NCBI RefSeq assembly: GCF_000280925.3
Contig: NZ_CP012109.1
Span: forward strand, 2,376,501-2,440,500
DNA from: Myxococcus hansupus
GTDB taxonomy: Bacteria; Myxococcota; Myxococcia; Myxococcales; Myxococcaceae
Direction: 5' to 3'
Length of the DNA stretch: 64,000 nucleotides
Shown: positions 1-64,000 of the stretch, in pieces
How the letters are laid out: each line of letters opens with the position of its first letter
Position numbering within the stretch: position 1 is the stretch's first letter
Notes under the pieces: generated by a model
Database searches by the model: none
Told to the model about the DNA's origin: nothing
The model's input: the letters and a program-made list of their open reading frames with translations, nothing else
Translations under genes and position numbers: made by a program

Positions 1-3000
1 CAGGGCGAGGAGTGCGCGGGCCACTACCTGAAGGCCGCGGACGTCTACGAGCAGAAGTTGTTCCGTCGCGACCGGGCGGTGCTGTGCCTGCAGCGCGCGG
101 CGCGAGCGAAGCCGGACCGGGCCGTCTTCCGGCGCGTGCGGCAGTTGCTGCTGTCGGAAGAGCGCTTCCAGCCGGCCTTCGAGGCGCTGGAGCGTGAGCG
201 CGCGGCGCTGGGCGACGCGGGCATGGCCGAGGAGTACGCGGCGCTCGCCGAGCGGCTGGTGGATGACCCCACCGAGCACGAGCTGGCGCAGAGCGTGGTG
301 GAGGTCGCCCGGGTGCTGGAGCCGCAGAACGCGCGCCTGGAGAAGGCGGCGCGGGCGCTGCAGCGCTTCGAGCAGACGTGGCGCGACCGCGTGCGGATGC
401 TGCGCAGCATGTCGCTGGAGGAGCGGGACCGGAAGAGCGCGGCGCGGTTGTCGCTGCTCGTGGCGAAGCTCTTCGCCTGGTACGACCCGGGCTCGGCGGC
501 CAAGGTGAAGGAGGCGTTGGACCGCTGCTTCCTGCTGTGGCCGGGCATGCCGGAGGGCCTGTCGCTCATCGAGAAGTTGACGCTGCGCGCGGGCGGCGAT
601 TTCGCGCCGGCGATTGCGCAGATTGAAGCGATGGCGGGCGAGGTGAAGGACCGCAACGCGCAGGTGGACCTGTGGCTGCGCGTGGGCACGCTGCGGCTGG
701 GCCGGTTGAACGACGCGGACGGCGCGCTGGCGGCCTTCGAGAAGGCGGTGGCGGCGGACCCCTCGCGTGCGGACGCGGCGAGCCTGACGGCGGAGCAGCT
801 CCTGGAGAAGGGCCGCGCTCCGGAGGCCGTGGCGGTGCTGGAGCGCTACCTGGCGACGGTGAAGGACCGCTCGGCGCAGGCGGCGATGCGGCTGCGCCTC
901 GCGGACCTCTTCCTGACGCAGCTTCGCGACGCGGACGCCGCGCGCGAGCACCTGGAAGCGGCGCTGAAGCTGGACCCCACGCAGGCGCTCGCGGCCTTCC
1001 AACTGGCGCGGCTGCTGGCGGAGGACGAGAACCTGGACGCGGTGGTGCCGCTGCTGGACCTGGCGCTGCTGGCGCCGCGCCCGCGGCCGGAGCGTGTGGC
1101 CTTCTGCGAGGCGCTCGCGCTGATGTTCGAGGAGAAGGACGACGCGCGCGGCGCCTTCGAGGTGCTGTCACGCGCGCTGGAGCTGGAGCCGGGTCGGCCG
1201 CTGCTGCTGGGCTCGGTGGTGGAGCACGCGGAGAAGGCCCAGGTGCAGCCCGCGCTGGCCCTGGCGCTGCAACGCGCGGCGCAGGCGGCCCCGGTGCCGG
1301 AGGTCGCGGCCACGTTGTGGCGGCAGCTCGCGCAGTTGCTCCAAGGCCCCTTGGCGGACCCCTCGCGCGCGGAGGCCGCGTGGCGGGAAGTGCTGGCCCG
1401 CGTCCCCGGAGACGCGGCGGCGATGGAGGCGGTGAAGTCGCTCCAGGCGGCCGCGGCGCTCGCGGATGACCCGAAGGCCCGACTGGAAGCGGACCTCGCG
1501 CGGCGCGAGGCGGCCAGCACGGCGCCCGAGGAGTTGGAGCCGCTCGCGCGTCAGTTGGTGCAGATGGCGCCGGATGACGCGGCGGCGGTGCAGCGGCTCC
1601 AGGCGCTCTGCGTCTCCCTGTCGAAGTTCGACGAGGCGGCGGCGCTGGCCGGGCGCCTGGCGGGGCTGGCCGAGACGCAGTTGGAGCGCAACGAGTGGAC
1701 GGCGCGCCAGGCGAAGCTCTACGCGGAGCGGCTGGGCCGTCAGGAGGACGCGACGGACCTGTTCCTCGGCCTGCTCGCGGAGAACGTCTCCACGGGCGTG
1801 GTGGTGGGCGGCCTGGAGCGGCTGGCCGCGGCGGGCATTCGCACGCCCGAGGTGACCGAGGCGCTGGCGGCGCACTACGGCCGCAGTGGCGACCACCAGC
1901 GTCAGGTCGCCGCGCTCCACCAGCAGTTGGAGGTGACGACGGAGGCCTCGGCCCGCAAGCGCCTCTTCTCGCTGATGGCCAGCGTCCATGAGAAGCAGTT
2001 GGCCGACAGCCGCGCTGCGTTCGACGTCCGCGTCCGCGCGCTGCGCGAGGACACGAAGGACGAAGGGGGCCGGGCGGAGACACTGCGGCTGGCGCGCGAC
2101 CTGTCCGCCCACGCCGAGTTGGGGCGGGTGTTGCGCACGCTGGCCTCCGAGTCCGAGGACCCCGCGGTGGCGGTGCCGCTGCTGCTCGAGGCGGCGAGCC
2201 TGGCGGAAGAGGGCGCGCTCGCGGCCGAGGCCATGACGGCGCTGGAAGCCGCTGTCGCCCGCGCCCCCGAGTCGAACGCGCTGCTGCAGCGACTGGTGCG
2301 GCTGTACGGACGCGCGGGCCGCTCGGCGGACGCGGAAGGCTTGCTGCGCAAGCGCATCCAGGGCGCGCGCGGGCCCGAGCGGCTGGAGCTGTTGCTCCAG
2401 TTGGTGGACCTCAACACGGAGCTGGGCCGCGACGCCCAGGCCGCCGAGGCGCTGCAGTCAGCGCTCTCGCATGGGGCCGAGGAGGGCAAGCACCTGCCGC
2501 GTCTCGCCGAGCTGTATGAGAAGGCGGGCCGCACGCGGGAGCTGGGCGACACGCTGGCGCGGCTGATCGCGCTGGCCGAGTCCGCGGGTGACGCGGACAA
2601 GGTGGCGCGGTTGAAGCTGCGTCGCGCGCACCTGCTGCAGGACTCGCAGGACGGCAGCGCGGAGGCGGTGCAGAGCTACGCGGACATCCTGCTCCAGCGC
2701 CCCACGGATCCGGATGCGCTGGCGGCACTGGAGGCGATGCTGGCCTCGGGCCCGTCGCGCGAGGCCGCGGCGCGGGTGCTGGTGCCCGCTTTCGAGCGCA
2801 CCAAGGACCACCGCAAGCTGGTGTCCACGCTGGACGTGCTCGCGGAGGTGGCGAAGGACGATGCCGCGCGCGTGCAGGCGCTGCGGCAGGCGGCGCAGGT
2901 TCACCTGTCGCACCTGCGCCAACCGGAGCTGGCCTTCGCGGCGCTCGCGCGTGCCTTGCGGCTGGCGCCGGGAGACGCGGGGCTGCGCTCGTCGGCGCGG

Positions 3001-5373
3001 CAGGCGGCGGAGGACGCGGACTCGCTGGACAGCTACGCGGAGATTCTCGCCGAGCTGGCCGAGGAAGGTGACGTCGGTCCCGCGCGCCTGGCGCTGCTGC
3101 GTGAGCTGGCGGAGGTGCAGGAGAAGAAGCTCGACGACAAGGCGGGCGCGGTGAATGCACTGCGCGCGTTGCTGGCCATCGAGCCGGGCAGCCTGGACTG
3201 CCTGCGCGCCCTCCAGCGGCTGCACCGCGCGGGCGAGGAGTGGGCCGCGCTCGCGGAGGTGCTGGAGAAGCTGTCCGCCGCGTCTCCGGAGCCGGCCGAG
3301 CAGTTGGCGTTCCTGCGTGAGGCCGCGCTGCTTCACGAGACGAAGTTGATGGACAAGGAGAGCGCCGCCGACGCGTGGCGCGTCATCGCGGAGCGCGACC
3401 CGGCGAGCCGCGAGGCCGCGGCGACGTTGGACCGCCTCTACACCGAGAGCGCCCGGCACACGGACCTGGCCTGGGCGCTGGCGCTGCGCCGCAACCAGGA
3501 AGGGCAGAGCCCGCAGGGGCGTGAAGTGTCGTTCCGCCTGGCGGAGCTCCAGCGCACCGTGCTGGATGACCCCAACGCGGCGCTGGGGCTCTACCGGAAG
3601 ATTCTGGCCGAGGACTCGGGCCACCCGGGGGCCCGGGCGGCGCTCGAGGCCTGGGTGAAGGCGGCGGTGCCGGCGAGTGGCGCGGCCTTGGAGGTGCTCG
3701 ACCCGGTGCTCGTGCAGGTGGGCGACCATGCCCGCCGCGTGGCGCTGCGCGAGGCGCGCATGGCCTCCGCGCTCACGGTGGAGAAGATTCTCCTCGCGGG
3801 CGAGATTCGCCGCATCCATGAGCGGGACATGCTCCAGCCTTCGCTGGCGTTCATGTCCGCGGTGAAGTCCTTCGCGCAGGGATTGGACCGGGACGGCGTG
3901 CGGCCGGACCTGGAGCGGCTGGCGCGCGAGACGGGCTCGCACGAGGTGCTGGCCGAAATCTACGAGACGGCGGCGTCCGAGCTGACCTCGGGCGACCCCT
4001 CGGCGCTGGACCTGCTGCGGCGCTCGGCGGAGCTGCGTGAGTCGTTGGACCAGCCCGAGGAGGCCGCGCGCCTGTGGAAGAGCCTGCTCGCGGACGCGCC
4101 GCAGGACCGTCAGGCGTTGGAGGCGCTGTCCCGGCTGTACGAGAAGGGGCAGAACGCCAAGAGCCTGTCGGAGGTCTACGCGCGTCAGGCGCAGCTCTCC
4201 ACGGACCCCGAGGAGCGGGTGGGGCTGCTGCTGAAGGCCGGCGAGGCCCATGCGAACGCGGGCGAGGACGCGAAGGCCATCGAGACGTACCGCTCCGCGT
4301 TGGCGCTCCGGAAGGTGCCCGAAGGGCTGCTCGCGCTGGAGAAGCTGTACGCGAAGGCGCGGCGCTTCGTGGAGCAGGCGGACGTCCTGGACCAGCTCGC
4401 GGACAGCTCGGCGGATGAGCCCACGCGGCGCAACTGGCTGTTGAAGCGCGCTCAGTTGCTGGAGAAGGAAGTGGGCCCCGCGGAGTCGCTGCCTGTGTAC
4501 CGGCGCTTGCTGGAGCTCGCGCCGGGAGACGGACAGGTGGTGGCGGGCCTGGAGCGGCTGATGGCGCACGATGCGCCTCGCACCGAGGCGGCGCGCCTGC
4601 TCGAGCCCGTCTACCGCGGCGTCAACGACACGCGGAAGCTCGTGGACGTCCTGGAGGTTCTGCTGCCCGGGGTGGCCCCGGAGCGACGCCTGGAGCACGT
4701 CCAGGAGATTGCGACCCTGCGCGAGGCGCTCGGTCAGACGTCGCTCGCGTTCGTCGCACGGCTGCGCGCCTTCAACGAGGCGCCCCAGGAAGCGACGGTG
4801 CGTGACGAGCTGGAGCGGCTGGCCGCCGACTCCGGTGCGTTCGAAGAGGTCGCCGCCGCGTACGAGGACCAACTGGAGCGTGGCGCGCAGGAGCCCCTTG
4901 CGGGTGACTTGTGGCGGCGCCTGGCCGGCATCTACGACAACCGCCTCAAGCGCTATGATTTGGCTGTGCGCGCGATGGAGGAGATGTCGCGCCGCGACCC
5001 GAAGAACAAGGCGGTGCTGGACGCCATCGCGCGGGTCCACCGCCGCACGGGCGCGCATCGCGAGCTGGCGCTTGTCATGCGCCGGCAGGTGGCGGCCGAG
5101 CCCAATGCGTCGTCGCAGGTGAACCTGCTCTTCGAGCTGGCGCATCTGGCCGAGGAGACGCTGGCCGACAAGTCGCTGGCGGCACAGTCGTACCGCGAGA
5201 TTCTGGGGCTGCGGCCGGAGAACACCAACGCGCTGAAGCTGCTCGGACGGGTGCTCGCGGAGATGGAGCGCTGGCCGGAGCTGGCGCAGCACATCGAGCG
5301 GGAAATCCACCTGGCGGACGAGCGGGGGCTCAGGAAGAGGCCTCCGATTTGCGCGTGCGCCTGGGCCGCCTGA
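1..5373 (+). CDS. gltI: GltI/AgmK giant TPR gliding-motility protein, N-terminal part (5' partial, ends at frameshift)
   Basis: The reading frame is open from the first base of the window, so the true start lies upstream. It encodes about 1,790 residues of tandem TPR-like helix pairs, with recurrent motifs such as AL.LDP, A...Y and LA.LYE. Frame 1 ends at 5373 after a short non-TPR tail ([13 protein letters not shown]), while the TPR pattern continues without a gap in frame 3 from 5328. Adding one base to the five-G run at 5324-5328 restores the frame. The gene immediately precedes a textbook GltJ, and in Myxococcus xanthus the ~4,000-residue TPR protein GltI (AgmK) is encoded next to GltJ (AgmX) in the Glt gliding cluster. 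The known role is as a large TPR scaffold of the focal-adhesion gliding complex. The identification rests on size, repeat type and neighbour, and is inference to that extent. Confidence 0.85.
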
Positions 5374-8300
5374 AGGTGTCGCGCCTGGACGACCCGCGCG
5401 GCGCGCTGGAGCTGTACCAGACGGTGCTCACGCGCCGGGCCGGGCATGCCGGGGCTGTCGGGGCGCTGGAGGAGATGGCGCGCTCGGAGAGCGCGCTGCG
5501 GGGCGCGGCCGCCAGTGCGCTGGAGCCCATCTTCGCATCGGTGGGCAACCACCTGAAGCAGGTGGAGATGCTGGAGTCGCGAGCCTCGGCGGAGGCCGTG
5601 CCGCAGGAGCGCGCCGCGCTGCTCCGCCGCATCTCGGAGATCTACTCCGGCTCGCTGGAGAACGCGGAGATGGCCTTCCTGGCCGCCACGCGCGCGCTGC
5701 GCGAGCTGCCGGATGACCTGCGCTCGTTGGAGCTGTGCGTCTCGCTGGTGGACAAGGCCGAGGCTCCCGAGGAGCTGGCCGCCATCCTGACGGAGGTGGT
5801 GGGCAAGGCGGGCGACACGTCGCGGGCCGAGCTGTACCGCGCGCTGGCGCGCATCCAGACGGACCTGGGCGAACCGGCCGAGGCGCTGACGTCGTGGAAG
5901 CGCGTGCTGGAGCTGCGGCCGACGGACACCGAGGCGCTGGACGGCACGGTGCGCCTGGTCGCGTCGCAGGGCAAGCCCACGGAGCTGCTGGAGGTGCTGC
6001 GCCGGCAGCTCGCCGTGGCCGAGGAACCCTCGCGCCGCGCCGCCGTGCTGTTCCAGTTGGGCACGCTCCAGGAGGAGCAGCTCAAGGACGCGTTGGGCGC
6101 ACTGGCCACCTTCCGCCGTCTGCTGGAGCTCAAGCCGGACGACCTGCCGACGCTGGAGCGCATGGAGACGCTCTGCCAGAAGCAGGAGCGTTGGCCGGAG
6201 CTGGCGGACGCGCTGGCTCGCCGCATCGCGCTGCTGCCGTCCGAGGAAGGTCTGGAGCTGAAGTTCCGTCTGGCCACCGTGCGTGAGTCGCGTCTGTTGG
6301 ACCGCGCGGGCGCGCTGGCGCTGTACGGCGAGGTGCTGTCCGTGCAGGCCAACCATGCCGGCGCGGTGGGACGCATGGAGGCGCTCGTCGCCCGCGAGCC
6401 GCAGAACCTGCTCGCGGTGGAGACGCTGCTGCGCGCGCTTCGGGCCAGCGGCGACCTGGTGCGGCTGTCGCAGGTCATCGAGACGCGCGTGGGCGTGTCG
6501 GGCGACGCGTTCGAGCGCAAGGCGCTGCTGGGCGAGCTCGCCACGCTGCGCGAGTCCCAGGAGGAAGCGGAGTTGGCCTTCCTGGCGCTCTTCCGCGCCT
6601 TCAAGGAGGACCCGAACGACGCCGCGATTCGCGCCCGTCTGGAGAACGCGGCGGATGCATCCGCCAGTTACGACGAGCTGCTGTCCGCGTACGAAGAGGC
6701 GCTGCCTCGCATCGCCGAGGCCGCGGATGCCGCGCAGGTCTGCCTGCGTCTGGGGCAGATGCTGGAGACGAAGCTGCGCGATTCGGACCGCGCCGTCTCC
6801 TACTACGAGCGCGCACGCACGCTGCACCCCGCGGTGCAGGAGCCCTCGTTGGTCGCGTTGGACCGGCTCTATCTCCAGTTGGAGGCGTGGCCGGAGCTCG
6901 CGGGCATCCTGGAGTCCCTGGTCGCCGGTGTGACGGAGCCCGCGGACCGCGTCGGTTACCTGTTCCGCCTGGGCCAGCTCTACCAGGAGCGGTTGGACAG
7001 CCCCGACCGCGCGGCCGGCGCCTACGAGGGAATCCTCGCGCTGGACGCGGGGCACCTGGCCTCCGCGCGTCTGCTGGAGGGCATCTACGAGTCCGCGGGA
7101 GCGTCGGAGAAGCTCTACGGCATCCTGAAGCTCCAGGCGGAGAAGGTGTCCGGCGCCGAGCGCGACCGCGTGCTGGCGAAGATGGCCCAGGTGTCGTCGG
7201 AAGGCCTGGCCGACCTGGGCCGCTCCATCGAGCTCTACCGTGAGCTGCTGTCGAAGAACGCGCGCAACGAACAGGCGTTCTCCGCGCTGGAGTCGCTGTA
7301 CGAGCGCGCCGACCGGCCCCAGGACCTGCGCGAGCTCCTCGAAGGCCGGCTGGCGGTGACGTTGGACCCGCGCGAGGTGGTGCGTCTCAACGAGCGCCTG
7401 GGCCGCGTGGTGTACCGACTGCTGAAGCAGCCGGAGCAGGCGGTGCCGTACTTCAAGGCCGCGCTGGACCGCGACGCGCGCCACCGGGGCGTGTTGGACA
7501 CGCTGCGTGAGCTGTACGACGAGACGGGCCAGCGTGAAGAGCTGGTGGGTGTGCTGCGCCGGCTCATCCCGCTGCAGGAGAGCAGCGAGGGTGTGAAGGC
7601 GTTGCGGCTGCGGCTGGCGGAAGTGCTCGCTGGGATGGGCCGCCGCGAGGAGGCGCTGGACGCCGCCCGCCGCGCGCTGGAGGTGGAGCCGCACCAGGTG
7701 CCCGAGTTGGACCGCGTGCACTCGCTCTTCGTCTCGCTGCGCGCGTGGAACGACGCCGTGCGGTCGCTGGAGCTCAAGGTGCAGGTGCACCTGCTGGTGG
7801 AAGAGCGCGAGCAGGCCGTGGCCACGTACTTCGCGGTCGCGGACCTCTGGGTGGGGCAGGGTGGCAAGCCCGAGCTGTCCTCGGGGGCGCTGGAGAAGGT
7901 CCTCGAACTCGACCCCGCCAACCGCACGGCCTACGAGCGGGCGTGTGAGCTGTACCGCACGCACAACGACTGGCGCGCGTACGCCCAGGTGATGGACCGC
8001 TACATGCCCCACCTCGTCACGGACGAGGAGAAGCTGGCCGCGCTGCGCGAGCTGGCCCGGGTGCAGGAAGCGCGGCTGGGACAGAAGGACGTGGCCTTCC
8101 TGGCGCTGTGCCGCGCGCTCCAACTGGACGCGTCGGACGACACGCTGCGCGAGGAGGTCGAGCGCCTGGCCGACGAGACGGGCAGCCACGAAGAGCTGGC
8201 CGCCGTCTACGAAGAGGTCGCCGACGAGCTGCCCCGCGGCGCCCTGGCCGAGCGCCTCTACGCCACGCTCGCGCGCGTCCACGACACGCACCTGGATGAC

Positions 8301-11300
8301 CCGCAGGCGGCGGAAGCGGCGTTCCGGAAGATTCTCGAGTTCGACCCGACCAACGCCACCGCGCTGGACGGGCTCGCCGCGGTGTTCCAGCGCCGGGGCC
8401 GGCAGCGTGAGTACGTGGTGGCCCTGGAGCAGAAGCTCGAGGCCGCCGGCTCCATCGAGCAGCGCAAGGGCATCCTCCGTGAGATTGCCCGCGTCTGGGA
8501 CGCGCAGTTGGAGGACCCGGTCGAGTCCGCCAGCGCGCTGCTGAGGGCCCTGGAGCTCGAGCCTGACGCCGAGACGCTCGGCGTGCTCACGGCGCTGTAT
8601 CGCCGTCAGCGCTCGTGGCCGGATGTCGCGTCCACGTTGCTGCGCGCCCGTGACCTGGCGGACAGCATCGAGGAGCGCGCGCGCATCCAGGTGGAGGTGG
8701 CCGGCGTCTACGAGCGCGACATCGGCGACGACGAGTCGGCGGTGGCCGCGTACCGGCAGGCGTTGGAGTTCGACCCCGTGAACCGCGAGGCGCTGGACGC
8801 GCTGGAGCGGCTCCACACGCGGCTGGACCACCCGGCGGACCTGCTCGCCATCTACGAGCGGATGCTGGAGCTGAGCGAGGACTGGCGCGAGAAGATCCGC
8901 GTCCTCTTCCGCAGCGCCACCATCTGGGAGGACAAGTACCAGAACCCGGCGAACGCGGACGTGTGCGTCGAGAGCGTGCTCGCCATCGACCCGCAGAACG
9001 TCCAGGCCATCAAGACGCTCATCCGGCTGCGGCGCGCGCAAGCGCGGTGGGAGGACCTCATCGCGGCGTACGAGCGGCAGCTCGCGCTGGCCGTCAGCCC
9101 GCAGGAGCAGGCCGAGCTGTACGTGGACATCGGTAACGTCCAGTACCAGCAGCTCAAGGCGCTCGACCGCGCGGTGAACAACTACCACGCGGCGCTCTCC
9201 GTGGACGCCGAGTGCCGCCCCGCGCTGCACGCCCTGGGCACGATGTACGAGCGCAGTGGCAACTGGCCCTTCGCGCTGGAGATGCTGTCGAAGGAAGCGG
9301 AGATCGCCGGCCAGTCGAAGGACGCGGTGGAGCTCTACTACCGGCTCGGGAAGATCAACGAGGACATGCTGATGGACACCGGCAGCGCCCGGACCGCCTA
9401 TCAGCAGGCGCTCGCCGTGGACGCGGGCCACCTGCCCAGCATCCGCGCCCTCAAGGGCATCCAGGAGCAGGAGCAGGACTGGAGCGGCTACGAGCAGACG
9501 CTGCGTCAGGAAGCGGAGCAGACCGATGACCCCGTGGCCAAGGGCCGCGCGCTGCTCGACGTGGCGCGGTACCACGCGGAGACGCGCGAGGACCGTGACA
9601 CGGCCGTCGGCTACTGGCAGGAGGCGCTCAAGCACATCCCGGACAGCCTCGAGGCCGCGCGGCCGTTGTCGGATGTCTACATCGCGCACGAGGACTGGGC
9701 GTCCGGCGAGCGGATGCTGGACATCGTCACGCGGAAGATGGCGGAGATGGCCATGGCGGAGAAGGACTCCGTCTCCGCCGCGGACCTCTGCCGTCAGCTC
9801 TACCGCCTGGGCTACGTGGCGGAGAAGCTGGGCAAGCGCGACAAGGCCCTGGGCTGCTACGAGAAGGCTTACGAGTTGGACGCCACGTACCTCCCGGCGC
9901 TGGAGGGCTACGGCAACCTGCTGGTCCAGACGCGCCGCTACGAGGGCGCGCTCAAGGTCTTCCAGACCATCCTCATCCATCACCGCGAGGAGCTGACGGA
10001 CCTGGAGGTGGTGGAGGTGTACTGGCAGCTCGGCGACATCCACGCCGCGCTGAACCAGACGGACCGCGCGCAGAACCACTTCGAGAAGGCGCTGGCCATC
10101 GACCCGGGCCACGAGCCGACGCTGCGCGCCCAGGTCGCGCTGCTGGAGAAGCAGGGCCAGTACGAGAAGTCCGCCGACCTGCGCCAGCAGTTGGTGGGCG
10201 TGCTCGAGGGCGAGGCTCGCGCGAAGGTGTGTCTGGAGTTGGGCCGCATCGCTCGCGACGAGCTGCATGACCCGTACATGGCCATCGACGCCTTCACCAA
10301 CGCGCTCAAGTCCCAACCGGACGCGCCAGAGGTGATGGACCAGCTCTATGTGTTGCTGCGTGAGACGCGGCAGGGCCAGAAGGCGGCGGACGTGCTGGCG
10401 CGCATGCTCGCGCTCCCCGCGCTGGGATTGGAGCCGCACAAGGCCAAGCGCGTCTGGTTCGCGCTGGGCGAGCTGCGCCGCGACGACCTGAAGGACGTGG
10501 AAGGCGCCACCGAGGCCTTCAACGCCGCCTTGGACCTGGACCCTCGCTTCGTGGAGGCCTTCAGCGCGCTGGAGGCCATGCTCGGCGCGGCGCGACAGTG
10601 GAAGCCGCTGGAAGAGAACTACACGAAGATGCTGGGCCGGCTGCCCAAGACGCCGGAGACGCACGTGGCGCGCATGGCGCTGTGGCGCGCGCTCGGCGAC
10701 CTGTACCTCCAGGTGCTCAAGCACCCCGAGGGCGCGGTGGCCGCCTACGGTGTCGCGGCCAAGGGCCTGCCCGACGACGCGGCGGTGCAGGAGGCCTTCG
10801 CGGACCTGGCGGGGCAGATGCCGGGCCGCGAGGACGAGGCCATCGCCGCGCTGAGGCGCGCGCTGCCGAACACGACGGACCCGCGCAAGGTGGTGGGCGC
10901 GCTGGTGCGCCTGTCCGCGATGCGCAAGGACTACGACGGCGCGTGGCTCGCGGCGCAGGCCGTGTCGGGCCTGCTGGGCGAAGCAGGGGAGGACGAGCAG
11001 GAAATCCTCACCAAGCTGGGGCCCTACGCGAAGAGCAAGGAGAAGGTGGAGCCTCGGCCGCTGAACGACCAGCTCTGGCACAACCACCTGTTCCACCCGA
11101 AGGCGCGGGGGCCGCTGGCCGAGCTGCTGGGGCTGCTGTTCGCGAAGGTGGGCCACCTGTACGCGGTGCCCTTCCCGCAGTACCAACTGGTGCCCAAGCG
11201 CCACCGCATCGACGTGGCGACGGCGCCCGAGTACCACGTGCACCACTACCGGTACGTGGCGCGCGTGCTCGGCATGGAGGCGGTGGAGCTGTACTCGCCG

Positions 11301-11927
11301 TTCCTGGTGGCGACGCGTGAGCGGATGGCGAAGCGCTCCAACGAGCCGGCGCCCGAGCCGCTCGTCAACGTGGAGCTTCTGCAGACGCACCCGGCCTCGC
11401 TGCGGGTGGGCGGCAAGTACTTCGCGGAGCAGGGGCTGAAGGAGGTCTATTACCTCCTGGGCCGCACCCTGGCGCTGGCGCGCTCCGAGCTGGCCTTGAG
11501 CCAGCGCGTGGCGCCCGAGCGGCTGGAAGCCATCCTCCAGGCCGCGCTGAGCCTCGTCGTGGGGAACGTGCGCATCGCCGAGGCACAGCACCTGGTGGAA
11601 CCGGAGCGCCGGCTGCTGGAGAAGAGCCTCAGCGAGCCGGACCGCGCGGCCCTGGCGAAGGCGGCCCGCGCGTGGCTGCCCACCGCCACCCCGCAGGCCG
11701 TGCGTCAGTATCTGGAGGGCGCGGAGCTCACCGCGGCCCGGGCGGGCTTGCTCGCCGCGGGTGAGATGGAGCCGGTGCGCCGCATGGTTCAGGGGGAGAC
11801 GGGCTCCGCCTTCCGCGTTCCGGTGCGCAGCAAGCTGCGGGAACTCCTGGTGTTCGCCACCTCCGAGGACCTGCACGAGCTGCGCGTCGCAGTGGGTACG
11901 CACGTGGAGGTCCAGGTGCGCAGGTAG
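5349..11927 (+). CDS. gltI: GltI/AgmK giant TPR gliding-motility protein, C-terminal part (downstream of frameshift)
   Basis: This is the continuation of the TPR protein in the next frame. The TTG at 5349 is only the first possible start after the frameshift. In-frame codons from 5328 already read [15 protein letters not shown] and join smoothly to the upstream frame, so an independent gene is unlikely. It carries about 2,190 residues of TPR units (recurring AL.LDP.H..ALRAL and WPELA.AL segments). From about genomic 11,040 a non-repeat C-terminal domain follows, starting near [17 protein letters not shown] and ending at the TAG at 11925. With the frame restored, at least 3,970 residues are encoded here. 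The next gene, gltJ, starts 135 bp downstream on the same strand, which fits one transcription unit. Confidence 0.85.
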
Positions 11928-12061
11928 CGACAGAACCCGGAGCCGGGTTCATGCGTTAATAGGCAGGCGGGCGGTCTTGGCTCGTATCCTTGACCCCTCC
12001 GTCTGCCACTTCTACGATTCACGCGGGATTTCTCCCGTCATTTCCGAGGCTTACGGGAACG

Positions 12062-14113
12062 ATGCGTTTCGTCTGCGACAGTTGCCGCGCGCAGTACATG
12101 ATCAGCGACGACAAGATTGGCCCCAAGGGGGTCAAGGTTCGTTGCAAGAAGTGCGGCCACACCATCACCGTGCGTCCCGCTGGCGCGCCGGCCGCGAAGG
12201 ACTCCGCTTCTGAGGCCGCGACCTCCGAGTCCTCCACCTCGAGTGAGGCGAGCAAGGGGAATGACGCGGCGGCAACCATGCCCGCCACCCTGGGCACGCC
12301 GCCCGAAGGTGGACTCTTCACCGACGTGGAAGAGGACGAGATTGGCGCCGTCTTCGACCAGGTGCTGAGCTCCGGCACGCACAAGATTCCCACGGAGGCG
12401 GCGAACGAAGCCGCCGCGCGTGAGGCGTCCGCGGAGAACGTGCGCAAGCTGGCCGAGGCCGAGGCCGAGCCGGACAAGGACGACGCGAAGTCGAACGCGG
12501 CCGCGCATGAGTGGTACGTGGCCATCGACGAGAAGCAGGTCGGCCCCTTCTCCGTCGAGAAGGTCAAGGACCTGTGGGACCGCGGCGAAGTGGGCCCGGA
12601 CAGCCTGTGCTGGCGCTCGGGGTTCAGCGACTGGATTCCGCTGTCGGAGACCGCGGAACTGGCGTCGGTGCTGGCGCCCCGGCCCTCCAAGCCCGTCATC
12701 GTCGCGCCCGAGCCTGTGTCGGGTTCGACGCCCACGGTGTCCTCCGGTCCGGTGCAGTCGGCCTTCAGCGCGGGCAAGGGTGCTCGCGGTGAGTCGGGAC
12801 CGGCGCCCGCGTCCGAGGAGCCCGTTGGCTGGAAGCCGTCCGCGGCGAGCGTGCTGGCCTCGCTGGTGAAGGAGGAGAACGACGCGCTGTCCAAGCCGCC
12901 GCCGACGCCCGCGCCCGCGCTGGGCAGGGAGCCGGTGTCGCAGTCGCGGCTGCTCGATGTGCCCATGCCGCCGCCGGAGCCGGTGTCCTCGCCGTCGCTG
13001 CGGGGGGCAGAGGTTCCGATGGCGCAGCCCATGGCCGCGCCAATGCCGTATGGCCAGCCGCAGGCGCCGCAGTACGCGCAGCCCGCGCCGATGCCGTATG
13101 GCCACCAGCCTCAGGCGCCGCAGTACGCGCAGCCCATGCCCGCGCCGTATCCGCCGCCGGGCTACCCGCCCGCCTATCCCCCCGCGGGGGTGGGGCAGGG
13201 TGGTGGGAAGGGCAAGACGGGGCTCTTCGTGGGCATCGCGGCGGGACTGCTCGTCGTGGGTGGTGGCGCCATGGCGTTCTTCATGAAGGGCGGGGCTGGC
13301 ACGGATGCCGCGCCGGTGCCGCCCCCGGTGGTCGCGGCGGCGCCTCCGCCCGTGGCCGCGCCGACGCCTCCTCCCCCGGCGCCTCCGCCGGTGGTTGCAA
13401 CGGCGCCGGCCGCGGCTCCCGAGGTGCCCGTGAATGCCGCGCCGCCTCCGGGCACGGAAGTGGCGGCGGCGCCCGCGAACACCGCGACTGCGCCCGCGCC
13501 GACGCCGCCCCCGGAGACGACGCCCACCGCCGTGGCCGCCGCGCCGACGCCGACCCCGGCGGCGCCCGAGCCTTCGAAGCCCCCGGAGACGCTGGTGGCG
13601 AAGGTGGAGCGGCCCAGCAGCAGTCGCCGGACGACGTCTTCCTCGCGTCGGGAAGACCCGGAGCCCCGCACCACGCCGGCGCCGGCGCGGGCCGAGCGGC
13701 CTTCGTCGAACGACTCGGATGATGACTTCGATGAGCTCTTCGGCACGAAGAAGCCGTCGAGTTCGGAGTCGAAGACGACGGCCGCGCGTCCGACGGCGTA
13801 CGTCCCTCCCGAGCCCGGGGGCGGCATGCCGGACCGGTTGCAGCAGTCCGACATCATGGCGGTGGTGCTGGCGAACAAGCCGGCCATCATCAAGTGCGTC
13901 AACGAGCAGAAGAAGAAGGACCCCTCGTTGAGCGGCAAGCTGGTGATGCGGTGGACCATCGAGACGAGCGGAAAGACGGCGGCCGTGTCGTGCCGCACGG
14001 ATGAATTCCGTTCGACCTACATGGCGAGTTGCATCACCGGGCTCATCAAGAGTTGGTCCTTCCCGCGTCACAAGCGGAAGGGCGAGCCCATCGACTTTCC
14101 GTTCACCTTCTGA
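12062..14113 (+). CDS. gltJ: GltJ/AgmX, zinc-ribbon/GYF gliding-motility protein with TonB-like C-terminus
   Basis: A 683-residue inner-membrane protein. I chose the ATG at 12062 because the MJ0042-type zinc ribbon starts at once (C5, C8, C28, C31); an upstream in-frame ATG adds 24 unrelated residues. The order is: zinc ribbon (1-37), acidic/Ala-rich linker, GYF_2 domain (~150-203, with GPFS and SGFSDWIPL), then a Pro/Gln/Tyr-rich linker with two near-identical PYG..PQAPQYAQP units. One transmembrane helix follows at ~386-410, then a long Ala/Pro periplasmic stalk and an AgmX/PglI-type TonB-like domain (~595-683). In M. xanthus GltJ belongs to the Glt envelope complex, and its cytoplasmic zinc ribbon and GYF domains are reported to act in MglA-dependent control of adhesion assembly. 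The internal Pro-rich repeats are plausible GYF ligands (inference). It follows gltI and ends before a strong hairpin. Confidence 0.9.
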   Translation: MRFVCDSCRAQYMISDDKIGPKGVKVRCKKCGHTITVRPAGAPAAKDSASEAATSESSTSSEASKGNDAAATMPATLGTPPEGGLFTDVEEDEIGAVFDQVLSSGTHKIPTEAANEAAAREASAENVRKLAEAEAEPDKDDAKSNAAAHEWYVAIDEKQVGPFSVEKVKDLWDRGEVGPDSLCWRSGFSDWIPLSETAELASVLAPRPSKPVIVAPEPVSGSTPTVSSGPVQSAFSAGKGARGESGPAPASEEPVGWKPSAASVLASLVKEENDALSKPPPTPAPALGREPVSQSRLLDVPMPPPEPVSSPSLRGAEVPMAQPMAAPMPYGQPQAPQYAQPAPMPYGHQPQAPQYAQPMPAPYPPPGYPPAYPPAGVGQGGGKGKTGLFVGIAAGLLVVGGGAMAFFMKGGAGTDAAPVPPPVVAAAPPPVAAPTPPPPAPPPVVATAPAAAPEVPVNAAPPPGTEVAAAPANTATAPAPTPPPETTPTAVAAAPTPTPAAPEPSKPPETLVAKVERPSSSRRTTSSSRREDPEPRTTPAPARAERPSSNDSDDDFDELFGTKKPSSSESKTTAARPTAYVPPEPGGGMPDRLQQSDIMAVVLANKPAIIKCVNEQKKKDPSLSGKLVMRWTIETSGKTAAVSCRTDEFRSTYMASCITGLIKSWSFPRHKRKGEPIDFPFTF

Positions 14114-14131
14114 AGCTGCGGGGTGTGATGA

Positions 14132-14165
14132 GAGCGCATCGCGACATGCACGTCGCGATGCGCTC
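14132..14165 (+). terminator. Strong hairpin after gltJ
   Basis: A perfect 14-bp inverted repeat (GAGCGCATCGCGAC at 14132-14145 against 14152-14165) with a 6-base loop lies 18 bp after the gltJ stop. There is no T-run, so it may be a U-less terminator or an mRNA-stabilising hairpin. Confidence 0.6.
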
Positions 14166-14238
14166 CGCCCCGGCTGTGTGCTTGTGCAACGGGTGAATTT
14201 CCCGGCCAGGCAGCCGTCCAGGAGTCGTCGACACTCGT

Positions 14239-14267
14239 TGACACGTCCGGACGGGCGGGACTAAGCC
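14239..14267 (+). promoter_or_regulatory. Putative sigma-70-type promoter for the Cys-rich lipoprotein gene
   Basis: TTGACA at 14239-14244 is followed after 17 bp by CTAAGC at 14262-14267, a weak match to a -10 box. It lies about 85 bp upstream of the ATG at 14352 and downstream of the gltJ hairpin. The -35 match is perfect and the -10 match is poor. Confidence 0.4.
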
Positions 14268-14351
14268 TCTCTTGCTCGCATGGATGTCGGGGCCTGTTGC
14301 CTGTGGCCGGAGGCCCCCCGGGCGGCGTTCCAAAAAAGAGGAAATCTCAAC

Positions 14352-15263
14352 ATGCAGCTTCGCAAGATGATGTTGGTGCTCACGGCGCTGGGCGCGATGA
14401 GCGGTCTCATGGCTGGCTGTGACGACCCGGCGACGTCTCAGGGCTCGTGCAGCAGCAATGACGAGTGCGGCGAGACGGAAATCTGTCACCCGACGGCCCA
14501 GGTCTGCGTGCAGACGTGTAACTCGGGTTCGGACTGCCCCGACACGGCGAAGACCTGCGCCCCGCTGGGTGGCACGGGCGCCAACGCCAACACGCGCATC
14601 TGCCAGTGCTCCACCGACGTGCTCTGCAACGGTGGCACGGGCTCCAGCTCCACGGACCTGGTCTGCTCTGACCTGGACAACGTCTGCGTGACGCGCTGCA
14701 CGTCCAACTCGGAGTGCACGGGCACCCGCACCTGCAACACCGGCACGGGTCAGTGCGAAGAGGGTGACACGGAGCCGGAGCCCGGTCAGAGCTGCTCCGG
14801 CGAGGGCCTGTCCACGTGCGGCTATGGTCTCATCTGCACCAACAGCGTCTGCTCCGAGCCGCCCGCGCCGACGTGCCAGAACTACACGAACTTCCCCAAC
14901 AAGGCGGACCTCGGCACCTCGGGCCCCATCATCTACAGCACGGCGCTGATCAATGCCGCGACGGACGCGTTCTGCCCCTCGAGCCAGCCCAAGCGCGTGC
15001 GGATTCGCATCAAGGCGTACTCCAACACGCCGTTCCCCCAGACCGCTGCGGAGCTCAGCAACTTCCTCTACGTCCAGACGGACGGTGGCCGCAGCAACGC
15101 GTCCATCAGCAGCTCTTCGGGTAACTATACGGTGACGGGCACCAACCGCAGCAACGCGGACATCATCGTCAACCTCTGCGTTGCCGCGAACAGCACCACC
15201 AACTCGGCTGGCTTCTACTTCACTGATGGCAACTTCGTTTGCTATCAGTCGAACTACCAGTAG
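14352..15263 (+). CDS. Cys-rich secreted lipoprotein (EGF/Dickkopf-like repeats)
   Basis: Encodes 303 residues. The ATG at 14352 is supported by an AAAGAGGAAA ribosome-binding site about 8 bases upstream and by an immediate lipoprotein signal peptide ending in the lipobox LMAGC (lipidated Cys23). Residues ~30-190 hold many Cys in spacings such as C..D.DC and C..G.C, typical of the Cys-rich lipoproteins abundant in myxobacteria. The C-terminal ~110 residues are Ser/Asn/Thr-rich and probably a beta domain. Asp at +2 and +3 after the lipidated Cys could affect membrane sorting, which is not provable here. It stands alone between hairpins. The function is unknown. Confidence 0.8.
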   Translation: MQLRKMMLVLTALGAMSGLMAGCDDPATSQGSCSSNDECGETEICHPTAQVCVQTCNSGSDCPDTAKTCAPLGGTGANANTRICQCSTDVLCNGGTGSSSTDLVCSDLDNVCVTRCTSNSECTGTRTCNTGTGQCEEGDTEPEPGQSCSGEGLSTCGYGLICTNSVCSEPPAPTCQNYTNFPNKADLGTSGPIIYSTALINAATDAFCPSSQPKRVRIRIKAYSNTPFPQTAAELSNFLYVQTDGGRSNASISSSSGNYTVTGTNRSNADIIVNLCVAANSTTNSAGFYFTDGNFVCYQSNYQ

Positions 15264-15285
15264 TCGCACGCTCAGGTGAATATTC

Positions 15286-15316
15286 GAGCCCCGCTCTGGT
15301 TCACGGGGCGGGGCTC
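15286..15316 (+). terminator. Terminator-like hairpin after the Cys-rich lipoprotein gene
   Basis: GAGCCCCGC (15286-15294) pairs perfectly with GCGGGGCTC (15308-15316), 23 bp after the stop. No clear T-run follows. Confidence 0.55.
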
Positions 15317-15459
15317 GGTCATTGATGGAAGCCGGCGTGGACTTGTTCTTGAGGGGATTGCGGTCCCCACAGGTCAACGGGAATGACGCTGAATTTCGGC
15401 CGGAGCCAAGCGTTTCAATGAGGGGCGCGGGAATCCCGGCGTCTTGAAAAGGAGAGTCA

Positions 15460-15942
15460 ATGCTGTCTACCAAGCTGATTCGAACGCTGACCCTTGGACT
15501 TGCGCTGGCTGCGCCAGCGGCGATGGCTGAAGACGCATCGGAGCGGCTGAACTGCCCTGCCGGAACGAGCGTGCTCGGCTCCAAGCAGGAGGGGCTTTCG
15601 TGCGTGAAGTCCGACACGAAGGCCGGCCCCCGGACTTCGCATGGGGCGTATGTGGAGTACCATCCCAATGGCGTGAAGGCAGCCCAGGGGCAGTTCGAGA
15701 ACGGCCTCAAGGTCGGGACCTGGACCTTCTTCGACGCGTCCGGCAACAAGCGCGGCACCGCTGAGTTCAAGGATGGTGGCTGGCACGGCCAGCGCATCAT
15801 GTACTTCCCCAATGGGAAGCCTCAGTTGGTCGAGGAGTACAAGAAGGGCCGGAAGCATGGCGTCGTCAAGGAGTTCGCCGAGGATGGCCAGGTGGTGAGC
15901 CAGGTGCACTACGAGAACAACCGGGTGATCTCCGCGCAGTAG
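15460..15942 (+). CDS. Secreted MORN/YwqK-like repeat protein
   Basis: Encodes 160 residues. The ATG is set by an AAAAGGAGAG ribosome-binding site. A Sec signal peptide (RTLTLGLALAAPAAMA) precedes a likely cleavage at AMA|ED near residue 23. The mature part has about four repeats of the form HG.Y.EYHPNGVKAA.G.F.NG and G.W..FD..GNKRG, which is the MORN-like pattern of toxin-antitoxin-type YwqK proteins, found in many bacterial exported proteins with no antitoxin role. The likely location is periplasm or extracellular. It is monocistronic, with a strong terminator 20 bp downstream. The function is unknown. Confidence 0.8.
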   Translation: MLSTKLIRTLTLGLALAAPAAMAEDASERLNCPAGTSVLGSKQEGLSCVKSDTKAGPRTSHGAYVEYHPNGVKAAQGQFENGLKVGTWTFFDASGNKRGTAEFKDGGWHGQRIMYFPNGKPQLVEEYKKGRKHGVVKEFAEDGQVVSQVHYENNRVISAQ

Positions 15943-15961
15943 CGGGTGGCTCCGGAGGTCG

Positions 15962-15997
15962 AAAAGGGGCCCTTCCTACGGGAAGCGGCCCCTTTTT
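15962..15997 (+). terminator. Rho-independent terminator
   Basis: AAAAGGGGCC (15962-15971) pairs with GGCCCCTTTT (15987-15996). The inner CTTCC/GGGAAG also pairs, and a T-run follows. It is symmetrical, so it could act in both directions. Confidence 0.85.
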
Positions 15998-16052
15998 CGT
16001 TTGGGAGGAGAGCTCTTTTCTAGCCGAAGAGGCTCGGCTAGGAAGCTTCCCT

Positions 16053-17153
16053 GTGAAGGCGCCTTCTCTAACACCCGTTTTGCCGGACATCCCCATCTGT
16101 ACGGTGGAGCGGATGGGGTTGCGCGAGCTCGAACGCCTCCGCCTCATCCTCCGTGGAGGCTCGGTCATCGACTGGCGGCGGATGCACTTCCAGTCCCGTG
16201 GGGAAGTCGACAACTTCCTCCGGCTTCTTCAGTTGGATGTGTCGCGGCCCTACGACGAGGAGTGGGCACGTGGGGTGCTGGCTGAAGCCGTCGAGTACCT
16301 CCGCAAGACGTTCAACTATCGCGTCGCGGACGCGGTGGCTCGGCCCGAAGAAATCCACGACCTCTTTCTCTACGCTTCAGGTGTCAAAGGGTCGCCGCGG
16401 CATCGGCGGATTGCCTGCGTCGTTCTGAAGGTGATGCACGTCATCCAGCACATCGAAGGGCGAGATCTGCTCTTTCGCCTCCCTGTGTCAGAGGCGGAGT
16501 TGGGGGGGCTGATTACGGAAAGGGTCTTGGGCGTTGCTGCTGAGATGCAGGCGAAGGGGCTGCCTGTCGTGGAGTTCGCACACTCCATCAAGACGCAGGA
16601 CTCGCTCATCACGAAGCTGCTGGCCAAGAAAGATACGGTTGCCGCACAGGTCTATGACCGGACCCGCTTCCGGGTGGTGACTCGGAAGCGGGAGGACTTG
16701 TTGCCCGTCCTGTACTACCTCACCCAGCGGCTGTTCCCCTTTCACCTCGTCGTGCCGGGGCAGACCGAAAACACGCTGATGCCTTTCAAAGCGGTGCTCG
16801 CAGAGAACCCCCACTTCGAGCAGCACATTGCCAGGCTTCATTTAGACCGCGATTACGAAGACCGCGAAGGCGCTGGCGGGAACGCTTTTTCCGGGAACAG
16901 CTATCGGGCGCTCAACTTCGTGGTGGATATCCCCATGCGGATGGATGCCTATCTTCCGCCCCCAGAGGAAGACACCCGTGAGCGAAAGGGCCGAATCATC
17001 ATTTCGCTCGTCGAGTTCCAAATTGTCGATGAGGAGACGGCTCGGCTCAATGAACGTGGGGATAACGCTCACGAAGCCTACAAGCGACGGCAGAAGCAGC
17101 GGGTGCTCAGGCGCCTGAGTCAGGGCCTCGTGGTGCCAAAGAGCCAGGATTAG
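16053..17153 (+). CDS. TIGR04552-type protein with a cryptic RelA/SpoT-like catalytic fold
   Basis: Encodes 366 residues from a GTG; an ATG at 16113 with nearby GGAG is the alternative start. I recognise the overall sequence as the myxobacterial TIGR04552 type, which has no assigned function. Motifs occur in the order and approximate spacing of the RelA/SpoT nucleotidyltransferase domain: SIKTQDSLITKLLAKK (~178-193, like the R.KS..S...K...K motif), YDRTRFRV (201-208, with D202 at the Mg/ATP-site position), NSYRALNF (282-289, like GYRSLH), VEFQI (320-324, like E.QIRT) and HEAYKRR (340-346, like AHW.YK). The HD hydrolase and TGS/ACT domains of long RSH enzymes are absent. The role could be a small alarmone synthetase, an RNA/nucleotide pyrophosphotransferase toxin or an inactive relative. 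An inverted repeat (CTAGCCGA/TCGGCTAG, 16020-16041) lies just upstream. Confidence 0.7.
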   Translation: MKAPSLTPVLPDIPICTVERMGLRELERLRLILRGGSVIDWRRMHFQSRGEVDNFLRLLQLDVSRPYDEEWARGVLAEAVEYLRKTFNYRVADAVARPEEIHDLFLYASGVKGSPRHRRIACVVLKVMHVIQHIEGRDLLFRLPVSEAELGGLITERVLGVAAEMQAKGLPVVEFAHSIKTQDSLITKLLAKKDTVAAQVYDRTRFRVVTRKREDLLPVLYYLTQRLFPFHLVVPGQTENTLMPFKAVLAENPHFEQHIARLHLDRDYEDREGAGGNAFSGNSYRALNFVVDIPMRMDAYLPPPEEDTRERKGRIIISLVEFQIVDEETARLNERGDNAHEAYKRRQKQRVLRRLSQGLVVPKSQD

Positions 17154-17174
17154 TCGCTTCGGCAGGTAATGCGG

Positions 17175-17202
17175 AGACGAGCCGGTTTCTTCCGGCTCGT
17201 CT
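17175..17202. terminator. Bidirectional hairpin between convergent genes
   Basis: A perfect 11-bp inverted repeat, AGACGAGCCGG (17175-17185) and CCGGCTCGTCT (17192-17202), lies in the 60-bp gap between the two convergent stops. It can serve both genes. Confidence 0.75.
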
Positions 17203-17213
17203 GTTCGCGCACG

Positions 17214-18578
17214 TCACGGGTGCTCGTAGACGACTTCAAGCTCGGCCAGCGTGGCATGGCTGCTTACGCTCGAACGTAGCTCGTCAGTGACCCCGTCATA
17301 GTTGGTTTCCTGAGTGAATCGAAGACGGAGCTGAGACCTGTGGTTGCGGTCCATTCGGCTGGCCCAATCTTGCGAGACAAAAGGCGTGACGTCGAATACC
17401 CCCGGTGTTCCGGTATCGGCTGCGCCGATGCTGAGGGCGGGAGCGAGAGGGATTGCATCGTAGGCCGCGGCCAGCTCTGGGTATTCTGTTTCTTCTATAA
17501 TTGACTGGGGGAGCGATTCGCCTACGTCGACAGACTCCATCAGGAGGGGCCCAAGCTTTTCGAAGGGCTGGCCTGTCTGAGAAGACAACCACCACCTGAC
17601 GGTCGACCGATTGATACGGATGAGTTCAGGGGGCAGGGCGTCGAGCTTGAAGCTGAGAAAGAGCCGGCTGCTTTGGTGGGCGCTATTATCTCCGATACGC
17701 TCGAGATCGTATAGATTGAAAGGCCGGTAGTGGCGCCCGGATGAGTCGGCGGTGACGGTTCCGCTCGCTGAATACAGCAAAGGCAGCATCGCTGAAGATT
17801 GGCGAACAATTCTGAACTCTCGTTGTTCAGTGTCTTCCAGAGGGTTGCCTGCTGTGTCCTTGGCAAAGGTAGAGACTTGCCAGGTGATGCTGGTGCCATG
17901 GTCTGGTCGCGACGGAAGCGAGTACGTCACTACGGTACTTGTCTCATTCCACGTAAAGCTGCCGGAGTTGAGACCCGCGGGCGAAGTGATGGCAAAGGCG
18001 GTCTGAACCGAGTCCCTGTCCATGGGCTCGGAGAAGAGAATCTCAATGAGCGTGTCTCGCGGAACACCGACGGCTGCGTGACTGGGCGTCGTGCTCAGGA
18101 GCGTCGGCGGGAGTGTATCGGGGGCGGGGCCCGTCGTGCTGAAGGAGAACGAACGGGTTCCGGTCAGCGACGGCCCCGAGAGCGCCTTGGCGTCGACCGT
18201 GACGGTGTACGTCGTGTTCTGCTCCAGTGCCGCCGAGGGGCGCAGCGTCGCGACCGTGCCTCGATTGCCCCACTCGATGGGGCGAAAGCTCACCTGGGGC
18301 GTCACTTCCACCCTCAGCGACCCCGTATCAAGAGGGCTTGAGAAGGTGAGCGTGAACTGGGTACCAGTGGCGACTTGCGTGGACCCACCTGCCGGGAAGC
18401 TGGTGAGCAGGGTGAGGGATTCAGGCACGTCGGAACCTGCATCGGGCGTGGTGCCTGCATCCACCTCGTTCTCACCAGGAGGTGGCTCGATGTCGGGAAC
18501 GTTGATGCAGGCCGTGACTGCATGAAGGACGAACAGCAGGGGAAGAAGGCGTCGTGGGTGGTGCATGCCGTGGCCCAT
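17214..18578 (-). CDS. Ig-like (SbsA/Big_5) domain surface lipoprotein
   Basis: About 454 residues from the ATG at 18578 (18566 is an alternative). The frame is open further upstream but lacks a signal there, whereas this start gives a lipoprotein signal (RRLLPLLFVLHAVTAC) with lipidated Cys24. A Pro/Asp/Gly-rich linker follows, then two Ig-like Big_5 repeats (segments SFPAGGSTQVATGTQFTLTF and TPSHAAVGVPRDTLIEILFS, each ~100 residues). The C-terminal ~170 residues resemble DNRLRE-type beta domains. It is predicted to be an outer-membrane-anchored surface protein. No ribosome-binding site is obvious. The function is unknown. Confidence 0.75.
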   Translation of the reverse strand: MGHGMHHPRRLLPLLFVLHAVTACINVPDIEPPPGENEVDAGTTPDAGSDVPESLTLLTSFPAGGSTQVATGTQFTLTFSSPLDTGSLRVEVTPQVSFRPIEWGNRGTVATLRPSAALEQNTTYTVTVDAKALSGPSLTGTRSFSFSTTGPAPDTLPPTLLSTTPSHAAVGVPRDTLIEILFSEPMDRDSVQTAFAITSPAGLNSGSFTWNETSTVVTYSLPSRPDHGTSITWQVSTFAKDTAGNPLEDTEQREFRIVRQSSAMLPLLYSASGTVTADSSGRHYRPFNLYDLERIGDNSAHQSSRLFLSFKLDALPPELIRINRSTVRWWLSSQTGQPFEKLGPLLMESVDVGESLPQSIIEETEYPELAAAYDAIPLAPALSIGAADTGTPGVFDVTPFVSQDWASRMDRNHRSQLRLRFTQETNYDGVTDELRSSVSSHATLAELEVVYEHP

Positions 18579-18754
18579 CGCAAGAACCGTTCCGGGCGGG
18601 GCGGCGCTCGGAACCGGGGCCGAGATGTCCCTGCGGCCTCTCGTCTTGTGCCTTCTCCCGGGTGGGCATCGCAAGCCACGCCTGGTATCGACCCTGAGCG
18701 TAGAAGCCACGAGACGGGCGTCCCTCGCGCCGGACCCATGCTCCAGAAACACGA

Positions 18755-18792
18755 ACGCCCGCACTCCCAGCACGGATGCGGGAGGCGGGCGT
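18755..18792 (-). terminator. Possible hairpin after ffh
   Basis: ACGCCCGC (18755-18762) pairs with GCGGGCGT (18785-18792) in the short gap after the ffh stop. An alternative CCCGCA/TGCGGG pairing exists and no T-run follows on the minus strand. Confidence 0.35.
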
Positions 18793-18814
18793 GGGGCCTG
18801 GGGCCGCGTGAGGC

Positions 18815-20461
18815 CTACTTCTTCTTCCGGTTCTTCTTCTTGTTTTCCTTCTCCCGCTTGCGGCGCTCCTTGATGGCGTCGCGGTCCTCGGGCTTGCCGG
18901 ACGCGGAGGGCGGCGCGTAGCCCATCAGCCGGGCCTTGGCCATGGCGGCCTGTCCCATGGGCGGCGTGTACCCGGGCGCAATCTGCGGCATCTGCATGGG
19001 CATGCCCATGCCAGGCATGCCGCCGCTCATCATCTTCTCCATCATCTTCGGGTCGCCGCCGAACATGCTGGAGAGGTCCATGTTCTTCATCTGCGAGAGC
19101 TGACCGAGCTGCTTGAAGCCGGGGATGCGGCCCAGCAGGCCCGGATTCTGCCCGATGGTGCCCATCACCTGCTGCATCATCCCGAACTTCTGGAGCAGCT
19201 CCTTGACCTCATCGACCTTGCGGCCGCTGCCCTTGGCGATGCGCTGGATGCGGCTGTTGTTGATGGTGTCCGGGCGCAGGCGCTCCTTCGCCGTCATCGA
19301 GTCGTACATCGACTCAATCTTCGTGAGCTCCTTCTCGTCCGGGTTGAGGTGCTCGGTGAGGTCGCCGAAGAGGGGGAACTTCTCCAGCAGGTCCTTGAGC
19401 GGTCCCATCTTCCGGACCATGCGGATCTGCTCGACGAAGTCCTTCATCGTGAACTGGCCGGAGAGGAGCTTCTTCGCATCCTCCTCGGCCTTCTTTTCAT
19501 CGACGACCTTCTCGAAGTCCTTCATCAGGCCGACGATGTCGCCGAACCCGAGGATGCGGCCCGCAAGGCCCGCGGGGCGGAACTCCTCGAGCTTGTCCAT
19601 GGACTCGCCCATGCCGAGGAACTTGATGGGCTTGCCCGTGACTTCCTTGATGGACAGCGCCGCGCCGCCGCGGGCGTCACCGTCCAGCTTGGTGAGGATG
19701 AAGCCGTCCAGCGTCAGGCGCCGGTCGAACTCCGCCGCCGTCCGCACGGCGTCCTGGCCAATCATCGCGTCGCAGACCAGCAGGATGTTGTCCGGCTGGA
19801 CGTTGCCCTTGATGGACTCCAGTTCGGCCATCAGCGACTCGTCGATGGCGAGCCGGCCGGCGGTGTCGATGAGCACCACGTCGCACTTCTGCTCGCGGGC
19901 GGCGGCGTAGCCGCGCTTGGCGAGCTCGGGCGGCTGGACGCCGGGCTCATGGTAGACGGGGACCTTGAGGCGCTCGCCCAGGACCTTGAGCTGGTCCACG
20001 GCGGCGGGGCGGTAGATGTCGGCGGCGACGAGCAGGGGCTTGCGTCCCTCCTGCAGGAGCCGGCTGGCGAGCTTCCCGGTGGTGGTCGTCTTACCGGAAC
20101 CCTGGAGGCCCACCATCATGATGCCGGAAAGCTGGCCCTTGGGCTTCAGCTTCAAGCTGGTGTCGACGGGCCCCATGAGGGCCTCCAGCTCGTCGTGGCA
20201 GATCTTGATGAAGTGGTCCATCGGGCTGACCTTGCGCTTCTGGCCAGCCGCGTCGGTGACGGTCGTTTGGACCAGCTCACCCACGGACTTCTCGCGGACG
20301 CGGGCGACAAACTTCTTCACCACATCGAAGGCCACGTCGGCCTCGAGCAGGGAGACGCGGATGTCGCGCAGCGACTCGTCCACCAGCTCCGGGGTGAGCT
20401 CGCTCTTGCCGGCGAGGCGGTTCTTGGCGGCGCGGAAGCCCTTGGTAACAGTCTCGAGCAT
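18815..20461 (-). CDS. ffh: Signal recognition particle protein Ffh
   Basis: A 548-residue SRP54 GTPase that binds the SRP RNA and signal sequences and delivers ribosomes to FtsY at the membrane. The NG domain is complete: N-terminal helices, P-loop GLQGSGKT (118-125), ADIYRP box, DTAGR, and TKLDGDARGG. The Met-rich M domain begins near residue 300. The C-terminal tail is unusually long, Met/Pro-rich (MMEKMMSGGMPGMGMPMQMP) and ends in a Lys/Arg-rich segment, so the protein is about 90-100 residues longer than E. coli Ffh. The upstream region is a separate 310-bp gap. No SRP RNA gene is seen next to it. Confidence 0.97.
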   Translation of the reverse strand: MLETVTKGFRAAKNRLAGKSELTPELVDESLRDIRVSLLEADVAFDVVKKFVARVREKSVGELVQTTVTDAAGQKRKVSPMDHFIKICHDELEALMGPVDTSLKLKPKGQLSGIMMVGLQGSGKTTTTGKLASRLLQEGRKPLLVAADIYRPAAVDQLKVLGERLKVPVYHEPGVQPPELAKRGYAAAREQKCDVVLIDTAGRLAIDESLMAELESIKGNVQPDNILLVCDAMIGQDAVRTAAEFDRRLTLDGFILTKLDGDARGGAALSIKEVTGKPIKFLGMGESMDKLEEFRPAGLAGRILGFGDIVGLMKDFEKVVDEKKAEEDAKKLLSGQFTMKDFVEQIRMVRKMGPLKDLLEKFPLFGDLTEHLNPDEKELTKIESMYDSMTAKERLRPDTINNSRIQRIAKGSGRKVDEVKELLQKFGMMQQVMGTIGQNPGLLGRIPGFKQLGQLSQMKNMDLSSMFGGDPKMMEKMMSGGMPGMGMPMQMPQIAPGYTPPMGQAAMAKARLMGYAPPSASGKPEDRDAIKERRKREKENKKKNRKKK

Positions 20462-20772
20462 GGGGGGCGCTTTATAACAGGGTCAGGCGGGATGCGACGG
20501 TGGAGCACATCCCGGACGTCGAACTCTGGAGAGAAGGGCCGTGGGAAGGGCCGCCCTGGCGGCGAATCCGACCCAGGGCCCTGGATTCCTCAACGCTCTC
20601 CAGGGGTTGCGCCATCCCTCCGGGCCCCCCGGAGGTTGTCAGGGGCCGCCATGACGGGCGTCGAGCCCCCACGCGCCCGCCTGGAGGGCCTTCAGCAGGG
20701 ATGGGGGCAGGGGACCGCACGAGGCCTTTGCCGGAGACGGGACAGGCCCTGTAGGGTGCGGCGCGCAGCAGG
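20462..20772. other. Intergenic region between ffh and tRNA-Leu with two hairpins
   Basis: This 311-bp gap holds no supported gene. It contains two perfect inverted repeats, CCCTGGA/TCCAGGG (20579-20605) and CCTCCGGG/CCCGGAGG (20617-20635), plus the presumed promoters of ffh (leftward) and of the tRNA (rightward). I looked for the GGAAG/AGCAGCC features of an SRP RNA and did not find them. Confidence 0.5.
20728..20757 (+). promoter_or_regulatory. Putative tRNA-Leu promoter
   Basis: TTGCCG (20728-20733) and TAGGGT (20752-20757) with an 18-bp spacer lie 16 bp upstream of the mature tRNA 5' end, where a stable-RNA promoter is expected. Confidence 0.4.
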
Positions 20773-20858
20773 GCACGAGTGGCGGAACTGGCAGACGCAG
20801 CGGACTTAAAATCCGCTGGCCCGTAAGGGCCGTCCGGGTTCGATCCCCGGCTCGTGCA
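20773..20858 (+). tRNA. tRNA-Leu (anticodon UAA)
   Basis: The acceptor stem GCACGAG (20773-20779) pairs with CTCGTGC (20851-20857), and A20858 is the discriminator. The anticodon stem GCGGA/TCCGC encloses the loop CTTAAAA with anticodon TAA at 20807-20809. A long variable arm (GGCCC..GGGCC) marks a class II tRNA, and the T arm is GGTTCGATCCC. CCA is not encoded. The integrase gene ends 17 bp beyond, so the tRNA 3' end is the probable attachment site of the element. Confidence 0.96.
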
Positions 20859-20874
20859 TTAAATTTTGTAGTAA

Positions 20875-22107
20875 TTACGTGCGGTTAGGGGCGGCCTCCT
20901 TCCATGTTGCACGTATGTCGCACGCCAGAGCGAGAGGCCGGTCCAAAACGGCGACTGCCTCTCTCCGAGTGTCGGGGCTCAGGTGGGCGTAGCGCATGGT
21001 CATCTCGATGGTCGAATGGCCCATCAGCTCCTGGATGACTTTGAGCGGAACACCCCTCATCGCGAGATGGCTGCCGTAGGTGTGGCGCAAGTCGTGCCAC
21101 CCAATCGTTCCCGCCTCGCGAGAGATGCCCGCCGCCCGGAGGGCGCGCCCCAGTGGTGCCGCCATTTTGCCCTTGGTGAGTGGCTGCCCGTCTTCCTGGC
21201 AGAAGACGAACCGCCCCCGACGGTGCCGGTGGGCGTTGAGATCATCAACCACGGAGGCGGGCACGTCGACCGTCCGTTCACGTCCTCCCTTCGGCAATCC
21301 CTCTATGCCGCGCCAGAGGGTCCTACGAACGTGAAGCAGGCCCCGCGTCAAGGTCAGGTCGTGCCACTGGAGCCCGATCAGTGCCCCCTGCCGTAGCCCC
21401 GTCTTGATAGCGACCAGCAGCAACGTGCGCCATTCGGGCTCAGCGGCGGCGAGAAGCCGATCCGCTTCCCCAAAGCTCAGGAAGTCAAAGGGAGGCTTCG
21501 GTAGCTTTCCGAACGGCTTTACGCGCGGCGCCTGACGGATGACCCCATGCTCTTCTGCCAGCGTCAGGAGCTTGTGAAGCACTGTCATCACGTTGTTGAT
21601 GGTCTTCAGGCTCAGGGATTTGGGCTCGCTACGCTGCCGCTTCCGGATGGCTCGCGTTGACGCGGAATCCTTCCGTTGGTGAGCTGCCGACTTCTTCTTG
21701 CGCATGTGCGCCTTGAAGTCTTCGATTTGGGCCAAGCCAATGTTCGCGAGCGGCATTTCCCTGAAGAATGGGAGGATGTGGTCTCTGAGAATCTGTCGTT
21801 TGCTGTCGACGCTTGAGTGCTTGTTGTTGTTCTCGCTCTAGGTGAGGAGTCGCGGGGTGAAGTCCGCAAGCGTGATGACGCTTTCCTCGCCGCACTGCTC
21901 CTTTCCGAAAGTCCCGTTGAGCAAGGCGCTTCGCAATTCGCGTTCGTACTGCTCAGCACCCCGACGGGTCTGGACGGGCGAGAACTTCACGACTCGCTGT
22001 TTCCGTCCGTCCGCGTGCTGAAATACGAAGTCCACTTGCCACGCCTCCTCAGACTTTCCTTCCTTCGTCGTCCACTTTCGCAACCTGGCGCTCATCGTCG
22101 ACTCCAA
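20875..22107 (-). pseudogene. Tyrosine integrase with an in-frame amber stop
   Basis: About 410 codons. The segment 21841-22107 encodes the arm-binding N-terminus (MSARLRKWTTKEGKSEEAWQ; the start may be the ATG at 22095) and ends in TAG at 21838-21840. The same frame continues with SENNNKHSSVDSKRQILRDH and then the full core-binding and catalytic domains: TGLRQGALIGL (Arg I), HDLRHTYGSHLAM (H..R box) and GHSTIEMTMRYAHL (His and catalytic Tyr). A single nonsense change therefore splits an otherwise complete phage-type integrase that would recombine at the adjacent tRNA. Its stop lies 17 bp from the tRNA. It overlaps the excisionase gene. The catalytic half could still be translated from an internal start such as MPLANIG (21756). 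Confidence 0.85.
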
Positions 22108-22307
22108 AGCGCAGAATCGCGGCCCGTTCCCGAGGGCGACGTTACGATGGCCTCCCGTCGAATGCGCAGCGCTTTTCCGATGCGAACGACTCCCGGGAGC
22201 TGCCCCAGGCGAATCGACTCGTAGAGCGTCTTTCGGTTCACGCGCAGAAGTGCTGCGGCCTCATCGACCGTCAGGAACTCCGGGATTCCTTCATGGCTAT
22301 CAGGCAT
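22092..22307 (-). CDS. Excisionase-type MerR/HTH_17 DNA-binding protein
   Basis: Encodes 71 residues starting MPDSHEGIPEFLTVDEAAAL. The winged-helix core LTVDEAAALLRVNRKTLYES, followed by GVVRIGKALRIRREAI, matches the helix-turn-helix 17/excisionase family. It lies between the RuvC-like gene and the integrase, overlapping the latter by a few codons and so probably translationally coupled. That is the expected place of an Xis that directs excision and often represses its own operon. It appears intact, unlike the integrase. Confidence 0.8.
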   Translation of the reverse strand: MPDSHEGIPEFLTVDEAAALLRVNRKTLYESIRLGQLPGVVRIGKALRIRREAIVTSPSGTGRDSALWSRR

Positions 22308-22309
22308 GG

Positions 22310-22870
22310 CTACCTCGGGAAGACCTTCCGGGGCGCGAGTCGGCCGACGACGTGAAGGCCGATGCCGACGGCGTCCCAAACGTTGTGGTGCTTGTCTTGG
22401 GCGCGCGGGAGCTGCACCCGTAGGTGTTCGTGGGGGCGCTCGCCGAGGCGCGCTTTGATGCGCTCGACCATGACGTCTCTGTCGAGCGTTCCCTTCCACT
22501 CGCGCGGCAGGAAGCTGCGCTTACTCGTCGCGCGAAGCTCACCGGCAACCCGGCCGACGACTCCCGCGAGTTCAATCAGGTCGTTCGGGTCGCCCTTGCT
22601 CTTCCCGGCTGTGTAGACCTGGGGGCACTCGCTCGCGACGGTGACAGAAACAGCCACGCCAGCGGCCCTGAGCGGCTCCAGGAACGTTGAGACGAACGCG
22701 GCGACCCCTCCCGCCATGCGCGACCATGTCGTAAGCCCACGGGCCTTCCGCTCGGGATTCGTGGGCATACCCGCCGCGAGCAGCTCGCCCGAGTCCAGGT
22801 CGAAGAGCGCGACGCCGCACTCGCGAAGCCCGGGGTCGAGCGCCACCAGTAGATTTCGAGTCGTCGGCAT
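22310..22870 (-). CDS. RuvC-like Holliday-junction resolvase (phage type)
   Basis: A 186-residue RNase-H-fold protein. Acidic catalytic positions fit RuvC: D in VALDPGLRECGVALFD (~residue 11), E in VASECPQVY (~82) and D in HNVWDAVGIGLH (~165). It is likely to cleave four-way junctions during phage recombination and replication. It starts with ATG overlapping the stop of the preceding small gene by one base and ends 2 bp before the excisionase ATG, so it sits within a tight operon. It appears intact. Confidence 0.75.
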   Translation of the reverse strand: MPTTRNLLVALDPGLRECGVALFDLDSGELLAAGMPTNPERKARGLTTWSRMAGGVAAFVSTFLEPLRAAGVAVSVTVASECPQVYTAGKSKGDPNDLIELAGVVGRVAGELRATSKRSFLPREWKGTLDRDVMVERIKARLGERPHEHLRVQLPRAQDKHHNVWDAVGIGLHVVGRLAPRKVFPR

Positions 22871-23043
22871 CAGCAGGCCGCCCCCAGGAGATGACGGGAG
22901 GTCGCTTCACCTCCCAGCGCGGACAGCAAGCGCAGCTCGTGGAAGTCGGCGACATCGAAGGCGACCGCGTCGTCGATGTCCGCGTCGAGATACGGGCAGA
23001 GAGCGGGCGGGAGCTGTTCGCGCGCGTCGGTTGTCTTGGCCAT
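22870..23043 (-). CDS. Small phage protein of unknown function
   Basis: Encodes 57 residues (MAKTTDAREQLPPALCPYLD...). The ATG at 23043 is preceded by AACAGG; a GTG at 23052 would add three residues. It is acidic in the middle (DADIDDAVAFDVADF). It sits between polA and the RuvC-like gene and its stop overlaps the next start, so it is a real operon member. No family is recognised. Confidence 0.55.
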   Translation of the reverse strand: MAKTTDAREQLPPALCPYLDADIDDAVAFDVADFHELRLLSALGGEATSRHLLGAAC

Positions 23044-23071
23044 GCGTTGCACCTGTTAGGGAGTGCGTGTG

Positions 23072-23106
23072 CTCCCTAAATGGGTGCGGATTTCGGCCGT
23101 GGTTCA
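23072..23106 (-). repeat. Dispersed ~35-bp motif, copy 1
   Basis: Reads on the minus strand TGAACCACGG, CCGAAATCCGCAC, CCATTTAGGGAG. It lies just upstream of the 57-residue gene and overlaps the polymerase stop. It shares the core CCGAAATCCGCAC and the TTTAGGGAG edge with copy 3. It may be a phage promoter/operator or a recombination site. Confidence 0.6.
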
Positions 23107-25112
23107 GGCAGCGCGCTTTGTTGGTGGCTCCCAGACGAGCAGTCGCCCGGAGCTGTCGCGCACGGTGGCGACGTCCTTCGACATGATGCGAGACAGCGCA
23201 GGCTCGGCTTCGATTGCCGGTGCCAGGTCGGGAGTCGTCTCCTTCATCGCCTCGCGCATCAGGTACGCCTTGCGCTCGGCGGCGTCGTGCATCCGCTGGG
23301 CGTCATTGGCGAGCAGCTCGCTAATCAGCTCGTCATGCACCATGAGGACGAGTCGCGAGCCGTAGAGCGGCGAGCGACGGTCAACGTACATCTCGCGGCT
23401 GACGCGCCACATGGCGAGCTTGCACCCGACAGCGCCGAGCCCCTGGAATGGCGTGTTGAGAATCTGCGTGTAGCCGCACCCGCCGCGCAGGATGTTCGCG
23501 CCCGGAGTCATCACATCGGCGAACCCGCCCCCGTAGGTGCTCGACTTCGCCCGCTGCTGAAGCTCGCGCTGCTCAGGCCACGCGTTGAGCCACTTCGTGT
23601 CCAGTTCCTTCGCCACTTCGACGCAGGCCCGGCAGACCATCTTCGGCTTGCGCTGCACGGTGATGACGACGCGCTGGACACCGCAGACGTCTGCGCGCTT
23701 CGCCAGCAGGCAGAAGGAAACCCGGTCCTTCGCGCGTGCGTTGTAGACGAGCGAGCCGCCCGTCATCCCGCCGCCTTTGCCGAAGTTGAGAATCTTCGCG
23801 AGCTGGCGGAAGGCGACCGCGAGGGGCTCTTTCGCCTTCACCTTCGGAAGCAGCTCGTCGTAGCTCGCCCCGAGGAATTCGGCCGCGGCAAGGGTGTGGA
23901 CGTCGAGGCCGCTGTTCAGCGCTTCGGCCATCTTCGAGAAGCCGAGTTCCCAGATGGCCCGCTGAGCCATGGTGCGAAGCTCAAGCCCTCCGTAGTCGAC
24001 CGAGCAGTAGGCGAAGCCGGGACGGGCCTCGTGGACCTCCCGGATGCCGCCCTTCTGCGGGAGCTGCTGGTAGTCGCTCGAAACGCGCGTGGTGCTGACG
24101 AGCACGTTGAAGCGTGGATTGATGGGGAGCGAGGTGCCCGCTTCGACGACGTCCAGGTAAGTCGACTTGTACTTGTCGACGCGCCCGCTCTTGCCCAAAT
24201 CTTCGAGCAGCGTGTCGCCCGAACCGAGCAGCGTGTCACGGTCGGTCGCGACTTGGCCGTCGGGGAATCGGTCGCTGGGCGCGGTGATGGGCGGCTGTCC
24301 GTCGTAGGCGGCAGTCACGAGCGCCGCGAGGCGCTTTGAGTCTTTGGTGCCATCGGCCCGGTAGATGCCCGCCGCCTGGAACTTGGCCCGGTTCTCTCCC
24401 CACTCCCGTTCCACCCGCTCCCGCAGCACGGCGACCGAGTCACCGTTCGTTCTGAGTCCCCAGATGGAAGCGAGGTGGAGCGCGAAGGCGGCGCGCATTT
24501 GCTCGGCTTCGGCATGCAGGTTGCCGCCGTTGGGGGTCTCCCGGGCTATGGCTTCCTGCCGGAAGAAGACGTTGAGTGTGTAGCGGGCATCTCGCTTCGG
24601 GTACGCAGCGGCTTCCGTCGGCCAGCGCTCGACAGGCACGCCGTCGAGTTCCCCGTAGCGCAGGCGCCATGCCTTCGGATTCTTTTTGTCCTCGCTGATG
24701 TCGAGGCCCAGGTAGCGCTGCACGAGAAGCGCGAGCGGGTAGCGGGCGCCTTCGTCGTCGTCGAGCTTCCGGCCCGTCGACGGGTCCACGCCGTAGAGCC
24801 CCCGCGCGATGTCGATGAGGGCTTCGCGGACCTGGACGCAATGCAGGCGGCGGCTTCGAGCGCCGCGAAGATGAGCGCCACGAGGCTCGGGTCATCCGCC
24901 GCCATGACGCCCAGGTCGTAGGCGAGGTTTGCGCCGACAAGGTCCGTGTCAGGTGAGGTGATGGCCTCGCGAAAGAACTGCCGGGCTTGAGCCTTGTCGA
25001 GCAGTCGTTCACTGCCTGGAGCTGCCGCTGCTATGCTGCCGCACACGAGAGGGGGCGCAAGCAAGCCGGGCTGAATCAGCCACGTTTCCGTGTCGAAGGA
25101 CCAGACACTCAA
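23104..25112 (-). pseudogene. polA: Phage family A DNA polymerase, split by a frameshift
   Basis: The catalytic part (24789 leftward, ~560 residues) has the Pol A motifs SVDYGGLELRTMAQ (motif A), RQLAKILNFGKGGG (O-helix/motif B) and LVLMVHDELI (motif C). The exonuclease-like N-terminus (VWSFDTETWLIQPGLLAPPL, then DLVGANLAYDLGVMAA) lies one frame away. The join is near 24838-24852, where LEAAAC in one frame meets HCVQVREALIDIARGLYGV in the other; one missing C restores it. The start is probably TTG 25112 after AAGGAAA, or ATG 25163. A Cys-rich insert (VCRACVE) in the polymerase domain is unusual. It replicates phage DNA if intact. Confidence 0.8.
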
Positions 25113-25331
25113 AAGGGTTTCCTTGTTGTTTTGGAAAGGTGAGGCTGGTTTTGAAGTAAACATACGTGGATGCCTGCTTAGGAGCCTAATTCCCGACAAG
25201 ACAAATGAACTGATGCGGCACGGAGAGTTCCGAGTCCTGAATAGACCTGCACCGGCGAGCAATTTCAGGCGTGACTTGTGTCGGTTAACGTCGGTGCGCG
25301 AACAAGAGTTCGTTCAAAGGAGGACTTGAAC

Positions 25332-25745
25332 ATGAAGACAGTCATTTTTGCCGGTGAGGGAGTCGCCGGAGTCGCGCAGCTCGCAGCGGCTTGCTTTGGT
25401 GCTTTGGCGGACCCTCAGAAGGCGCAGGCAATTGTTGCGGGAACGAAGGCCGCGGACAACTACCATCCACTAGTCGCGGCGGCGCTGCGTGAAATGGAAG
25501 TTGAGAAGACGGACGGCAAAGTGGTGGTTCTCACACCTGAACTCGCCAAAAGCGCAGCGCATATTGTCACTTCTGTCGGTTCGAGCGTAGCTAAGGGGAT
25601 TCAGGGGCCGCAGCGCGTGGAATGGCCTCCGATGGATAGCCCTGAGGACAAGAAGAGCTTTCAGGAGGTCGAACCGATTCGCGATGCGATTGCTGCACTC
25701 GTCTCGGGCTTTGTAGAGGAGAACGGTTGGGGTCGCCCCACGTAG
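25332..25745 (+). CDS. Cargo (moron-like) gene of unknown function
   Basis: Encodes 137 residues (MKTVIFAGEGVAGVAQLAAA...). The ATG has a perfect AAGGAGG site 8 bases upstream, and the gene ends before its own terminator hairpin. It lies on the plus strand between two minus-strand phage genes, so it is transcribed on its own. The N-terminal ~25 residues are Ala/Gly-rich and mildly hydrophobic, with no charged n-region typical of a signal peptide. The rest is soluble. No family is recognised. Independent promoter, terminator and opposite strand are the hallmarks of a phage moron (inference). Confidence 0.65.
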   Translation: MKTVIFAGEGVAGVAQLAAACFGALADPQKAQAIVAGTKAADNYHPLVAAALREMEVEKTDGKVVVLTPELAKSAAHIVTSVGSSVAKGIQGPQRVEWPPMDSPEDKKSFQEVEPIRDAIAALVSGFVEENGWGRPT

Positions 25746-25775
25746 CAGCGACTCCATAGGGCTAGCCATGATGCA

Positions 25776-25803
25776 CGGCGAACCTACCCAATGAGGTTCG
25801 CCG
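25776..25803 (+). terminator. Terminator of the cargo gene
   Basis: CGGCGAACCT (25776-25785) pairs perfectly with AGGTTCGCCG (25794-25803) between two convergent genes. It could serve both. Confidence 0.7.
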
Positions 25804-25813
25804 TAGCAGCGAA

Positions 25814-26344
25814 CTAGGCGAGGGCGTCGGCGAGCGCGGGGAGCTTGCTCGCCTTGCGCGCGTGCTCAGCTTGGGTGAGCTGCTCGTCGTTCAGCTCGAC
25901 GTGCGACCAGCGATAGCCGCTGATGACCTTCCCGGCGTGGCCCTCCTTCGCGGGGAGCTGCTTCGGGAAGACCTCGCAGCGAATCAGGAGGTGCGTACCC
26001 GCCTGCCGCTCGTCGAAGAACTTCTTCAGGGCGGCCGGGTTGGCGAACTCGTACTCGTCGGCACCCACGAGCGTCATCAGGAAGGACTTGAAGCGCTCTC
26101 CGCCGCCCTTCTTCTCGTCGCTCAGGTTCTCGACGTAGTCGACCGTCTCGCCCGGTCGGCTCGGAGTCTCGCCACCCGCGAGGGGCTCGGACTCGCGAAC
26201 CTTCAACTCGGCAATGGCGGAATCGCCCTTGAAGCCCTCCTTCGTGCGGATGACCTCGACTTCGAGCAGGTAGCGACCGAAGCGCGGGTAGCGTCCGCCA
26301 GCCGCAGCCTGCGCGGTGGCAATCTTCGTCAGTGCATTGTTCAT
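25814..26344 (-). CDS. Conserved phage replication-module protein, possibly ssDNA-binding
   Basis: A 176-residue, charged, soluble protein (MNNALTKIATAQAAAGGRYPRFGRYLLEVE...). I cannot assign a family. The early segment RYLLEVEVIRTKEGFKGDSAIAELKV looks like beta strands, and the position between polA and the helicase gene is where many phages encode a single-stranded-DNA-binding or annealing protein. That role is inference from position only. The reading frame is intact. The dispersed repeat, copy 2, lies about 50 bp upstream of the start. Confidence 0.6.
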   Translation of the reverse strand: MNNALTKIATAQAAAGGRYPRFGRYLLEVEVIRTKEGFKGDSAIAELKVRESEPLAGGETPSRPGETVDYVENLSDEKKGGGERFKSFLMTLVGADEYEFANPAALKKFFDERQAGTHLLIRCEVFPKQLPAKEGHAGKVISGYRWSHVELNDEQLTQAEHARKASKLPALADALA

Positions 26345-26394
26345 GTTACGTGGGCCCTTCGGCTTGGGTTATGTCAGCGGCGAAGCGCGCTGAC

Positions 26395-26428
26395 CCCACG
26401 TAAATGCGTGCGGATTCTGGGAGTGGCC
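26395..26428 (-). repeat. Dispersed ~35-bp motif, copy 2
   Basis: Minus-strand reading GGGCCACTCCCAGAATCCGC then ACGCATTTACGTGG. It lies between the minus-strand gene at 25814-26344 (50 bp upstream of its ATG) and the plus-strand cargo gene beginning at 26518. Confidence 0.6.
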
Positions 26429-26638
26429 CGGACCAATGGGTTCGGCCTGGGCTGTCAGGTGTACTCTCTGGCAATCCCCGGGTACTCTATAGCGGAACAC
26501 TCCAATGAGAGGTCACAATGGAAAGTCCAGCCAGAGCGATATTCAATGCAGTCAATACCGAGCAGGATGTAGAGCGCTTGCTTAATACGACTTGGTCACT
26601 TCCAGAATGCGTGAGGGCGGGCGGACTGTTCCCCATGC

Positions 26639-27985
26639 ATGACGCCGAGGCAACTGAAGCGGCTGGAGGGGGAGCTGGAGAGCTTCCTTGGGTCGATGTT
26701 CACAGGCCTGGGCCGCGTAGAGCGGCGACGGGCGATGGACTGGTACGTCAAGGGCCTGCTGCTCGAAGGCGAGCGCAAGAGCATCGACCCGATGGCGGGG
26801 CGACTGGTGGAAGACGCTGGCGAGCAGGAGGCCATGCGCCAGCGCCTCCAGCAGTGCGTCAGCGGCAGCGCATGGGCGGACGAGGAGGTCATGCGCCGAC
26901 TGGCACTGGAACTGGAGGCAGAGTTACCGGACATTGAGGCGCTGGTACTGGATGACACGGGCTTTCCCAAGAAGGGCAAGCATTCGGTAGGCGTCGCCCG
27001 GTAGTATTCGGGCACGTTGGGCCGGACCGACAACTGCCAGGTGGCCGTCAGTCTGCATTTGGCGGGAGAGAAGGGCAGCGGCTGCATTGGGATGCGGCTG
27101 TATTTGCCGGCGGAATGGACATCCGCCCCGGAGCGACTGCACAAGGCGGGCGTGCCCGAGGATGTCTCGTTCGAGACGAAGCGGGACATCGCCCTCGGGC
27201 TCCTTGCGCGCGCGCTTGGCTGGGGTGTCAGGCCGCGTCTTTTCCTGGCGGACTCAGGTTACGGAAACGAAGTCGAGTTTCGCGAGGAGCTCACGCGCCG
27301 AGGGCTTCCGTACATCGTCGGCATCCGAGGCGACTCGGTGCTCTGGCCTCCAGGATTCGCGCCTCCGCCCATTCCTCCTAAGTCTGAGGGAATGAGTGGG
27401 CCTGCGCGCACGCGCTACCGCTATGGTGACGCGAAGCCCATTGCCGCCCAGAAGCTTGCCGCTGACCTGCCACCCACCGCTTGGAAGTCGGTCAATTGGG
27501 GTGAAGGTGCCAAGGGGCGCAAGCGTTCACGTTTCGCAGCGCTGCGAATCCGCATCGCCCATGGGTACTCAGTGGGACTGGCCCCGGGCGATGAGCAGTG
27601 GCTTCTGTGCGAATGGCCCAAGAACGAGAAGCAGCCCACCAAGTTCCACCTCTCGACGCTGCCTGCCAGTATTTCCCTGAAGCAACTCGTGCGCCTTACC
27701 AAGCTGCGCTGGCGCGTCGAGCGTGACTACCAGGAGTTGAAGGCTGAAGTCGGTCTCGACCACTTCGAAGGACGCACGTGGCGTGGCTTCCACCACCACG
27801 CCACCCTCTGCGCCGTGGCTCACGGCTTCCTCGCGCTCCGTCGGGCGCTTTTCCCCCCGGAGCCGAGTGCACTGGACGCTGCCCATGGTTCGGCGCGCGC
27901 TTCAGCCGCTCCTGCTTCGGCAAATCGGCACCTGCCCGCTCTGCAACAGGGCCATCAACTCCAGAGCTCCGCCTGTGGGCCTGCT
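26639..27985 (+). pseudogene. IS701-type DDE transposase, multiply broken
   Basis: Starts MTPRQLKRLEGELESFLGSM. It has the family blocks LVLDDTGFPKKGKHSVGVAR, then DNCQVAVSLHLA, RLFLADSGYGN and LRWRVERDYQELK. TAG at 27002-27004 sits where CAG (Gln) is expected in VGVAR-Q-YSGT, and the same frame continues afterwards. Near the C-run at about 27850-27865 the coding frame shifts: HWTLPMVRRALQPLLLR and a CPLC motif read in another frame. The true C-terminus continues beyond the IS3 insertion and stops just before the right inverted repeat. It is inactive unless supplied in trans. Confidence 0.8.
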
Positions 27986-28006
27986 CCGGTTCGGTGGACA
28001 GGTTGA

Positions 28007-28876
28007 CTATGCTGCCAGCCTCTTGGTTTCGGCCATCCGCTCGTACTCCGCAGGGCAGACGTAGCCCAGGGCTGAGTGGCGCCGCTTCCGGTTGTAGAAC
28101 ACCTCAATGTACTCGAACAGCGACTGCTTCGCCGCCTCACGCGTCTTGAAGCGGGTGACGTAGACGAGCTCCAACTTCAGGGTGGAGAAGAAGCTTTCCG
28201 CCACGGCGTTGTCCCAGCAGTTACCCTTGCGCGACATGCTGCATCCGATGCCGTGCTCCTCCAGCAGCCGGCGGTAGTCCTCGCTTGCGTATTGGCTGCC
28301 CCTATCCGAGTGGTGAAGTTGCGGGGCGGGACGGCTGAGCAACGCCATGTCGAGTGCGCGCAGCACCAGGCCGCGGTCGATTCTCTCGCCCATCGCCCAG
28401 CCCACCACCTTGCGGCTGAAGAGGTCCAGCAGCACCGCCAGGTACAGCCAGCCCTCGTCGGTCCAGACATAGGTGATGTCACCCACCCACGTACGGTGGA
28501 GCTGACCGGGTTGGAAGTTCCTCTCCAGGGTGTTCGGCGCCACGGGGTGGTGGTGGGCCGAGTCGGTGGTCCGTACGAAGCGACGCCGTGCACGGCCACG
28601 CAGGCCCGCCTGGCGCATCAGGCGAGCCACTCGCTTCCGCGCCACCCGCTGGCCTCTCGCTTTGAGTTCCGCATGCACCCGCGGAGCGCCGTACGTGCCC
28701 CGGCTCTCCTGGTGGACGGCTGCCACTTCGAGATGAAGCGCCCGGTCGCGTTGCTTCCGCTCGCACTCGGGCCGCGCCGCCCAGGCGTAGTAGCCACTGC
28801 GTGAGACGCCCAGGTGACGACAGAGGACAGCGACGGGAAAGAGGGCCTTCTTCGCGTGGATGAAGGAGAACTTCAC
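28007..28876 (-). CDS. IS3 transposase OrfB (DDE integrase domain)
   Basis: Encodes 289 residues from the GTG at 28876, which overlaps the OrfA stop by four bases (GTGA). The frame also continues upstream for fusion by frameshifting. The HTH_21-like region (CRHLGVSRSGYYAW) precedes the rve catalytic core with D (WVGDITYVWTDEGWLYLA), D (HHSDRGSQYAS) and E (NCWDNAVAESFFSTLK), so the DDE triad is complete. The C-terminus, YIEVFYNRKRRHSALGY, is typical. In this family the active enzyme is the OrfAB fusion. Confidence 0.92.
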   Translation of the reverse strand: MKFSFIHAKKALFPVAVLCRHLGVSRSGYYAWAARPECERKQRDRALHLEVAAVHQESRGTYGAPRVHAELKARGQRVARKRVARLMRQAGLRGRARRRFVRTTDSAHHHPVAPNTLERNFQPGQLHRTWVGDITYVWTDEGWLYLAVLLDLFSRKVVGWAMGERIDRGLVLRALDMALLSRPAPQLHHSDRGSQYASEDYRRLLEEHGIGCSMSRKGNCWDNAVAESFFSTLKLELVYVTRFKTREAAKQSLFEYIEVFYNRKRRHSALGYVCPAEYERMAETKRLAA

Positions 28877-29196
28877 TTCATCTCCTTCGCGAAGAAGGCC
28901 GCCGCGTTTTTTAGTATCTCCCGCTCCATCCGCAGCTCCCGGTTCTCCTTGCGCAGCCGAGAGAGTTCCTCGCGCTCCACCGTCGTCAGCGCTCCAGGCC
29001 TGCCCCCGCCCCGGTCCGTCTTCGTCTGCTCGACCCACAGCCGCAGCGCTGACTCCGTCAGGTCCAAGTCTCGGGCGGCCTGGGGAATCGTTTTCCCCTC
29101 CTCCAGCACCAGCCTCACCGCCCCGGCCTTGAACTCCGCCGTGAACTCCCGGCGTGGCCTACGGGGCTTCCTCTGCTTCTCGTCAGTCGCGGACAT
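28873..29196 (-). CDS. IS3 transposase OrfA (HTH, leucine zipper)
   Basis: Encodes 107 residues. The N-terminal HTH_Tnp_1 domain (RREFTAEFKAGAVRLVLEEG..IPQAARDLDL) is followed by a heptad-rich coiled coil (LSRLRKENRELRMEREILK) for dimerisation. OrfA ends 4 bp into the OrfB GTG. Alone it normally binds the ends and represses; fused to OrfB it transposes. Confidence 0.92.
   Translation of the reverse strand: MSATDEKQRKPRRPRREFTAEFKAGAVRLVLEEGKTIPQAARDLDLTESALRLWVEQTKTDRGGGRPGALTTVEREELSRLRKENRELRMEREILKNAAAFFAKEMK
28906..28912 (-). other. Programmed -1 frameshift heptamer (A AAA AAC)
   Basis: Near the end of OrfA the codons CTA AAA AAC contain the slippery heptamer A_AAA_AAC. A -1 slip there changes KNAAAFF to KKRGGLLREGDEVKFSF, which is exactly the upstream extension of OrfB and produces the OrfAB transposase. 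Confidence 0.8.
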
Positions 29197-30300
29197 CCCG
29201 TGCTCCTTCCATCACATCTCGGGTGTCCACGGAACCGGGCTACTCCCACCTGAGCTGCCCTCACGGATGTGACCAAGTCGTATTAAGGACCAAGTTGAGG
29301 ATCTCTATGTTGACTTCAAAATAAAGCAGGATTGTGCTAGCCCATTGTTGGATAAGGACTTTCAGCATGTGCTCTCCAAGGCAATTTCAGGATTCGCCAA
29401 CGCCGACGGAGGAGTAATTGTCTTGGGGGTCGATGCCCCGCAGAATAAAGCGCCGACCTTAGAGCTGATCTCCCCAGTTAATGATTTTGAGCAGGAGGTC
29501 AACACGTATATCCCGCGCTCCACATCCTTTCCTGTTTCAGGAGTAGAGACGAAGAGGCTTCTATTCCAAGGACAGACAGGTGGAGTGGTGTTGGTGTACG
29601 TGCCGAAGAGCGATCTTGCGCCGCATCGCAGCATGAAAGACCATCGGTATTATCAAAGGATCGGAGACTCTTTCATGCCGATGGAGCACTATCAAGTTGC
29701 CGATATGTTTGGGCGCCGCCATCAGCCGCGACTCACCCCGTACGTCGAGGCCCGTTCTGACGTGAACTCCCGAGGGCGAGTAAGGTTGCTTGTTGGTATC
29801 AAGAATGTCGGGGTGGCGATTGCAAAATATATCTACCTGTCCGTAGACGAGCGCGGGCCGTTTTCATTTTCGGCTTACGGGGTTAGTGGCAATGGCCATT
29901 GGGGGTTGCCTCCTGTTTCTGGTCAGAGCGTGATAACTGAGTATCGCGGCGGTGCTGACCACGTCATTCATCCCGGAATCGCGCTGCCCGTGACTCAGCT
30001 TGAGTATAGGTTTGCGGTTAGTGGTGTGGGCTCTTTGGCAGGGGATGTGGCGATTCAGATCGCGGGCCGCATCTGTGCGGAGGGGGTTGTGCTGAAGGGC
30101 TGGCGCGTGAACTTTAACCATGAGCAGATAAGGGAGATTGTTGAAAATCCATATTTCTCCGTGAGTGCAGAGGGGGTGCTGAACTGACATACCTGCCGAG
30201 TGCGGCATCGGGGCTTGCCAGTCGTATGAAGGCGTTTGTCGCCTGTGTTGAATTGGTGCTCATTATCTGTTCTTCCGTGGACTTCGACAGGGGTGCGTCT

Positions 30301-32196
30301 TCATAGATTTGCGAAATTCAGTTTCTGCGGTGTGACCTCCGTCTGTTCGATGAATCGGGCGAAGTCGCGGGCCTTCTGGAATGCCCCGACAAGCTCGTCG
30401 GTGTGCTGGTACAGTTCGACCTCGACTTCGTCGGCGAGCTGCCCCTGTCGGTGGCACCGGCCGATGGCCTGTTCCCACGCAGCGCCGTCGGCCGGAGGAT
30501 TCACGAACATCATCCGCGAGAACATCGTCAGGTTCTTCCCCGTCCCGTGGGCACGAAGCGAAGCGACGATGGAACGCGTCCCACTCTCCCTGATGATGGT
30601 CGCCGACGCTTCCGGGCCGCCGCCGTAGAAGGGCACGCCCGCTGCCTTCGCGATGCGCTGGCCAATCTCCGGGAACTCAACCCATACGATTCCCGGCTGC
30701 CCCTTGCGTAGCGCCCACTTCGCCGCGTCACGCACAATGAAGTCGGAGAGCCACACGGCTTCGGTGACGTGGACGATGCGTTTGTGAATCTCAGCCCACG
30801 CGGGCCACGACATCGCGCGCCAAGTCGGCAGTTCTCCTTCGTAGGGCGGTGACTGGTGAGCGCGAATCGCGGCGCGCATCAGCAGTCCGGGTGAGTCGAG
30901 ATGCTCAGCGGGGCGCTTGATGCGCTCGCGCAGCTCCCGGTTGAACTCCTGCCGACGCGCGAACCACCGAACGATCAGCTCGGGGTCCTGCGGAACGCCC
31001 TGGACGTCGGGGTAGCGCCAGCGGTGGAAGAAGCCGCTCGCGAGCTGCCGAGCACAGACGACGCGTTGCAGCTCGTCGACGAACTCTTCGCCGTCGGGGC
31101 GTTGCCCTCCGAGTGCCGTCTGAATGTGGGCGAGCAGCTCGTTGGGGACCTGCCCCGGGTCGCGCGTGCGAATGACGAGCGGCATGCCGACGGCGCTTTC
31201 GTCCGTAGCTACGACACCCGGTGTTGCGTTGCGCCACCGTCGATAGGCGTTACGCACGCGTCGGCGCTCACGGTCGGCTTCGTTCTCCCCTTCAAGCGGG
31301 GCGAGTGAGTGCGCCGGGTCAACGAGCTGAAGGAGTGCGCCCGGAGGGGCGACGGTAGTTCCGGGGTCCAGCGCAGAGGCCCACTCTTCGACGACGTGCT
31401 GCTTCAACGGTAGCGGGCTGCCGCCACGTAGCGCGTACTCCGCGAGGTGGGCGTAGTCCTTGACCGTCCTCGTCGCCAGCGTGCCCGACTGGGCCACGAG
31501 ACGCGTTTCGGGGTTCAGCTCCAAGTAGCGAAGGAACTGGCCCGTCCGAGCGCTCTTCCTGTCCTTCAGCTTGTGCGCTTCGTCGCAGATGATGAGGTCC
31601 GGCCGGATGCGCGTCAGGAGGTCGGTGCCTTCCTGAGTCGAAAACTTCTCGTAGGTGATGACGTGAAGGACAGGCAGACCGGGGCGGAACCACCTGCCGC
31701 CAGCGAGGTTGGGCAAGCGCCAGTGCCCGCTGTAGAACTGCCAGTCGACCTCGATGAGCTGGGCGCGGAGGTTGGACGGCAGGAGTAGGACGGCGACCTT
31801 GCACCCGGGCACGACGAGCGGCAGCAGGAGGTCGACCAACGTCTTCCCGTGCCCCACGCCGATGGGAAACAGCCCGCCACCCATGCGCGCGGCTTCCAGG
31901 AGGGCGAGACGCTGAATGGGGAGCAACGCGGCCGGGCACCGCTTCCCGAGCGTCCCGCAAGTGCAACGCGTGTCGGCAGGGGCGCGCAGCGTGGCTTCCA
32001 GCGCGGCGAAGTCCGCATCGGCGTAGGTGCTCGCGAGGTCGCGGCGCGGCAGGCTGAGCACCCGTGCGAGGTCGGGAGACCAGCCCACGGGCTGCCCCTT
32101 TGCGATAGGCGAGCGGTCGCCAGCGAGCTTTGCGAGAGCTGTTTGCGCAGCGGTGGCGGGGCGCTCACTCAAGTAGCGTCTGCCCAGTAGTCTCAT
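30301..32196 (-). CDS. SNF2-type superfamily 2 helicase (phage replication module)
   Basis: Encodes 631 residues. Walker A is GVGHGKT (113-119), the DEAH-type motif II is IICDEAHKLKD (~208), motif III is AQSGTLATRT and motif VI is EQAIGRCHRQGQ (~585). A Cys cluster (CTCGTLGKRC, 78-87) precedes the ATPase core. It probably remodels phage replication or recombination intermediates. It is the longest intact gene of the module. Its C-terminal ~120 codons recur, decayed, at 39546-39863. It converges on the AlbA_2-type cargo gene (113-bp gap, no hairpin seen). Confidence 0.85.
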   Translation of the reverse strand: MRLLGRRYLSERPATAAQTALAKLAGDRSPIAKGQPVGWSPDLARVLSLPRRDLASTYADADFAALEATLRAPADTRCTCGTLGKRCPAALLPIQRLALLEAARMGGGLFPIGVGHGKTLVDLLLPLVVPGCKVAVLLLPSNLRAQLIEVDWQFYSGHWRLPNLAGGRWFRPGLPVLHVITYEKFSTQEGTDLLTRIRPDLIICDEAHKLKDRKSARTGQFLRYLELNPETRLVAQSGTLATRTVKDYAHLAEYALRGGSPLPLKQHVVEEWASALDPGTTVAPPGALLQLVDPAHSLAPLEGENEADRERRRVRNAYRRWRNATPGVVATDESAVGMPLVIRTRDPGQVPNELLAHIQTALGGQRPDGEEFVDELQRVVCARQLASGFFHRWRYPDVQGVPQDPELIVRWFARRQEFNRELRERIKRPAEHLDSPGLLMRAAIRAHQSPPYEGELPTWRAMSWPAWAEIHKRIVHVTEAVWLSDFIVRDAAKWALRKGQPGIVWVEFPEIGQRIAKAAGVPFYGGGPEASATIIRESGTRSIVASLRAHGTGKNLTMFSRMMFVNPPADGAAWEQAIGRCHRQGQLADEVEVELYQHTDELVGAFQKARDFARFIEQTEVTPQKLNFANL

Positions 32197-32356
32197 CTTG
32201 GGTGGTGTCTCCAGCGAACGAGTTGGCGACGGGTGCTCGTCTGCGCTGCCTCAGTCGATTTGACGGTGCGGCTGCTGTTGGTGTCGAAATTGCCGCTGCG
32301 CGACATTCAAGAATTCGCTAAGCTCCTGGCACCACAAATCACGCGAAGCCGAAATC

Positions 32357-33192
32357 ATGGACTATCATTCTCTGCCGCTCACACGAGACGATGTGCTTAA
32401 GTTGCAGCGAGTGGTTTTTCAGGATCGCGGTCAACTGCCGGTAGAGTCGGGCATCTATTTTGTTCTTTATGGGGAGCCGCCCGAGCGAATTGCGTACATT
32501 GGGAAGGCGAAGAATTTCCAAAAACGATGGGTTGGCCACCACCGTATTCCGGAATTCATTTTACTCACCAAGCTGTATATTCCTGTAAGCATAGCTTGGG
32601 TCGTCGTTCCGATTGTTGAACTCGAAAGCAACGAGATGTTCCTGATTTCAACCTTTGCTCCCCGCTGAATGATGGCTTGACGCTTGATGTGGCCAGAATT
32701 CGCATGCTGCCTCCAGTTGGTCCGTCTCAATCGATTGAAGGGATTCTGGAGGAGTTCAGGGCTCGTCGTGAGAATGCTGTGGATTTGCTAGTGACGGAGG
32801 AGTTTTGGAATGCGTGTAATGATGATGAAGGAGATCTGCTCTGTGTGTGGCCATTTGTCGACGAGGCGGTAACGGTCGACTTTAATGATTTGTGGGCTCA
32901 GGAGGATAATCACTATACGCAGCCGTCGCGCGTCATCTATCCGCCTTTGATTCGTGCAAACAACGGGGCTGCGGCACCTAACAGAAGTTATGAAGCTTCC
33001 TGGGCGGAGCGTTTGGAGTGGACACTTGAGGTCGCGCGCCAAGTAGATTCTTTTCTTATGGCGATTGTTGGCTCGCATGTTGCGGCACTTGATGAGGAAT
33101 GTCGCCATCAAGTTTTGAGCCGTATTGCGCGAGAGTCGAGTGTAGAGCGTATTCTTCGTGAGAACCCAGAACGCCTTGCGCGAGGGGTGTGA
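32357..33192 (+). pseudogene. GIY-YIG nuclease-type cargo gene with a one-base frameshift
   Basis: The first part (32357-32668, 103 residues) carries a complete GIY-YIG N-terminal core: SGIYFVLYGEPPERIAYIGKAKNFQKRW..HH. The frame stops with TGA at 32666 after TFAPR. Adding one C to the CCCC run at 32660-32663 gives FAPPLNDGLTLDVARIRM, which restores the usual P.LN end of a GIY-YIG domain and joins the second frame (to 33192), for ~279 residues in all. The C-terminal ~165 residues are unassigned. The gene is AT-rich, on the plus strand, between minus-strand helicase and nuclease genes. It could be real decay or a sequencing indel. Confidence 0.75.
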
Positions 33193-34554
33193 GCCCTGGC
33201 GGCCTGTCTGCCTCGCTCCACGAACGACCACGTCGAACGCCGGTTCGAGCGCCTCGACGATGACCTGCATCAGCTCCGACTGGGCAACCCCGAGCGCGAC
33301 GTAGCTGCCGGGTGCGGGCAGCTCGGCGCGCGCCGCCATGGCCAGCGCCCCGCGCCACTTGCCGAACCCGAGCGCCGAGTCGGAGCCCGCGAAGCGCACG
33401 TCGTCGACGCCGCCCGCTTCGGCCACCTTGCGATGCATGGTGTCGACGTAGCTCGTAAGCGACTCGGGCGTCGGTCCGTCGAAGGTCGTCGGGATGCAGT
33501 CGACGAAAAGCACCCGAAGGGAACTCGCAGGCGACGGGGCCGCGTCGGTGGGCTGCTCGGACTCGGCCACCTTGCGAGGGCGACCGCGACGCTTCGGCGC
33601 GGGCTGCTCAGTCGCCTGGGCGACCTCTGGAGCCGTCTGCACGGGGGTAGGTGCGGGCGCGTCCGGGGGAAGAACGGCGGGCAGCTCCGGGGCGTTGCGC
33701 TCGACCGCAGCAACGGAAAGGGGGACGGACTCGGAAGCCTTGTTGAGCAGCTTGTCGCGCAGGGACATCGTCTTGTTCTCTCCTGTGAGGCACTTCGCCA
33801 TGAACGGACATCCGCCGTACTTGCCGCAGGCGGGGCCGTAATTCGCGGGCACGTCGGAAGCGCGGGCGGCTTGCGCGTGCTCCTTCATCGCTTCGACCTG
33901 GGGAGCGACTTTTGTCTGCCACTCGCGCTCGACGTGCTCGGCGGGCACCGTTGCGACGACGGACGCGGCAAGGCGCTGTCCCCGGGTCTGGTAGTAGAAG
34001 TGTTCGAGCTCCAGCGTGCGCAGCCCCGGGAAGCGCTCAACCTGGCTGAGTGCCCACGCGCCATAGCCGACCATCTGCAAGCCGGGTTCGGTGTCGGCGT
34101 CGGCGAGCTGCTCAGCGCTCGCGGCATTCGACGCGACGTTGCTGGTGAACTTGTGGTCGGTGATGCGAAGGACGCCGTCAGAGGCGAGCCGTCGAGCGTC
34201 TACGAGGTCGATGAATCCGGTGAAAGGGATGCCGCGTGCCGTCAGCGGCGGTGCACCGTTCAGGGGCTGCTCGACGAGCAGGTCGGGACCGGGCGTGGGC
34301 AGAAGGTGGGCGCCTGCCCTCGCGAACGAGCCCAGGACGTCTTCACCCGTCGCTAGGAAATGTTCAAGCTGGGCGTGCCCTTCGGTGCCGACCTGCTGCG
34401 CTCCCGTGCTGGGCTCGGGGACGCGCATGACCTTCTGAAAGAACCATGCGCGCGGGCACAGCTTGTGGCGCTTGAGCTGGGAAACGCTGAGGCGCTGGAT
34501 GACCCCGGCAATCACCGAGGGTCCATGCTTCGGGATATCGGCGGGAGGCGTCAC
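32788..34554 (-). CDS. Cas4/RecB-like PD-(D/E)XK nuclease (C-terminus overrun)
   Basis: Starts at GTG 34554 right after AGGGAG. The N-terminal ~265 residues form a PD-(D/E)XK domain: SVSQLKRHKLCPRAWFFQ, GFIDLVDARR (D), ITDHKFTS (D.K) and ACGKYGGCPFMAKC. With Cys33 the last motif gives the four-Cys iron-sulphur arrangement of Cas4-type nucleases. A Pro/Ala linker with an AT-hook-like KRRGRPRK follows, then a ~110-residue domain (SSLRVLFVDCIPTTFDG...). Beyond about 33190 the frame runs antisense through the GIY-YIG gene (RKAFWVLTKNTL...), so the last ~130 codons are probably not native and mark an insertion that removed the original end. It may process DNA ends in phage recombination. Confidence 0.75.
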   Translation of the reverse strand: MTPPADIPKHGPSVIAGVIQRLSVSQLKRHKLCPRAWFFQKVMRVPEPSTGAQQVGTEGHAQLEHFLATGEDVLGSFARAGAHLLPTPGPDLLVEQPLNGAPPLTARGIPFTGFIDLVDARRLASDGVLRITDHKFTSNVASNAASAEQLADADTEPGLQMVGYGAWALSQVERFPGLRTLELEHFYYQTRGQRLAASVVATVPAEHVEREWQTKVAPQVEAMKEHAQAARASDVPANYGPACGKYGGCPFMAKCLTGENKTMSLRDKLLNKASESVPLSVAAVERNAPELPAVLPPDAPAPTPVQTAPEVAQATEQPAPKRRGRPRKVAESEQPTDAAPSPASSLRVLFVDCIPTTFDGPTPESLTSYVDTMHRKVAEAGGVDDVRFAGSDSALGFGKWRGALAMAARAELPAPGSYVALGVAQSELMQVIVEALEPAFDVVVRGARQTGRQGSHPSRKAFWVLTKNTLYTRLSRNTAQNLMATFLIKCRNMRANNRHKKRIYLARDLKCPLQTLRPGSFITSVRCRSPVVCTNQRRIDDARRLRIVIILLSPQIIKVDRYRLVDKWPHTEQISFIIITRIPKLLRH

Positions 34555-34555
34555 C

Positions 34556-34600
34556 CTCCCTAAATGCGTGCGGATTTCGGGAGTGGCTCAATCGCATGAC
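34556..34600 (-). repeat. Dispersed ~35-bp motif, copy 3
   Basis: It lies immediately upstream of the nuclease GTG. Bases 34568-34600 are identical (33 of 33) to 35316-35348 (copy 4), so the two copies directly flank the small secreted-protein gene. The TTTAGGGAG edge also supplies the nuclease ribosome-binding site. Confidence 0.75.
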
Positions 34601-34881
34601 GCAGTCAGTACATGCGGTTTTTACGTATGCCGACTCGCGCCACCCATTACATCAACAGGCGACGGGGTAGCTTAGCTAGGCGTGCCTGCGCTTCACCATT
34701 CGCCGTCGCGCTCTCCGATGGCAGCCTTGTGGGCTCGGCCAGGGCATCACCAGCAACAGTTCCAATCGCCTTGCTGCGCGTTGTTTATGCGGGGCGTAAA
34801 AGTGTGGATAATGTGCAGTATTTGACAGAATTGAATGGCGAGGGCAGTCTGTCTTTGGTCCCAAGCACTGCGGGGTAGTTC
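34601..34881. other. Noncoding stretch upstream of the secreted-protein cargo gene
   Basis: This 281-bp stretch has no convincing reading frame on either strand. It probably holds the promoter of the following plus-strand gene. Nothing else is recognised. Confidence 0.4.
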
Positions 34882-35256
34882 ATGATCGTCGACGGCAAGA
34901 ACTCGGCTTCGATTGCTCTTCTGATTCTCCTTGGCTCTGCGCAAGCTGGCGCAGACGACCTAAAGGCACCTGGAACGAACATGCTCCAATCGGTCGGATC
35001 TCAGAAGATCTGCTCGTATATTATTCGTAGCGCCAACGTTGCAGGCTGGGATTACGTCGCGTTTTCGGTTCCTGCGCCCTCGAGCTGGAACTGGGAGACG
35101 TGCAAGAACCACGCGCTCGCTCATTTCCCAAATGCCTATAATTATCAGCTCTCCTGCCTTTTTGATACCCCTGTTTCATGGGTGTCTTCTTCGTTTGGCG
35201 CGTGGGTGGATTTCTACACTGCGGCTCCTGTGCCGTCGCCCAACTGCGGTTGGTGA
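34882..35256 (+). CDS. Small secreted cargo protein
   Basis: Encodes 124 residues. The ATG is at 34882 with no clear ribosome-binding site. The N-terminus (SASIALLILLGSAQAGA) looks like a Sec signal peptide cleaved near AQA|GA. The mature part has four Cys (KICSY, ETCKN, LSCLF, NCGW), many aromatic residues, and ends in NCGW. No family is recognised. It is a self-contained plus-strand unit with its own terminator, flanked by 33-bp direct repeats. An exported product of a lysogen-expressed cargo gene is plausible (inference). Confidence 0.65.
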   Translation: MIVDGKNSASIALLILLGSAQAGADDLKAPGTNMLQSVGSQKICSYIIRSANVAGWDYVAFSVPAPSSWNWETCKNHALAHFPNAYNYQLSCLFDTPVSWVSSSFGAWVDFYTAAPVPSPNCGW

Positions 35257-35277
35257 GTTTGAAGGCTGCCATTGTGG

Positions 35278-35303
35278 GGCGAGGGGCTTGAATGCCCCTC
35301 GCC
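35278..35303 (+). terminator. Terminator of the secreted-protein cargo gene
   Basis: GGCGAGGGGC (35278-35287) pairs perfectly with GCCCCTCGCC (35294-35303); a weak TT follows. It also lies just beyond the minus-strand methyltransferase stop and may act on both. Confidence 0.75.
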
Positions 35304-35307
35304 TTGG

Positions 35308-35348
35308 CTAGGTGGGTGCGGATTTCGGGAGTGGCTCAATCGCATGAC
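35308..35348 (-). repeat. Dispersed ~35-bp motif, copy 4 (within the methyltransferase 3' end)
   Basis: Here the motif encodes the last residues of the methyltransferase (CHAIEPLPKSAPT and stop). Its 35316-35348 segment equals 34568-34600. The motif may therefore derive from this gene end, copied to copy 3 when the cargo came in, or the gene end may have been captured by the motif. Confidence 0.7.
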
Positions 35349-36543
35349 ACAGACGTGCGTGCGCAATCTCCGCATATGCCGGCTCGCGCTCGATGCCGAT
35401 GAAATCGAAGCCTTCGGCGAGCGCCGCGACACCTGTCGAGCCGCTACCCGCGAACAGGTCGAGAACCGTCCCACCCGGGGGCGTGATGAGCCGACAAAGC
35501 CAGCGCATCAGGGCGAGCGACTTCACCGTCGGATGATGGTTGCGCCCGCCTCCTGAGTTCGCCCCCGCGCGTGGCGAGTTCATCCCCGCGCTGCCTTCCT
35601 TGCGCCCGCACGCTTCGGCACCCGTGCGGAATGGCAGGTGAGCACATCCCGTGTCCCGCTCGGTCCTGGTGGGCTTGGCGATGTAGAAGAACCGGGTTGC
35701 GCCGCCATTTGTCGCTTGCCCGTCGAGCAGCTCGGCCGCCGCTTCGTCGAGCGTGACATTCGCTGGCCAGCGCCCAGATTCGTCGACTCGCTGCTGCGGG
35801 CGTCCAGTGCCGTAGACGGCGCTCGTCACCGTGTCAGCCCGCCCAGGGTTACGCGCCTTCGATTCGGCGAGGTCCGTCGGGTCTGCGTGGGGGATTCGGC
35901 ACGCAGCGACGTTGAGCGCCCCCGTGCGCCAGCGCTGGATGTTCGCGGCGACAGTTCCCGCTAGGGGCTTTCGGTAGAGAATCCAGTGCTCAGCGGCGGG
36001 CTTGAGCGCCGTTCCTCAGCCCTCCCATTCGCGAGCGGCGTCCGTAGCCGGAAGCGTCTCGACTTCCAGGTGAGAGGGAGTGCCCGCGCCGAAGACTTGA
36101 TTGTCGGAGCGCCGCCCCCGGTCTGCGTACTTCCCAGGGCCGATGGTGAGGCGCTGAGCGCCCGCCGCTGCGTCGAGTGCCTTGCTGCCGTTGAGGGACT
36201 TCGGGAACCCCGTGCCGAATAGGTGCGTGACGACATCGCGAACCTCGAAGCCCGCATCTTCCAGCGCCGTTGCCGTCCAGTGCGACGTTCGCTGGAGTGT
36301 CCAAACGAGCGCGTGGCCTCCGGGCTTGAGCACCCGCAGCGCTTCGCTCATCACGTTGGAGAGCCACGCGACCCACGCGTCGCGCCCGCCCTTGTCGCTG
36401 CCCCACTCGCGACCCATGAAGCCGATTCCGGCCGGTGGGTCAGTGACAATGGCGTCGACGCTGTCTGGCGTGAGAACCTCGCCCACCCGCGCGGCATCTC
36501 CAACGAAGAGCGCCGCACGGTCGGTGAGTAGCGAGTGGCTCAC
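35308..36543 (-). pseudogene. DNA adenine/cytosine-N4 methyltransferase with an in-frame opal stop
   Basis: About 411 codons. The N-terminal part has the catalytic box as IVTDPPAGIGFMGREW (DPPA instead of the common DPPY/W) and LRVLKPGGHALVW. TGA at 36016-36018 follows REWEG where GW.TALKP is expected (TGG to TGA). The same frame resumes with GTALKPAAEHWILYRKPL and ends in the SAM-binding NHHPTVKSLALMRWL..GGTVLDLFAGSGSTGVAAL. It is thus a beta/gamma-class enzyme broken by one change. It probably protected phage DNA or modified the host genome. It starts at ATG 36543, 45 bp after the VirE-like gene. Confidence 0.85.
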
Positions 36544-36587
36544 TCATGCGGCGCCGAGCTGCCCGCGATGACCTGAAATGGCGCGCG

Positions 36588-38060
36588 TCACTCGCCCCGC
36601 TTCTCCGTGGCGGCGTTCCGCAGTTCATCCGGGACGTAGTAGACAAGCGGCCGGGTGCCATCGTCCTTCCGACGCTGGCCACGGGTGAAGTGCAACGCCT
36701 TCAAGGCCGCCCCAATCTCCAGGGAGAGGCGCGGGTCGACCTGGGCCGGGTGGAGCGAGAAGGCTTCGACGCCGACCTGAAGAAGCGTGACGTCCGTCGG
36801 GCGCTTGTCGGCGGGCATTTCGAGCAGCCAGCGCAAGATGACTTCCTTCCGGCTGTCCCCGTGGTTCTCCATGCGCAGCGCGGCCTGCTGCTCGGCCCCT
36901 GCCGCTTCCTCGTTGCTCAGCCACCACTCTCCGCCCTGGTGGGCGCGCACGACGGCTTCCGCCCAGATTTGGTCCCTGTCGCGTGCGAGCGCGTCGACTT
37001 CGATGCCGCTGCACTTCACCGGCCAGAAGCGCCGATGGTCGGTGGGGTCTCTGAGGTAGTCGTCATCGTTCGTGGTGCCGACGAAGACGCAGTGCCGCGG
37101 TGACTTCACGTTGGCGCGTCCGTAGGGCGGACGGTAGGTGTCATCGGTGCGGCTGATGAATGCCTTGAGTGCCTGGTCCTCGCTTTTGCGGAAGGTGCTC
37201 AGCTCGGCCAGTTCGATGAACCAGAACTGAGAGGCCAGCATCGCACTGTCCTTGTTGGTGACGTCGATAGGCGCGTCGCTGAAATACTGGCCACCCAGCG
37301 TCCGGAACGCCGTCGACTTCCGCAGCCCCTGGGGGCCTTCGAGAATCAACACCGTGTCGACCTTGCACCCGGGGCAGGGCACGCGCGACAGCGGAGATGG
37401 CGAACTTCGCGCCGACGGCCCGCAGGTATCCAGGCTCACCCCGAGCGCCGAAGTACGTCACGAGCAGCTCGTCGAGGCGCGGCTGCCCGTCCCAGACAAG
37501 CCCCGCGAGGTAGTCGGCGACCGGGTCGTAGCTGTTACGCTTCGCCACGGCGAGGAGCTGCTGCGCGACGACGTGCGCCTTCGGCATCAACCCGAGCTGG
37601 CCGTAGCTGCTGCGCTGAAGCCAGTTGGCGACGAGCACGTCGAGCGTTTCGAGGTCCACGCCGGGGCCAAGCGGGCCGCCTTCAACCTCGAGCCCCTTCG
37701 TGACTTAGTTGAAGCGCAGGACGCCGTGCCACTCGGGCGAGCTGAGAAGCACCGTGAAGACGTTCGCCTCACAGTTCTTGATTCGCTTGCCGCCTTCCTT
37801 CGTCGTGTCGAGCACGAGTTCCTTCCCCCACGCGTCGAGGTCTGGGGCGTCTTCTTCCTGTCCGGGGGAGTCCGTGAGGGGCGCGGCCGGGGCGCTCCCG
37901 CTGAGGGCTTCCCAATGGGCCTTGTTGTCGGCGAGCCGTCCCGCGTCACAGGCCTTCCGTCGCTCGCGGTGGCGCCGCAGCTTCAAGCGGGCTTGTTCAC
38001 AAAGGTGTTCCGTCCCTTCCTGCGAGTCCGTTGTCGCGAAGGACGCGCGGAAGAGTTCGA
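36588..38060 (-). pseudogene. VirE/D5-like phage helicase-primase ATPase, broken three ways
   Basis: The C-terminal ATPase has Walker A LILEGPQGLRKST, FIELAELSTFRKSE, and TNDDDYLRDPTDHRRFWPV, which is the VirE (virulence-associated E/D5_N) family. Upstream it shifts frame near 37383-37390 (AISAVAR joins VPCPGCKVDTVLILEG). Further upstream TAA at 37705-37707 interrupts GVLRFN-stop-VTKGLEVEGGPLG in a continuous frame. The N-terminus ends at ~38.06 kb against a transposase fragment, so the primase-like part is lost. As the last recognisable phage gene it marks where the rest of the prophage has gone. Confidence 0.8.
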
Positions 38061-38065
38061 GGACG

Positions 38066-38430
38066 GCCGCCAACGTGCACGACACGCACGAACTCTTCCC
38101 TCTGCTAGACGCGGTGCCCGCAGTGAAGACACCCGCGGGCGGTCGTCGATTCCGGCCGAAGAAGGCCCATGGCGACAAGGCCTACGCCTCGAAGAAGAAC
38201 CGGCGAGAGCTGCACAGGTGCAGCATCGCCCGCGCATTGCCCGTCCTGGGGTAGAGTCGAAGGGCCGACTGGGTCGGCACCGCTGGGTGGTGGAGCGCAC
38301 GCAGGCCTGGAAGAACCAGTTCCAACGTCTTCGAATGCGAGATGAGCGGAGGGCCGATGTTCACTTCGGCTCCCTCGTTCTCAGTTGCTGCGTCATCCTC
38401 CTACGCAGCCTCAACTCTCACATTTGGTAG
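38066..38430 (+). pseudogene. IS5-family transposase, C-terminal fragment
   Basis: The first frame reads ANVHDTHELFPLLDAVP and RPKKAHGDKAYASKKNRREL. After a frameshift near 38230 it continues GVESKGRLGRHRWVVERTQA and RRADVHFGSLVL to the TAG at 38430. The D (GDKAY) and E (VVERT) of the catalytic triad are recognisable and the N-terminal half is absent. It abuts the truncated VirE-like gene and probably caused the truncation. Confidence 0.8.
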
Positions 38431-38621
38431 GCCGTTTTGTGCGGGAACCCCTTGACCGAACCTTCATGTGAAGCTTGTTGGTTGTCGCTGGCGCAGTGTT
38501 CGCTGGCGGACTGGGTTCCCGGGTTTGGCTATTTGGGGCGCCGGGCGGGACTTGACTATGGTTTCAAGATTGGCCGATTTTAATTGCGATGTATCCGAAT
38601 TGGGGCACTGGGGGACATGCA

Positions 38622-39524
38622 ATGACGAGCAAAGGTCCGTTTCGACGGGGATTTCTGCTGGCGGTTGCCGTGGTGTCGACAGGGTGCAGTGATTATCTTG
38701 GTGAAGATCAAACGCCAATAGACCTGAATCCTCCATCGCTGACTGAGGCGCAACGGTCACTCCAGCGCATCGACCGACTCTCTGAATCCAACCCGGTGGC
38801 TGCAATGGACGCCACGCGGAAGTTGCGTCCGAAGCTCGATGAGCTCAATCAATTGACTGCGCGCGTCGAGATGGCGCCGAATCACTTTGTTGAGTTCTAT
38901 GTTCTGTCGCACGGCACCCTTATCGTGGAGCGCCGCCCCGTCGGGGATGAGCGTGTCTTGCGTGATGCGGATGTTTCCGAGCATTCCGCTGCGGAGCTCT
39001 ACCGTCGGCTTACGGACGGCGCCACGCCGCCACCATCATTGCTGAGGGCCGAGTCGCACCGTGGGTCTCCTGATGACTCCTCTATGGCTGGGCGAAATGA
39101 AGCAGTCCCCAGCTCGGAGTCGACAGCGGGCTCTGACCCGGATGTCACCTCGTCGTGGACGGGGACTGATGGCCAACGCTGGAGAGATGCTGTTTGCTTC
39201 AGGGGCGGAGATTTTTATGATTGCTTGCCCAATAGGACCGGCTTTGCGCATGCGGCCGCGAATACCAAGACGTCATTTGCCGAGGTTGCGCCCTATAGGG
39301 GTAATGTGAGGCTGCAGTTCACTTATGACAATGCCCCAAGGGCGGGTTGGCCTGTTTTTGTCGGAGAGCACTGGTCAGGCTGGTGGCATAGTTCCGGCAG
39401 TGGGACGGATTATCACATTGTCAATCATCGATGGGATGTCATGGAGGCGGAAGGGGACGGATTTCACTGGGCCTTTTCGTTCAGGTGGAATTGTACCTTG
39501 GGTGCCTGTAATACCCGCCCTTGA
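38622..39524 (+). CDS. Lipoprotein of unknown function (cargo gene)
   Basis: Encodes 300 residues. The ATG at 38622 follows GGGGGA and begins a lipoprotein signal (FRRGFLLAVAVVSTGC, Cys22). The middle (~25-110) is helical and charged. A Ser/Asp/Gly-rich linker (~140-175) precedes a Trp-rich C-terminal domain (GWPVFVGEHWSGWWHSSGSG) with four Cys (AVCFRG, YDCLP, NCTLGACN). Composition is less GC-rich than the chromosome and the gene lies among IS and phage debris on the plus strand, like the other cargo genes. No family is recognised. Confidence 0.65.
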   Translation: MTSKGPFRRGFLLAVAVVSTGCSDYLGEDQTPIDLNPPSLTEAQRSLQRIDRLSESNPVAAMDATRKLRPKLDELNQLTARVEMAPNHFVEFYVLSHGTLIVERRPVGDERVLRDADVSEHSAAELYRRLTDGATPPPSLLRAESHRGSPDDSSMAGRNEAVPSSESTAGSDPDVTSSWTGTDGQRWRDAVCFRGGDFYDCLPNRTGFAHAAANTKTSFAEVAPYRGNVRLQFTYDNAPRAGWPVFVGEHWSGWWHSSGSGTDYHIVNHRWDVMEAEGDGFHWAFSFRWNCTLGACNTRP

Positions 39525-39545
39525 TGTTTTCGGCGGTTGCTTTCG

Positions 39546-39863
39546 TTGAAGCGGGCGAAGTCGTGGGCCTTCTAGAAGGTCCCGACAAGCTCGTGGGTGT
39601 GCTGGTGCAGCTCGACCTCGACTTCGTCGGCAAGCTTCCCTTCTCGGTGGCACCGGCCGATCGCCTGTTCCCACGCAGCGCCGTCGGCCGGTGGATTCAC
39701 AAACAGCATTCGCGAGAACATCGTCAGGTTCTTGCCCGTCCCGTGGGCGCGGAGCGAAGCGTCGCTTCCAGGCTGCCGCCGTAGAAGGGCAAACCTGCCG
39801 CCTTCGGGTTGCGCTGGCCAGGCTCCGGGAACGCAACCCAGACGACTCCCGCCTGCCCCTCGT
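39546..39863 (-). pseudogene. Fragment of a second SNF2-type helicase gene
   Basis: It matches the 3' part of the helicase gene (30350-30708) over its length with scattered changes and one ~40-bp deletion. The minus strand reads GVVWVAFPEPGQRNPKAAGL, LPFYGG and LRAHGTGKNLTMFSRMLFVN. It is a decayed homologue rather than a recent duplicate. Confidence 0.8.
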
Positions 39864-39989
39864 TTCTCGTAGAGGCGCCAGGATTGGCGCTCATCGACTT
39901 GGCGGCGGCGCCCAACGGACGCGACACGCACCGGCTCTTCCCGCTGGTCGACTCCGTGCCGCACTCAGACACATGGGCTGGCACGGGGG

Positions 39990-40070
39990 GCGGCCACCGC
40001 TTGACGAGTCGGAACTCAGATGATCGTTGCGCAGGGGCGACTCGATGGTCGAATGGCCGTCGAATATGCG
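39990..40070 (-). pseudogene. Fragment of a second tyrosine integrase
   Basis: The minus strand reads FDGHSTIESPLRNDHLSSDS, matching GHSTIEMTMRYAHLSPDT of the integrase at 20875. The DNA shares an 18-bp identical run (CTCGATGGTCGAATGGCC, also at 21004-21021) with recognisable flanking similarity. The catalytic Tyr codon is lost (RYAHL to RNDHL). Confidence 0.65.
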
Positions 40071-40153
40071 TGCCGCGGACTTGGAACGGACCTGAGCACG
40101 CTCCGACCGTGCCCAGCGGTCTCCAAGCAGCCAGCAGGTGTTTCGGCTTGGCG

Positions 40154-40444
40154 TCACGGTGTTGTCGGCGCGAACCCTGGACACTCTGCGTTGATGTACT
40201 CGATGAAGTGAGACGTTCTGCGGCCAGATCGAATTGGCGTGGAATCGCAGAAGCATCGGTCCGAGCCAACTTCCGTGCTGTAGGTGGCGTCGCTGTAATA
40301 CACGGTGAGGGAGTCAGTCAGACAGCGGAACAGCGGGGCTTCGCTCGATGCTACATCGGCTTGCGCGCCCAGGTCTGCCTCATCCCCTCCACAGCCGAAC
40401 TGAAGTCCGACGACGACGCATCCCAGCATCAACAGTGTGCGCAT
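40154..40444 (-). CDS. Small DUF6289-like lipoprotein
   Basis: Encodes 96 residues from the ATG at 40444, set by AGGAGG 5 bases upstream. The signal MRTLLMLGCVVVGLQFGC lipidates Cys18. The mature part has VYYSDATYSTEVGSDRCFC, SGRRTSHFIEY and AEC. This pattern resembles the small DUF6289 exported proteins common in myxobacteria; the assignment is from memory of the pattern. It probably belongs to the chromosome beyond the element. The function is unknown. Confidence 0.65.
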   Translation of the reverse strand: MRTLLMLGCVVVGLQFGCGGDEADLGAQADVASSEAPLFRCLTDSLTVYYSDATYSTEVGSDRCFCDSTPIRSGRRTSHFIEYINAECPGFAPTTP

Positions 40445-40799
40445 TGTTCCTCCTGGTGATGAACCGCTCCAGACAACTGTTGCGAGAAGAGGCTGCCACA
40501 AAGTCTGATGGGCGTGTGTCGGGGATGGGTATTTCGTGGTGCGCGCAACAGTTCAGCTTGTTGGGGCGGTTGCCATTGGGTCGGGAGGCCTGGGCTTGAT
40601 GGACATGGGAACCTCTCTTGCGGCTGGATGACGCCGCGCCGCAGCGGCCGAGGTCGCGGAAGCCAAGGGAGGCGGGTGTAGATGGGGACACTGTCCCTCC
40701 ATGTCCCGGACTGAGTCCGAGATGTGCTGACCGTGCATGGACTCCGGGCGCGTCCCGGTGGAGGCTTGGGGGCGGTACACCCGGTTTCAGGAAGGGTTC
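40445..40799. other. Divergent intergenic region with a palindrome
   Basis: This 355-bp stretch between the lipoprotein and the pirin gene holds no supported ORF. GGGACA-C-TGTCCC (40684-40696), followed by another TGTCCC (40701-40706), lies ~100 bp upstream of the pirin start and is a possible operator. Nothing else is recognised. Confidence 0.35.
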
Positions 40800-41756
40800 A
40801 TGACCTTCAGCTCGCGCCGCAGCTTCCTCGTCCAGTCCGGTCTTCTCGTGGCCGCCTCGGCCCTTGGGTGTCGGCGCTCGGAGTCCCCGGCGGTCATCCT
40901 GAAGTCGCAGCGCGCGGTGACGCAGACCCTCGAGGGCATTCCGGCGACGGATGGCGCGGGCGTGAGCCTGACGCGTGTCATCGGGCAACCCGCGCTGCGG
41001 AACCTCGACCCGTTCCTGATGCTGGACCGGTTCCACTCGGATGATCCGGGGGCCTACATCAACGGGTTTCCGAACCACCCGCACCGGGGCTTCGAGACGG
41101 TCACCGTCATGCTCGACGGACGGATGCGCCACCGGGACAGCCGAGGCAACAGCGGGCTCATCGCCGGGGGCGGCTCGCAGTGGATGACCGCGGGGCGGGG
41201 CCTCATCCACTCGGAGATGCCCGAGCAGGTCCACGGCCTCATGTCCGGCTTCCAGCTCTGGCTCAACCTCCCCGCCGCGGAGAAGATGTGTCCGCCCGCC
41301 TACCAGGACCATGCTCCCGAACAGCTCGCGGAGGAGCGGCTCAGCCCCTCCGGCAGCCGCGCTCGCGTCATCGCGGGCCAGATGAACGGGCTGCAAGGGC
41401 CTGTCCGAGAGCGGCCTACGCAGCCGCTCCTGCTGACCCTGGCGCTCGAGGACGACCGGCCCTTCGAAATCGAGCTTCCCATGGACCACACGGCCTTCGC
41501 CTTCGTGTCCGCCGGAGAGGTCGACCTGGGGCCCGAGAGTTCGGCCAGGGCCGTTCGTGAAAACTCGCTCGCGCTGCTCGGTCCAGGCCGTCGGCTTCGC
41601 GTTCGCGCGAAGAACCGGCGGAGTGCGCTGCTCATCGCCGCGGCGAGGCCCTTGCGAGAGCCCATCGTCCAATACGGCCCCTTCGTCATGAACACCCGTG
41701 AAGAGATTCAACAGGCGTTCGATGACTACCGCGCGGGTGTGCTCGACCGGGGCTGA
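40800..41756 (+). CDS. Exported pirin-family protein (Tat lipoprotein)
   Basis: Encodes 318 residues from the ATG at 40800 after AGGAAGG. The N-terminus SSRRSFLVQSGLLVAASALGC has a twin-arginine motif and a lipobox (Cys24), so the protein is probably exported folded and lipidated. The bicupin pirin body follows: metal-binding HPHRGFETVTVML, GRMRHRDS, and TAGRGLIHSEMPE, with the pirin C-terminal cupin at ~190-290. Cytosolic pirins are quercetinase-like or transcription cofactors; an exported one suggests an extracytoplasmic dioxygenase-like role (inference). It converges on recQ with a 6-bp gap. Confidence 0.88.
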   Translation: MTFSSRRSFLVQSGLLVAASALGCRRSESPAVILKSQRAVTQTLEGIPATDGAGVSLTRVIGQPALRNLDPFLMLDRFHSDDPGAYINGFPNHPHRGFETVTVMLDGRMRHRDSRGNSGLIAGGGSQWMTAGRGLIHSEMPEQVHGLMSGFQLWLNLPAAEKMCPPAYQDHAPEQLAEERLSPSGSRARVIAGQMNGLQGPVRERPTQPLLLTLALEDDRPFEIELPMDHTAFAFVSAGEVDLGPESSARAVRENSLALLGPGRRLRVRAKNRRSALLIAAARPLREPIVQYGPFVMNTREEIQQAFDDYRAGVLDRG

Positions 41757-41762
41757 GCGGGC

Positions 41763-43715
41763 TCACGTCATCGTTTGACGGCAGAAGCCGAGCACCTCGG
41801 CGAAGGGCCAGGCGTCGAGCGCCCCGAACAGCGCGTGGCCTCCGAGCTTCGCCCGGGTGAGGGCGGGGCTGCTCAACCCGCAGAGGAAGCGCGCGGACTG
41901 ACGCGGGTGGCTCAGGGCCTCGGGATGCCGCGCCACCAACGCCCGGAAGGCGGCCACGTCCAGCTTCGCGGGCAGCGAGGGCCTCGGCCGGGTGGCGGGG
42001 AGGACCTGTGCTTCGCCCGTGCGGCAGAACGTGCAGTGTCCACACGGCGCTTCGCGCCACTGGCCAAAGTGCGACACCAGGGCATTGCTCTGGCAACCCG
42101 TATGCGTGACGAGCTTCAGCACGGCCTGAACGCGCGCGACCTCCTGGGCTTCACGTTGTTGGAACCGGCGCACGAGGAGTGTTGAGAGCGCGTCGGCGCC
42201 CTTGTCGGAATGCAGCCGCGTGTAGTGCTGACGGGGCTCGGTGACTTGCGTCAGCACGAGCCCCTGTTCCTGGAGGTACTCGAGCGCCTTCACCACGCGT
42301 TCGCGCGGCTGCTGGAGCGACTCCGCGACCACCGTGGGTTCGAGCGTGTACCAGGTGCGCCCCTTCTTCGCGGCCGCGAAGACGTCACGCAGGAACTTCG
42401 CGCGTTCCCCCTTGAAGCGGCCCACGAGTTCCTCGAGGGTAACGAGCGGCTGCACCTTGTATCCCACGAAGTACGGCGTGCCCTGCCGGAGGACGCCTTC
42501 GAGCTCCAGGTACGTCAGCGCCGTGCGCAGCACGAGTTGCCGCACGTCATGCTGGGTGGACAAGGCGTACAGGTTGAGGCTCAGCTCGGGGCCCATGTCG
42601 AGCAGCTCCGTGACGAGCCCCTGGATTGCCTCGGCGGTCGGTGTGTCGCCGTGCGCGAAGTTCTCCAAGGTGGGCACGTCGTCGGGACAGGCGAACAGCT
42701 CCACCACGGACGGTGCGCCATCCCGTCCTGCCCGGCCGATTTCCTGGCTGTAGCTCTCCAGTCCCTTCGGCAGGTTGTAGTGATACACGGCCCGGACATT
42801 CGCTTTGTCGATGCCCATCCCAAACGCGATGGTGGCCACGACGATGCCGTTGCCGGACGTCATCCACCGTTCCTGCACCTGCTCCCGGACCTCGCTCTCC
42901 AGGCCCGCGTGGTAGGCCTGGGCGGGAAGGCCCTTGGCGGCGAGAAACGTCGCGACGCGCTCGGCGGTCTTCTGCAGGGTGACGTAGATGATGGTGGGCC
43001 CAGGCGGACGCGTGTTCAGCCGCTCGAGCAGCAGTGCATCCCGGTCCTCCGCTTCGACCGGCGTGGTCTCCAGGGTGAGGTTCTGACGGTAGAAGCCGGT
43101 GATGACCGCGTTGGACTCGGGGATGCCGAAGCCCTGGCAGATGTCCCGGACCACGGAAGGTGTCGCCGTGGCGGTGAGCGCGAGCAGCCGCTCGGCTGAA
43201 ACGTCCCGCGCCGCCTTCGCCAGCTTGAGGTAGTCCGGTCGGAAGTTGTGTCCCCATTCGGAGACACAATGCGCTTCATCCACGGCGAACAGCGCGATGC
43301 GCAGTTCCCGGAGCAGGGACAGGAAGCGCTCGTTGTTGAATCGCTCGGGCGCGACGTACAGCAGCTTGATGGCACCGTCGCGCAGCGCCTGCGTCACCTC
43401 GCGTGCGTCGTCCAGGGACTGGGACGAGTCCAGCTTCGCGGCCCGGATGCCTTGCCGTTCCAGCGCGTCAATCTGGTCTTTCATCAACGCAATCAGCGGC
43501 GAGACGACGACGGTGATGCCGTCCAGCATCAGCGCGGGGAGTTGGTAGCACAGGGATTTTCCGCCGCCTGTTGGGAACACGGCGAGCGCAGCGGCCCCCG
43601 GCCCCAGCAATGCGTCGATGACTTCGCGTTGGCCCGGCCGGAAGCCGGTCAGTCCGAAGCGTTCGCGGAGCACCGTGTCGAGCGGGCGGCTGGGGGCGTT
43701 CTCGTTCCGTTGCAT
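41763..43715 (-). CDS. recQ: ATP-dependent DNA helicase RecQ
   Basis: Encodes 650 residues from the ATG at 43715 (the frame is open further upstream into the next gene, but family similarity starts here). Motifs: FRPGQREVIDALL (motif 0), FPTGGGKSLCYQLPAL (Walker A), FAVDEAHCVSEWGHNFRPDY (DEAH), LTATATPSV, and QEIGRAGRDG (motif VI). An RQC-like zinc segment (CQSNALVSHFG..PCGHCTFC) lies near residue 535. No complete HRDC domain is obvious after it. It acts 3'-5' in recombination and fork repair. It lies 8 bp downstream of the LysR gene, so the two are probably co-transcribed. Confidence 0.93.
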   Translation of the reverse strand: MQRNENAPSRPLDTVLRERFGLTGFRPGQREVIDALLGPGAAALAVFPTGGGKSLCYQLPALMLDGITVVVSPLIALMKDQIDALERQGIRAAKLDSSQSLDDAREVTQALRDGAIKLLYVAPERFNNERFLSLLRELRIALFAVDEAHCVSEWGHNFRPDYLKLAKAARDVSAERLLALTATATPSVVRDICQGFGIPESNAVITGFYRQNLTLETTPVEAEDRDALLLERLNTRPPGPTIIYVTLQKTAERVATFLAAKGLPAQAYHAGLESEVREQVQERWMTSGNGIVVATIAFGMGIDKANVRAVYHYNLPKGLESYSQEIGRAGRDGAPSVVELFACPDDVPTLENFAHGDTPTAEAIQGLVTELLDMGPELSLNLYALSTQHDVRQLVLRTALTYLELEGVLRQGTPYFVGYKVQPLVTLEELVGRFKGERAKFLRDVFAAAKKGRTWYTLEPTVVAESLQQPRERVVKALEYLQEQGLVLTQVTEPRQHYTRLHSDKGADALSTLLVRRFQQREAQEVARVQAVLKLVTHTGCQSNALVSHFGQWREAPCGHCTFCRTGEAQVLPATRPRPSLPAKLDVAAFRALVARHPEALSHPRQSARFLCGLSSPALTRAKLGGHALFGALDAWPFAEVLGFCRQTMT

Positions 43716-43723
43716 GAAGGTGT

Positions 43724-44614
43724 TCACCTGGCGAAGAGCGTAACCACGAAGTCCAAGAACACGCGAACGCGCGAGGGCAGGTGCTTGCCGCGCGGGTACA
43801 CGGCATGGATGGCGCACTCCTCGCCTAGGTGCTCCTCGAGCACGGGCACGAGCGCACCGGACTCAAGGTGCCTCGCCACCATGAAGTCGAAGAGCCAGGT
43901 GATTCCCACGCCCAACACGGCCGCGTCGAGCAGGGTGGCGCCATGATTCGTGTGGAACGTGCCTCTTGGCTCGAAGTGCACCGGCGCTTCCGTTCCTCGC
44001 GATTGCATCACCCAGGGGGCCAGCGCTCCGTCGCGGAGGAAGCCCAGGCAGTTGTGCCGGGACAGGTCCTCGGGTGTCGCGGGGCGGCCGTGGCGTCGCA
44101 GGTACGCGGGGGCGGCACAGGCCATCAGCCGCGTGACGCCCAGCTTCCGCGCCACCAATCGCGAGTCCTGCATCGCGCCCAGGCGGAGCAGCACGTCAAC
44201 GCCTTCGGCGACGGGGTCCACGACATGGTCTCGGAGCGTCAGTTGGACTTCCAATCCCGGATGGGCCGCCAGGAAGCGGGGGAGCGCGGGCATGAGCACG
44301 AGCTGCCCCATGACTTGCGTCGCGTCGACGCGGAGCACGCCCACCGGGCGGTGCCGGGCGTGGGAAAGGGACTCCTTCGCGTCCTGCAGTTCTCCGAGGA
44401 TGCGCTGGCAGCGCTCGTAGAACGCGCGGCCGTCCTCGGTGAGGCGCAGCGTGCGGGTGGTTCGTTGGAAGAGCACGACGCCCAGCTCGTCCTCCAGCCG
44501 GGCGATGCGCCGACTCACGGCGGAGGCGGTGACCTGGAGCTTTCGGGCCGCACGCGTGAAGTCACCGTGTTCCACGGCGCGGACGAAGGCTTCGATGTTC
44601 GAGAGGGAGTGCAT
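43724..44614 (-). CDS. LysR-family transcriptional regulator
   Basis: Encodes 296 residues from the ATG at 44614 (MHSLSNIEAFVRAVEHGDFT). The winged HTH (FTRAARKLQVTASAVSRRIARLE) is followed by a type 2 periplasmic-binding-like effector domain (~90-290), close to the DsdC/AaeR-like subgroup. It is divergent from the saccharopine-dehydrogenase-like gene (99-bp gap), the classical LysR arrangement, so that gene is the likely target. The effector is unknown. Confidence 0.9.
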   Translation of the reverse strand: MHSLSNIEAFVRAVEHGDFTRAARKLQVTASAVSRRIARLEDELGVVLFQRTTRTLRLTEDGRAFYERCQRILGELQDAKESLSHARHRPVGVLRVDATQVMGQLVLMPALPRFLAAHPGLEVQLTLRDHVVDPVAEGVDVLLRLGAMQDSRLVARKLGVTRLMACAAPAYLRRHGRPATPEDLSRHNCLGFLRDGALAPWVMQSRGTEAPVHFEPRGTFHTNHGATLLDAAVLGVGITWLFDFMVARHLESGALVPVLEEHLGEECAIHAVYPRGKHLPSRVRVFLDFVVTLFAR

Positions 44615-44713
44615 TGATGCGTGGCCCGCACAGATGATGTTCACGGACCTCATTCGCATTCCACCTCGACGCGCGACAGAACCGTTCGGGAATCGTCACG
44701 GAGAGGTTCGAGG

Positions 44714-45862
44714 ATGAGTGCTGAGGGGCGGAGCGGGGACATCATCGTCGTTGGGGGTTATGGGCAGGTCGGAAGGGAGGTGGTGCGCGTCCTGGCGCCC
44801 GCGTTCCCGGGCCGCGTCGTGGTGGCGGGACGGAGCGCCGCTCGCGCGGAAGCCCTCGCGAGACGAACGGGCGAGGGCGCTCGAGGGCTCGCGCTGGACA
44901 TCACGTCGCCCACGGCCCTCTCCCGCCTCGAAGGCGCGGCGCTGGTGGTGATGTGCCTGGACCAGCGGACCACGTTTTTCGTCGAGCAGTGTCTGCGGGC
45001 GGGCATCGACTACGTGGACGTGACGGCCAACGGTGACTCGCTGGCGGCTTTCGAGCGCCTGGGGCCGCTCGCCCGTGAGGCCGGGAGCACCGCTGTCGTC
45101 AGTGTCGGCATCGCGCCGGGACTCACCCAGCTTCTGGCCGCGCAGGCCGTGTCCAGGCTCGATGCGACGCAGCGCCTGGACCTCTTCGTCCTGTTGGGGG
45201 CGGGGGATGTCCACGGCGCGGCGGCCATTGAATGGACACTGGAGAACCTGGCCGCTCCGTTCGACGTCTACCGGGACGGTGTGCTCCAGCGGGTTCACAG
45301 CTTTCGTGAGACCACGGATGTCCAGTTCCCTGGGGAGCGCCAGGCGCGGCCTGCGTGGCGATTCAACTTCCCGGACCAGCGCGCCGCGGCGCGGACCTTG
45401 TCCGTGCCCACCGTTTCCACGTGGCTTCGCTTCGACCCTTCGTGGCTGGGCGGGGTGGCCGCGTTCGCCGTGAAAGCCGGCCTGGGGCGCCTGCTGCACC
45501 GGGCCTGGGTTCGTCGTGCGCTGACCTGGCTCTCGCAGCGTGTTCACGCGGGCTCGGATGCGTTCGCGGTGATGGCGCGGGCCGAGGGACAGGTCGCGGG
45601 CGTGCCCGCCGTCCGGTGGGCCGCGGTGCAAGGCCACCGGGAAGCGGAGGCGACGGGCCGGGTCGCCGCGGAGGTGGCTCGCGAGCTGCTCACAGGCCGA
45701 CGGCCCGGTGGTGTGCTTCACCTGGACCAGTTCGTCGAACAGCCCGAGGCCCTCGTCCGGCGCGTCGTCGAGGCCGTGCCGGACGCGCGGTATGAGACGA
45801 GCCCCACGGGGGCGGTCACCGAAGCTGTCATCCCGCATGCGGTGCTCGCGGCGCGGGGATAG
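44714..45862 (+). CDS. Saccharopine-dehydrogenase-like NAD(P)-binding protein
   Basis: Encodes 382 residues from the ATG at 44714 (GAGAGG upstream). A Rossmann fold opens the protein: IIVVGGYGQVGREVVRVLA (GGxGxxG), then VVVAGRS and VVMCLDQRTTFFVEQCLRAG. It belongs to the saccharopine dehydrogenase NADP-binding superfamily, whose members include trans-acting enoyl reductases and amino-acid enzymes; the substrate cannot be read here. It lies 12 bp upstream of the amidase gene, so they probably form an operon controlled by the divergent LysR gene. Confidence 0.82.
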   Translation: MSAEGRSGDIIVVGGYGQVGREVVRVLAPAFPGRVVVAGRSAARAEALARRTGEGARGLALDITSPTALSRLEGAALVVMCLDQRTTFFVEQCLRAGIDYVDVTANGDSLAAFERLGPLAREAGSTAVVSVGIAPGLTQLLAAQAVSRLDATQRLDLFVLLGAGDVHGAAAIEWTLENLAAPFDVYRDGVLQRVHSFRETTDVQFPGERQARPAWRFNFPDQRAAARTLSVPTVSTWLRFDPSWLGGVAAFAVKAGLGRLLHRAWVRRALTWLSQRVHAGSDAFAVMARAEGQVAGVPAVRWAAVQGHREAEATGRVAAEVARELLTGRRPGGVLHLDQFVEQPEALVRRVVEAVPDARYETSPTGAVTEAVIPHAVLAARG

Positions 45863-45873
45863 GCTGTGGCGTC

Positions 45874-47547
45874 ATGACCTACCAACGCAACCCGGTGAAG
45901 GCGCCCCGCGTGTCGGGCATGGCGCTCAAGGCCTTCGTGAAGTCGCTCGAGAGCGGCGTCGGGTCCGTGATGCTGGACAAGCTGACCCGCGACAGCGGCA
46001 TCGATCGCTGGCGTGAACTCTCCGCGGGGGACGCGCCGCCGCTCCAGTTCCCCTTGCCCCCGGGCTCGGCCGCCACGGAGTCGCAGACGCCCACCGAGCA
46101 GGCCGCGCGGGCCATTGCGTCCGCTTCCGGTCCGCCGGAGCGCGAGAGCGTCGCCGCCTATGCTCGCGCGTACCGCGAAGGCTCAGCGGATCCGGTCTCC
46201 GTGGTGGGCCGGATTCATGACGCCATCTCGCGGCTGGACAGCGGGAAGACGCGCCTGGGCCTCTTCATCGCGCGCAAGCCCGATGAAGTGCACCGCGCCG
46301 CCGAGGCCTCCACGGAGCGTCTGCGCGCCGGCCGTCCCTTGAGCGTGCTCGACGGCGTCCCCGTCGTCCTGAAGGACGAGGTCGACCTGGCCGGGTTCCC
46401 CACGACGCTGGGCACGCGGTTCCGCACGCAGGTGGCCACCGCGGACTCGACGGTGGCGGCGCGGCTCAAGGCCGCGGGCGCCATCATCCTCGGCAAGGCC
46501 AACATGAACGAGATTGGCATCAACCCCATCGGGTTGAATCCCCACCATGGGGCCGCTCGCAACCCCTGGGATACGGGCCGCATCACCGGTGGCAGCTCCA
46601 GCGCCTCCGCCGCGGCGGTGGCGGCGGGCCTGTGCCCCGTGAGCATTGGCGCGGATGGTGGCGGCTCCATCCGCATCCCCGCCGCCTTGTGCGGTATCGT
46701 GGGCCTCAAGGCGACGTGGGGGCGCATTCCGGAGACGGGCGTGCCGCCGCTGTGCTGGAACGTGGGCCACGTGGGGCCCATGGGGCTCACCGTCGACGAC
46801 GTCGCCGCCGCGTATGCGCTGCTCGCGGGGCCGGATGGACATGACCTCGTCTCGCAGGGGCAGTCGCCGCATCATCTGTCTGGCTACGAGGACGGCGCCC
46901 TGAGCGGTGTTCGGCTGGGCATCTGCTGGGACTACTTCGAGGACGCAGATGCCGACGTCGTGGCCCGCTGCAAGGAGGCCGTGGCGGCATTGACGGCCGC
47001 GGGGGCGCGTGTGGTGGAGGTTCCTCCGCCCGACCTCAACGCGGTGCTGTGGACCCATAGCTGCATCATCCTGAGCGAGATGTCCGAGTCGATGGGCCCG
47101 TCCATGAAGGAGCACCTGTCGGACTTCGGGCTCGACACGCGCACCAACCTCGCCATCGGCAGGCACTTCCGGGCCACGGACCTGGTGCATGCCTTGCGGC
47201 ACCGGCATCGGCTGACGCGCGAGGTGCTCGCGCAGATGGCGGACGTGGATGTGTTCGTGACGCCCACGACGGCCTCCACCGCGCCCGTGATTCCGGAGGC
47301 GGCGCTGCCCGATGGTGAGTCGAACCTCCCCGTGGTCGATGCCCTCATGCGCTTCGTCCGCCTGGCCAACCTGACGGGCTTCCCGTCCCTGTCGGTGCCG
47401 GCCGGGTTCGACGAAGAGGGCCTCCCCGTGGGGGTTCAGCTCACCGGAAGACCCTACGAGGAGCACCTGCTGCTGCGGCTGGGGCGCGTGGTGGAGCGGG
47501 CCTCCGAGCACCGGGTCCCACCTGTTCATCTGCGCGCACTTCGCTGA
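45874..47547 (+). CDS. Amidase-signature hydrolase
   Basis: Encodes 557 residues. The Ser-cisSer-Lys triad fits the family spacing: K167 (VVLKDEVD), S241 (GGSSSASAAAVAAG) and S265 (GADGGGSIRIPAALCGIVGLK). The extra ~100 N-terminal residues before the core are not typical of GatA. There are no neighbouring gatBC genes, so a catabolic or fatty-acid-amide-type amidase is more likely than tRNA amidation. It has no signal peptide. It follows the saccharopine-dehydrogenase-like gene by 11 bp and ends before a hairpin. Confidence 0.9.
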   Translation: MTYQRNPVKAPRVSGMALKAFVKSLESGVGSVMLDKLTRDSGIDRWRELSAGDAPPLQFPLPPGSAATESQTPTEQAARAIASASGPPERESVAAYARAYREGSADPVSVVGRIHDAISRLDSGKTRLGLFIARKPDEVHRAAEASTERLRAGRPLSVLDGVPVVLKDEVDLAGFPTTLGTRFRTQVATADSTVAARLKAAGAIILGKANMNEIGINPIGLNPHHGAARNPWDTGRITGGSSSASAAAVAAGLCPVSIGADGGGSIRIPAALCGIVGLKATWGRIPETGVPPLCWNVGHVGPMGLTVDDVAAAYALLAGPDGHDLVSQGQSPHHLSGYEDGALSGVRLGICWDYFEDADADVVARCKEAVAALTAAGARVVEVPPPDLNAVLWTHSCIILSEMSESMGPSMKEHLSDFGLDTRTNLAIGRHFRATDLVHALRHRHRLTREVLAQMADVDVFVTPTTASTAPVIPEAALPDGESNLPVVDALMRFVRLANLTGFPSLSVPAGFDEEGLPVGVQLTGRPYEEHLLLRLGRVVERASEHRVPPVHLRALR

Positions 47548-47593
47548 ACACGACGCGGTAGAGACTTGGAAAAGAAGTAAAACGTGTAAATGT

Positions 47594-47615
47594 GGCACCG
47601 CGGGCTCGCGGTGCC
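47594..47615 (+). terminator. Hairpin after the amidase gene
   Basis: GGCACCGCG (47594-47602) pairs perfectly with CGCGGTGCC (47607-47615) with a GGCT loop, 46 bp after the stop. Confidence 0.6.
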
Positions 47616-47701
47616 ATCCCACGGGCCACGCACTCGACACAGCCCGCGTCACCTCGGACGCCGCTCCCTGGCGTCCGCACGCGGGCGGGAGGAATGGCCT
47701 C

Positions 47702-49171
47702 GTGCAACTTCGTGACATCGCCAGTTCGCCGTCCCGTCGTCTTTCCCTGCTGTTGGCCGCCGCGCTCGTGAGCGCCTGTGGTCCCTCCGAGCCGGCCGCC
47801 CCGGTGGACTCCGACGAGTCCACAGGCGTCAGCACCGCCGCGCTCACGGAGCTGGTCTCCAACGGCAACTTCAACAGTGGAACCGTCACGCCGTGGTGGA
47901 GCGGCGCCAACACGCAGTCGCGCGTGGAGAATGGCCGTCTGCGCGTGGACGTTGGCGGAGGGACGGCCAACCCCTGGGATGCCTTGATTGGTCAGAGCGG
48001 CATCCCCCTGGTGAGTGGCCGGGCGTACACGCTGGCCTTCACCGCGTCCGCGTCGGTGAGCACGACGGTGCGCGTGACGGTGCAACTGGAGAGCGCCCCG
48101 TACACCGCCGTGTTCGACCGGCAGGTGACGTTCGATGGAACGTCGCGGCGCTTCACGTTCCCCTTCACGTCGTCGCTGGCCACGCAGGCGGGGCAGGTGA
48201 CCTTCCAGTTCGGCGGCCGCCCGGCGAGCCTCAGCGCGTTCCTCGATGACGTCTCGCTCACCACGGAGAATGGCAGCGGGGGTGGCGGTCCCCTGGCGAT
48301 GACGAGCGGCTTCTACATCGACCCGAACTCGAACCCCGCCAACTGGGTCCGCGCCAACAGCGGGGACTCGCGCGCGGCGCGCATCCAGGCCTCCATCGCG
48401 AACAACATGACGGCCCGTTGGTTCGCCGCGTGGAGCGGCAACATCACCACGGCGGTGTCCAGCTTCGTCGCCGCCGCGGACGCCGCGGACAAGCTGCCCG
48501 TGCTGGTGGCGTACAACATCCCCGGCCGGGACTGCGGCAGTCACTCGGGGGGCGGCGCCGGAACGCCGGACGCCTATCGCACGTGGATCTCCGCGTTCGC
48601 CTCGGCCATTGGCAACCGTCCCGCCGTCGTCATCATCGAGCCGGACGCCGTCGCCCAGCTCGACTGCCTGGCCAACGACGCCGAGCGGCAGACGCGCATC
48701 AGCCTGATTCGCTACGCGACGGAGCAGTTCCGGGACCGCGCGCCCAACACCTGGGCGTACCTGGACGCGGGGAACGCGCTGTGGATCAACGCGGACACCA
48801 TGGCCCAGCGACTGGAGAACATGGGCGTGCGCAACGTGCGGGGCTTCGCCCTCAACGTGTCGAACTTCTACACCACCGCGCAGTCGGCCTCGTACGCCGG
48901 CAACGTGAATGCCTCGCTGAGCAGCCGCTACGGCTACACCAAGCCCTTCGTCGTGGACACCAGCCGCAACGGCAACGGCTCCAACGGTGAGTGGTGCAAC
49001 CCCGCGGGCCGGCGGATTGGGACCACGAACCAGGTGGGCGTCGGCGGCGCGGAGATGACCTTGTGGATCAAGGTCCCCGGGGACTCGGATGGCCAGTGTG
49101 GCGTCGGGCCCAACTCGCCCGCCGGGACGTTCATGCCGGACGTGGCGCTGCGGATGATCGACGGCCTGTAG
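47702..49171 (+). CDS. GH6 cellulase lipoprotein with N-terminal CBM
   Basis: Encodes 489 residues from the GTG at 47702. The lipoprotein signal SRRLSLLLAAALVSAC gives lipidated Cys26. Residues ~50-195 form a CBM4/9-type jelly roll (LVSNGNFNSGTVTPWWSG...AFLDDVSL). The GH6 catalytic domain (~200-489) shows FYIDPNSNPANWV, ARWFAAWSGN, VIIEPDAVAQLDC, FALNVSNFY, PFVVDTSRNGNG, and LWIKVPGDSDGQC; the Asp residues in these blocks are the family's catalytic and base positions. It should cleave beta-1,4-glucan from the cell surface. It is monocistronic, with hairpins on both sides. Confidence 0.92.
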   Translation: MQLRDIASSPSRRLSLLLAAALVSACGPSEPAAPVDSDESTGVSTAALTELVSNGNFNSGTVTPWWSGANTQSRVENGRLRVDVGGGTANPWDALIGQSGIPLVSGRAYTLAFTASASVSTTVRVTVQLESAPYTAVFDRQVTFDGTSRRFTFPFTSSLATQAGQVTFQFGGRPASLSAFLDDVSLTTENGSGGGGPLAMTSGFYIDPNSNPANWVRANSGDSRAARIQASIANNMTARWFAAWSGNITTAVSSFVAAADAADKLPVLVAYNIPGRDCGSHSGGGAGTPDAYRTWISAFASAIGNRPAVVIIEPDAVAQLDCLANDAERQTRISLIRYATEQFRDRAPNTWAYLDAGNALWINADTMAQRLENMGVRNVRGFALNVSNFYTTAQSASYAGNVNASLSSRYGYTKPFVVDTSRNGNGSNGEWCNPAGRRIGTTNQVGVGGAEMTLWIKVPGDSDGQCGVGPNSPAGTFMPDVALRMIDGL

Positions 49172-49182
49172 TCAAAGGGCCC

Positions 49183-49209
49183 GGCGCCGCACGACGTCAG
49201 TGCGGCGCC
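49183..49209. terminator. Bidirectional hairpin between GH6 and MFS genes
   Basis: GGCGCCGCAC (49183-49192) pairs with GTGCGGCGCC (49200-49209). It overlaps the last codons of the convergent MFS gene. Confidence 0.65.
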
Positions 49210-50660
49210 GCCACGTCGCTGGCTGAAACCGTCTTGGTGCGGGCCACCTTCGGGAAGAACAGCCCCGCCGCGAAGGCGGCCACCGTGAAGGCGCACATCA
49301 GCCAGAAGTTGATGCTCAGGCCGGTGCCCAGCGCGCCGCTCAGTTTCGCCACCAGCTCCGCGGGCAGGCCCTGTCCATGGTCGGGGCTCATCAAGGCATT
49401 GGCCGCGGAGATGGGCACCGTCGGGTCCTTGAGGAGCTGCGACACCATGACGCCGCCCATCAGCCCCACGCCAATGGCGCCGCCGATGGTGCGGAAGAAC
49501 ATGTTGCTGGCCGTGGCCACGCCGCGCAGCTCCCAGCCCACGCTCGTCTGCACGGCGATGAGCAGCGCGGTGGAGGCGAAGCCCATGCCGACGCCGAACA
49601 GGCCCATGGCCACCTCGGGCACCAGCTTCGGCGCCTGGGGGCCCAGCAGCAGCGCCATCAGCGAGGTGCCCACGACGGTCAACCCCAGCCCGCCCACGAT
49701 GAGCGGACGGAAGCCCGTCTTGAGCAGCAGCTTGCCGGCCACCACGGCCGCCAGCGGCCAACCGACAATCATGGGGGTGATCATCCCGCCGGCCTCGGTC
49801 GGCGTGCCGCCCAGGACGGCCTGGACGAACAGCGGGACGTAGGTGGTGGCGCCGAACATCGCCGCGGAGAAGAGCGCTCCCGCGATGGACGAGATGACGA
49901 TGGCGGGCACCTTGAAGATGGACATGGGGATGATGGGGTCGGGCGCCTTGCGCTCCACGGCGACGAACGCCGCCAGCAGCACGGCCGCCACGGGCAGCCC
50001 CCACAGATTCATTCCCACGCCCTGCACCCCGACGAGCAGCGCCACCACCCACCCGGTGAGCAGCGCGGCGCCGGCGTAGTCCAGTTGCTGGGGTTTGCGC
50101 TCCACGCGCTCGTGGAAGTGGCTGAGCAGCAGGATGACGCAGCCCACGCCCACCGGGACGTTGATGAAGAAGACCCAGTGCCACGTGAGGTACTTCACGA
50201 TGAAGCCGCCGGTGATGGGGCCAATCAGGCCCGCCAGTCCCCACACCGCGCTGAACGCGCCCTGGACCTTCGCGCGCTCCTCCAGCGTGTAGAGGTCCCC
50301 GATGATGGTGAGCGCCACCGGCTGCATGGCGCCCGCGCCCAGGCCCTGGAGCGTCCGGAAGGCGATCAGCATGGCCATGGACGTGGACATGCCGCTGGCG
50401 ATGGAGCCCACCAGGAACAGGGCGATGCCGAACAGGAGCACCGGCTTGCGGCCGTACAGGTCCGCCAGCTTCCCGTAGATGGGCACGGTGATGGTGGACG
50501 ACAGCATGTACGCGGTGAAGACCCACGCGTAGTGCTGGATGCCACCCAGCTCGCCCACCACCGTGGGCATGGCGGTGGAGACGACAGTCGCCTCCAAGGC
50601 GGCCATGAAGAGGCTCAGGGCCAGGGCCAGGGTGGTCAGGGGTCGATGGGTGGTTCGCAT
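49197..50660 (-). CDS. DHA2 (EmrB/QacA) MFS drug-efflux transporter
   Basis: Encodes 487 residues from the ATG at 50660 (MRTTHRPLTTLALALSLFMA). It has about 14 hydrophobic helices. MFS motif A (GKLADLYGRKP), motif C-like GLAGLIGPITGGFIV and the DHA2 opening LEATVVSTAMPTVVGEL are all present. It is a proton-driven exporter of hydrophobic or cationic compounds in the inner membrane. No regulator or membrane-fusion protein lies next to it. Frame and length are normal. Confidence 0.93.
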   Translation of the reverse strand: MRTTHRPLTTLALALSLFMAALEATVVSTAMPTVVGELGGIQHYAWVFTAYMLSSTITVPIYGKLADLYGRKPVLLFGIALFLVGSIASGMSTSMAMLIAFRTLQGLGAGAMQPVALTIIGDLYTLEERAKVQGAFSAVWGLAGLIGPITGGFIVKYLTWHWVFFINVPVGVGCVILLLSHFHERVERKPQQLDYAGAALLTGWVVALLVGVQGVGMNLWGLPVAAVLLAAFVAVERKAPDPIIPMSIFKVPAIVISSIAGALFSAAMFGATTYVPLFVQAVLGGTPTEAGGMITPMIVGWPLAAVVAGKLLLKTGFRPLIVGGLGLTVVGTSLMALLLGPQAPKLVPEVAMGLFGVGMGFASTALLIAVQTSVGWELRGVATASNMFFRTIGGAIGVGLMGGVMVSQLLKDPTVPISAANALMSPDHGQGLPAELVAKLSGALGTGLSINFWLMCAFTVAAFAAGLFFPKVARTKTVSASDVAAPH

Positions 50661-50752
50661 GAAGGGGCCAGCGCGGGAGAGGGCCTCCTTAACGGCTGCG
50701 AGCCGAGGTCGCCAGAGACAAGCGGCGTCAAGCACGGACGCCAGACGTACGA

Positions 50753-50786
50753 AGGGCCAGCTCCCGGAATTCCGGAGGCTGGCCCT
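50753..50786 (-). terminator. Hairpin after the glycine-zipper gene
   Basis: AGGGCCAGC (50753-50761) pairs with GCTGGCCCT (50778-50786), and the inner CCGGAATTCCGG is also palindromic. It lies 25 bp after the minus-strand stop. Confidence 0.65.
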
Positions 50787-50810
50787 GGGGGGCTTGCAGC
50801 GGAAGCTGGA

Positions 50811-51377
50811 TTACAGGCCGCGCATCAACTGCGCCTGGGCGAAAGCCGCCATCTGCTGGGCGTTGAAGCGGCCCTCGGCGATGTCGCCGACCGTCTTCGC
50901 GCCGGTGCGGACGGTGTCCACCATGTCCGCCAGCTTGCCCACGGTGCCGGCCTTGCCGAACATGGAGGCGACGCCGGCCAGCGGGCCACCGGCGACCATG
51001 GCCAGACCGTTGTCGATGAACTTGTCGGCGAAGGGCTTCGCGAGCTGGCCGATGCCGAAGGGCATCTTGTCCAGCAGGCCGCCAATCATGCCCTTGAGGG
51101 GGCCGGTGATGGCGCTCATCGCCTTGTCGACGAGGCCCGACACCTGGCTCAGCGCGCTGCCAATCTTGCCGGCGATGCCACCGACGGCGTTCGCCAGGCC
51201 GCCCACGGCCTTGCCGATGCCGCCCAGCGCCTTGCCGATGCCGCCCAGCGCGCCGGCCAGACCGCTCGCGGCCTTGCCCGCGGCGCTCGCCGCACCCGCG
51301 GCGGAGCTACGGCCCGCGCTGCTGGCGCCACTCGAGCCACGGCTACCGTTCGAACCACCTGCGCCGCCAACGGACAT
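50811..51377 (-). CDS. Glycine-zipper, Ala/Gly-rich protein of unknown function
   Basis: Encodes 188 residues from the ATG at 51377 (AGAGG upstream). The first ~25 residues are Gly/Ser-rich and disordered. Residues ~30-80 form a repeated zipper (GLAGALGGIGKALGGIGKAV, then GGLANAVGGIAGKIGSAL) that could make an amphipathic or membrane-inserting helix. The rest (KGMIGGLLDKMPFGIGQLAK...) is also amphipathic. There is no signal peptide or clear TM anchor. It lies 73 bp downstream of the 144-residue gene on the same strand and ends before a hairpin. Possibilities are a pore-forming or secreted effector or a structural protein; no family is recognised. Confidence 0.65.
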   Translation of the reverse strand: MSVGGAGGSNGSRGSSGASSAGRSSAAGAASAAGKAASGLAGALGGIGKALGGIGKAVGGLANAVGGIAGKIGSALSQVSGLVDKAMSAITGPLKGMIGGLLDKMPFGIGQLAKPFADKFIDNGLAMVAGGPLAGVASMFGKAGTVGKLADMVDTVRTGAKTVGDIAEGRFNAQQMAAFAQAQLMRGL

Positions 51378-51450
51378 GTGAAGAACCTCTTAAAGGGGGG
51401 TGAATGTACGGATTGTCGGGGACCGCTCGGGAAAGTTGCGTCAAAACCGC

Positions 51451-51885
51451 CTAGGCGCGTTCTCCGCCGCCCTTGGGCACGTGTTTCCGCAGCTTTTGGC
51501 TCGTCTCTTCGTCCACCGTGACCTGTTCTTGACCTTCGTCGCCTCGCAGGGACGGCTTGTTGGAGGCGTCCTGGGCGGCCTCGAAGCCCGTGTAGTAGGA
51601 CTTGGGCGGCCCGATGCCCAGCTCCCCATTGGCGGCGGCGATGAAGAAGTTGGCGACGTCCTGGGTGGACGGCGGGTTGTAGCCCGCGGCGCGCAGCTCC
51701 TCGTCCGGGGCGACGATGAGCGTCGGCTCCTTGTCCGGGTTCTGCGCGTAGTCCAGCACCAGCTCGACGTAGGCCTCCAGCTCCATGTCCAGCGACTTGG
51801 CGATGCGCTGGGTGTCTGGATCCGCCAGCAGCTCGGCGCGGACATTCTCCACGGGGCGCTTCAGGCGGGGCTTCTGCTCGGACAT
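51451..51885 (-). CDS. Conserved acidic protein of unknown function, neighbour of the glycine-zipper protein
   Basis: Encodes 144 residues from the ATG at 51885 with GGGAG upstream. It is soluble, acidic and helical (RAELLADPDTQRIAKSLDME..AYVELVLDYAQNPDKEPTLIV) with a charged C-terminus. No domain is recognised. Being co-oriented just upstream of the glycine-zipper gene, it could be its chaperone or antagonist, but nothing in the sequence proves this. Confidence 0.6.
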   Translation of the reverse strand: MSEQKPRLKRPVENVRAELLADPDTQRIAKSLDMELEAYVELVLDYAQNPDKEPTLIVAPDEELRAAGYNPPSTQDVANFFIAAANGELGIGPPKSYYTGFEAAQDASNKPSLRGDEGQEQVTVDEETSQKLRKHVPKGGGERA

Positions 51886-52050
51886 GTGAGGACTCCCGGA
51901 GGACGTTGAAAGAACGACTCTTTCGGCACGTTAGCGTCCCCTGCAACGGGGGGCCACCCTGGACGCCTGGCCCGGCCCTGGGCCGGAGGTTCCGGGGCCC
52001 GGTCATTCCTAGCGTTGACACACCACTGTCATCCGCGGGGACCGAAAGCC

Positions 52051-54705
52051 ATGGCCACTGTCTGCGACCTCTGTCACCAGCGCCCGGCGACCACCCGGGT
52101 CACCCGCGTCGTCGGGAACCGGCGCACCACCGAATCCCTCTGTGACGTCTGCAGCAGTCAGCGCTCCCGCTTCGGGCGCATGGGCCTGGGGACCTCGCTC
52201 TTCGACCAGTTCTTCAGTGATTTCGGCGGCGAGGACCTCGGCGGCCTGTCCCAGGCCATTCAACAGCCGGTGGAGCGCTACGACATCACGGAGGCCTTCT
52301 CCGACGAGACGCGGCGCGTTCTGGAGGGCGCCTTCGAGGCGGCGCGCAACGCGGGGGCGGCTTCCATCGACACGGAGCATCTGCTCGTGGCGCTCGCGAA
52401 GGACCCGTTGGGCCGCACGGCGCTCGCCCGGATGAAGCTGGACCCCGCGCGCGTCGCCGAGCGCGCCGAGTCCGAGATGCGCCGGGGCAAGCGGCCCATG
52501 GAGCGCCCGGAGCTCTCTCCGCATGCCAAGCGGGCGCTGGAGCTGGCGTATCAGGAGGCCTACGAGCTGGGCCACTCCTACGTGGGACCCGAGCACGTGC
52601 TGCTGGGCCTGCTCCAGGAAGGCGAGGGGCTGGCGTCGGAAATTCTGCGGGAGCAGGGGGCGCAGCACGGCAAGGCCCGCGCGGCCGTGGCGGAGGCGCT
52701 GGCGCCGTCGTCCGAGTCGCGCCGCTCGCCCACGCCCACGTTGGACGAGTACTGCCGTGACCTCACGCGCATGGCCTCGGAGGGAAAGCTGGACCCGGTG
52801 GTGGGGCGCGCCAACGAAATCGAGACCACGCTCGAAATCCTCTCCCGCCGGACGAAGAACAACCCGGTGCTCATCGGCGAGCCGGGCGTGGGCAAGACGG
52901 CCATCGTGGAGGGCATCGCCCAACGCATCATCTCCGCCGCCGTCCCGGACACGCTGCGCGACAAGCGCGTCCTGCAATTGGACCTCTCCGGCCTGCTCGC
53001 GGGCAGCAAGTACCGCGGCGAGTTCGAGGAGCGCCTGAAGAAGGTCATGGACGAGGTGAAGGCCCACAGCGAGGAAATCGTCCTCTTCATCGACGAGATT
53101 CACACCATCGTCGGCGCGGGCGCGGCGGAGGGCGCCATGGACGCGGGCAACATGCTCAAGCCGTCCCTGGCCCGGGGCGAGCTGCACGTCATTGGGGCCA
53201 CCACGCTGGACGAGTACCGCAAGCGCATCGAGAAGGACGCCGCGTTGGAGCGCCGCTTCCAGCCCGTGGTCGTCCCCGAACCGACGGCCGAGCAGGCCAT
53301 CGAGATTCTCCGAGGCCTCAAGGACCGGTACGAGTCGCACCACCGCGTGCGCATCGCGGACGACGCGCTCGTCGCGGCGGTGGAGTTGTCGGACCGCTAC
53401 GTCACCGGCCGCTTCCTGCCCGACAAGGCCATCGATTTGGTGGACCAGGCCGCCGCCCGGGTGCGGCTGCGCCTCACGTTGCCTCCCGAGCGGCTGGTGA
53501 ACGCCGAGCACGAGGTGGTGAAGGTGAAGCGCGCGCTCGACGAGGCCCGGGACCGCAAGGCGAAGCCCCGCATCCAGGAGCTGGAGTCCAAGCTGCGCGA
53601 CGCGGAGCGGGAGGTGCAGAGCGCGCAGAAGGAGCGCCGCACCCAGAAGTCGAGTGAGACGCCCGAGGTCCGCGCCGAGGACGTGGCGGAGGTGCTGTCC
53701 CGCATGACGGGCATCCCCGTGACGCAGATGACGGAGGACGAGCGCAAGAAGCTGCTGGAGCTGGAGTCCCGCCTGCACGAGCGTGTCATTGGCCAGGACG
53801 AGGCCATCCGCGTGCTGTCACAGTCCATCCGGCGGGCGAGGGCGGGGCTCAAGGATGAGGCGCGGCCCATTGGCTCCTTCCTCTTCCTGGGCCCCACCGG
53901 CGTGGGCAAGACGGAGCTGGCGAAGACGCTGGCGGAGCTGCTCTTCGGCGACGAGAAGGCGCTCATCCGCTTCGACATGAGTGAGTACATGGAAAAGCAT
54001 ACCGTGAGTCGGCTGGTGGGCGCGCCGCCGGGTTATGTCGGCTACGAGGAGGGCGGGCAGCTCACGGAGGCCGTCCGCCGGCGGCCCTACTGCGTGCTCT
54101 TGTTCGACGAGGTGGAGAAGGCGCACCCCGACGTGTTCCACATGCTGCTCCAGGTGCTGGATGACGGACGCCTCACGGACTCGCAGGGCACGGTGGTGAA
54201 CTTCAAGAACACCGTCATCATCTGCACCAGCAACCTGGGCTCGCACCTCATCCAGGAGTCCACCGCGCGCAAGGAGCCCCAGGAGCGGATGCGCGAGCGC
54301 GTCATGGGCGTGCTCAAGGGGCACTTCCCGCCGGAGTTCCTCAACCGCATCGACGAGACGGTCGTCTTCGAGCCGCTCAACCGCGCACAGTTGCGCGCCA
54401 TCGTGGAGTTGATGCTGGAGAAGACGCGCCGCCTGCTGCATGGGCAGGGCATCGACTTGGAGATGACGCCCGCGGCCCTGGAGGCGTTGGTGGACAAGGG
54501 ATGGGACCCCACCTTCGGTGCCCGCCCGCTGCGGCGTGAAATCCAGCGCGCCATCGAAGCGCCGCTCGCGGAGTCCCTCATCTCCGGTTCCATCCGCGAG
54601 AACAGCCGGGTCCGCGCGGACTTCAAGGATGGAAAATTCCGTTTCGAGGAGGCGCAGGCGCCCGAGTCGGAAGAGGCGCAGGCGGAGCCCAGTGCCGTTC
54701 ACTGA
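52051..54705 (+). CDS. clpC: ClpC-like AAA+ unfoldase with N-terminal zinc finger
   Basis: Encodes 884 residues from the ATG at 52051. It opens with a four-Cys zinc finger (C5, C8, C31, C34; CDLCHQRP...LCDVC) resembling McsA, followed by two Clp_N repeats (~90-225). The first AAA domain has [14 protein letters not shown] and [10 protein letters not shown], and a short ~60-residue charged coiled coil lies between the AAA domains. The second AAA domain has [31 protein letters not shown] and the Clp D2-small domain. It should unfold substrates for ClpP or act alone. The ClpP-binding loop is not securely identified. It is divergent from the 144-residue gene. Confidence 0.88.
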
Positions 54706-54781
54706 ACCGTTGCGCGAGGGGGCTCGGGGCCGCCCCACATTCACCTTGTAGTCGGTGGTGACATGCCGGACCCTTGGGGGA

Positions 54782-55435
54782 ATGCAGCCATCTCTTCCGG
54801 TCATGGCCTCGCTCTCCGTCCTCCTGCTGGCGGGAGGGTGCAAGCGGGAGCCCGATGCCGCGGCGGCGCATGTTCCGGCGCTGCCCGAGGTTGCCCCCGA
54901 CGCACTGCGGCCCCTCGAGGCCTTCGCGGTCATCCCCGACAGGAAGGAGCGCTCCCGGGCGCTCTTCCTGGAGGCCAGCCGCGTCCTCTTCCACCCGCGG
55001 TGCGCGAACTGTCACCCCTCGGGCGAAAGCCCGCTCCAGGGGGATGACGGGCAGCTCCATTATCCGCCCGTGGTGCGGGGCCCCGAGGACCAGGGCGTGG
55101 TGGGCATGGAGTGCACGAGCTGCCACCAGGACAAGAACCAGGACCTGGCCCGCGTGCCCGGCGCGCCGAAGTGGCATGTCGCGCCCATGGAGATGGCGTG
55201 GGTGGGCAAGAGCCCGCGCGAGGTGTGCGAGCAGCTCAAGGACACGAAGCGCAACGGCGGCAAGACGCCCGCGCAGATGATTGAACACAACGCCCATGAC
55301 GAACTGGTGGCCTGGGGCTGGAACCCGGGAATGGGGCGGAAGCCCGCGCCGGGGACGCAGGCGCAGTTCGGCGCCATCGTCGCGGCCTGGGTGGAGACGG
55401 GCTCGGAGTGCCCGAGCGAGGAGGCACGGCCGTGA
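54782..55435 (+). CDS. Di-haem c-type cytochrome lipoprotein
   Basis: Encodes about 217 residues (ATG 54782; a GTG at 54755 is possible). A lipoprotein signal ends in LLLAGGC. It carries two haem c motifs, CANCH and CTSCH, spaced ~40 residues apart. Its stop overlaps the GTG of the following [2Fe-2S] subunit, so it is translationally coupled to the molybdenum hydroxylase. It is the likely periplasmic electron acceptor of that enzyme. The family is not named beyond cytochrome c-like. Confidence 0.85.
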
Positions 55436-55893
55436 CGGTTCGCGTTCGCATCAACGGTGAGGAGCAGGAGCTGGACGTGGACCCGGAGATGCCGCTGCTG
55501 TGGGCGGTGCGGGACGTGCTCGGGCTCACCGGGACGAAGTACGGCTGCGGCCAGGCGCTGTGCGGCGCCTGCACCGTGCACCTGGACGGCCAGCCGGTCC
55601 GCGCGTGTGTGACGCCCATCCGCCGCGCGGAGGGTCACTCCGTGACGACCATCGAGGGGCTGTCGCCGGAGGGCAACCACCCGCTCCAGCGCGCGTGGGT
55701 GGACCTGGGCGTGCCGCAGTGTGGCTTCTGTCAGACGGGGCAAATCATGTGCGCGGCGGCGCTGCTGGCGAAGAAGCCGAAGCCGTCGGACGCGGAAATC
55801 GACCAGTCGCTCGCCGGCAACCTCTGCCGTTGCGGCACCTATACGCGGATCCGCGCGGCCGTGAAGAAGGTCGCGGGCCTGTCCGAGGAGTGA
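55432..55893 (+). CDS. iorA: [2Fe-2S] subunit of an IorA-type molybdenum hydroxylase
   Basis: Encodes 153 residues from the GTG at 55432; an ATG at 55408 is possible but would overlap the upstream gene by 28 bases. The plant-type ferredoxin cluster [16 protein letters not shown] is followed by the second [2Fe-2S] domain [16 protein letters not shown] and [13 protein letters not shown]. It passes electrons from the molybdenum site of the large subunit to the cytochrome. It is most like isoquinoline 1-oxidoreductase alpha subunit; the substrate is unknown. Confidence 0.88.
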
Positions 55894-55903
55894 CGAGGAC
55901 GCC

Positions 55904-58165
55904 ATGATGAAGCACTTCTCGTTGATTAGCCGGCGCTCGTTCCTGGAGGGCCTGAACCTGTCGGTGGGCGGGCTCGCGCTGGGTGTCTTCTCCGGCGGCG
56001 CCGCGGTGGCGGCCGCGGGCGCTCCCTCCACGAAGCCCGCTCCGGGGCTGAACCCGAATGTGTTCGTCCACGTGGCGCCGGATGGCGAGGTCACCATCGT
56101 CTGCGCCCGGTCGGAGATGGGGCAGGGCGTTCGCAGCTCGCTGCCGGTGCTCGTCGCGGACGAGATGGGCGCGGACATGGCGCGCGTGAAGGTGGTCCAG
56201 GCCGTGGGCGACAAGGTCTACGGCGACCAGAACACGGACGGCTCCAGCAGCGTGCGCGGCGTGTATGACGACATCCGCCGCATGGGCGCCACCGCGCGGG
56301 AGATGCTGGTGGCCGCCGCCGCCCGCCGCTGGAAGGTGAAGCCGGACGCATGCGAGGCCCGGGACCACGCCGTCTTCCTCCGGGGGAGCGAGCGTTCGCT
56401 GGGCTTCGGGGCGCTGGTGGCGGACGCGTCCAAGCGGGCCGTTCCCAAGGAGTCCACCGTCAAGCTGCGGCCCAAGAACGAGCTGCGCATGGCGGGCCGG
56501 CCGATGCCGCTGCTGGACGGCCCGGCCTACGTGACGGGCACCGCGGTGTTCGGCGCGGACATCCGGTTGCCGGGCATGCTCATCGCCGTGGTGGCGCGGC
56601 CCCCCGTGGTGGGCGGCAAGGTCGTTCGGTTTGATGCCACCCGTGCGCTCGCCGTCCCCGGCGTGAAGAAGGTCCTCGAGCTGCCCGCGCCGAAGCCGCC
56701 CTACACGTTCCAGTTCTGGGGCGGTGTCGCGGTGCTCGCGGACAACACCTGGGCGGCGATGCGCGGGCGCGAGGCGTTGGACATCACGTGGGATGACGGC
56801 CCGAACGCCTCCTACGACTCCACCACGTACCGCGAGCAGTTGACGGCTTCGATTCGCGCGCCCGGGACGGTGGCGCGCAACGTGGGTGACGTCGACGCGG
56901 CGCTGGCGTCCGCGGCCCGCGTCGTCGAATCCGAGTACCACGTCCCACACCAGTCCCACGTGCCCATGGAGCCGCCCGTGGCCCTGGCCCGCGTGGAGAA
57001 CGGCCTGTGCGAGGTGTGGGCGCCCACGCAGCATCCGCAGGCCGCGCGCAGCGTGGCGGCGGCGACGTCCGGGCTCCCCGAGGACAAGGTCACCGTCAAC
57101 GTGACGTTCCTGGGCGGCGGCTTCGGCCGCAAGTCCAAGGCGGACTTCATCGCCGAGGTGGTGTGGCTCGCGAAGGAGACCGGCGTTCCGGTGCGCGTGC
57201 AGTGGACGCGCGAGGACGACGTCCGTCACGACTACTACCACTCCGTCAGCGCGCAGCAGCTCACCGCGGGCCTGGATGCCTCGGGCAAGGTCATCGCGTG
57301 GCGGCACCGCACGGCGTTCCCACCCATCGCCTCCACGTTCGGCCAGGCGACGCGGCCCAGTCCGTCGGACCTCCAGCAGGGCGTGCTCGACCTGGCGCTC
57401 TCGGTGCCCAACGTCCGCGCGGAGACCTGCGAGGCGCCGCCCCACGTGCGCATTGGCTGGCTTCGCTCCGTCTACAACATCTTCCACGCCTTCTCGGTGA
57501 ACTCGTTCGTGGACGAGCTGGCGCACCTGCGGGGCACGGACTCGCGCGACATGCTCCTGGAGGTGCTCGGGCCGCCGCGCGTGGCCACGCTCCAGGAGTT
57601 GGGCATCTCCGCGCTCCGGAACTACGGCGCGTCGGTGGAGGACCACCCCGTGGACGCGGGGCGCCTGAGGGGCGTCATCGAGCGCGTCACGGCGAACGCC
57701 GGTTGGGACGCGCGGAAGCAGCATGGCCGGGCGCTCGGGCTCGCGGCGCACCGCAGCTTCCTCAGCTACGTGGCCGTGGTGGCGTCGGTGGTGAAGGACG
57801 ACAAGGGCCGGATTCGCGTCGACGAGGCGTGGATTACGGTGGACGCCGGCACCATCCTCAATCCGGAGCGCGTGCGCTCGCAGATGGAGGGCTCCATCAT
57901 CTTCGGCATGAGCATCGCGCTGCACGGCGCCGTCACCATGAAGGGCGGCGTGACGGAGCAGTCGAACTTCCGCGACCTCAAGCTGGTCCGCATCGGCGAG
58001 GCGCCCCGGAAGATTCACGTGGACATCGTCCCCAGCGAGCTGCCGTCCGGCGGCGTGGGTGAGCCGGGAGTGCCGCCGGTGGCGCCAGCCATCGCGAACG
58101 CCGTCTTCGCGCTGACGGGGACGCGCATCCGCGAGCTGCCCATCTCCCGCACCTTCTCTGTCTGA
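55904..58165 (+). CDS. iorB: Molybdopterin-binding large subunit of an IorB-type hydroxylase
   Basis: Encodes 753 residues. It has a Tat signal (ISRRSFLEGLNLSVGGLALG), fitting export of the folded holoenzyme with its [2Fe-2S] partner. The body is the xanthine-dehydrogenase-type molybdenum-binding domain: GQGVRSSLPVLVADEMG, FLGGGFGRKSKADF, and the active-site Glu in VGEPGVPPVAPAI (E720). It catalyses hydroxylation of a carbon next to N or of an aldehyde. No FAD subunit gene is nearby, as expected for IorAB-like enzymes, and the upstream cytochrome lipoprotein supplies the electron route. Confidence 0.9.
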   Translation: MMKHFSLISRRSFLEGLNLSVGGLALGVFSGGAAVAAAGAPSTKPAPGLNPNVFVHVAPDGEVTIVCARSEMGQGVRSSLPVLVADEMGADMARVKVVQAVGDKVYGDQNTDGSSSVRGVYDDIRRMGATAREMLVAAAARRWKVKPDACEARDHAVFLRGSERSLGFGALVADASKRAVPKESTVKLRPKNELRMAGRPMPLLDGPAYVTGTAVFGADIRLPGMLIAVVARPPVVGGKVVRFDATRALAVPGVKKVLELPAPKPPYTFQFWGGVAVLADNTWAAMRGREALDITWDDGPNASYDSTTYREQLTASIRAPGTVARNVGDVDAALASAARVVESEYHVPHQSHVPMEPPVALARVENGLCEVWAPTQHPQAARSVAAATSGLPEDKVTVNVTFLGGGFGRKSKADFIAEVVWLAKETGVPVRVQWTREDDVRHDYYHSVSAQQLTAGLDASGKVIAWRHRTAFPPIASTFGQATRPSPSDLQQGVLDLALSVPNVRAETCEAPPHVRIGWLRSVYNIFHAFSVNSFVDELAHLRGTDSRDMLLEVLGPPRVATLQELGISALRNYGASVEDHPVDAGRLRGVIERVTANAGWDARKQHGRALGLAAHRSFLSYVAVVASVVKDDKGRIRVDEAWITVDAGTILNPERVRSQMEGSIIFGMSIALHGAVTMKGGVTEQSNFRDLKLVRIGEAPRKIHVDIVPSELPSGGVGEPGVPPVAPAIANAVFALTGTRIRELPISRTFSV

Positions 58166-58172
58166 GCCGTGC

Positions 58173-58227
58173 TGGGGCCTCGTCTCGAGGCCCGCTTCCG
58201 GTGCCCGCCTGACGTCGCGGGCACCGG
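58173..58227. terminator. Tandem hairpins between convergent genes
   Basis: Two perfect inverted repeats lie in series: GGGCCTCG/CGAGGCCC (58175-58193) and CCGGTGCCCGC/GCGGGCACCGG (58198-58227). They separate the iorB stop from the convergent lipoprotein gene. Confidence 0.7.
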
Positions 58228-58236
58228 CGTGGCGCG

Positions 58237-59235
58237 TCAGATTTCGTGCCAGGTCTGCTCGTAGACGACGACCTTGAACGACCTCGGGAAGAGGATGACG
58301 AACAGGGAGCGCTTGTTGTCGCCGTTGGGGCCCGTGGAGAACTCACGGTAGTAGCGCTTCACCTGAACGTTCTCCGTGCCATTGCCGTAGGTGGCGAGGA
58401 TGGCCGGGTGCAGCGGGGTGAACATCGAGAACATGAGGGATTCGAAGCCCGCGTAGGTCAGCGTCTCCGGGGTCGGGTAGCTCCGGTAGCCGCGGTACTG
58501 GCCCCGGGCCAGGATGGCGGCGGCCGCCGCGTCCAACGTCGTCTCCCCGGAGTAGGGCCACGCGAAGTCGAACGCCGTCAGGTACCCGATGGCGTCCTCG
58601 CGCACGGAGTTGCCCGCGTCCAGCACGGACTGGAGGTTCGCGGTGATGGGGCTCTGCACCAGCGCGGAGATGTAGTTCGCCGGCGCGGACGGCGGGTTGG
58701 ACAGACACGTGCCGCCCATGCAATCCACCGCCAGCCGGAACTGCTTGCCCGCGGGGTTCGCGAAGCCAACGACGGCCAGGTACTCGCCGCCGTGGGGGAA
58801 GGTCATCAGGCCAATCTTGCTGAGCTGGCCGTAGCCGGCGTCGTCATCCTGGGCCAGCACGGCGGTGCCGTAGCTGCCGTTGGCGTCCTTGGGACCGTAC
58901 AGGAACAGGCCCGTGTCCAGGTACATGGAGCTGCCCAGGTGGGTGATCTCGAACTTGAGCTGCGCGCCCGCCTGCACCTGGACGCGGTAGCCGTAGTAGT
59001 GGCTGGACACGGTGGGCGCACCCTCCTGCAGGGCGCTTCCCACCGCGATGTCGCCCATGCGCATCAGGCTGTCCGCGATGTTGCCGCTGGGCGGCACGGG
59101 AGGCGCGGCCACGAGGGACTGCGCGCTCTCGCGGACGACGTCCTCGGCAGCAGCTTCTTCGGGGGCTCCGCCGCAGGCGCTCAGCAGGCCCACCGGCATC
59201 ATCCACAACAACGCTGCCTTCAAGCTCCGACGCAT
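58237..59235 (-). CDS. Lipoprotein with a PPC-like beta domain, unknown function
   Basis: Encodes 332 residues from the ATG at 59235. The signal SLKAALLWMMPVGLLSAC lipidates Cys21. Residues ~75-165 resemble a bacterial pre-peptidase/PPC-type beta domain (YYGYRVQVQAGAQLKFEITH, GEYLAVVGFANP). The C-terminal half (SALVQSPITANLQSVLDAGN...) is unassigned and ends in a probable beta segment. It is divergent from the flavin reductase gene. Confidence 0.75.
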   Translation of the reverse strand: MRRSLKAALLWMMPVGLLSACGGAPEEAAAEDVVRESAQSLVAAPPVPPSGNIADSLMRMGDIAVGSALQEGAPTVSSHYYGYRVQVQAGAQLKFEITHLGSSMYLDTGLFLYGPKDANGSYGTAVLAQDDDAGYGQLSKIGLMTFPHGGEYLAVVGFANPAGKQFRLAVDCMGGTCLSNPPSAPANYISALVQSPITANLQSVLDAGNSVREDAIGYLTAFDFAWPYSGETTLDAAAAAILARGQYRGYRSYPTPETLTYAGFESLMFSMFTPLHPAILATYGNGTENVQVKRYYREFSTGPNGDNKRSLFVILFPRSFKVVVYEQTWHEI

Positions 59236-59443
59236 CGTGACATCCTCGTGTGAGTGGCGGAGGCCGGACGCATTCGCGAGGGCCTCCACTCTGGGTGTGG
59301 GCGCCCATATGCCACGGAGTTACGTTGAATTCATGTAAACTCAGTGTTGGTGGGTATTCTGTGCCCCTGTCAGCACAGCAACATCCCGCCAATCTATTGG
59401 CAGGTGTGATGACAGGTGGGCGGAGCGCCTGTATCCAGGGTGC

Positions 59444-59944
59444 ATGATGCAGAGCACTCCAGGCGGTGTGGACGCCCGCGGCTTTCGGGATGCGATGGCC
59501 CGTTGGGCCAGCGGCGTGGCCGTGGTGGCGGTCCGGGACGCGGAAGGGCTGCGCGCGACGACGGTGAGCTCCTTCAGTTCACTTTCCCTGGAGCCGCCGT
59601 TGGTGGTGGTGGCGCTCTCCCAGGCCTCGCGGACCTTGACGCGGGTGGAGGCCGCGGGCGGCTTCACGCTCAGCGTCCTGTCCTCCGCCCAACGTTCCAT
59701 CTCCGTGAAATGCGCCCGAGGCGAACTGGATGCGCATCTCTTCGATGATGACGCCTTCGTGCGGGACAGTCTGATGGGGCTGTCCTGCGTGGTGCATGGC
59801 CTCCATCGTCACGGTGACCACACGCTCATTGTCGGCCGCGTCACACGCCTTCATGAGGGACGTCCGCAAGAGCCCCTTCTTTATTGGGAGCGCGGATATC
59901 GAACCGTGACCTCGTTGCTTCCGTCTGATACCGATTGCGCCTGA
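59444..59944 (+). CDS. FMN flavin reductase (DIM6/NTAB family)
   Basis: Encodes 166 residues. The split-barrel flavin reductase signature is present: FRDAMARWASGVAVVAVRDAEG, TVSSFSSLSLEPPLVVVALS, and VVHGLHRHGDHTLIVGRV. It should reduce FMN/FAD with NAD(P)H for a monooxygenase or for iron release. It lies 24 bp upstream of sodB, and both could be part of an oxidative-stress unit. Adjacent starts are ATG ATG; I take the first. Confidence 0.88.
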   Translation: MMQSTPGGVDARGFRDAMARWASGVAVVAVRDAEGLRATTVSSFSSLSLEPPLVVVALSQASRTLTRVEAAGGFTLSVLSSAQRSISVKCARGELDAHLFDDDAFVRDSLMGLSCVVHGLHRHGDHTLIVGRVTRLHEGRPQEPLLYWERGYRTVTSLLPSDTDCA

Positions 59945-59968
59945 CTCTCACTCCGAAAGGAAACGACC

Positions 59969-60550
59969 ATGCCGTTCACGCTGCCTGAACTGCCGTACAA
60001 GAAGGACGCGCTCCAGCCGCACATGAGCGCGGAGACGCTTGAGTTCCACCACGACAAGCACCACGCCGCCTACGTCAACAACCTGAACAAGCTCCTGGAT
60101 GGCAAGGCGGAGGCGAACAAGTCGCTGGAGGAGATCATCCTCAGCAGCGACGGTGGCGTCTTCAACAACGCCGCGCAGGTGTGGAACCACACCTTCTTCT
60201 GGAACTGCATGAAGCCGGCTGGCGGCGGCAAGCCGACGGGTGAGCTCGCGGCGGCCATCGACCGTGACTTCGGCTCCTTCGACAAGTTCAAGGAGGAGTT
60301 CTCCACCGCAGCGGCCACGCAGTTCGGCTCGGGCTGGGCCTGGCTGGTGCTGGAGGGTGGCAAGCTCAAGGTCACCAAGACGGGCAACGCCGACCTGCCG
60401 ATGAAGCACGGCCAGAAGGCCCTGCTGACCATCGATGTGTGGGAGCACGCCTATTACATCGACTACCGCAACTTGCGCCCCAAGTTCATCGAGACGTTCC
60501 TGACGCACCTCGTGAACTGGGACTTCGTGGCCCAGAACCTCAAGGGCTAG
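59969..60550 (+). CDS. sodB: Superoxide dismutase, Fe/Mn type
   Basis: Encodes 193 residues with GAAAGGAAA upstream. Metal ligands are in place: TLEFHHDKHHAAYVNN (His27), QVWNHTFFW (His74) and DVWEHAYYIDY (Asp and His). QFGSGWAWLV favours the Fe enzyme, but metal choice cannot be settled from sequence. It dismutates superoxide in the cytosol. Confidence 0.95.
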   Translation: MPFTLPELPYKKDALQPHMSAETLEFHHDKHHAAYVNNLNKLLDGKAEANKSLEEIILSSDGGVFNNAAQVWNHTFFWNCMKPAGGGKPTGELAAAIDRDFGSFDKFKEEFSTAAATQFGSGWAWLVLEGGKLKVTKTGNADLPMKHGQKALLTIDVWEHAYYIDYRNLRPKFIETFLTHLVNWDFVAQNLKG

Positions 60551-60605
60551 GTCCCTTCGGTCGCCCACGCACGGCGGTACTCGCTGGCCTGGGCGGCCTC
60601 GGCAA

Positions 60606-62900
60606 TCATCCGAGGCCGCTCAACTCGATTCGCCCCTCCACCCCCACGCCGAGCTTCACCTGGGGGGGAGTGCTGGAAGATTGAGCCGCCAGCCACTGCG
60701 AAAGGGGCGCCACCACGTGTTGCTCCACGGCACGCTTGAGTGGCCTTGCCCCGTAGCGAGCGTCGAAGCCGACGCGCGCCAGATGCTCCACCACGTCCTC
60801 CCCGAACGTCACCGTCACCCCTCGGCGGCGGAGCCCCTCGCGAGCGAGGGCGGCTTCCAGCGTGCGCCGGGCGAGTGACGCGATGACGTCCGGCGTGAGC
60901 GCGCGGTAGGGCACCACCCGGTCCAACCGGTTCAGCAGCTCGGGCCGGAAGAAGGCCGCCGCGGCGCCCAGGTAGTGCGCCTCACGCTCCCGGACGCCGG
61001 GCTCTCCAAATCCCAGCGAGCGCCCGGCGCTGTCCGCGCCCAGATTGCTCGTGAGCAAGACGACGGTGTTGCGGAAGCTGACGGTGCGGCCCGTGGCGTC
61101 GGTGAGGCGGCCTTCGCCCATGACCTGCAACAGCAGGTCATGGACGCCCGGGTCCGCCTTCTCGACTTCGTCCAGCAGCACCACGCCAAAGGGCTGCTCG
61201 CGGACGCGCCGTGTCAGGCTGCCCTGTTGGCCTCCGGCGTCCCCCACCAGGCGCGCGGCGCTGCCTGGCGCGGCGTACTCCGCCATGTCGAAGCGCGCCA
61301 GCCGGGCCACGTCGCCGAACAGGTACTCGGCCAGCGCGAGCGCCGACTCCGTCTTGCCCACGCCCGTGGGACCCAGCAGCAGGAAGGCCCCCAACGGACG
61401 CGCGGGGTCCGCGAGGCCCGTCTTCAAGGTGACGACCAGGTTGCGCAGCAGGAGGGTGGCTTCGTCCTGGCCCACCACGCGCTCCCGGAAGCGGCGCAGC
61501 AGCGCGTCCGGGTCCAGGCGGATGGCCGTGTCCACCAGCTCGCGCGGGTACCCGGTCCGGGTGCAGAAGGCGCGCGTCACCGAGGCGGCGTCCACCTCAC
61601 CTGCGGTACAGGGCTCCGTGCTGGCGGCGCGCAGCAGGGACACCGCGCCGCCGGGCGAGGGCCCCGCGCCGAAGCGCTCCGTGAGTTCGTCAGCGCGGTC
61701 CAGTGCCTCCGGCATGAAGCGCACCTTGCGCGCGCGGCCCACCCGGTGCGAGGCCTGCTGCAGCGCGGTGCGGGCCGAATGCGGTGAGAGGGGCGCCACG
61801 GCGATGTGCCGGAGCGCTTGCAGGAACGCCGCGTGGGTCCGCTCCGCGCGGGCCACGTCCTCCGGCGTCGCCTCCAGGATGAGGGAGACCTCGCCGCTCT
61901 CCAGCGCGGGCAGCAGTTGCCGCGCCACATCCAAGCCCGTGTCACCGCCGCCCAGCGAGAGCAGCTCCGACAGGCTGTCCAGGTGCAGCACGGCCCGGCG
62001 GATTCGCAGGGCCTCCACCATCTGCTTCACGCGCTCCTGCCACTGCCCCAGGTAGCGCATGCCCGCCATGATGCGGTTGCCGGAGGAGCTGTAGACCTCC
62101 ATCCCGAGAAGGGGCGAGCCCTTCGTGGCCGCCTCCGCGCGCTGAACGAGTTCATGGACCAGGGCCGTCTTGCCCACGGACGACGGGCCCACCAGGAGCA
62201 CGCTGGCGCGGGTGCGCGAGGTGACGGCCTCCGCGAGCCGGGACACCTCTGTGTCTCGCTCCCATGCGCGCTCCAGCAGGCCCGCGCGGGCTTCCTCGTT
62301 GAGGCACCGGCTGGCTTCCGCGAGGCCCGGTGGTGGCGCCTGGCGCCGCTGCGGCTTCACCGAATCACCAGCGCGGGCGCGCGGCGTGTCCCGGAAGCGG
62401 ACCGGCACCGACAGGGTCTCCACCTGCTCCTCGCCCACGTAGGCCAGCGCCCTCAGCCGGTCGAGCGGCGCGAGGTAGAGCTCGTGACGGACCAACTCCT
62501 CGACGTAGGGCTCCAGGTCCGCCTCGTCGTACAGCGTCCCCTGGACATCCACGCGCGGTACCCACACCCGCAGGGACCGGTGACCTGAAGCTTCCTTGCG
62601 GGGCGCGCGGGATTTCGCCCCGTGCGTCAGCACGGTGAGCCGCAAGGGGACCGACAGCATCTTCCCGTGTTCGAGCGCGCGCACGGTCAGCGTCGTCCTC
62701 CGCTGACGCAAATCGCTCCAGTGCGTCTCTTCGTCCCAGAGTTCTCCTCGCTTGAGGAGCCGGCCCACCACCGCCGCGATGTCGAGCCGCGCGGCGTTCA
62801 GCGTCGGCGCGAAGGACGCCAGGTGTGGATGGGTGAGGACATGCGCCGCCACGCCCAGTCCGGGATAGGTGCGCACGAAGAGGTGGACGTTCTTTTCCAT
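60606..62900 (-). CDS. Double-AAA Clp-like ATPase with a novel N-terminal domain
   Basis: Encodes 764 residues from the ATG at 62900. Residues 1-200 form an uncharacterised beta-rich domain in place of Clp_N repeats. The first AAA has Walker A GPSSVGKT (238-245), but its Walker B-like segment is VLHLDS (~304-309), lacking the usual Glu. The second AAA is canonical: GPTGVGKT (510-517), VVLLDEVEK (573-581), sensor LLTSN and a Clp D2-small C-terminus (YGARPLKRAVEQHVV). There is no long middle domain. It is coupled to the gene upstream (stop TGA, one base, ATG). It is probably a remodelling ATPase for a partner complex rather than a house-keeping Clp. It converges on sodB. Confidence 0.82.
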   Translation of the reverse strand: MEKNVHLFVRTYPGLGVAAHVLTHPHLASFAPTLNAARLDIAAVVGRLLKRGELWDEETHWSDLRQRRTTLTVRALEHGKMLSVPLRLTVLTHGAKSRAPRKEASGHRSLRVWVPRVDVQGTLYDEADLEPYVEELVRHELYLAPLDRLRALAYVGEEQVETLSVPVRFRDTPRARAGDSVKPQRRQAPPPGLAEASRCLNEEARAGLLERAWERDTEVSRLAEAVTSRTRASVLLVGPSSVGKTALVHELVQRAEAATKGSPLLGMEVYSSSGNRIMAGMRYLGQWQERVKQMVEALRIRRAVLHLDSLSELLSLGGGDTGLDVARQLLPALESGEVSLILEATPEDVARAERTHAAFLQALRHIAVAPLSPHSARTALQQASHRVGRARKVRFMPEALDRADELTERFGAGPSPGGAVSLLRAASTEPCTAGEVDAASVTRAFCTRTGYPRELVDTAIRLDPDALLRRFRERVVGQDEATLLLRNLVVTLKTGLADPARPLGAFLLLGPTGVGKTESALALAEYLFGDVARLARFDMAEYAAPGSAARLVGDAGGQQGSLTRRVREQPFGVVLLDEVEKADPGVHDLLLQVMGEGRLTDATGRTVSFRNTVVLLTSNLGADSAGRSLGFGEPGVREREAHYLGAAAAFFRPELLNRLDRVVPYRALTPDVIASLARRTLEAALAREGLRRRGVTVTFGEDVVEHLARVGFDARYGARPLKRAVEQHVVAPLSQWLAAQSSSTPPQVKLGVGVEGRIELSGLG

Positions 62901-62901
62901 G

Positions 62902-64000
62902 TCAGTCGTGTCCCTGGGTGGGCTTCCGGAGCACCCGCGCGGCCCAGGCGTGCGCCTCCACGGGCCGGCGCCCGCTCGCCACATGCGTGAGCTCGGTCGA
63001 GTTGTGAGGGCGCCCGGTGGTGACTCCGCCAGGGCCCCGCAGGATGACGTGGCTGTTCGCGGCCACTGACGCGGTGCCGCTCCTTCGTCCTTCGCGTTCG
63101 GCGGCGCGCTCGGCATCCCACGCCTTCACCACGCGGGGCACGTCTTCCAGGCCTTGTACGTCCTCGGGCAGATGCTCCACCCGGACCAGGACTTGTCGCG
63201 GCCCATCGCCCTGGACGAGGTCCACCAGTGCATAGCCCCGCAGGGGCGCGAGCACCTCGCGCAGCCCGACGGCCGACATCCGCACGGTGACACGCCGCAG
63301 CTCCAGGTCGTCGGCCCGCTCGTCTCCATGGCGGAACCACTCGGTGCGCCCATCGGCGTGGACGGCCTCCAGGTACATCGCCGTCTCCGCGAGGGCGAAG
63401 GGAAGGGAGTTGGTCACGGTCCACACCGCGGAGGGCGTGGCGTCTCCGAGCCCCTCCACCAGCACCGTCACGGCGTCCGTTCCCCGTGCCACGTGCTCGA
63501 GCTGATGTTCGACCCAGGCGGCTTCGTCGCGGAGGGCCAGCACCCGGGGGCGTGCGCGCCGGAGCTGCTCCTCGTTCGAGATGGGCAGCGGACGCTCTTC
63601 ATAGACAGTCCGCTGACGCAGGCCCAGGTGGCCCACCTGGTTCGAGTAGGAGGTAATCACTTGCTTCACGGTGGACTCGGGCGCCCGCGCTTCCTGGTAG
63701 TCACGTGGTGCCAGTTCGTACTCGCGAATGTCCGTGGCCTCGAGCGCGAGCAGGCGCAGTCGCTCCTCCAACTCCCGGGCCTCGGACGAGCCCTCCGCGG
63801 ACAGCAACGCCGCCAGCCGCGCGCCGGTCTCCTCGAGCAGGCTGGAGACCTCCGCCAGTGTCCAGGACGAGGCCGGCCGCTCCGGTGTCCACGCTGGCGC
63901 GTTGGCCAACAACTCCACCGACACCCGCATGTCGTCGCCGTTCCGCAGCAACTCCACGCGCGCGAGGTCGTCCGCGCTCCGCCGTATCAGGTGATGGGCC
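62902..64000 (-). CDS. Uncharacterised partner of the Clp-like ATPase (5' partial)
   Basis: The frame is open to the window end, so the start lies beyond 64000; an internal GTG at 63957 is not taken as the start. The visible ~365 residues are soluble, helix/strand mixed, with SSWTLAEVSSLLEETGARLA, QVITSYSNQVGHLGLRQRTV and a repeated beta-rich C-terminal half. No domain is recognised. The stop is separated by one base from the ATPase ATG, so the two are translationally coupled and likely work together. Confidence 0.7.
   Translation of the reverse strand, partial: AHHLIRRSADDLARVELLRNGDDMRVSVELLANAPAWTPERPASSWTLAEVSSLLEETGARLAALLSAEGSSEARELEERLRLLALEATDIREYELAPRDYQEARAPESTVKQVITSYSNQVGHLGLRQRTVYEERPLPISNEEQLRRARPRVLALRDEAAWVEHQLEHVARGTDAVTVLVEGLGDATPSAVWTVTNSLPFALAETAMYLEAVHADGRTEWFRHGDERADDLELRRVTVRMSAVGLREVLAPLRGYALVDLVQGDGPRQVLVRVEHLPEDVQGLEDVPRVVKAWDAERAAEREGRRSGTASVAANSHVILRGPGGVTTGRPHNSTELTHVASGRRPVEAHAWAARVLRKPTQGHD

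Follow-up and report, generated by a model that had tools for sequence, protein, structure and literature searches.

Three genes for Clp-type ATPases were found in tandem at and beyond the end of the window (the 64,000-nucleotide stretch of Myxococcus hansupus DNA that was analysed), in the order P0003-P0002-P0001. The original prediction had coupled P0001 to an unknown partner protein. This partner is instead a second Clp-type ATPase, P0002, which is preceded by a third, P0003, both having been hidden by the edge of the window. The genes and the features of P0001 are listed below in window coordinates, except where the contig (C1 of this genome, G000) is named.

G000:C1:2442793-2446200, minus strand: P0003, first gene of the putative operon, Clp-type ATPase of 1135 aa, wholly outside the window; last ~330 aa predicted to form a GGQ-less release-factor-2-like domain
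G000:C1:2439402-2442788, minus strand: P0002, Clp-type ATPase of 1128 aa with a C-terminal extension of ~345 aa; the window holds only the C-terminal part (62902-64000), the start lying beyond its edge
60606-62900, minus strand: P0001, third gene of the putative operon, Clp-type ATPase of 764 aa with N-domain, AAA1 and AAA2 and without a C-terminal extension
62331-62900, minus strand: N-domain of P0001 (residues 1-190), no Pfam match, AlphaFold2 pLDDT 81.9, weak HicB-type similarity
61974-61988, minus strand: LHLDS (residues 305-309), degenerate Walker B of AAA1 by sequence
61350-61373, minus strand: GPTGVGKT (residues 510-517), intact Walker A of AAA2
61206-61265, minus strand: residues 546-565, place in AAA2 of the canonical GYVG pore loop, which is deleted
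61008-61016, minus strand: LGF (residues 629-631), where ClpA has its ClpP-binding loop (MGF in the ClpA of the same genome)

The open reading frame listed for P0001 (60606-63116) runs into the upstream gene, and the conserved start, aligned in orthologs, is the ATG at 62900 (MEKNVHLF...). Direct reading of the sequence bore out the prediction that this ATG is separated from the TGA of P0002 by one base. In seven relatives that were checked, the corresponding gap measured 1 or 3 bases; for an eighth (L056), where the position taken as start was no start codon, it is uncertain. The pair was found to be conserved among relatives, so that the suggestion of an AAA machine for an undescribed myxobacterial complex was right in direction, the genes being conserved as a unit, but wrong in supposing that the partner was an unknown non-ATPase protein.

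Pfam matches to AAA_2, AAA (in two stretches, with P-loops in both modules) and ClpB_D2-small were noted for P0001, P0002 and P0003 (25 of 34 families being listed for P0001), which confirmed at the sequence level the identification of P0001 as a two-AAA Clp-type (Hsp100) ATPase. No Pfam family matched residues 1-190 at E<=10, hence this protein lacks the Clp_N pair, as predicted. All three proteins scored far below every NCBIfam curated cut-off shown, whereas ClpA, ClpB and ClpV of the same genome passed theirs; P0001 scored 320 bits against ClpB (cut-off 1232) and 292 against ClpA (cut-off 993).

Only sub-threshold Pfam matches were obtained with 19 orthologous P0001 N-domains (McyA_C in 7, best E 0.047), and the N-domains of P0002 and P0003 gave sub-threshold matches or none against Pfam and PDB sequences. 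The modelled N-domain of P0001 is possibly HicB-like, as weakly indicated by VIA (Z 8.4, a borderline value, over 79-81 residues) and Foldseek (E 0.15) comparisons with the HicB N-domain fold. A known Clp adaptor fold, the finding of which would count against a new type of N-domain, was not seen among the matches listed, where only the HicB type appeared, and could still be present. A HicB-like start is visible by eye in all three N-domains of the trio. A common origin of these domains was not accepted from profile comparison, which was unreliable (best E 0.0015 at 16% probability). What is more tellingly new at this locus lies outside the window, in the release-factor-like C-terminal extension of P0003 rather than in the N-domain of P0001.

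Obvious differences between the two AAA modules were evident from alignments of each subunit. In AAA1, which is degenerate in all three proteins, Walker B and the arginine fingers are lost while an aromatic or hydrophobic pore loop is retained. The LHLDS noted originally in place of D-E proved typical of P0001, since D-E was present in 0 of 33 aligned rows, LDS occupying the Walker B position in 28 and MDS, MDR or VDS in the other five. Walker A and B, the arginine finger and sensor 2 are intact in AAA2 of all three proteins, but the GYVG pore loop was found in none of the aligned rows of the three subunits (0/33, 0/15 and 0/14), as opposed to all five canonical Clps aligned from the same genome. 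Between sensor 1 and the arginine finger of AAA2, a GF loop is kept in every row (33/33, 15/15 and 14/14). This loop also occurs in ClpA and the L110 Clp of the same genome and is missing from its ClpB, its ClpV and the ClpC of the window. A hydrophobic-G-F/L loop of Clp ATPases binds ClpP, and the trio loop appears by sequence to be like this ClpP loop.

Several comparisons indicated that the C-terminal extension of P0003 has the predicted fold of domains 1 and 2 of release factor 2 without the GGQ domain. In a Foldseek search of the PDB with the AlphaFold2 model of this extension (pLDDT 86.1), all 40 matches at E<=0.001 were release factors (best 1.1e-10), and VIA aligned the model to RF2 over 260 residues with Z 16.9 and rmsd 5.8. 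Profile-profile comparison with real release factors gave 92.5% and E 5e-7, compared with 0.045 for the reversed control, and all nine matches of the extension profile to PDB sequences were RF2 (best E 0.0012). The Pfam family PCRF was matched by 9 of 13 P0003 orthologs (best E 1e-6) and by 5 of 5 further orthologs, one above and one equal to the Pfam cut-off; the other four of the 13, and the extension of this genome's own P0003 searched alone, gave no PCRF match. Homology of the extension to release factors is well supported, while the function proposed below is inferred. Neither GGQ nor the decoding tripeptide (SPF/PxT) was found in any of 20 P0003 rows or 8 rows of a single-chain relative, Clp-RF, whereas each was present in 32 of 32 real release factors. 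The tail motif DxRTG was noted in 18 of 20 P0003 rows. The RF2-type factor of this genome (L118) has it too, but of the 32 release factors compared, most of them RF1-type, a single one does.

Release-factor homology of the P0002 extension was unsupported, as Pfam searches gave 0 of 13 and 0 of 3 orthologs and comparisons with release-factor profiles gave E 0.35, or 0.021 with a pooled profile.

The single-chain Clp-RF fusion was found in Myxococcaceae (L111, L119-L126), with PCRF matches of 57.8-59.6 bits compared with a cut-off of 24. Its C-terminal region was detected in 86 of 96 genomes of the family, including all 39 that carry the trio. Direct comparison of this region with the P0003 extension gave a weak match (E 0.013 with 13 rows, 2.1e-4 with 20 rows). 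The trio may be derived from this family-wide protein or be its sister.

The trio was found in 39 of 145 genomes of the order, as judged from N-domain matches to P0002 in 39, to P0003 in all of these and to P0001 in 38, the gene being presumably off the contig end in the remaining one. All three matches were on one contig in 33 of the 39 genomes (that of P0003 being cut by a contig end in G012), and in the other six the matches are separated by contig breaks or there is none for P0001. No neighbouring gene common to all 14 loci compared was found, though the trio itself stays together. A large lectin-like gene precedes P0003 in five of these 14 loci, and the copy in this genome matches Laminin_G_3. 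The bacteria in which the trio is kept together are predatory soil bacteria. Of the 106 genomes that lack the trio, five have matches to a diverged second trio (Q1-Q3) of the same long-long-short order and sizes, which was complete in four of five loci fetched, in four genomes other than the 39. The second trio shows the same motif losses as the first, and the GF loop is changed to GI or GL in Q2 and Q3. PCRF was matched by short stretches of the Q3 extension in 5 of 5 cases (best E 3.8e-4, none above the cut-off) and by the Q2 extension in 0 of 4.

In a tree built without the Q rows, the trio side was recovered at 88/89. With regard to a possible descent of both trios from one ancestral set of three, a tree with the Q rows included, and three canonical rows (ClpV_G000, oth_L037 and oth_L038) dropped beforehand, grouped all trio rows at 84/95 and P0002 with Q2 at 93/90. 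Branches were long, and the groupings of P0001 with Q1 (p-AU 0.26) and of P0003 with Q3 (p-AU 0.14) gained no support but were not rejected either. The RF_L111 row in both trees carries a few wrong-frame residues at its start.

Data relevant to expression come from Myxococcus xanthus, where MXAN_4823-4825, which we infer to be the trio of that species, are reported in a published study to form a single operon with raised expression under chloramphenicol (log2FC 1.47-3.57; PMC6617876). According to that study, chloramphenicol also induces the ClpC gene close by, and the response is taken to serve the degradation of unfolded proteins (PMC6617876). Eight clpA/B/C copies in M. xanthus are mentioned in passages of another paper that do not name all of them (PMC11423568), and no such trio appears in the relevant passages of a paper on conflict systems (eLife 2020, PMC7159879). 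Among the papers listed by keyword searches of an open-access library, none described a Clp-RF fusion or a function for the trio. A defence system was considered and rejected, PADLOC matches being to generic AAA parts.

The presence in P0003 of a release-factor-like domain without its catalytic part suggests an undescribed motor working on ribosomes. AAA+ motors such as Cdc48/p97 act on stalled ribosomes in eukaryotes, and to our knowledge no bacterial AAA+ ring has a release-factor fold of its own, nor did the keyword searches turn up a description of one. The reading that we tentatively prefer, at somewhat less than an even chance, is that the trio makes up a heteromeric Clp machine, driven by AAA2, whose release-factor-like arm docks it to stalled ribosomes. 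In this reading, P0003-P0002-P0001 would form one operon, and the three paralogous products would assemble, probably as a mixed hexamer, into a heteromeric ATPase of the Clp type (Hsp100). AAA1 would bind ATP but hardly hydrolyse it and, because it retains an aromatic or hydrophobic pore loop, may serve as the substrate-gripping ring, while AAA2 would be the motor, because its Walker A and B, arginine finger and sensor 2 are intact, and would not grip, because it has no GYVG loop. The arm of P0003, and perhaps that of P0002, would bring the ring to stalled ribosomes, docking it in the A site or close by; a second such arm is a guess, because the P0002 extension matches release factors neither by Pfam nor by profile and that of Q2 gives no PCRF match. 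Since it has neither GGQ nor SPF/PxT, the P0003 arm would be unable to terminate translation and would act as an anchor, from which the ring could pull the nascent chain or a ribosome-bound factor and perhaps pass it to ClpP via the GF loop. Such a machine would be a stress-induced unfoldase for ribosome rescue or quality control, and it is not essential to ribosome rescue in the 106 of 145 genomes of the order from which the trio is absent. In its fullest form, the proposal is of a ribosome rescue machine of a new kind, in which an AAA+ ring of three subunits docks by its catalytically dead release-factor arm in the A site of a ribosome that has stalled. There it would use mechanical force to pull out or unfold the nascent chain that is stuck, possibly feeding it into ClpP, and single-chain Clp-RF would be the core, family-wide form; this we regard as rather unlikely.

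With both decoding and catalytic motifs gone, the release-factor fold may persist merely as a structural module, which counts against docking on the ribosome. It is possible, if doubtful, that the fold was recruited long ago and is now a structural or substrate-binding arm of a heteromeric unfoldase or disaggregase with no ribosome link, a general stress unfoldase feeding ClpP. Conservation of the GF loop in all rows of the three subunits and induction alongside ClpC, as reported in the chloramphenicol study (PMC6617876), would fit such a role, whereas the change of this loop to GI or GL in Q2 and Q3 would not. Also against it, domains 1 and 2 and the C-terminal tail of RF2 are still recognisable despite large divergence, and P0003, Q3 and single-chain Clp-RF have release-factor matches at the same place after AAA2. 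That the three proteins are catalytically crippled regulators which join canonical rings of ClpA or ClpC and adjust their activity is improbable: the loss of AAA1 Walker B and arginine fingers from all three agrees with this idea, but their AAA2 motifs are intact and a recurring set of three in fixed order fits a closed complex better.

Least probable is a ClpV-like role as an accessory to the type VI secretion system encoded nearby, in sheath or effector recycling. A cluster for this system with its own ClpV (the other genes having been assigned by eye) begins ~10 kb beyond the trio, and in genus g20 the trio and the higher-scoring VipB type (about 417-418 bits) occur in the same 7 genomes. 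This role is disfavoured by phylogenetic profile and distance. Thus, five of the 39 trio genomes (G049, G050, G093, G108 and G110, two of them <90% complete) have no VipB match, VipB occurs in the absence of P0001 in 31 of 96 genomes of the family, and the nearest VipB among the matches listed is >600 kb away in G008, G009 and G014. Transporter-type and other genes, named by eye, also separate the trio from the cluster in this genome.

If docking of the trio to stalled ribosomes by the P0003 arm is correct, the fusion of a Clp ATPase with a release-factor fold joins protein unfolding directly to translation failure. Labour in this Clp lineage also seems to be split between rings (AAA1 gripping, AAA2 burning ATP) and among three co-travelling paralogs. 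Since a single polypeptide carries the domains and M. xanthus, a member of the host group, is amenable to genetics, direct tests of the idea are feasible.

Compared with known systems, the trio resembles ClpA and ClpC (Hsp100 class I) in having two AAA modules, GF at the ClpP-loop position and the AAA2 Walker A and B motifs, arginine finger and sensor 2, and its core matches ClpA of this genome in length, the longer insert found in ClpB of the genome being absent. It differs from ClpA and ClpC in the absence of Clp_N from P0001, the loss of AAA1 Walker B and arginine fingers, the deletion of GYVG, the co-encoding of three paralogs and the release-factor-like extension. ClpV/TssH shares the two-AAA Clp fold and a type VI secretion gene cluster close by, but this genome's ClpV scores 1128 bits to TIGR03345 (cut-off 885) as opposed to 256-292 for the trio, the phylogenetic profile of which does not track type VI secretion. 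Single-chain Clp-RF has in common with the trio a degenerate AAA1, an altered AAA2 pore loop and the GF loop, and with P0003 a GGQ-less RF2-like C-terminus at the same place after AAA2, but is one polypeptide without the trio-type N-domain and retains an apparent remnant of the GGQ domain that P0003 has lost altogether. With the class I release factor RF2, P0003 shares the predicted fold and the DxRTG tail motif, and it differs in lacking the GGQ domain and SPF/PxT and in the fusion of the domain behind AAA2; this predicted release-factor-2 fold without a GGQ domain, in the C-terminal extension of a Clp-type ATPase, is what is new here.

The gene at window 60606-62900 encodes a Clp-type ATPase (P0001) from which Clp_N is absent according to Pfam, in which LHLDS occupies the Walker B of AAA1 and whose ATG, on inspection of the sequence, lies one base past the TGA of its partner, all as originally noted. 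The partner, which had been called an unknown protein, proved on reading past 64 kb to be Clp-type itself (P0002) and to be preceded by a third such gene (P0003). The proposal of an undescribed myxobacterial AAA complex held as regards a conserved tandem and was too small in scope: in all three Clp-type ATPases AAA1 is degenerate and AAA2 lacks the pore loop, one of them is fused to a release factor 2 (RF2) fold without the catalytic domain, and a single-chain cousin (Clp-RF) occurs family-wide.

Clp-type genes of the source genome (G000; 9.49 Mb, single contig; window, G000:C1:2376501-2440500)
Window 60606-62900, minus strand: P0001, 764 aa, two-AAA Clp-type
Cut by the window edge, upstream of P0001: P0002, 1128 aa, two-AAA Clp-type
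Outside the window, preceding P0002: P0003, 1135 aa, two-AAA Clp-type
Window 52015-54705, plus strand: ClpC of MXAN_4832 type, zinc-finger-like, motifs intact, without GF loop
G000:C1 ~3364004-3366607: Clp-type ATPase of locus L110, Walker motifs and GYVG intact, with GF loop
G000:C1 ~6856790-6859642: Clp-RF (loci L111, L165), frame broken near the start

In seven relatives, 2-4 bases separate the P0003 stop from the P0002 start and 1 or 3 bases the P0002 stop from the P0001 start; in an eighth (L056), the gene starts are not certain and overlaps are possible. Among 14 loci compared, the order P0003-P0002-P0001 was unchanged wherever the stretch reached, and no neighbour gene was common to all. 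The P0001 N-domain was matched in 38 of 96 family genomes (27/27 of the genus, 7/16 of genus g20 and four others), the P0002 N-domain in 39 of 145 order genomes and the P0003 N-domain again in those 39, with five weak matches besides. All three matches were on a single contig in 33 of the 39 genomes, counting G012, whose P0003 match is cut by a contig end; contig breaks separate the matches in G061, G064, G071, G094 and G110, and in G049 P0002 reaches the contig end and P0001 is unmatched. P0002 of a metagenome-assembled locus (L053) is in two frames. A pattern scan of one genome per species (84,980 species), which detects close relatives only, gave 20 loci, 19 of them under myxobacterial names (Myxococcus, Corallococcus, Pyxidicoccus, Archangium, 'Myxococcaceae bacterium'). 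The twentieth, a record labelled Comamonas sp. KCTC 72670 (L041, BNCN01000006.1), has a trio 91-94% identical to that of G000 and probably comes from a Myxococcus under a wrong name.

The five weak P0003 matches, from genera g17 and g21, led to a diverged second trio with the gene order and long-long-short sizes of the first, i.e., Q3 (1116-1121 aa), Q2 (1144-1145 aa in two loci, 1208-1218 in two with unverified starts) and Q1 (769 aa in two loci, 777-786 in two). All three genes were present at L170, L171, L173 and L174; at the fifth locus (L172, genome G075), gene calling gave only Q3, and its Q2 and Q1 could have been either lost or overlooked. Best identities between Q proteins and members of the first trio were about 34-39%, and because a fixed three-gene layout recurs at such divergence, these sequences provide the best evidence for what would be an obligate three-part complex. 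In a Clp tree with P and Q rows, where long branches make groupings unsure, P0002 and Q2 fell on one side of a branch (93/90), as did all trio rows together (84/95), while pairing of P0001 with Q1 and of P0003 with Q3 was neither supported nor rejected.

Motifs were compared in 33 P0001, 15 P0002 and 14 P0003 rows (G000 and orthologs, leaving out identical and N-terminally incomplete sequences). The D-E of the AAA1 Walker B was present in none of these rows, being replaced by D-S (one D-R), D-D and G-H (one G-R), respectively, and the AAA1 arginine-finger pair was lost in the trio rows aligned with canonical Clps of G000. The AAA1 pore loop is aromatic in P0001 (YLG, 33/33) and P0002 (YVG, once FVG) and variable in P0003 (FF, FI, MM, MW, GW, MS). 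AAA2 of the trio retained Walker A, Walker B DE, arginine finger and sensor 2, and its GYVG pore loop was deleted in every row. Similarly, the second trio lacked D-E at AAA1, and GYVG was found in 0/13 rows, with Walker A, Walker B and arginine finger of AAA2 intact; in Q2, the threonine of the AAA1 Walker A is lost as well. From this motif pattern, we infer that AAA1 would be a gripping ring and AAA2 an ATP-burning ring.

The extension that follows AAA2 in P0003 (last ~330 residues) gave no Pfam match to the release factor family PCRF in G000 itself; 9 of 13 orthologs matched (best E 1e-6), as did 5/5 further orthologs at E 2.2e-5 to 0.06, of which one exceeded and one exactly reached the curated cut-off. 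When the extension was compared by profile with 32 real release factors, 13 rows gave 70% (E 4e-5) and 20 rows 92.5% (E 5e-7; reversed control, 0.045), and the nine matches among PDB sequences were all to RF2 (best E 0.0012). For an AlphaFold2 model of the L042 ortholog (pLDDT 86.1, pTM 0.79), all 40 Foldseek matches at E<=0.001 were release factors (best 1.1e-10), two 9d7r chains being so counted via an RF1 entry. With VIA, Z reached 16.9 for a 260-residue match (rmsd 5.8), and matches that omit the helical domain (Z 12.2-13.2, rmsd 3.2-3.9, 142-155 residues) indicate that the likeness is more than that of a helical bundle. GGQ was present in 0/20 extension rows as opposed to 32/32 real factors, and the decoding tripeptide was gone from the 20 rows. 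In contrast, the tail motif DxRTG was found in 18/20 rows and in 1/32 real factors, a mostly RF1-type set in which the exception is the RF2-type factor of G000. Given the retained fold and DxRTG and the loss of GGQ and the decoding tripeptide, the extension is, as judged from model and alignment, a predicted RF2 minus its catalytic domain. An L7/L12 C-terminal-like module is inserted in this domain of genus g18 P0003 (L104:2853-3932; 25.9 bits, equal to the cut-off; one of the 13 orthologs, best E 0.029); such a module was also noted, by eye, in L056.

PCRF was not matched by the P0002 extension (0/13 and 0/3) or that of Q2 (0/4). Profile comparison of the former with release factors gave E 0.35, and a pooled profile a weak, colinear match (E 0.021; reversed 0.31, shuffled 0.91); Q2 shares a short domain-2 motif with Clp-RF (E 0.001, 25 columns; reversed 0.86). 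For the AlphaFold2 model of the P0001 N-domain (residues 1-190, pLDDT 81.9), Foldseek found nothing significant, its best match being HicB at E 0.15. The first eight VIA rows comprised HicB antitoxins together with the putative RNA-binding protein 3kwr and another entry of toxin-antitoxin type; Z was 8.4 (79-81 residues) in the two best. A HicB-like fold is a borderline lead. Rows at Z 5.6 and lower were mostly release factor chains, matched by residues 1-53 only (window 62742-62900; first strands and helix; Z about 4.3-5.6, ~52 residues, rmsd about 2). The release factor region concerned, which we take to be the GGQ domain, is the part missing from P0003; this echo may reflect a common arrangement only.

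Clp-RF of G000 clearly matched PCRF (57.8-59.6 bits), and its frame is intact in copies of relatives. Of the 96 family genomes, 86 have its C-terminal region, all 39 trio genomes among them; it also occurs in a single order genome from a different family, and in 0 of 50 genomes sampled outside the order (E<=1e-30 and 1e-20). An open frame of at least 850 aa was present in 77 of the 86, with in-frame stops flagged in three of the 77. GGQ was found in 0/8 rows. The Clp part was read in L111, L119-L126, L167 and L168; Clp-RF has a degenerate AAA1 Walker B and other sequence in place of the GYVG loop. The Clp-RF C-terminus and P0003 extension matched more weakly (E 0.013; 2.1e-4 with more rows). 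The same position of the release factor domain suggests a shared origin of Clp-RF and the trio, which the tree leaves unsettled. At L168:6278-11335 (G076, minus strand), the next gene, some 70 bases past Clp-RF, resembles RNase J, and a YajQ-like gene comes after it (both by eye).

Passages of PMC6617876 describe MXAN_4823-4825 as one operon of Clp ATPase subunits raised by chloramphenicol (log2FC 1.47, 2.17, 1.92 and 3.57, 2.67, 2.61), along with MXAN_4832. The latter is named clpC in a passage of PMC11423568, and MXAN_4829 iorB in one of PMC3222651. Counting genes by eye from P0001, iorB-like and ClpC-type genes fall at the corresponding places in the window, so MXAN_4823-4825 would be the trio of M. 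xanthus. Induction by this ribosome-stalling drug is compatible with a ribosome rescue machine and also with a general quality-control response, the view expressed in those passages of PMC6617876. Overall, rescue and plain unfolding appear about evenly balanced. A T6SS role is disfavoured, as VipB was unmatched in 5 of 39 trio genomes (two of the five <90% complete) and present without P0001 in 31 of 96 family genomes. A T6SS cluster with its own ClpV lies ~10 kb past the trio (G000:C1:2456730-2473996).

The ClpP-loop position is GF in all 33 P0001, 15 P0002 and 14 P0003 rows and in Q1, and GI or GL in Q2 and Q3; GF-type loops bind ClpP. The window ClpC and the L110 Clp, which has a proline-rich linker behind its N-terminal region, both fell under every NCBIfam cut-off shown, the former being nearest to ClpB and ClpG/ClpK. 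Unlike the trio, ClpB and ClpV of G000 and the window ClpC are without GF at this position, whereas ClpA of G000 and the L110 Clp carry it as the trio does.
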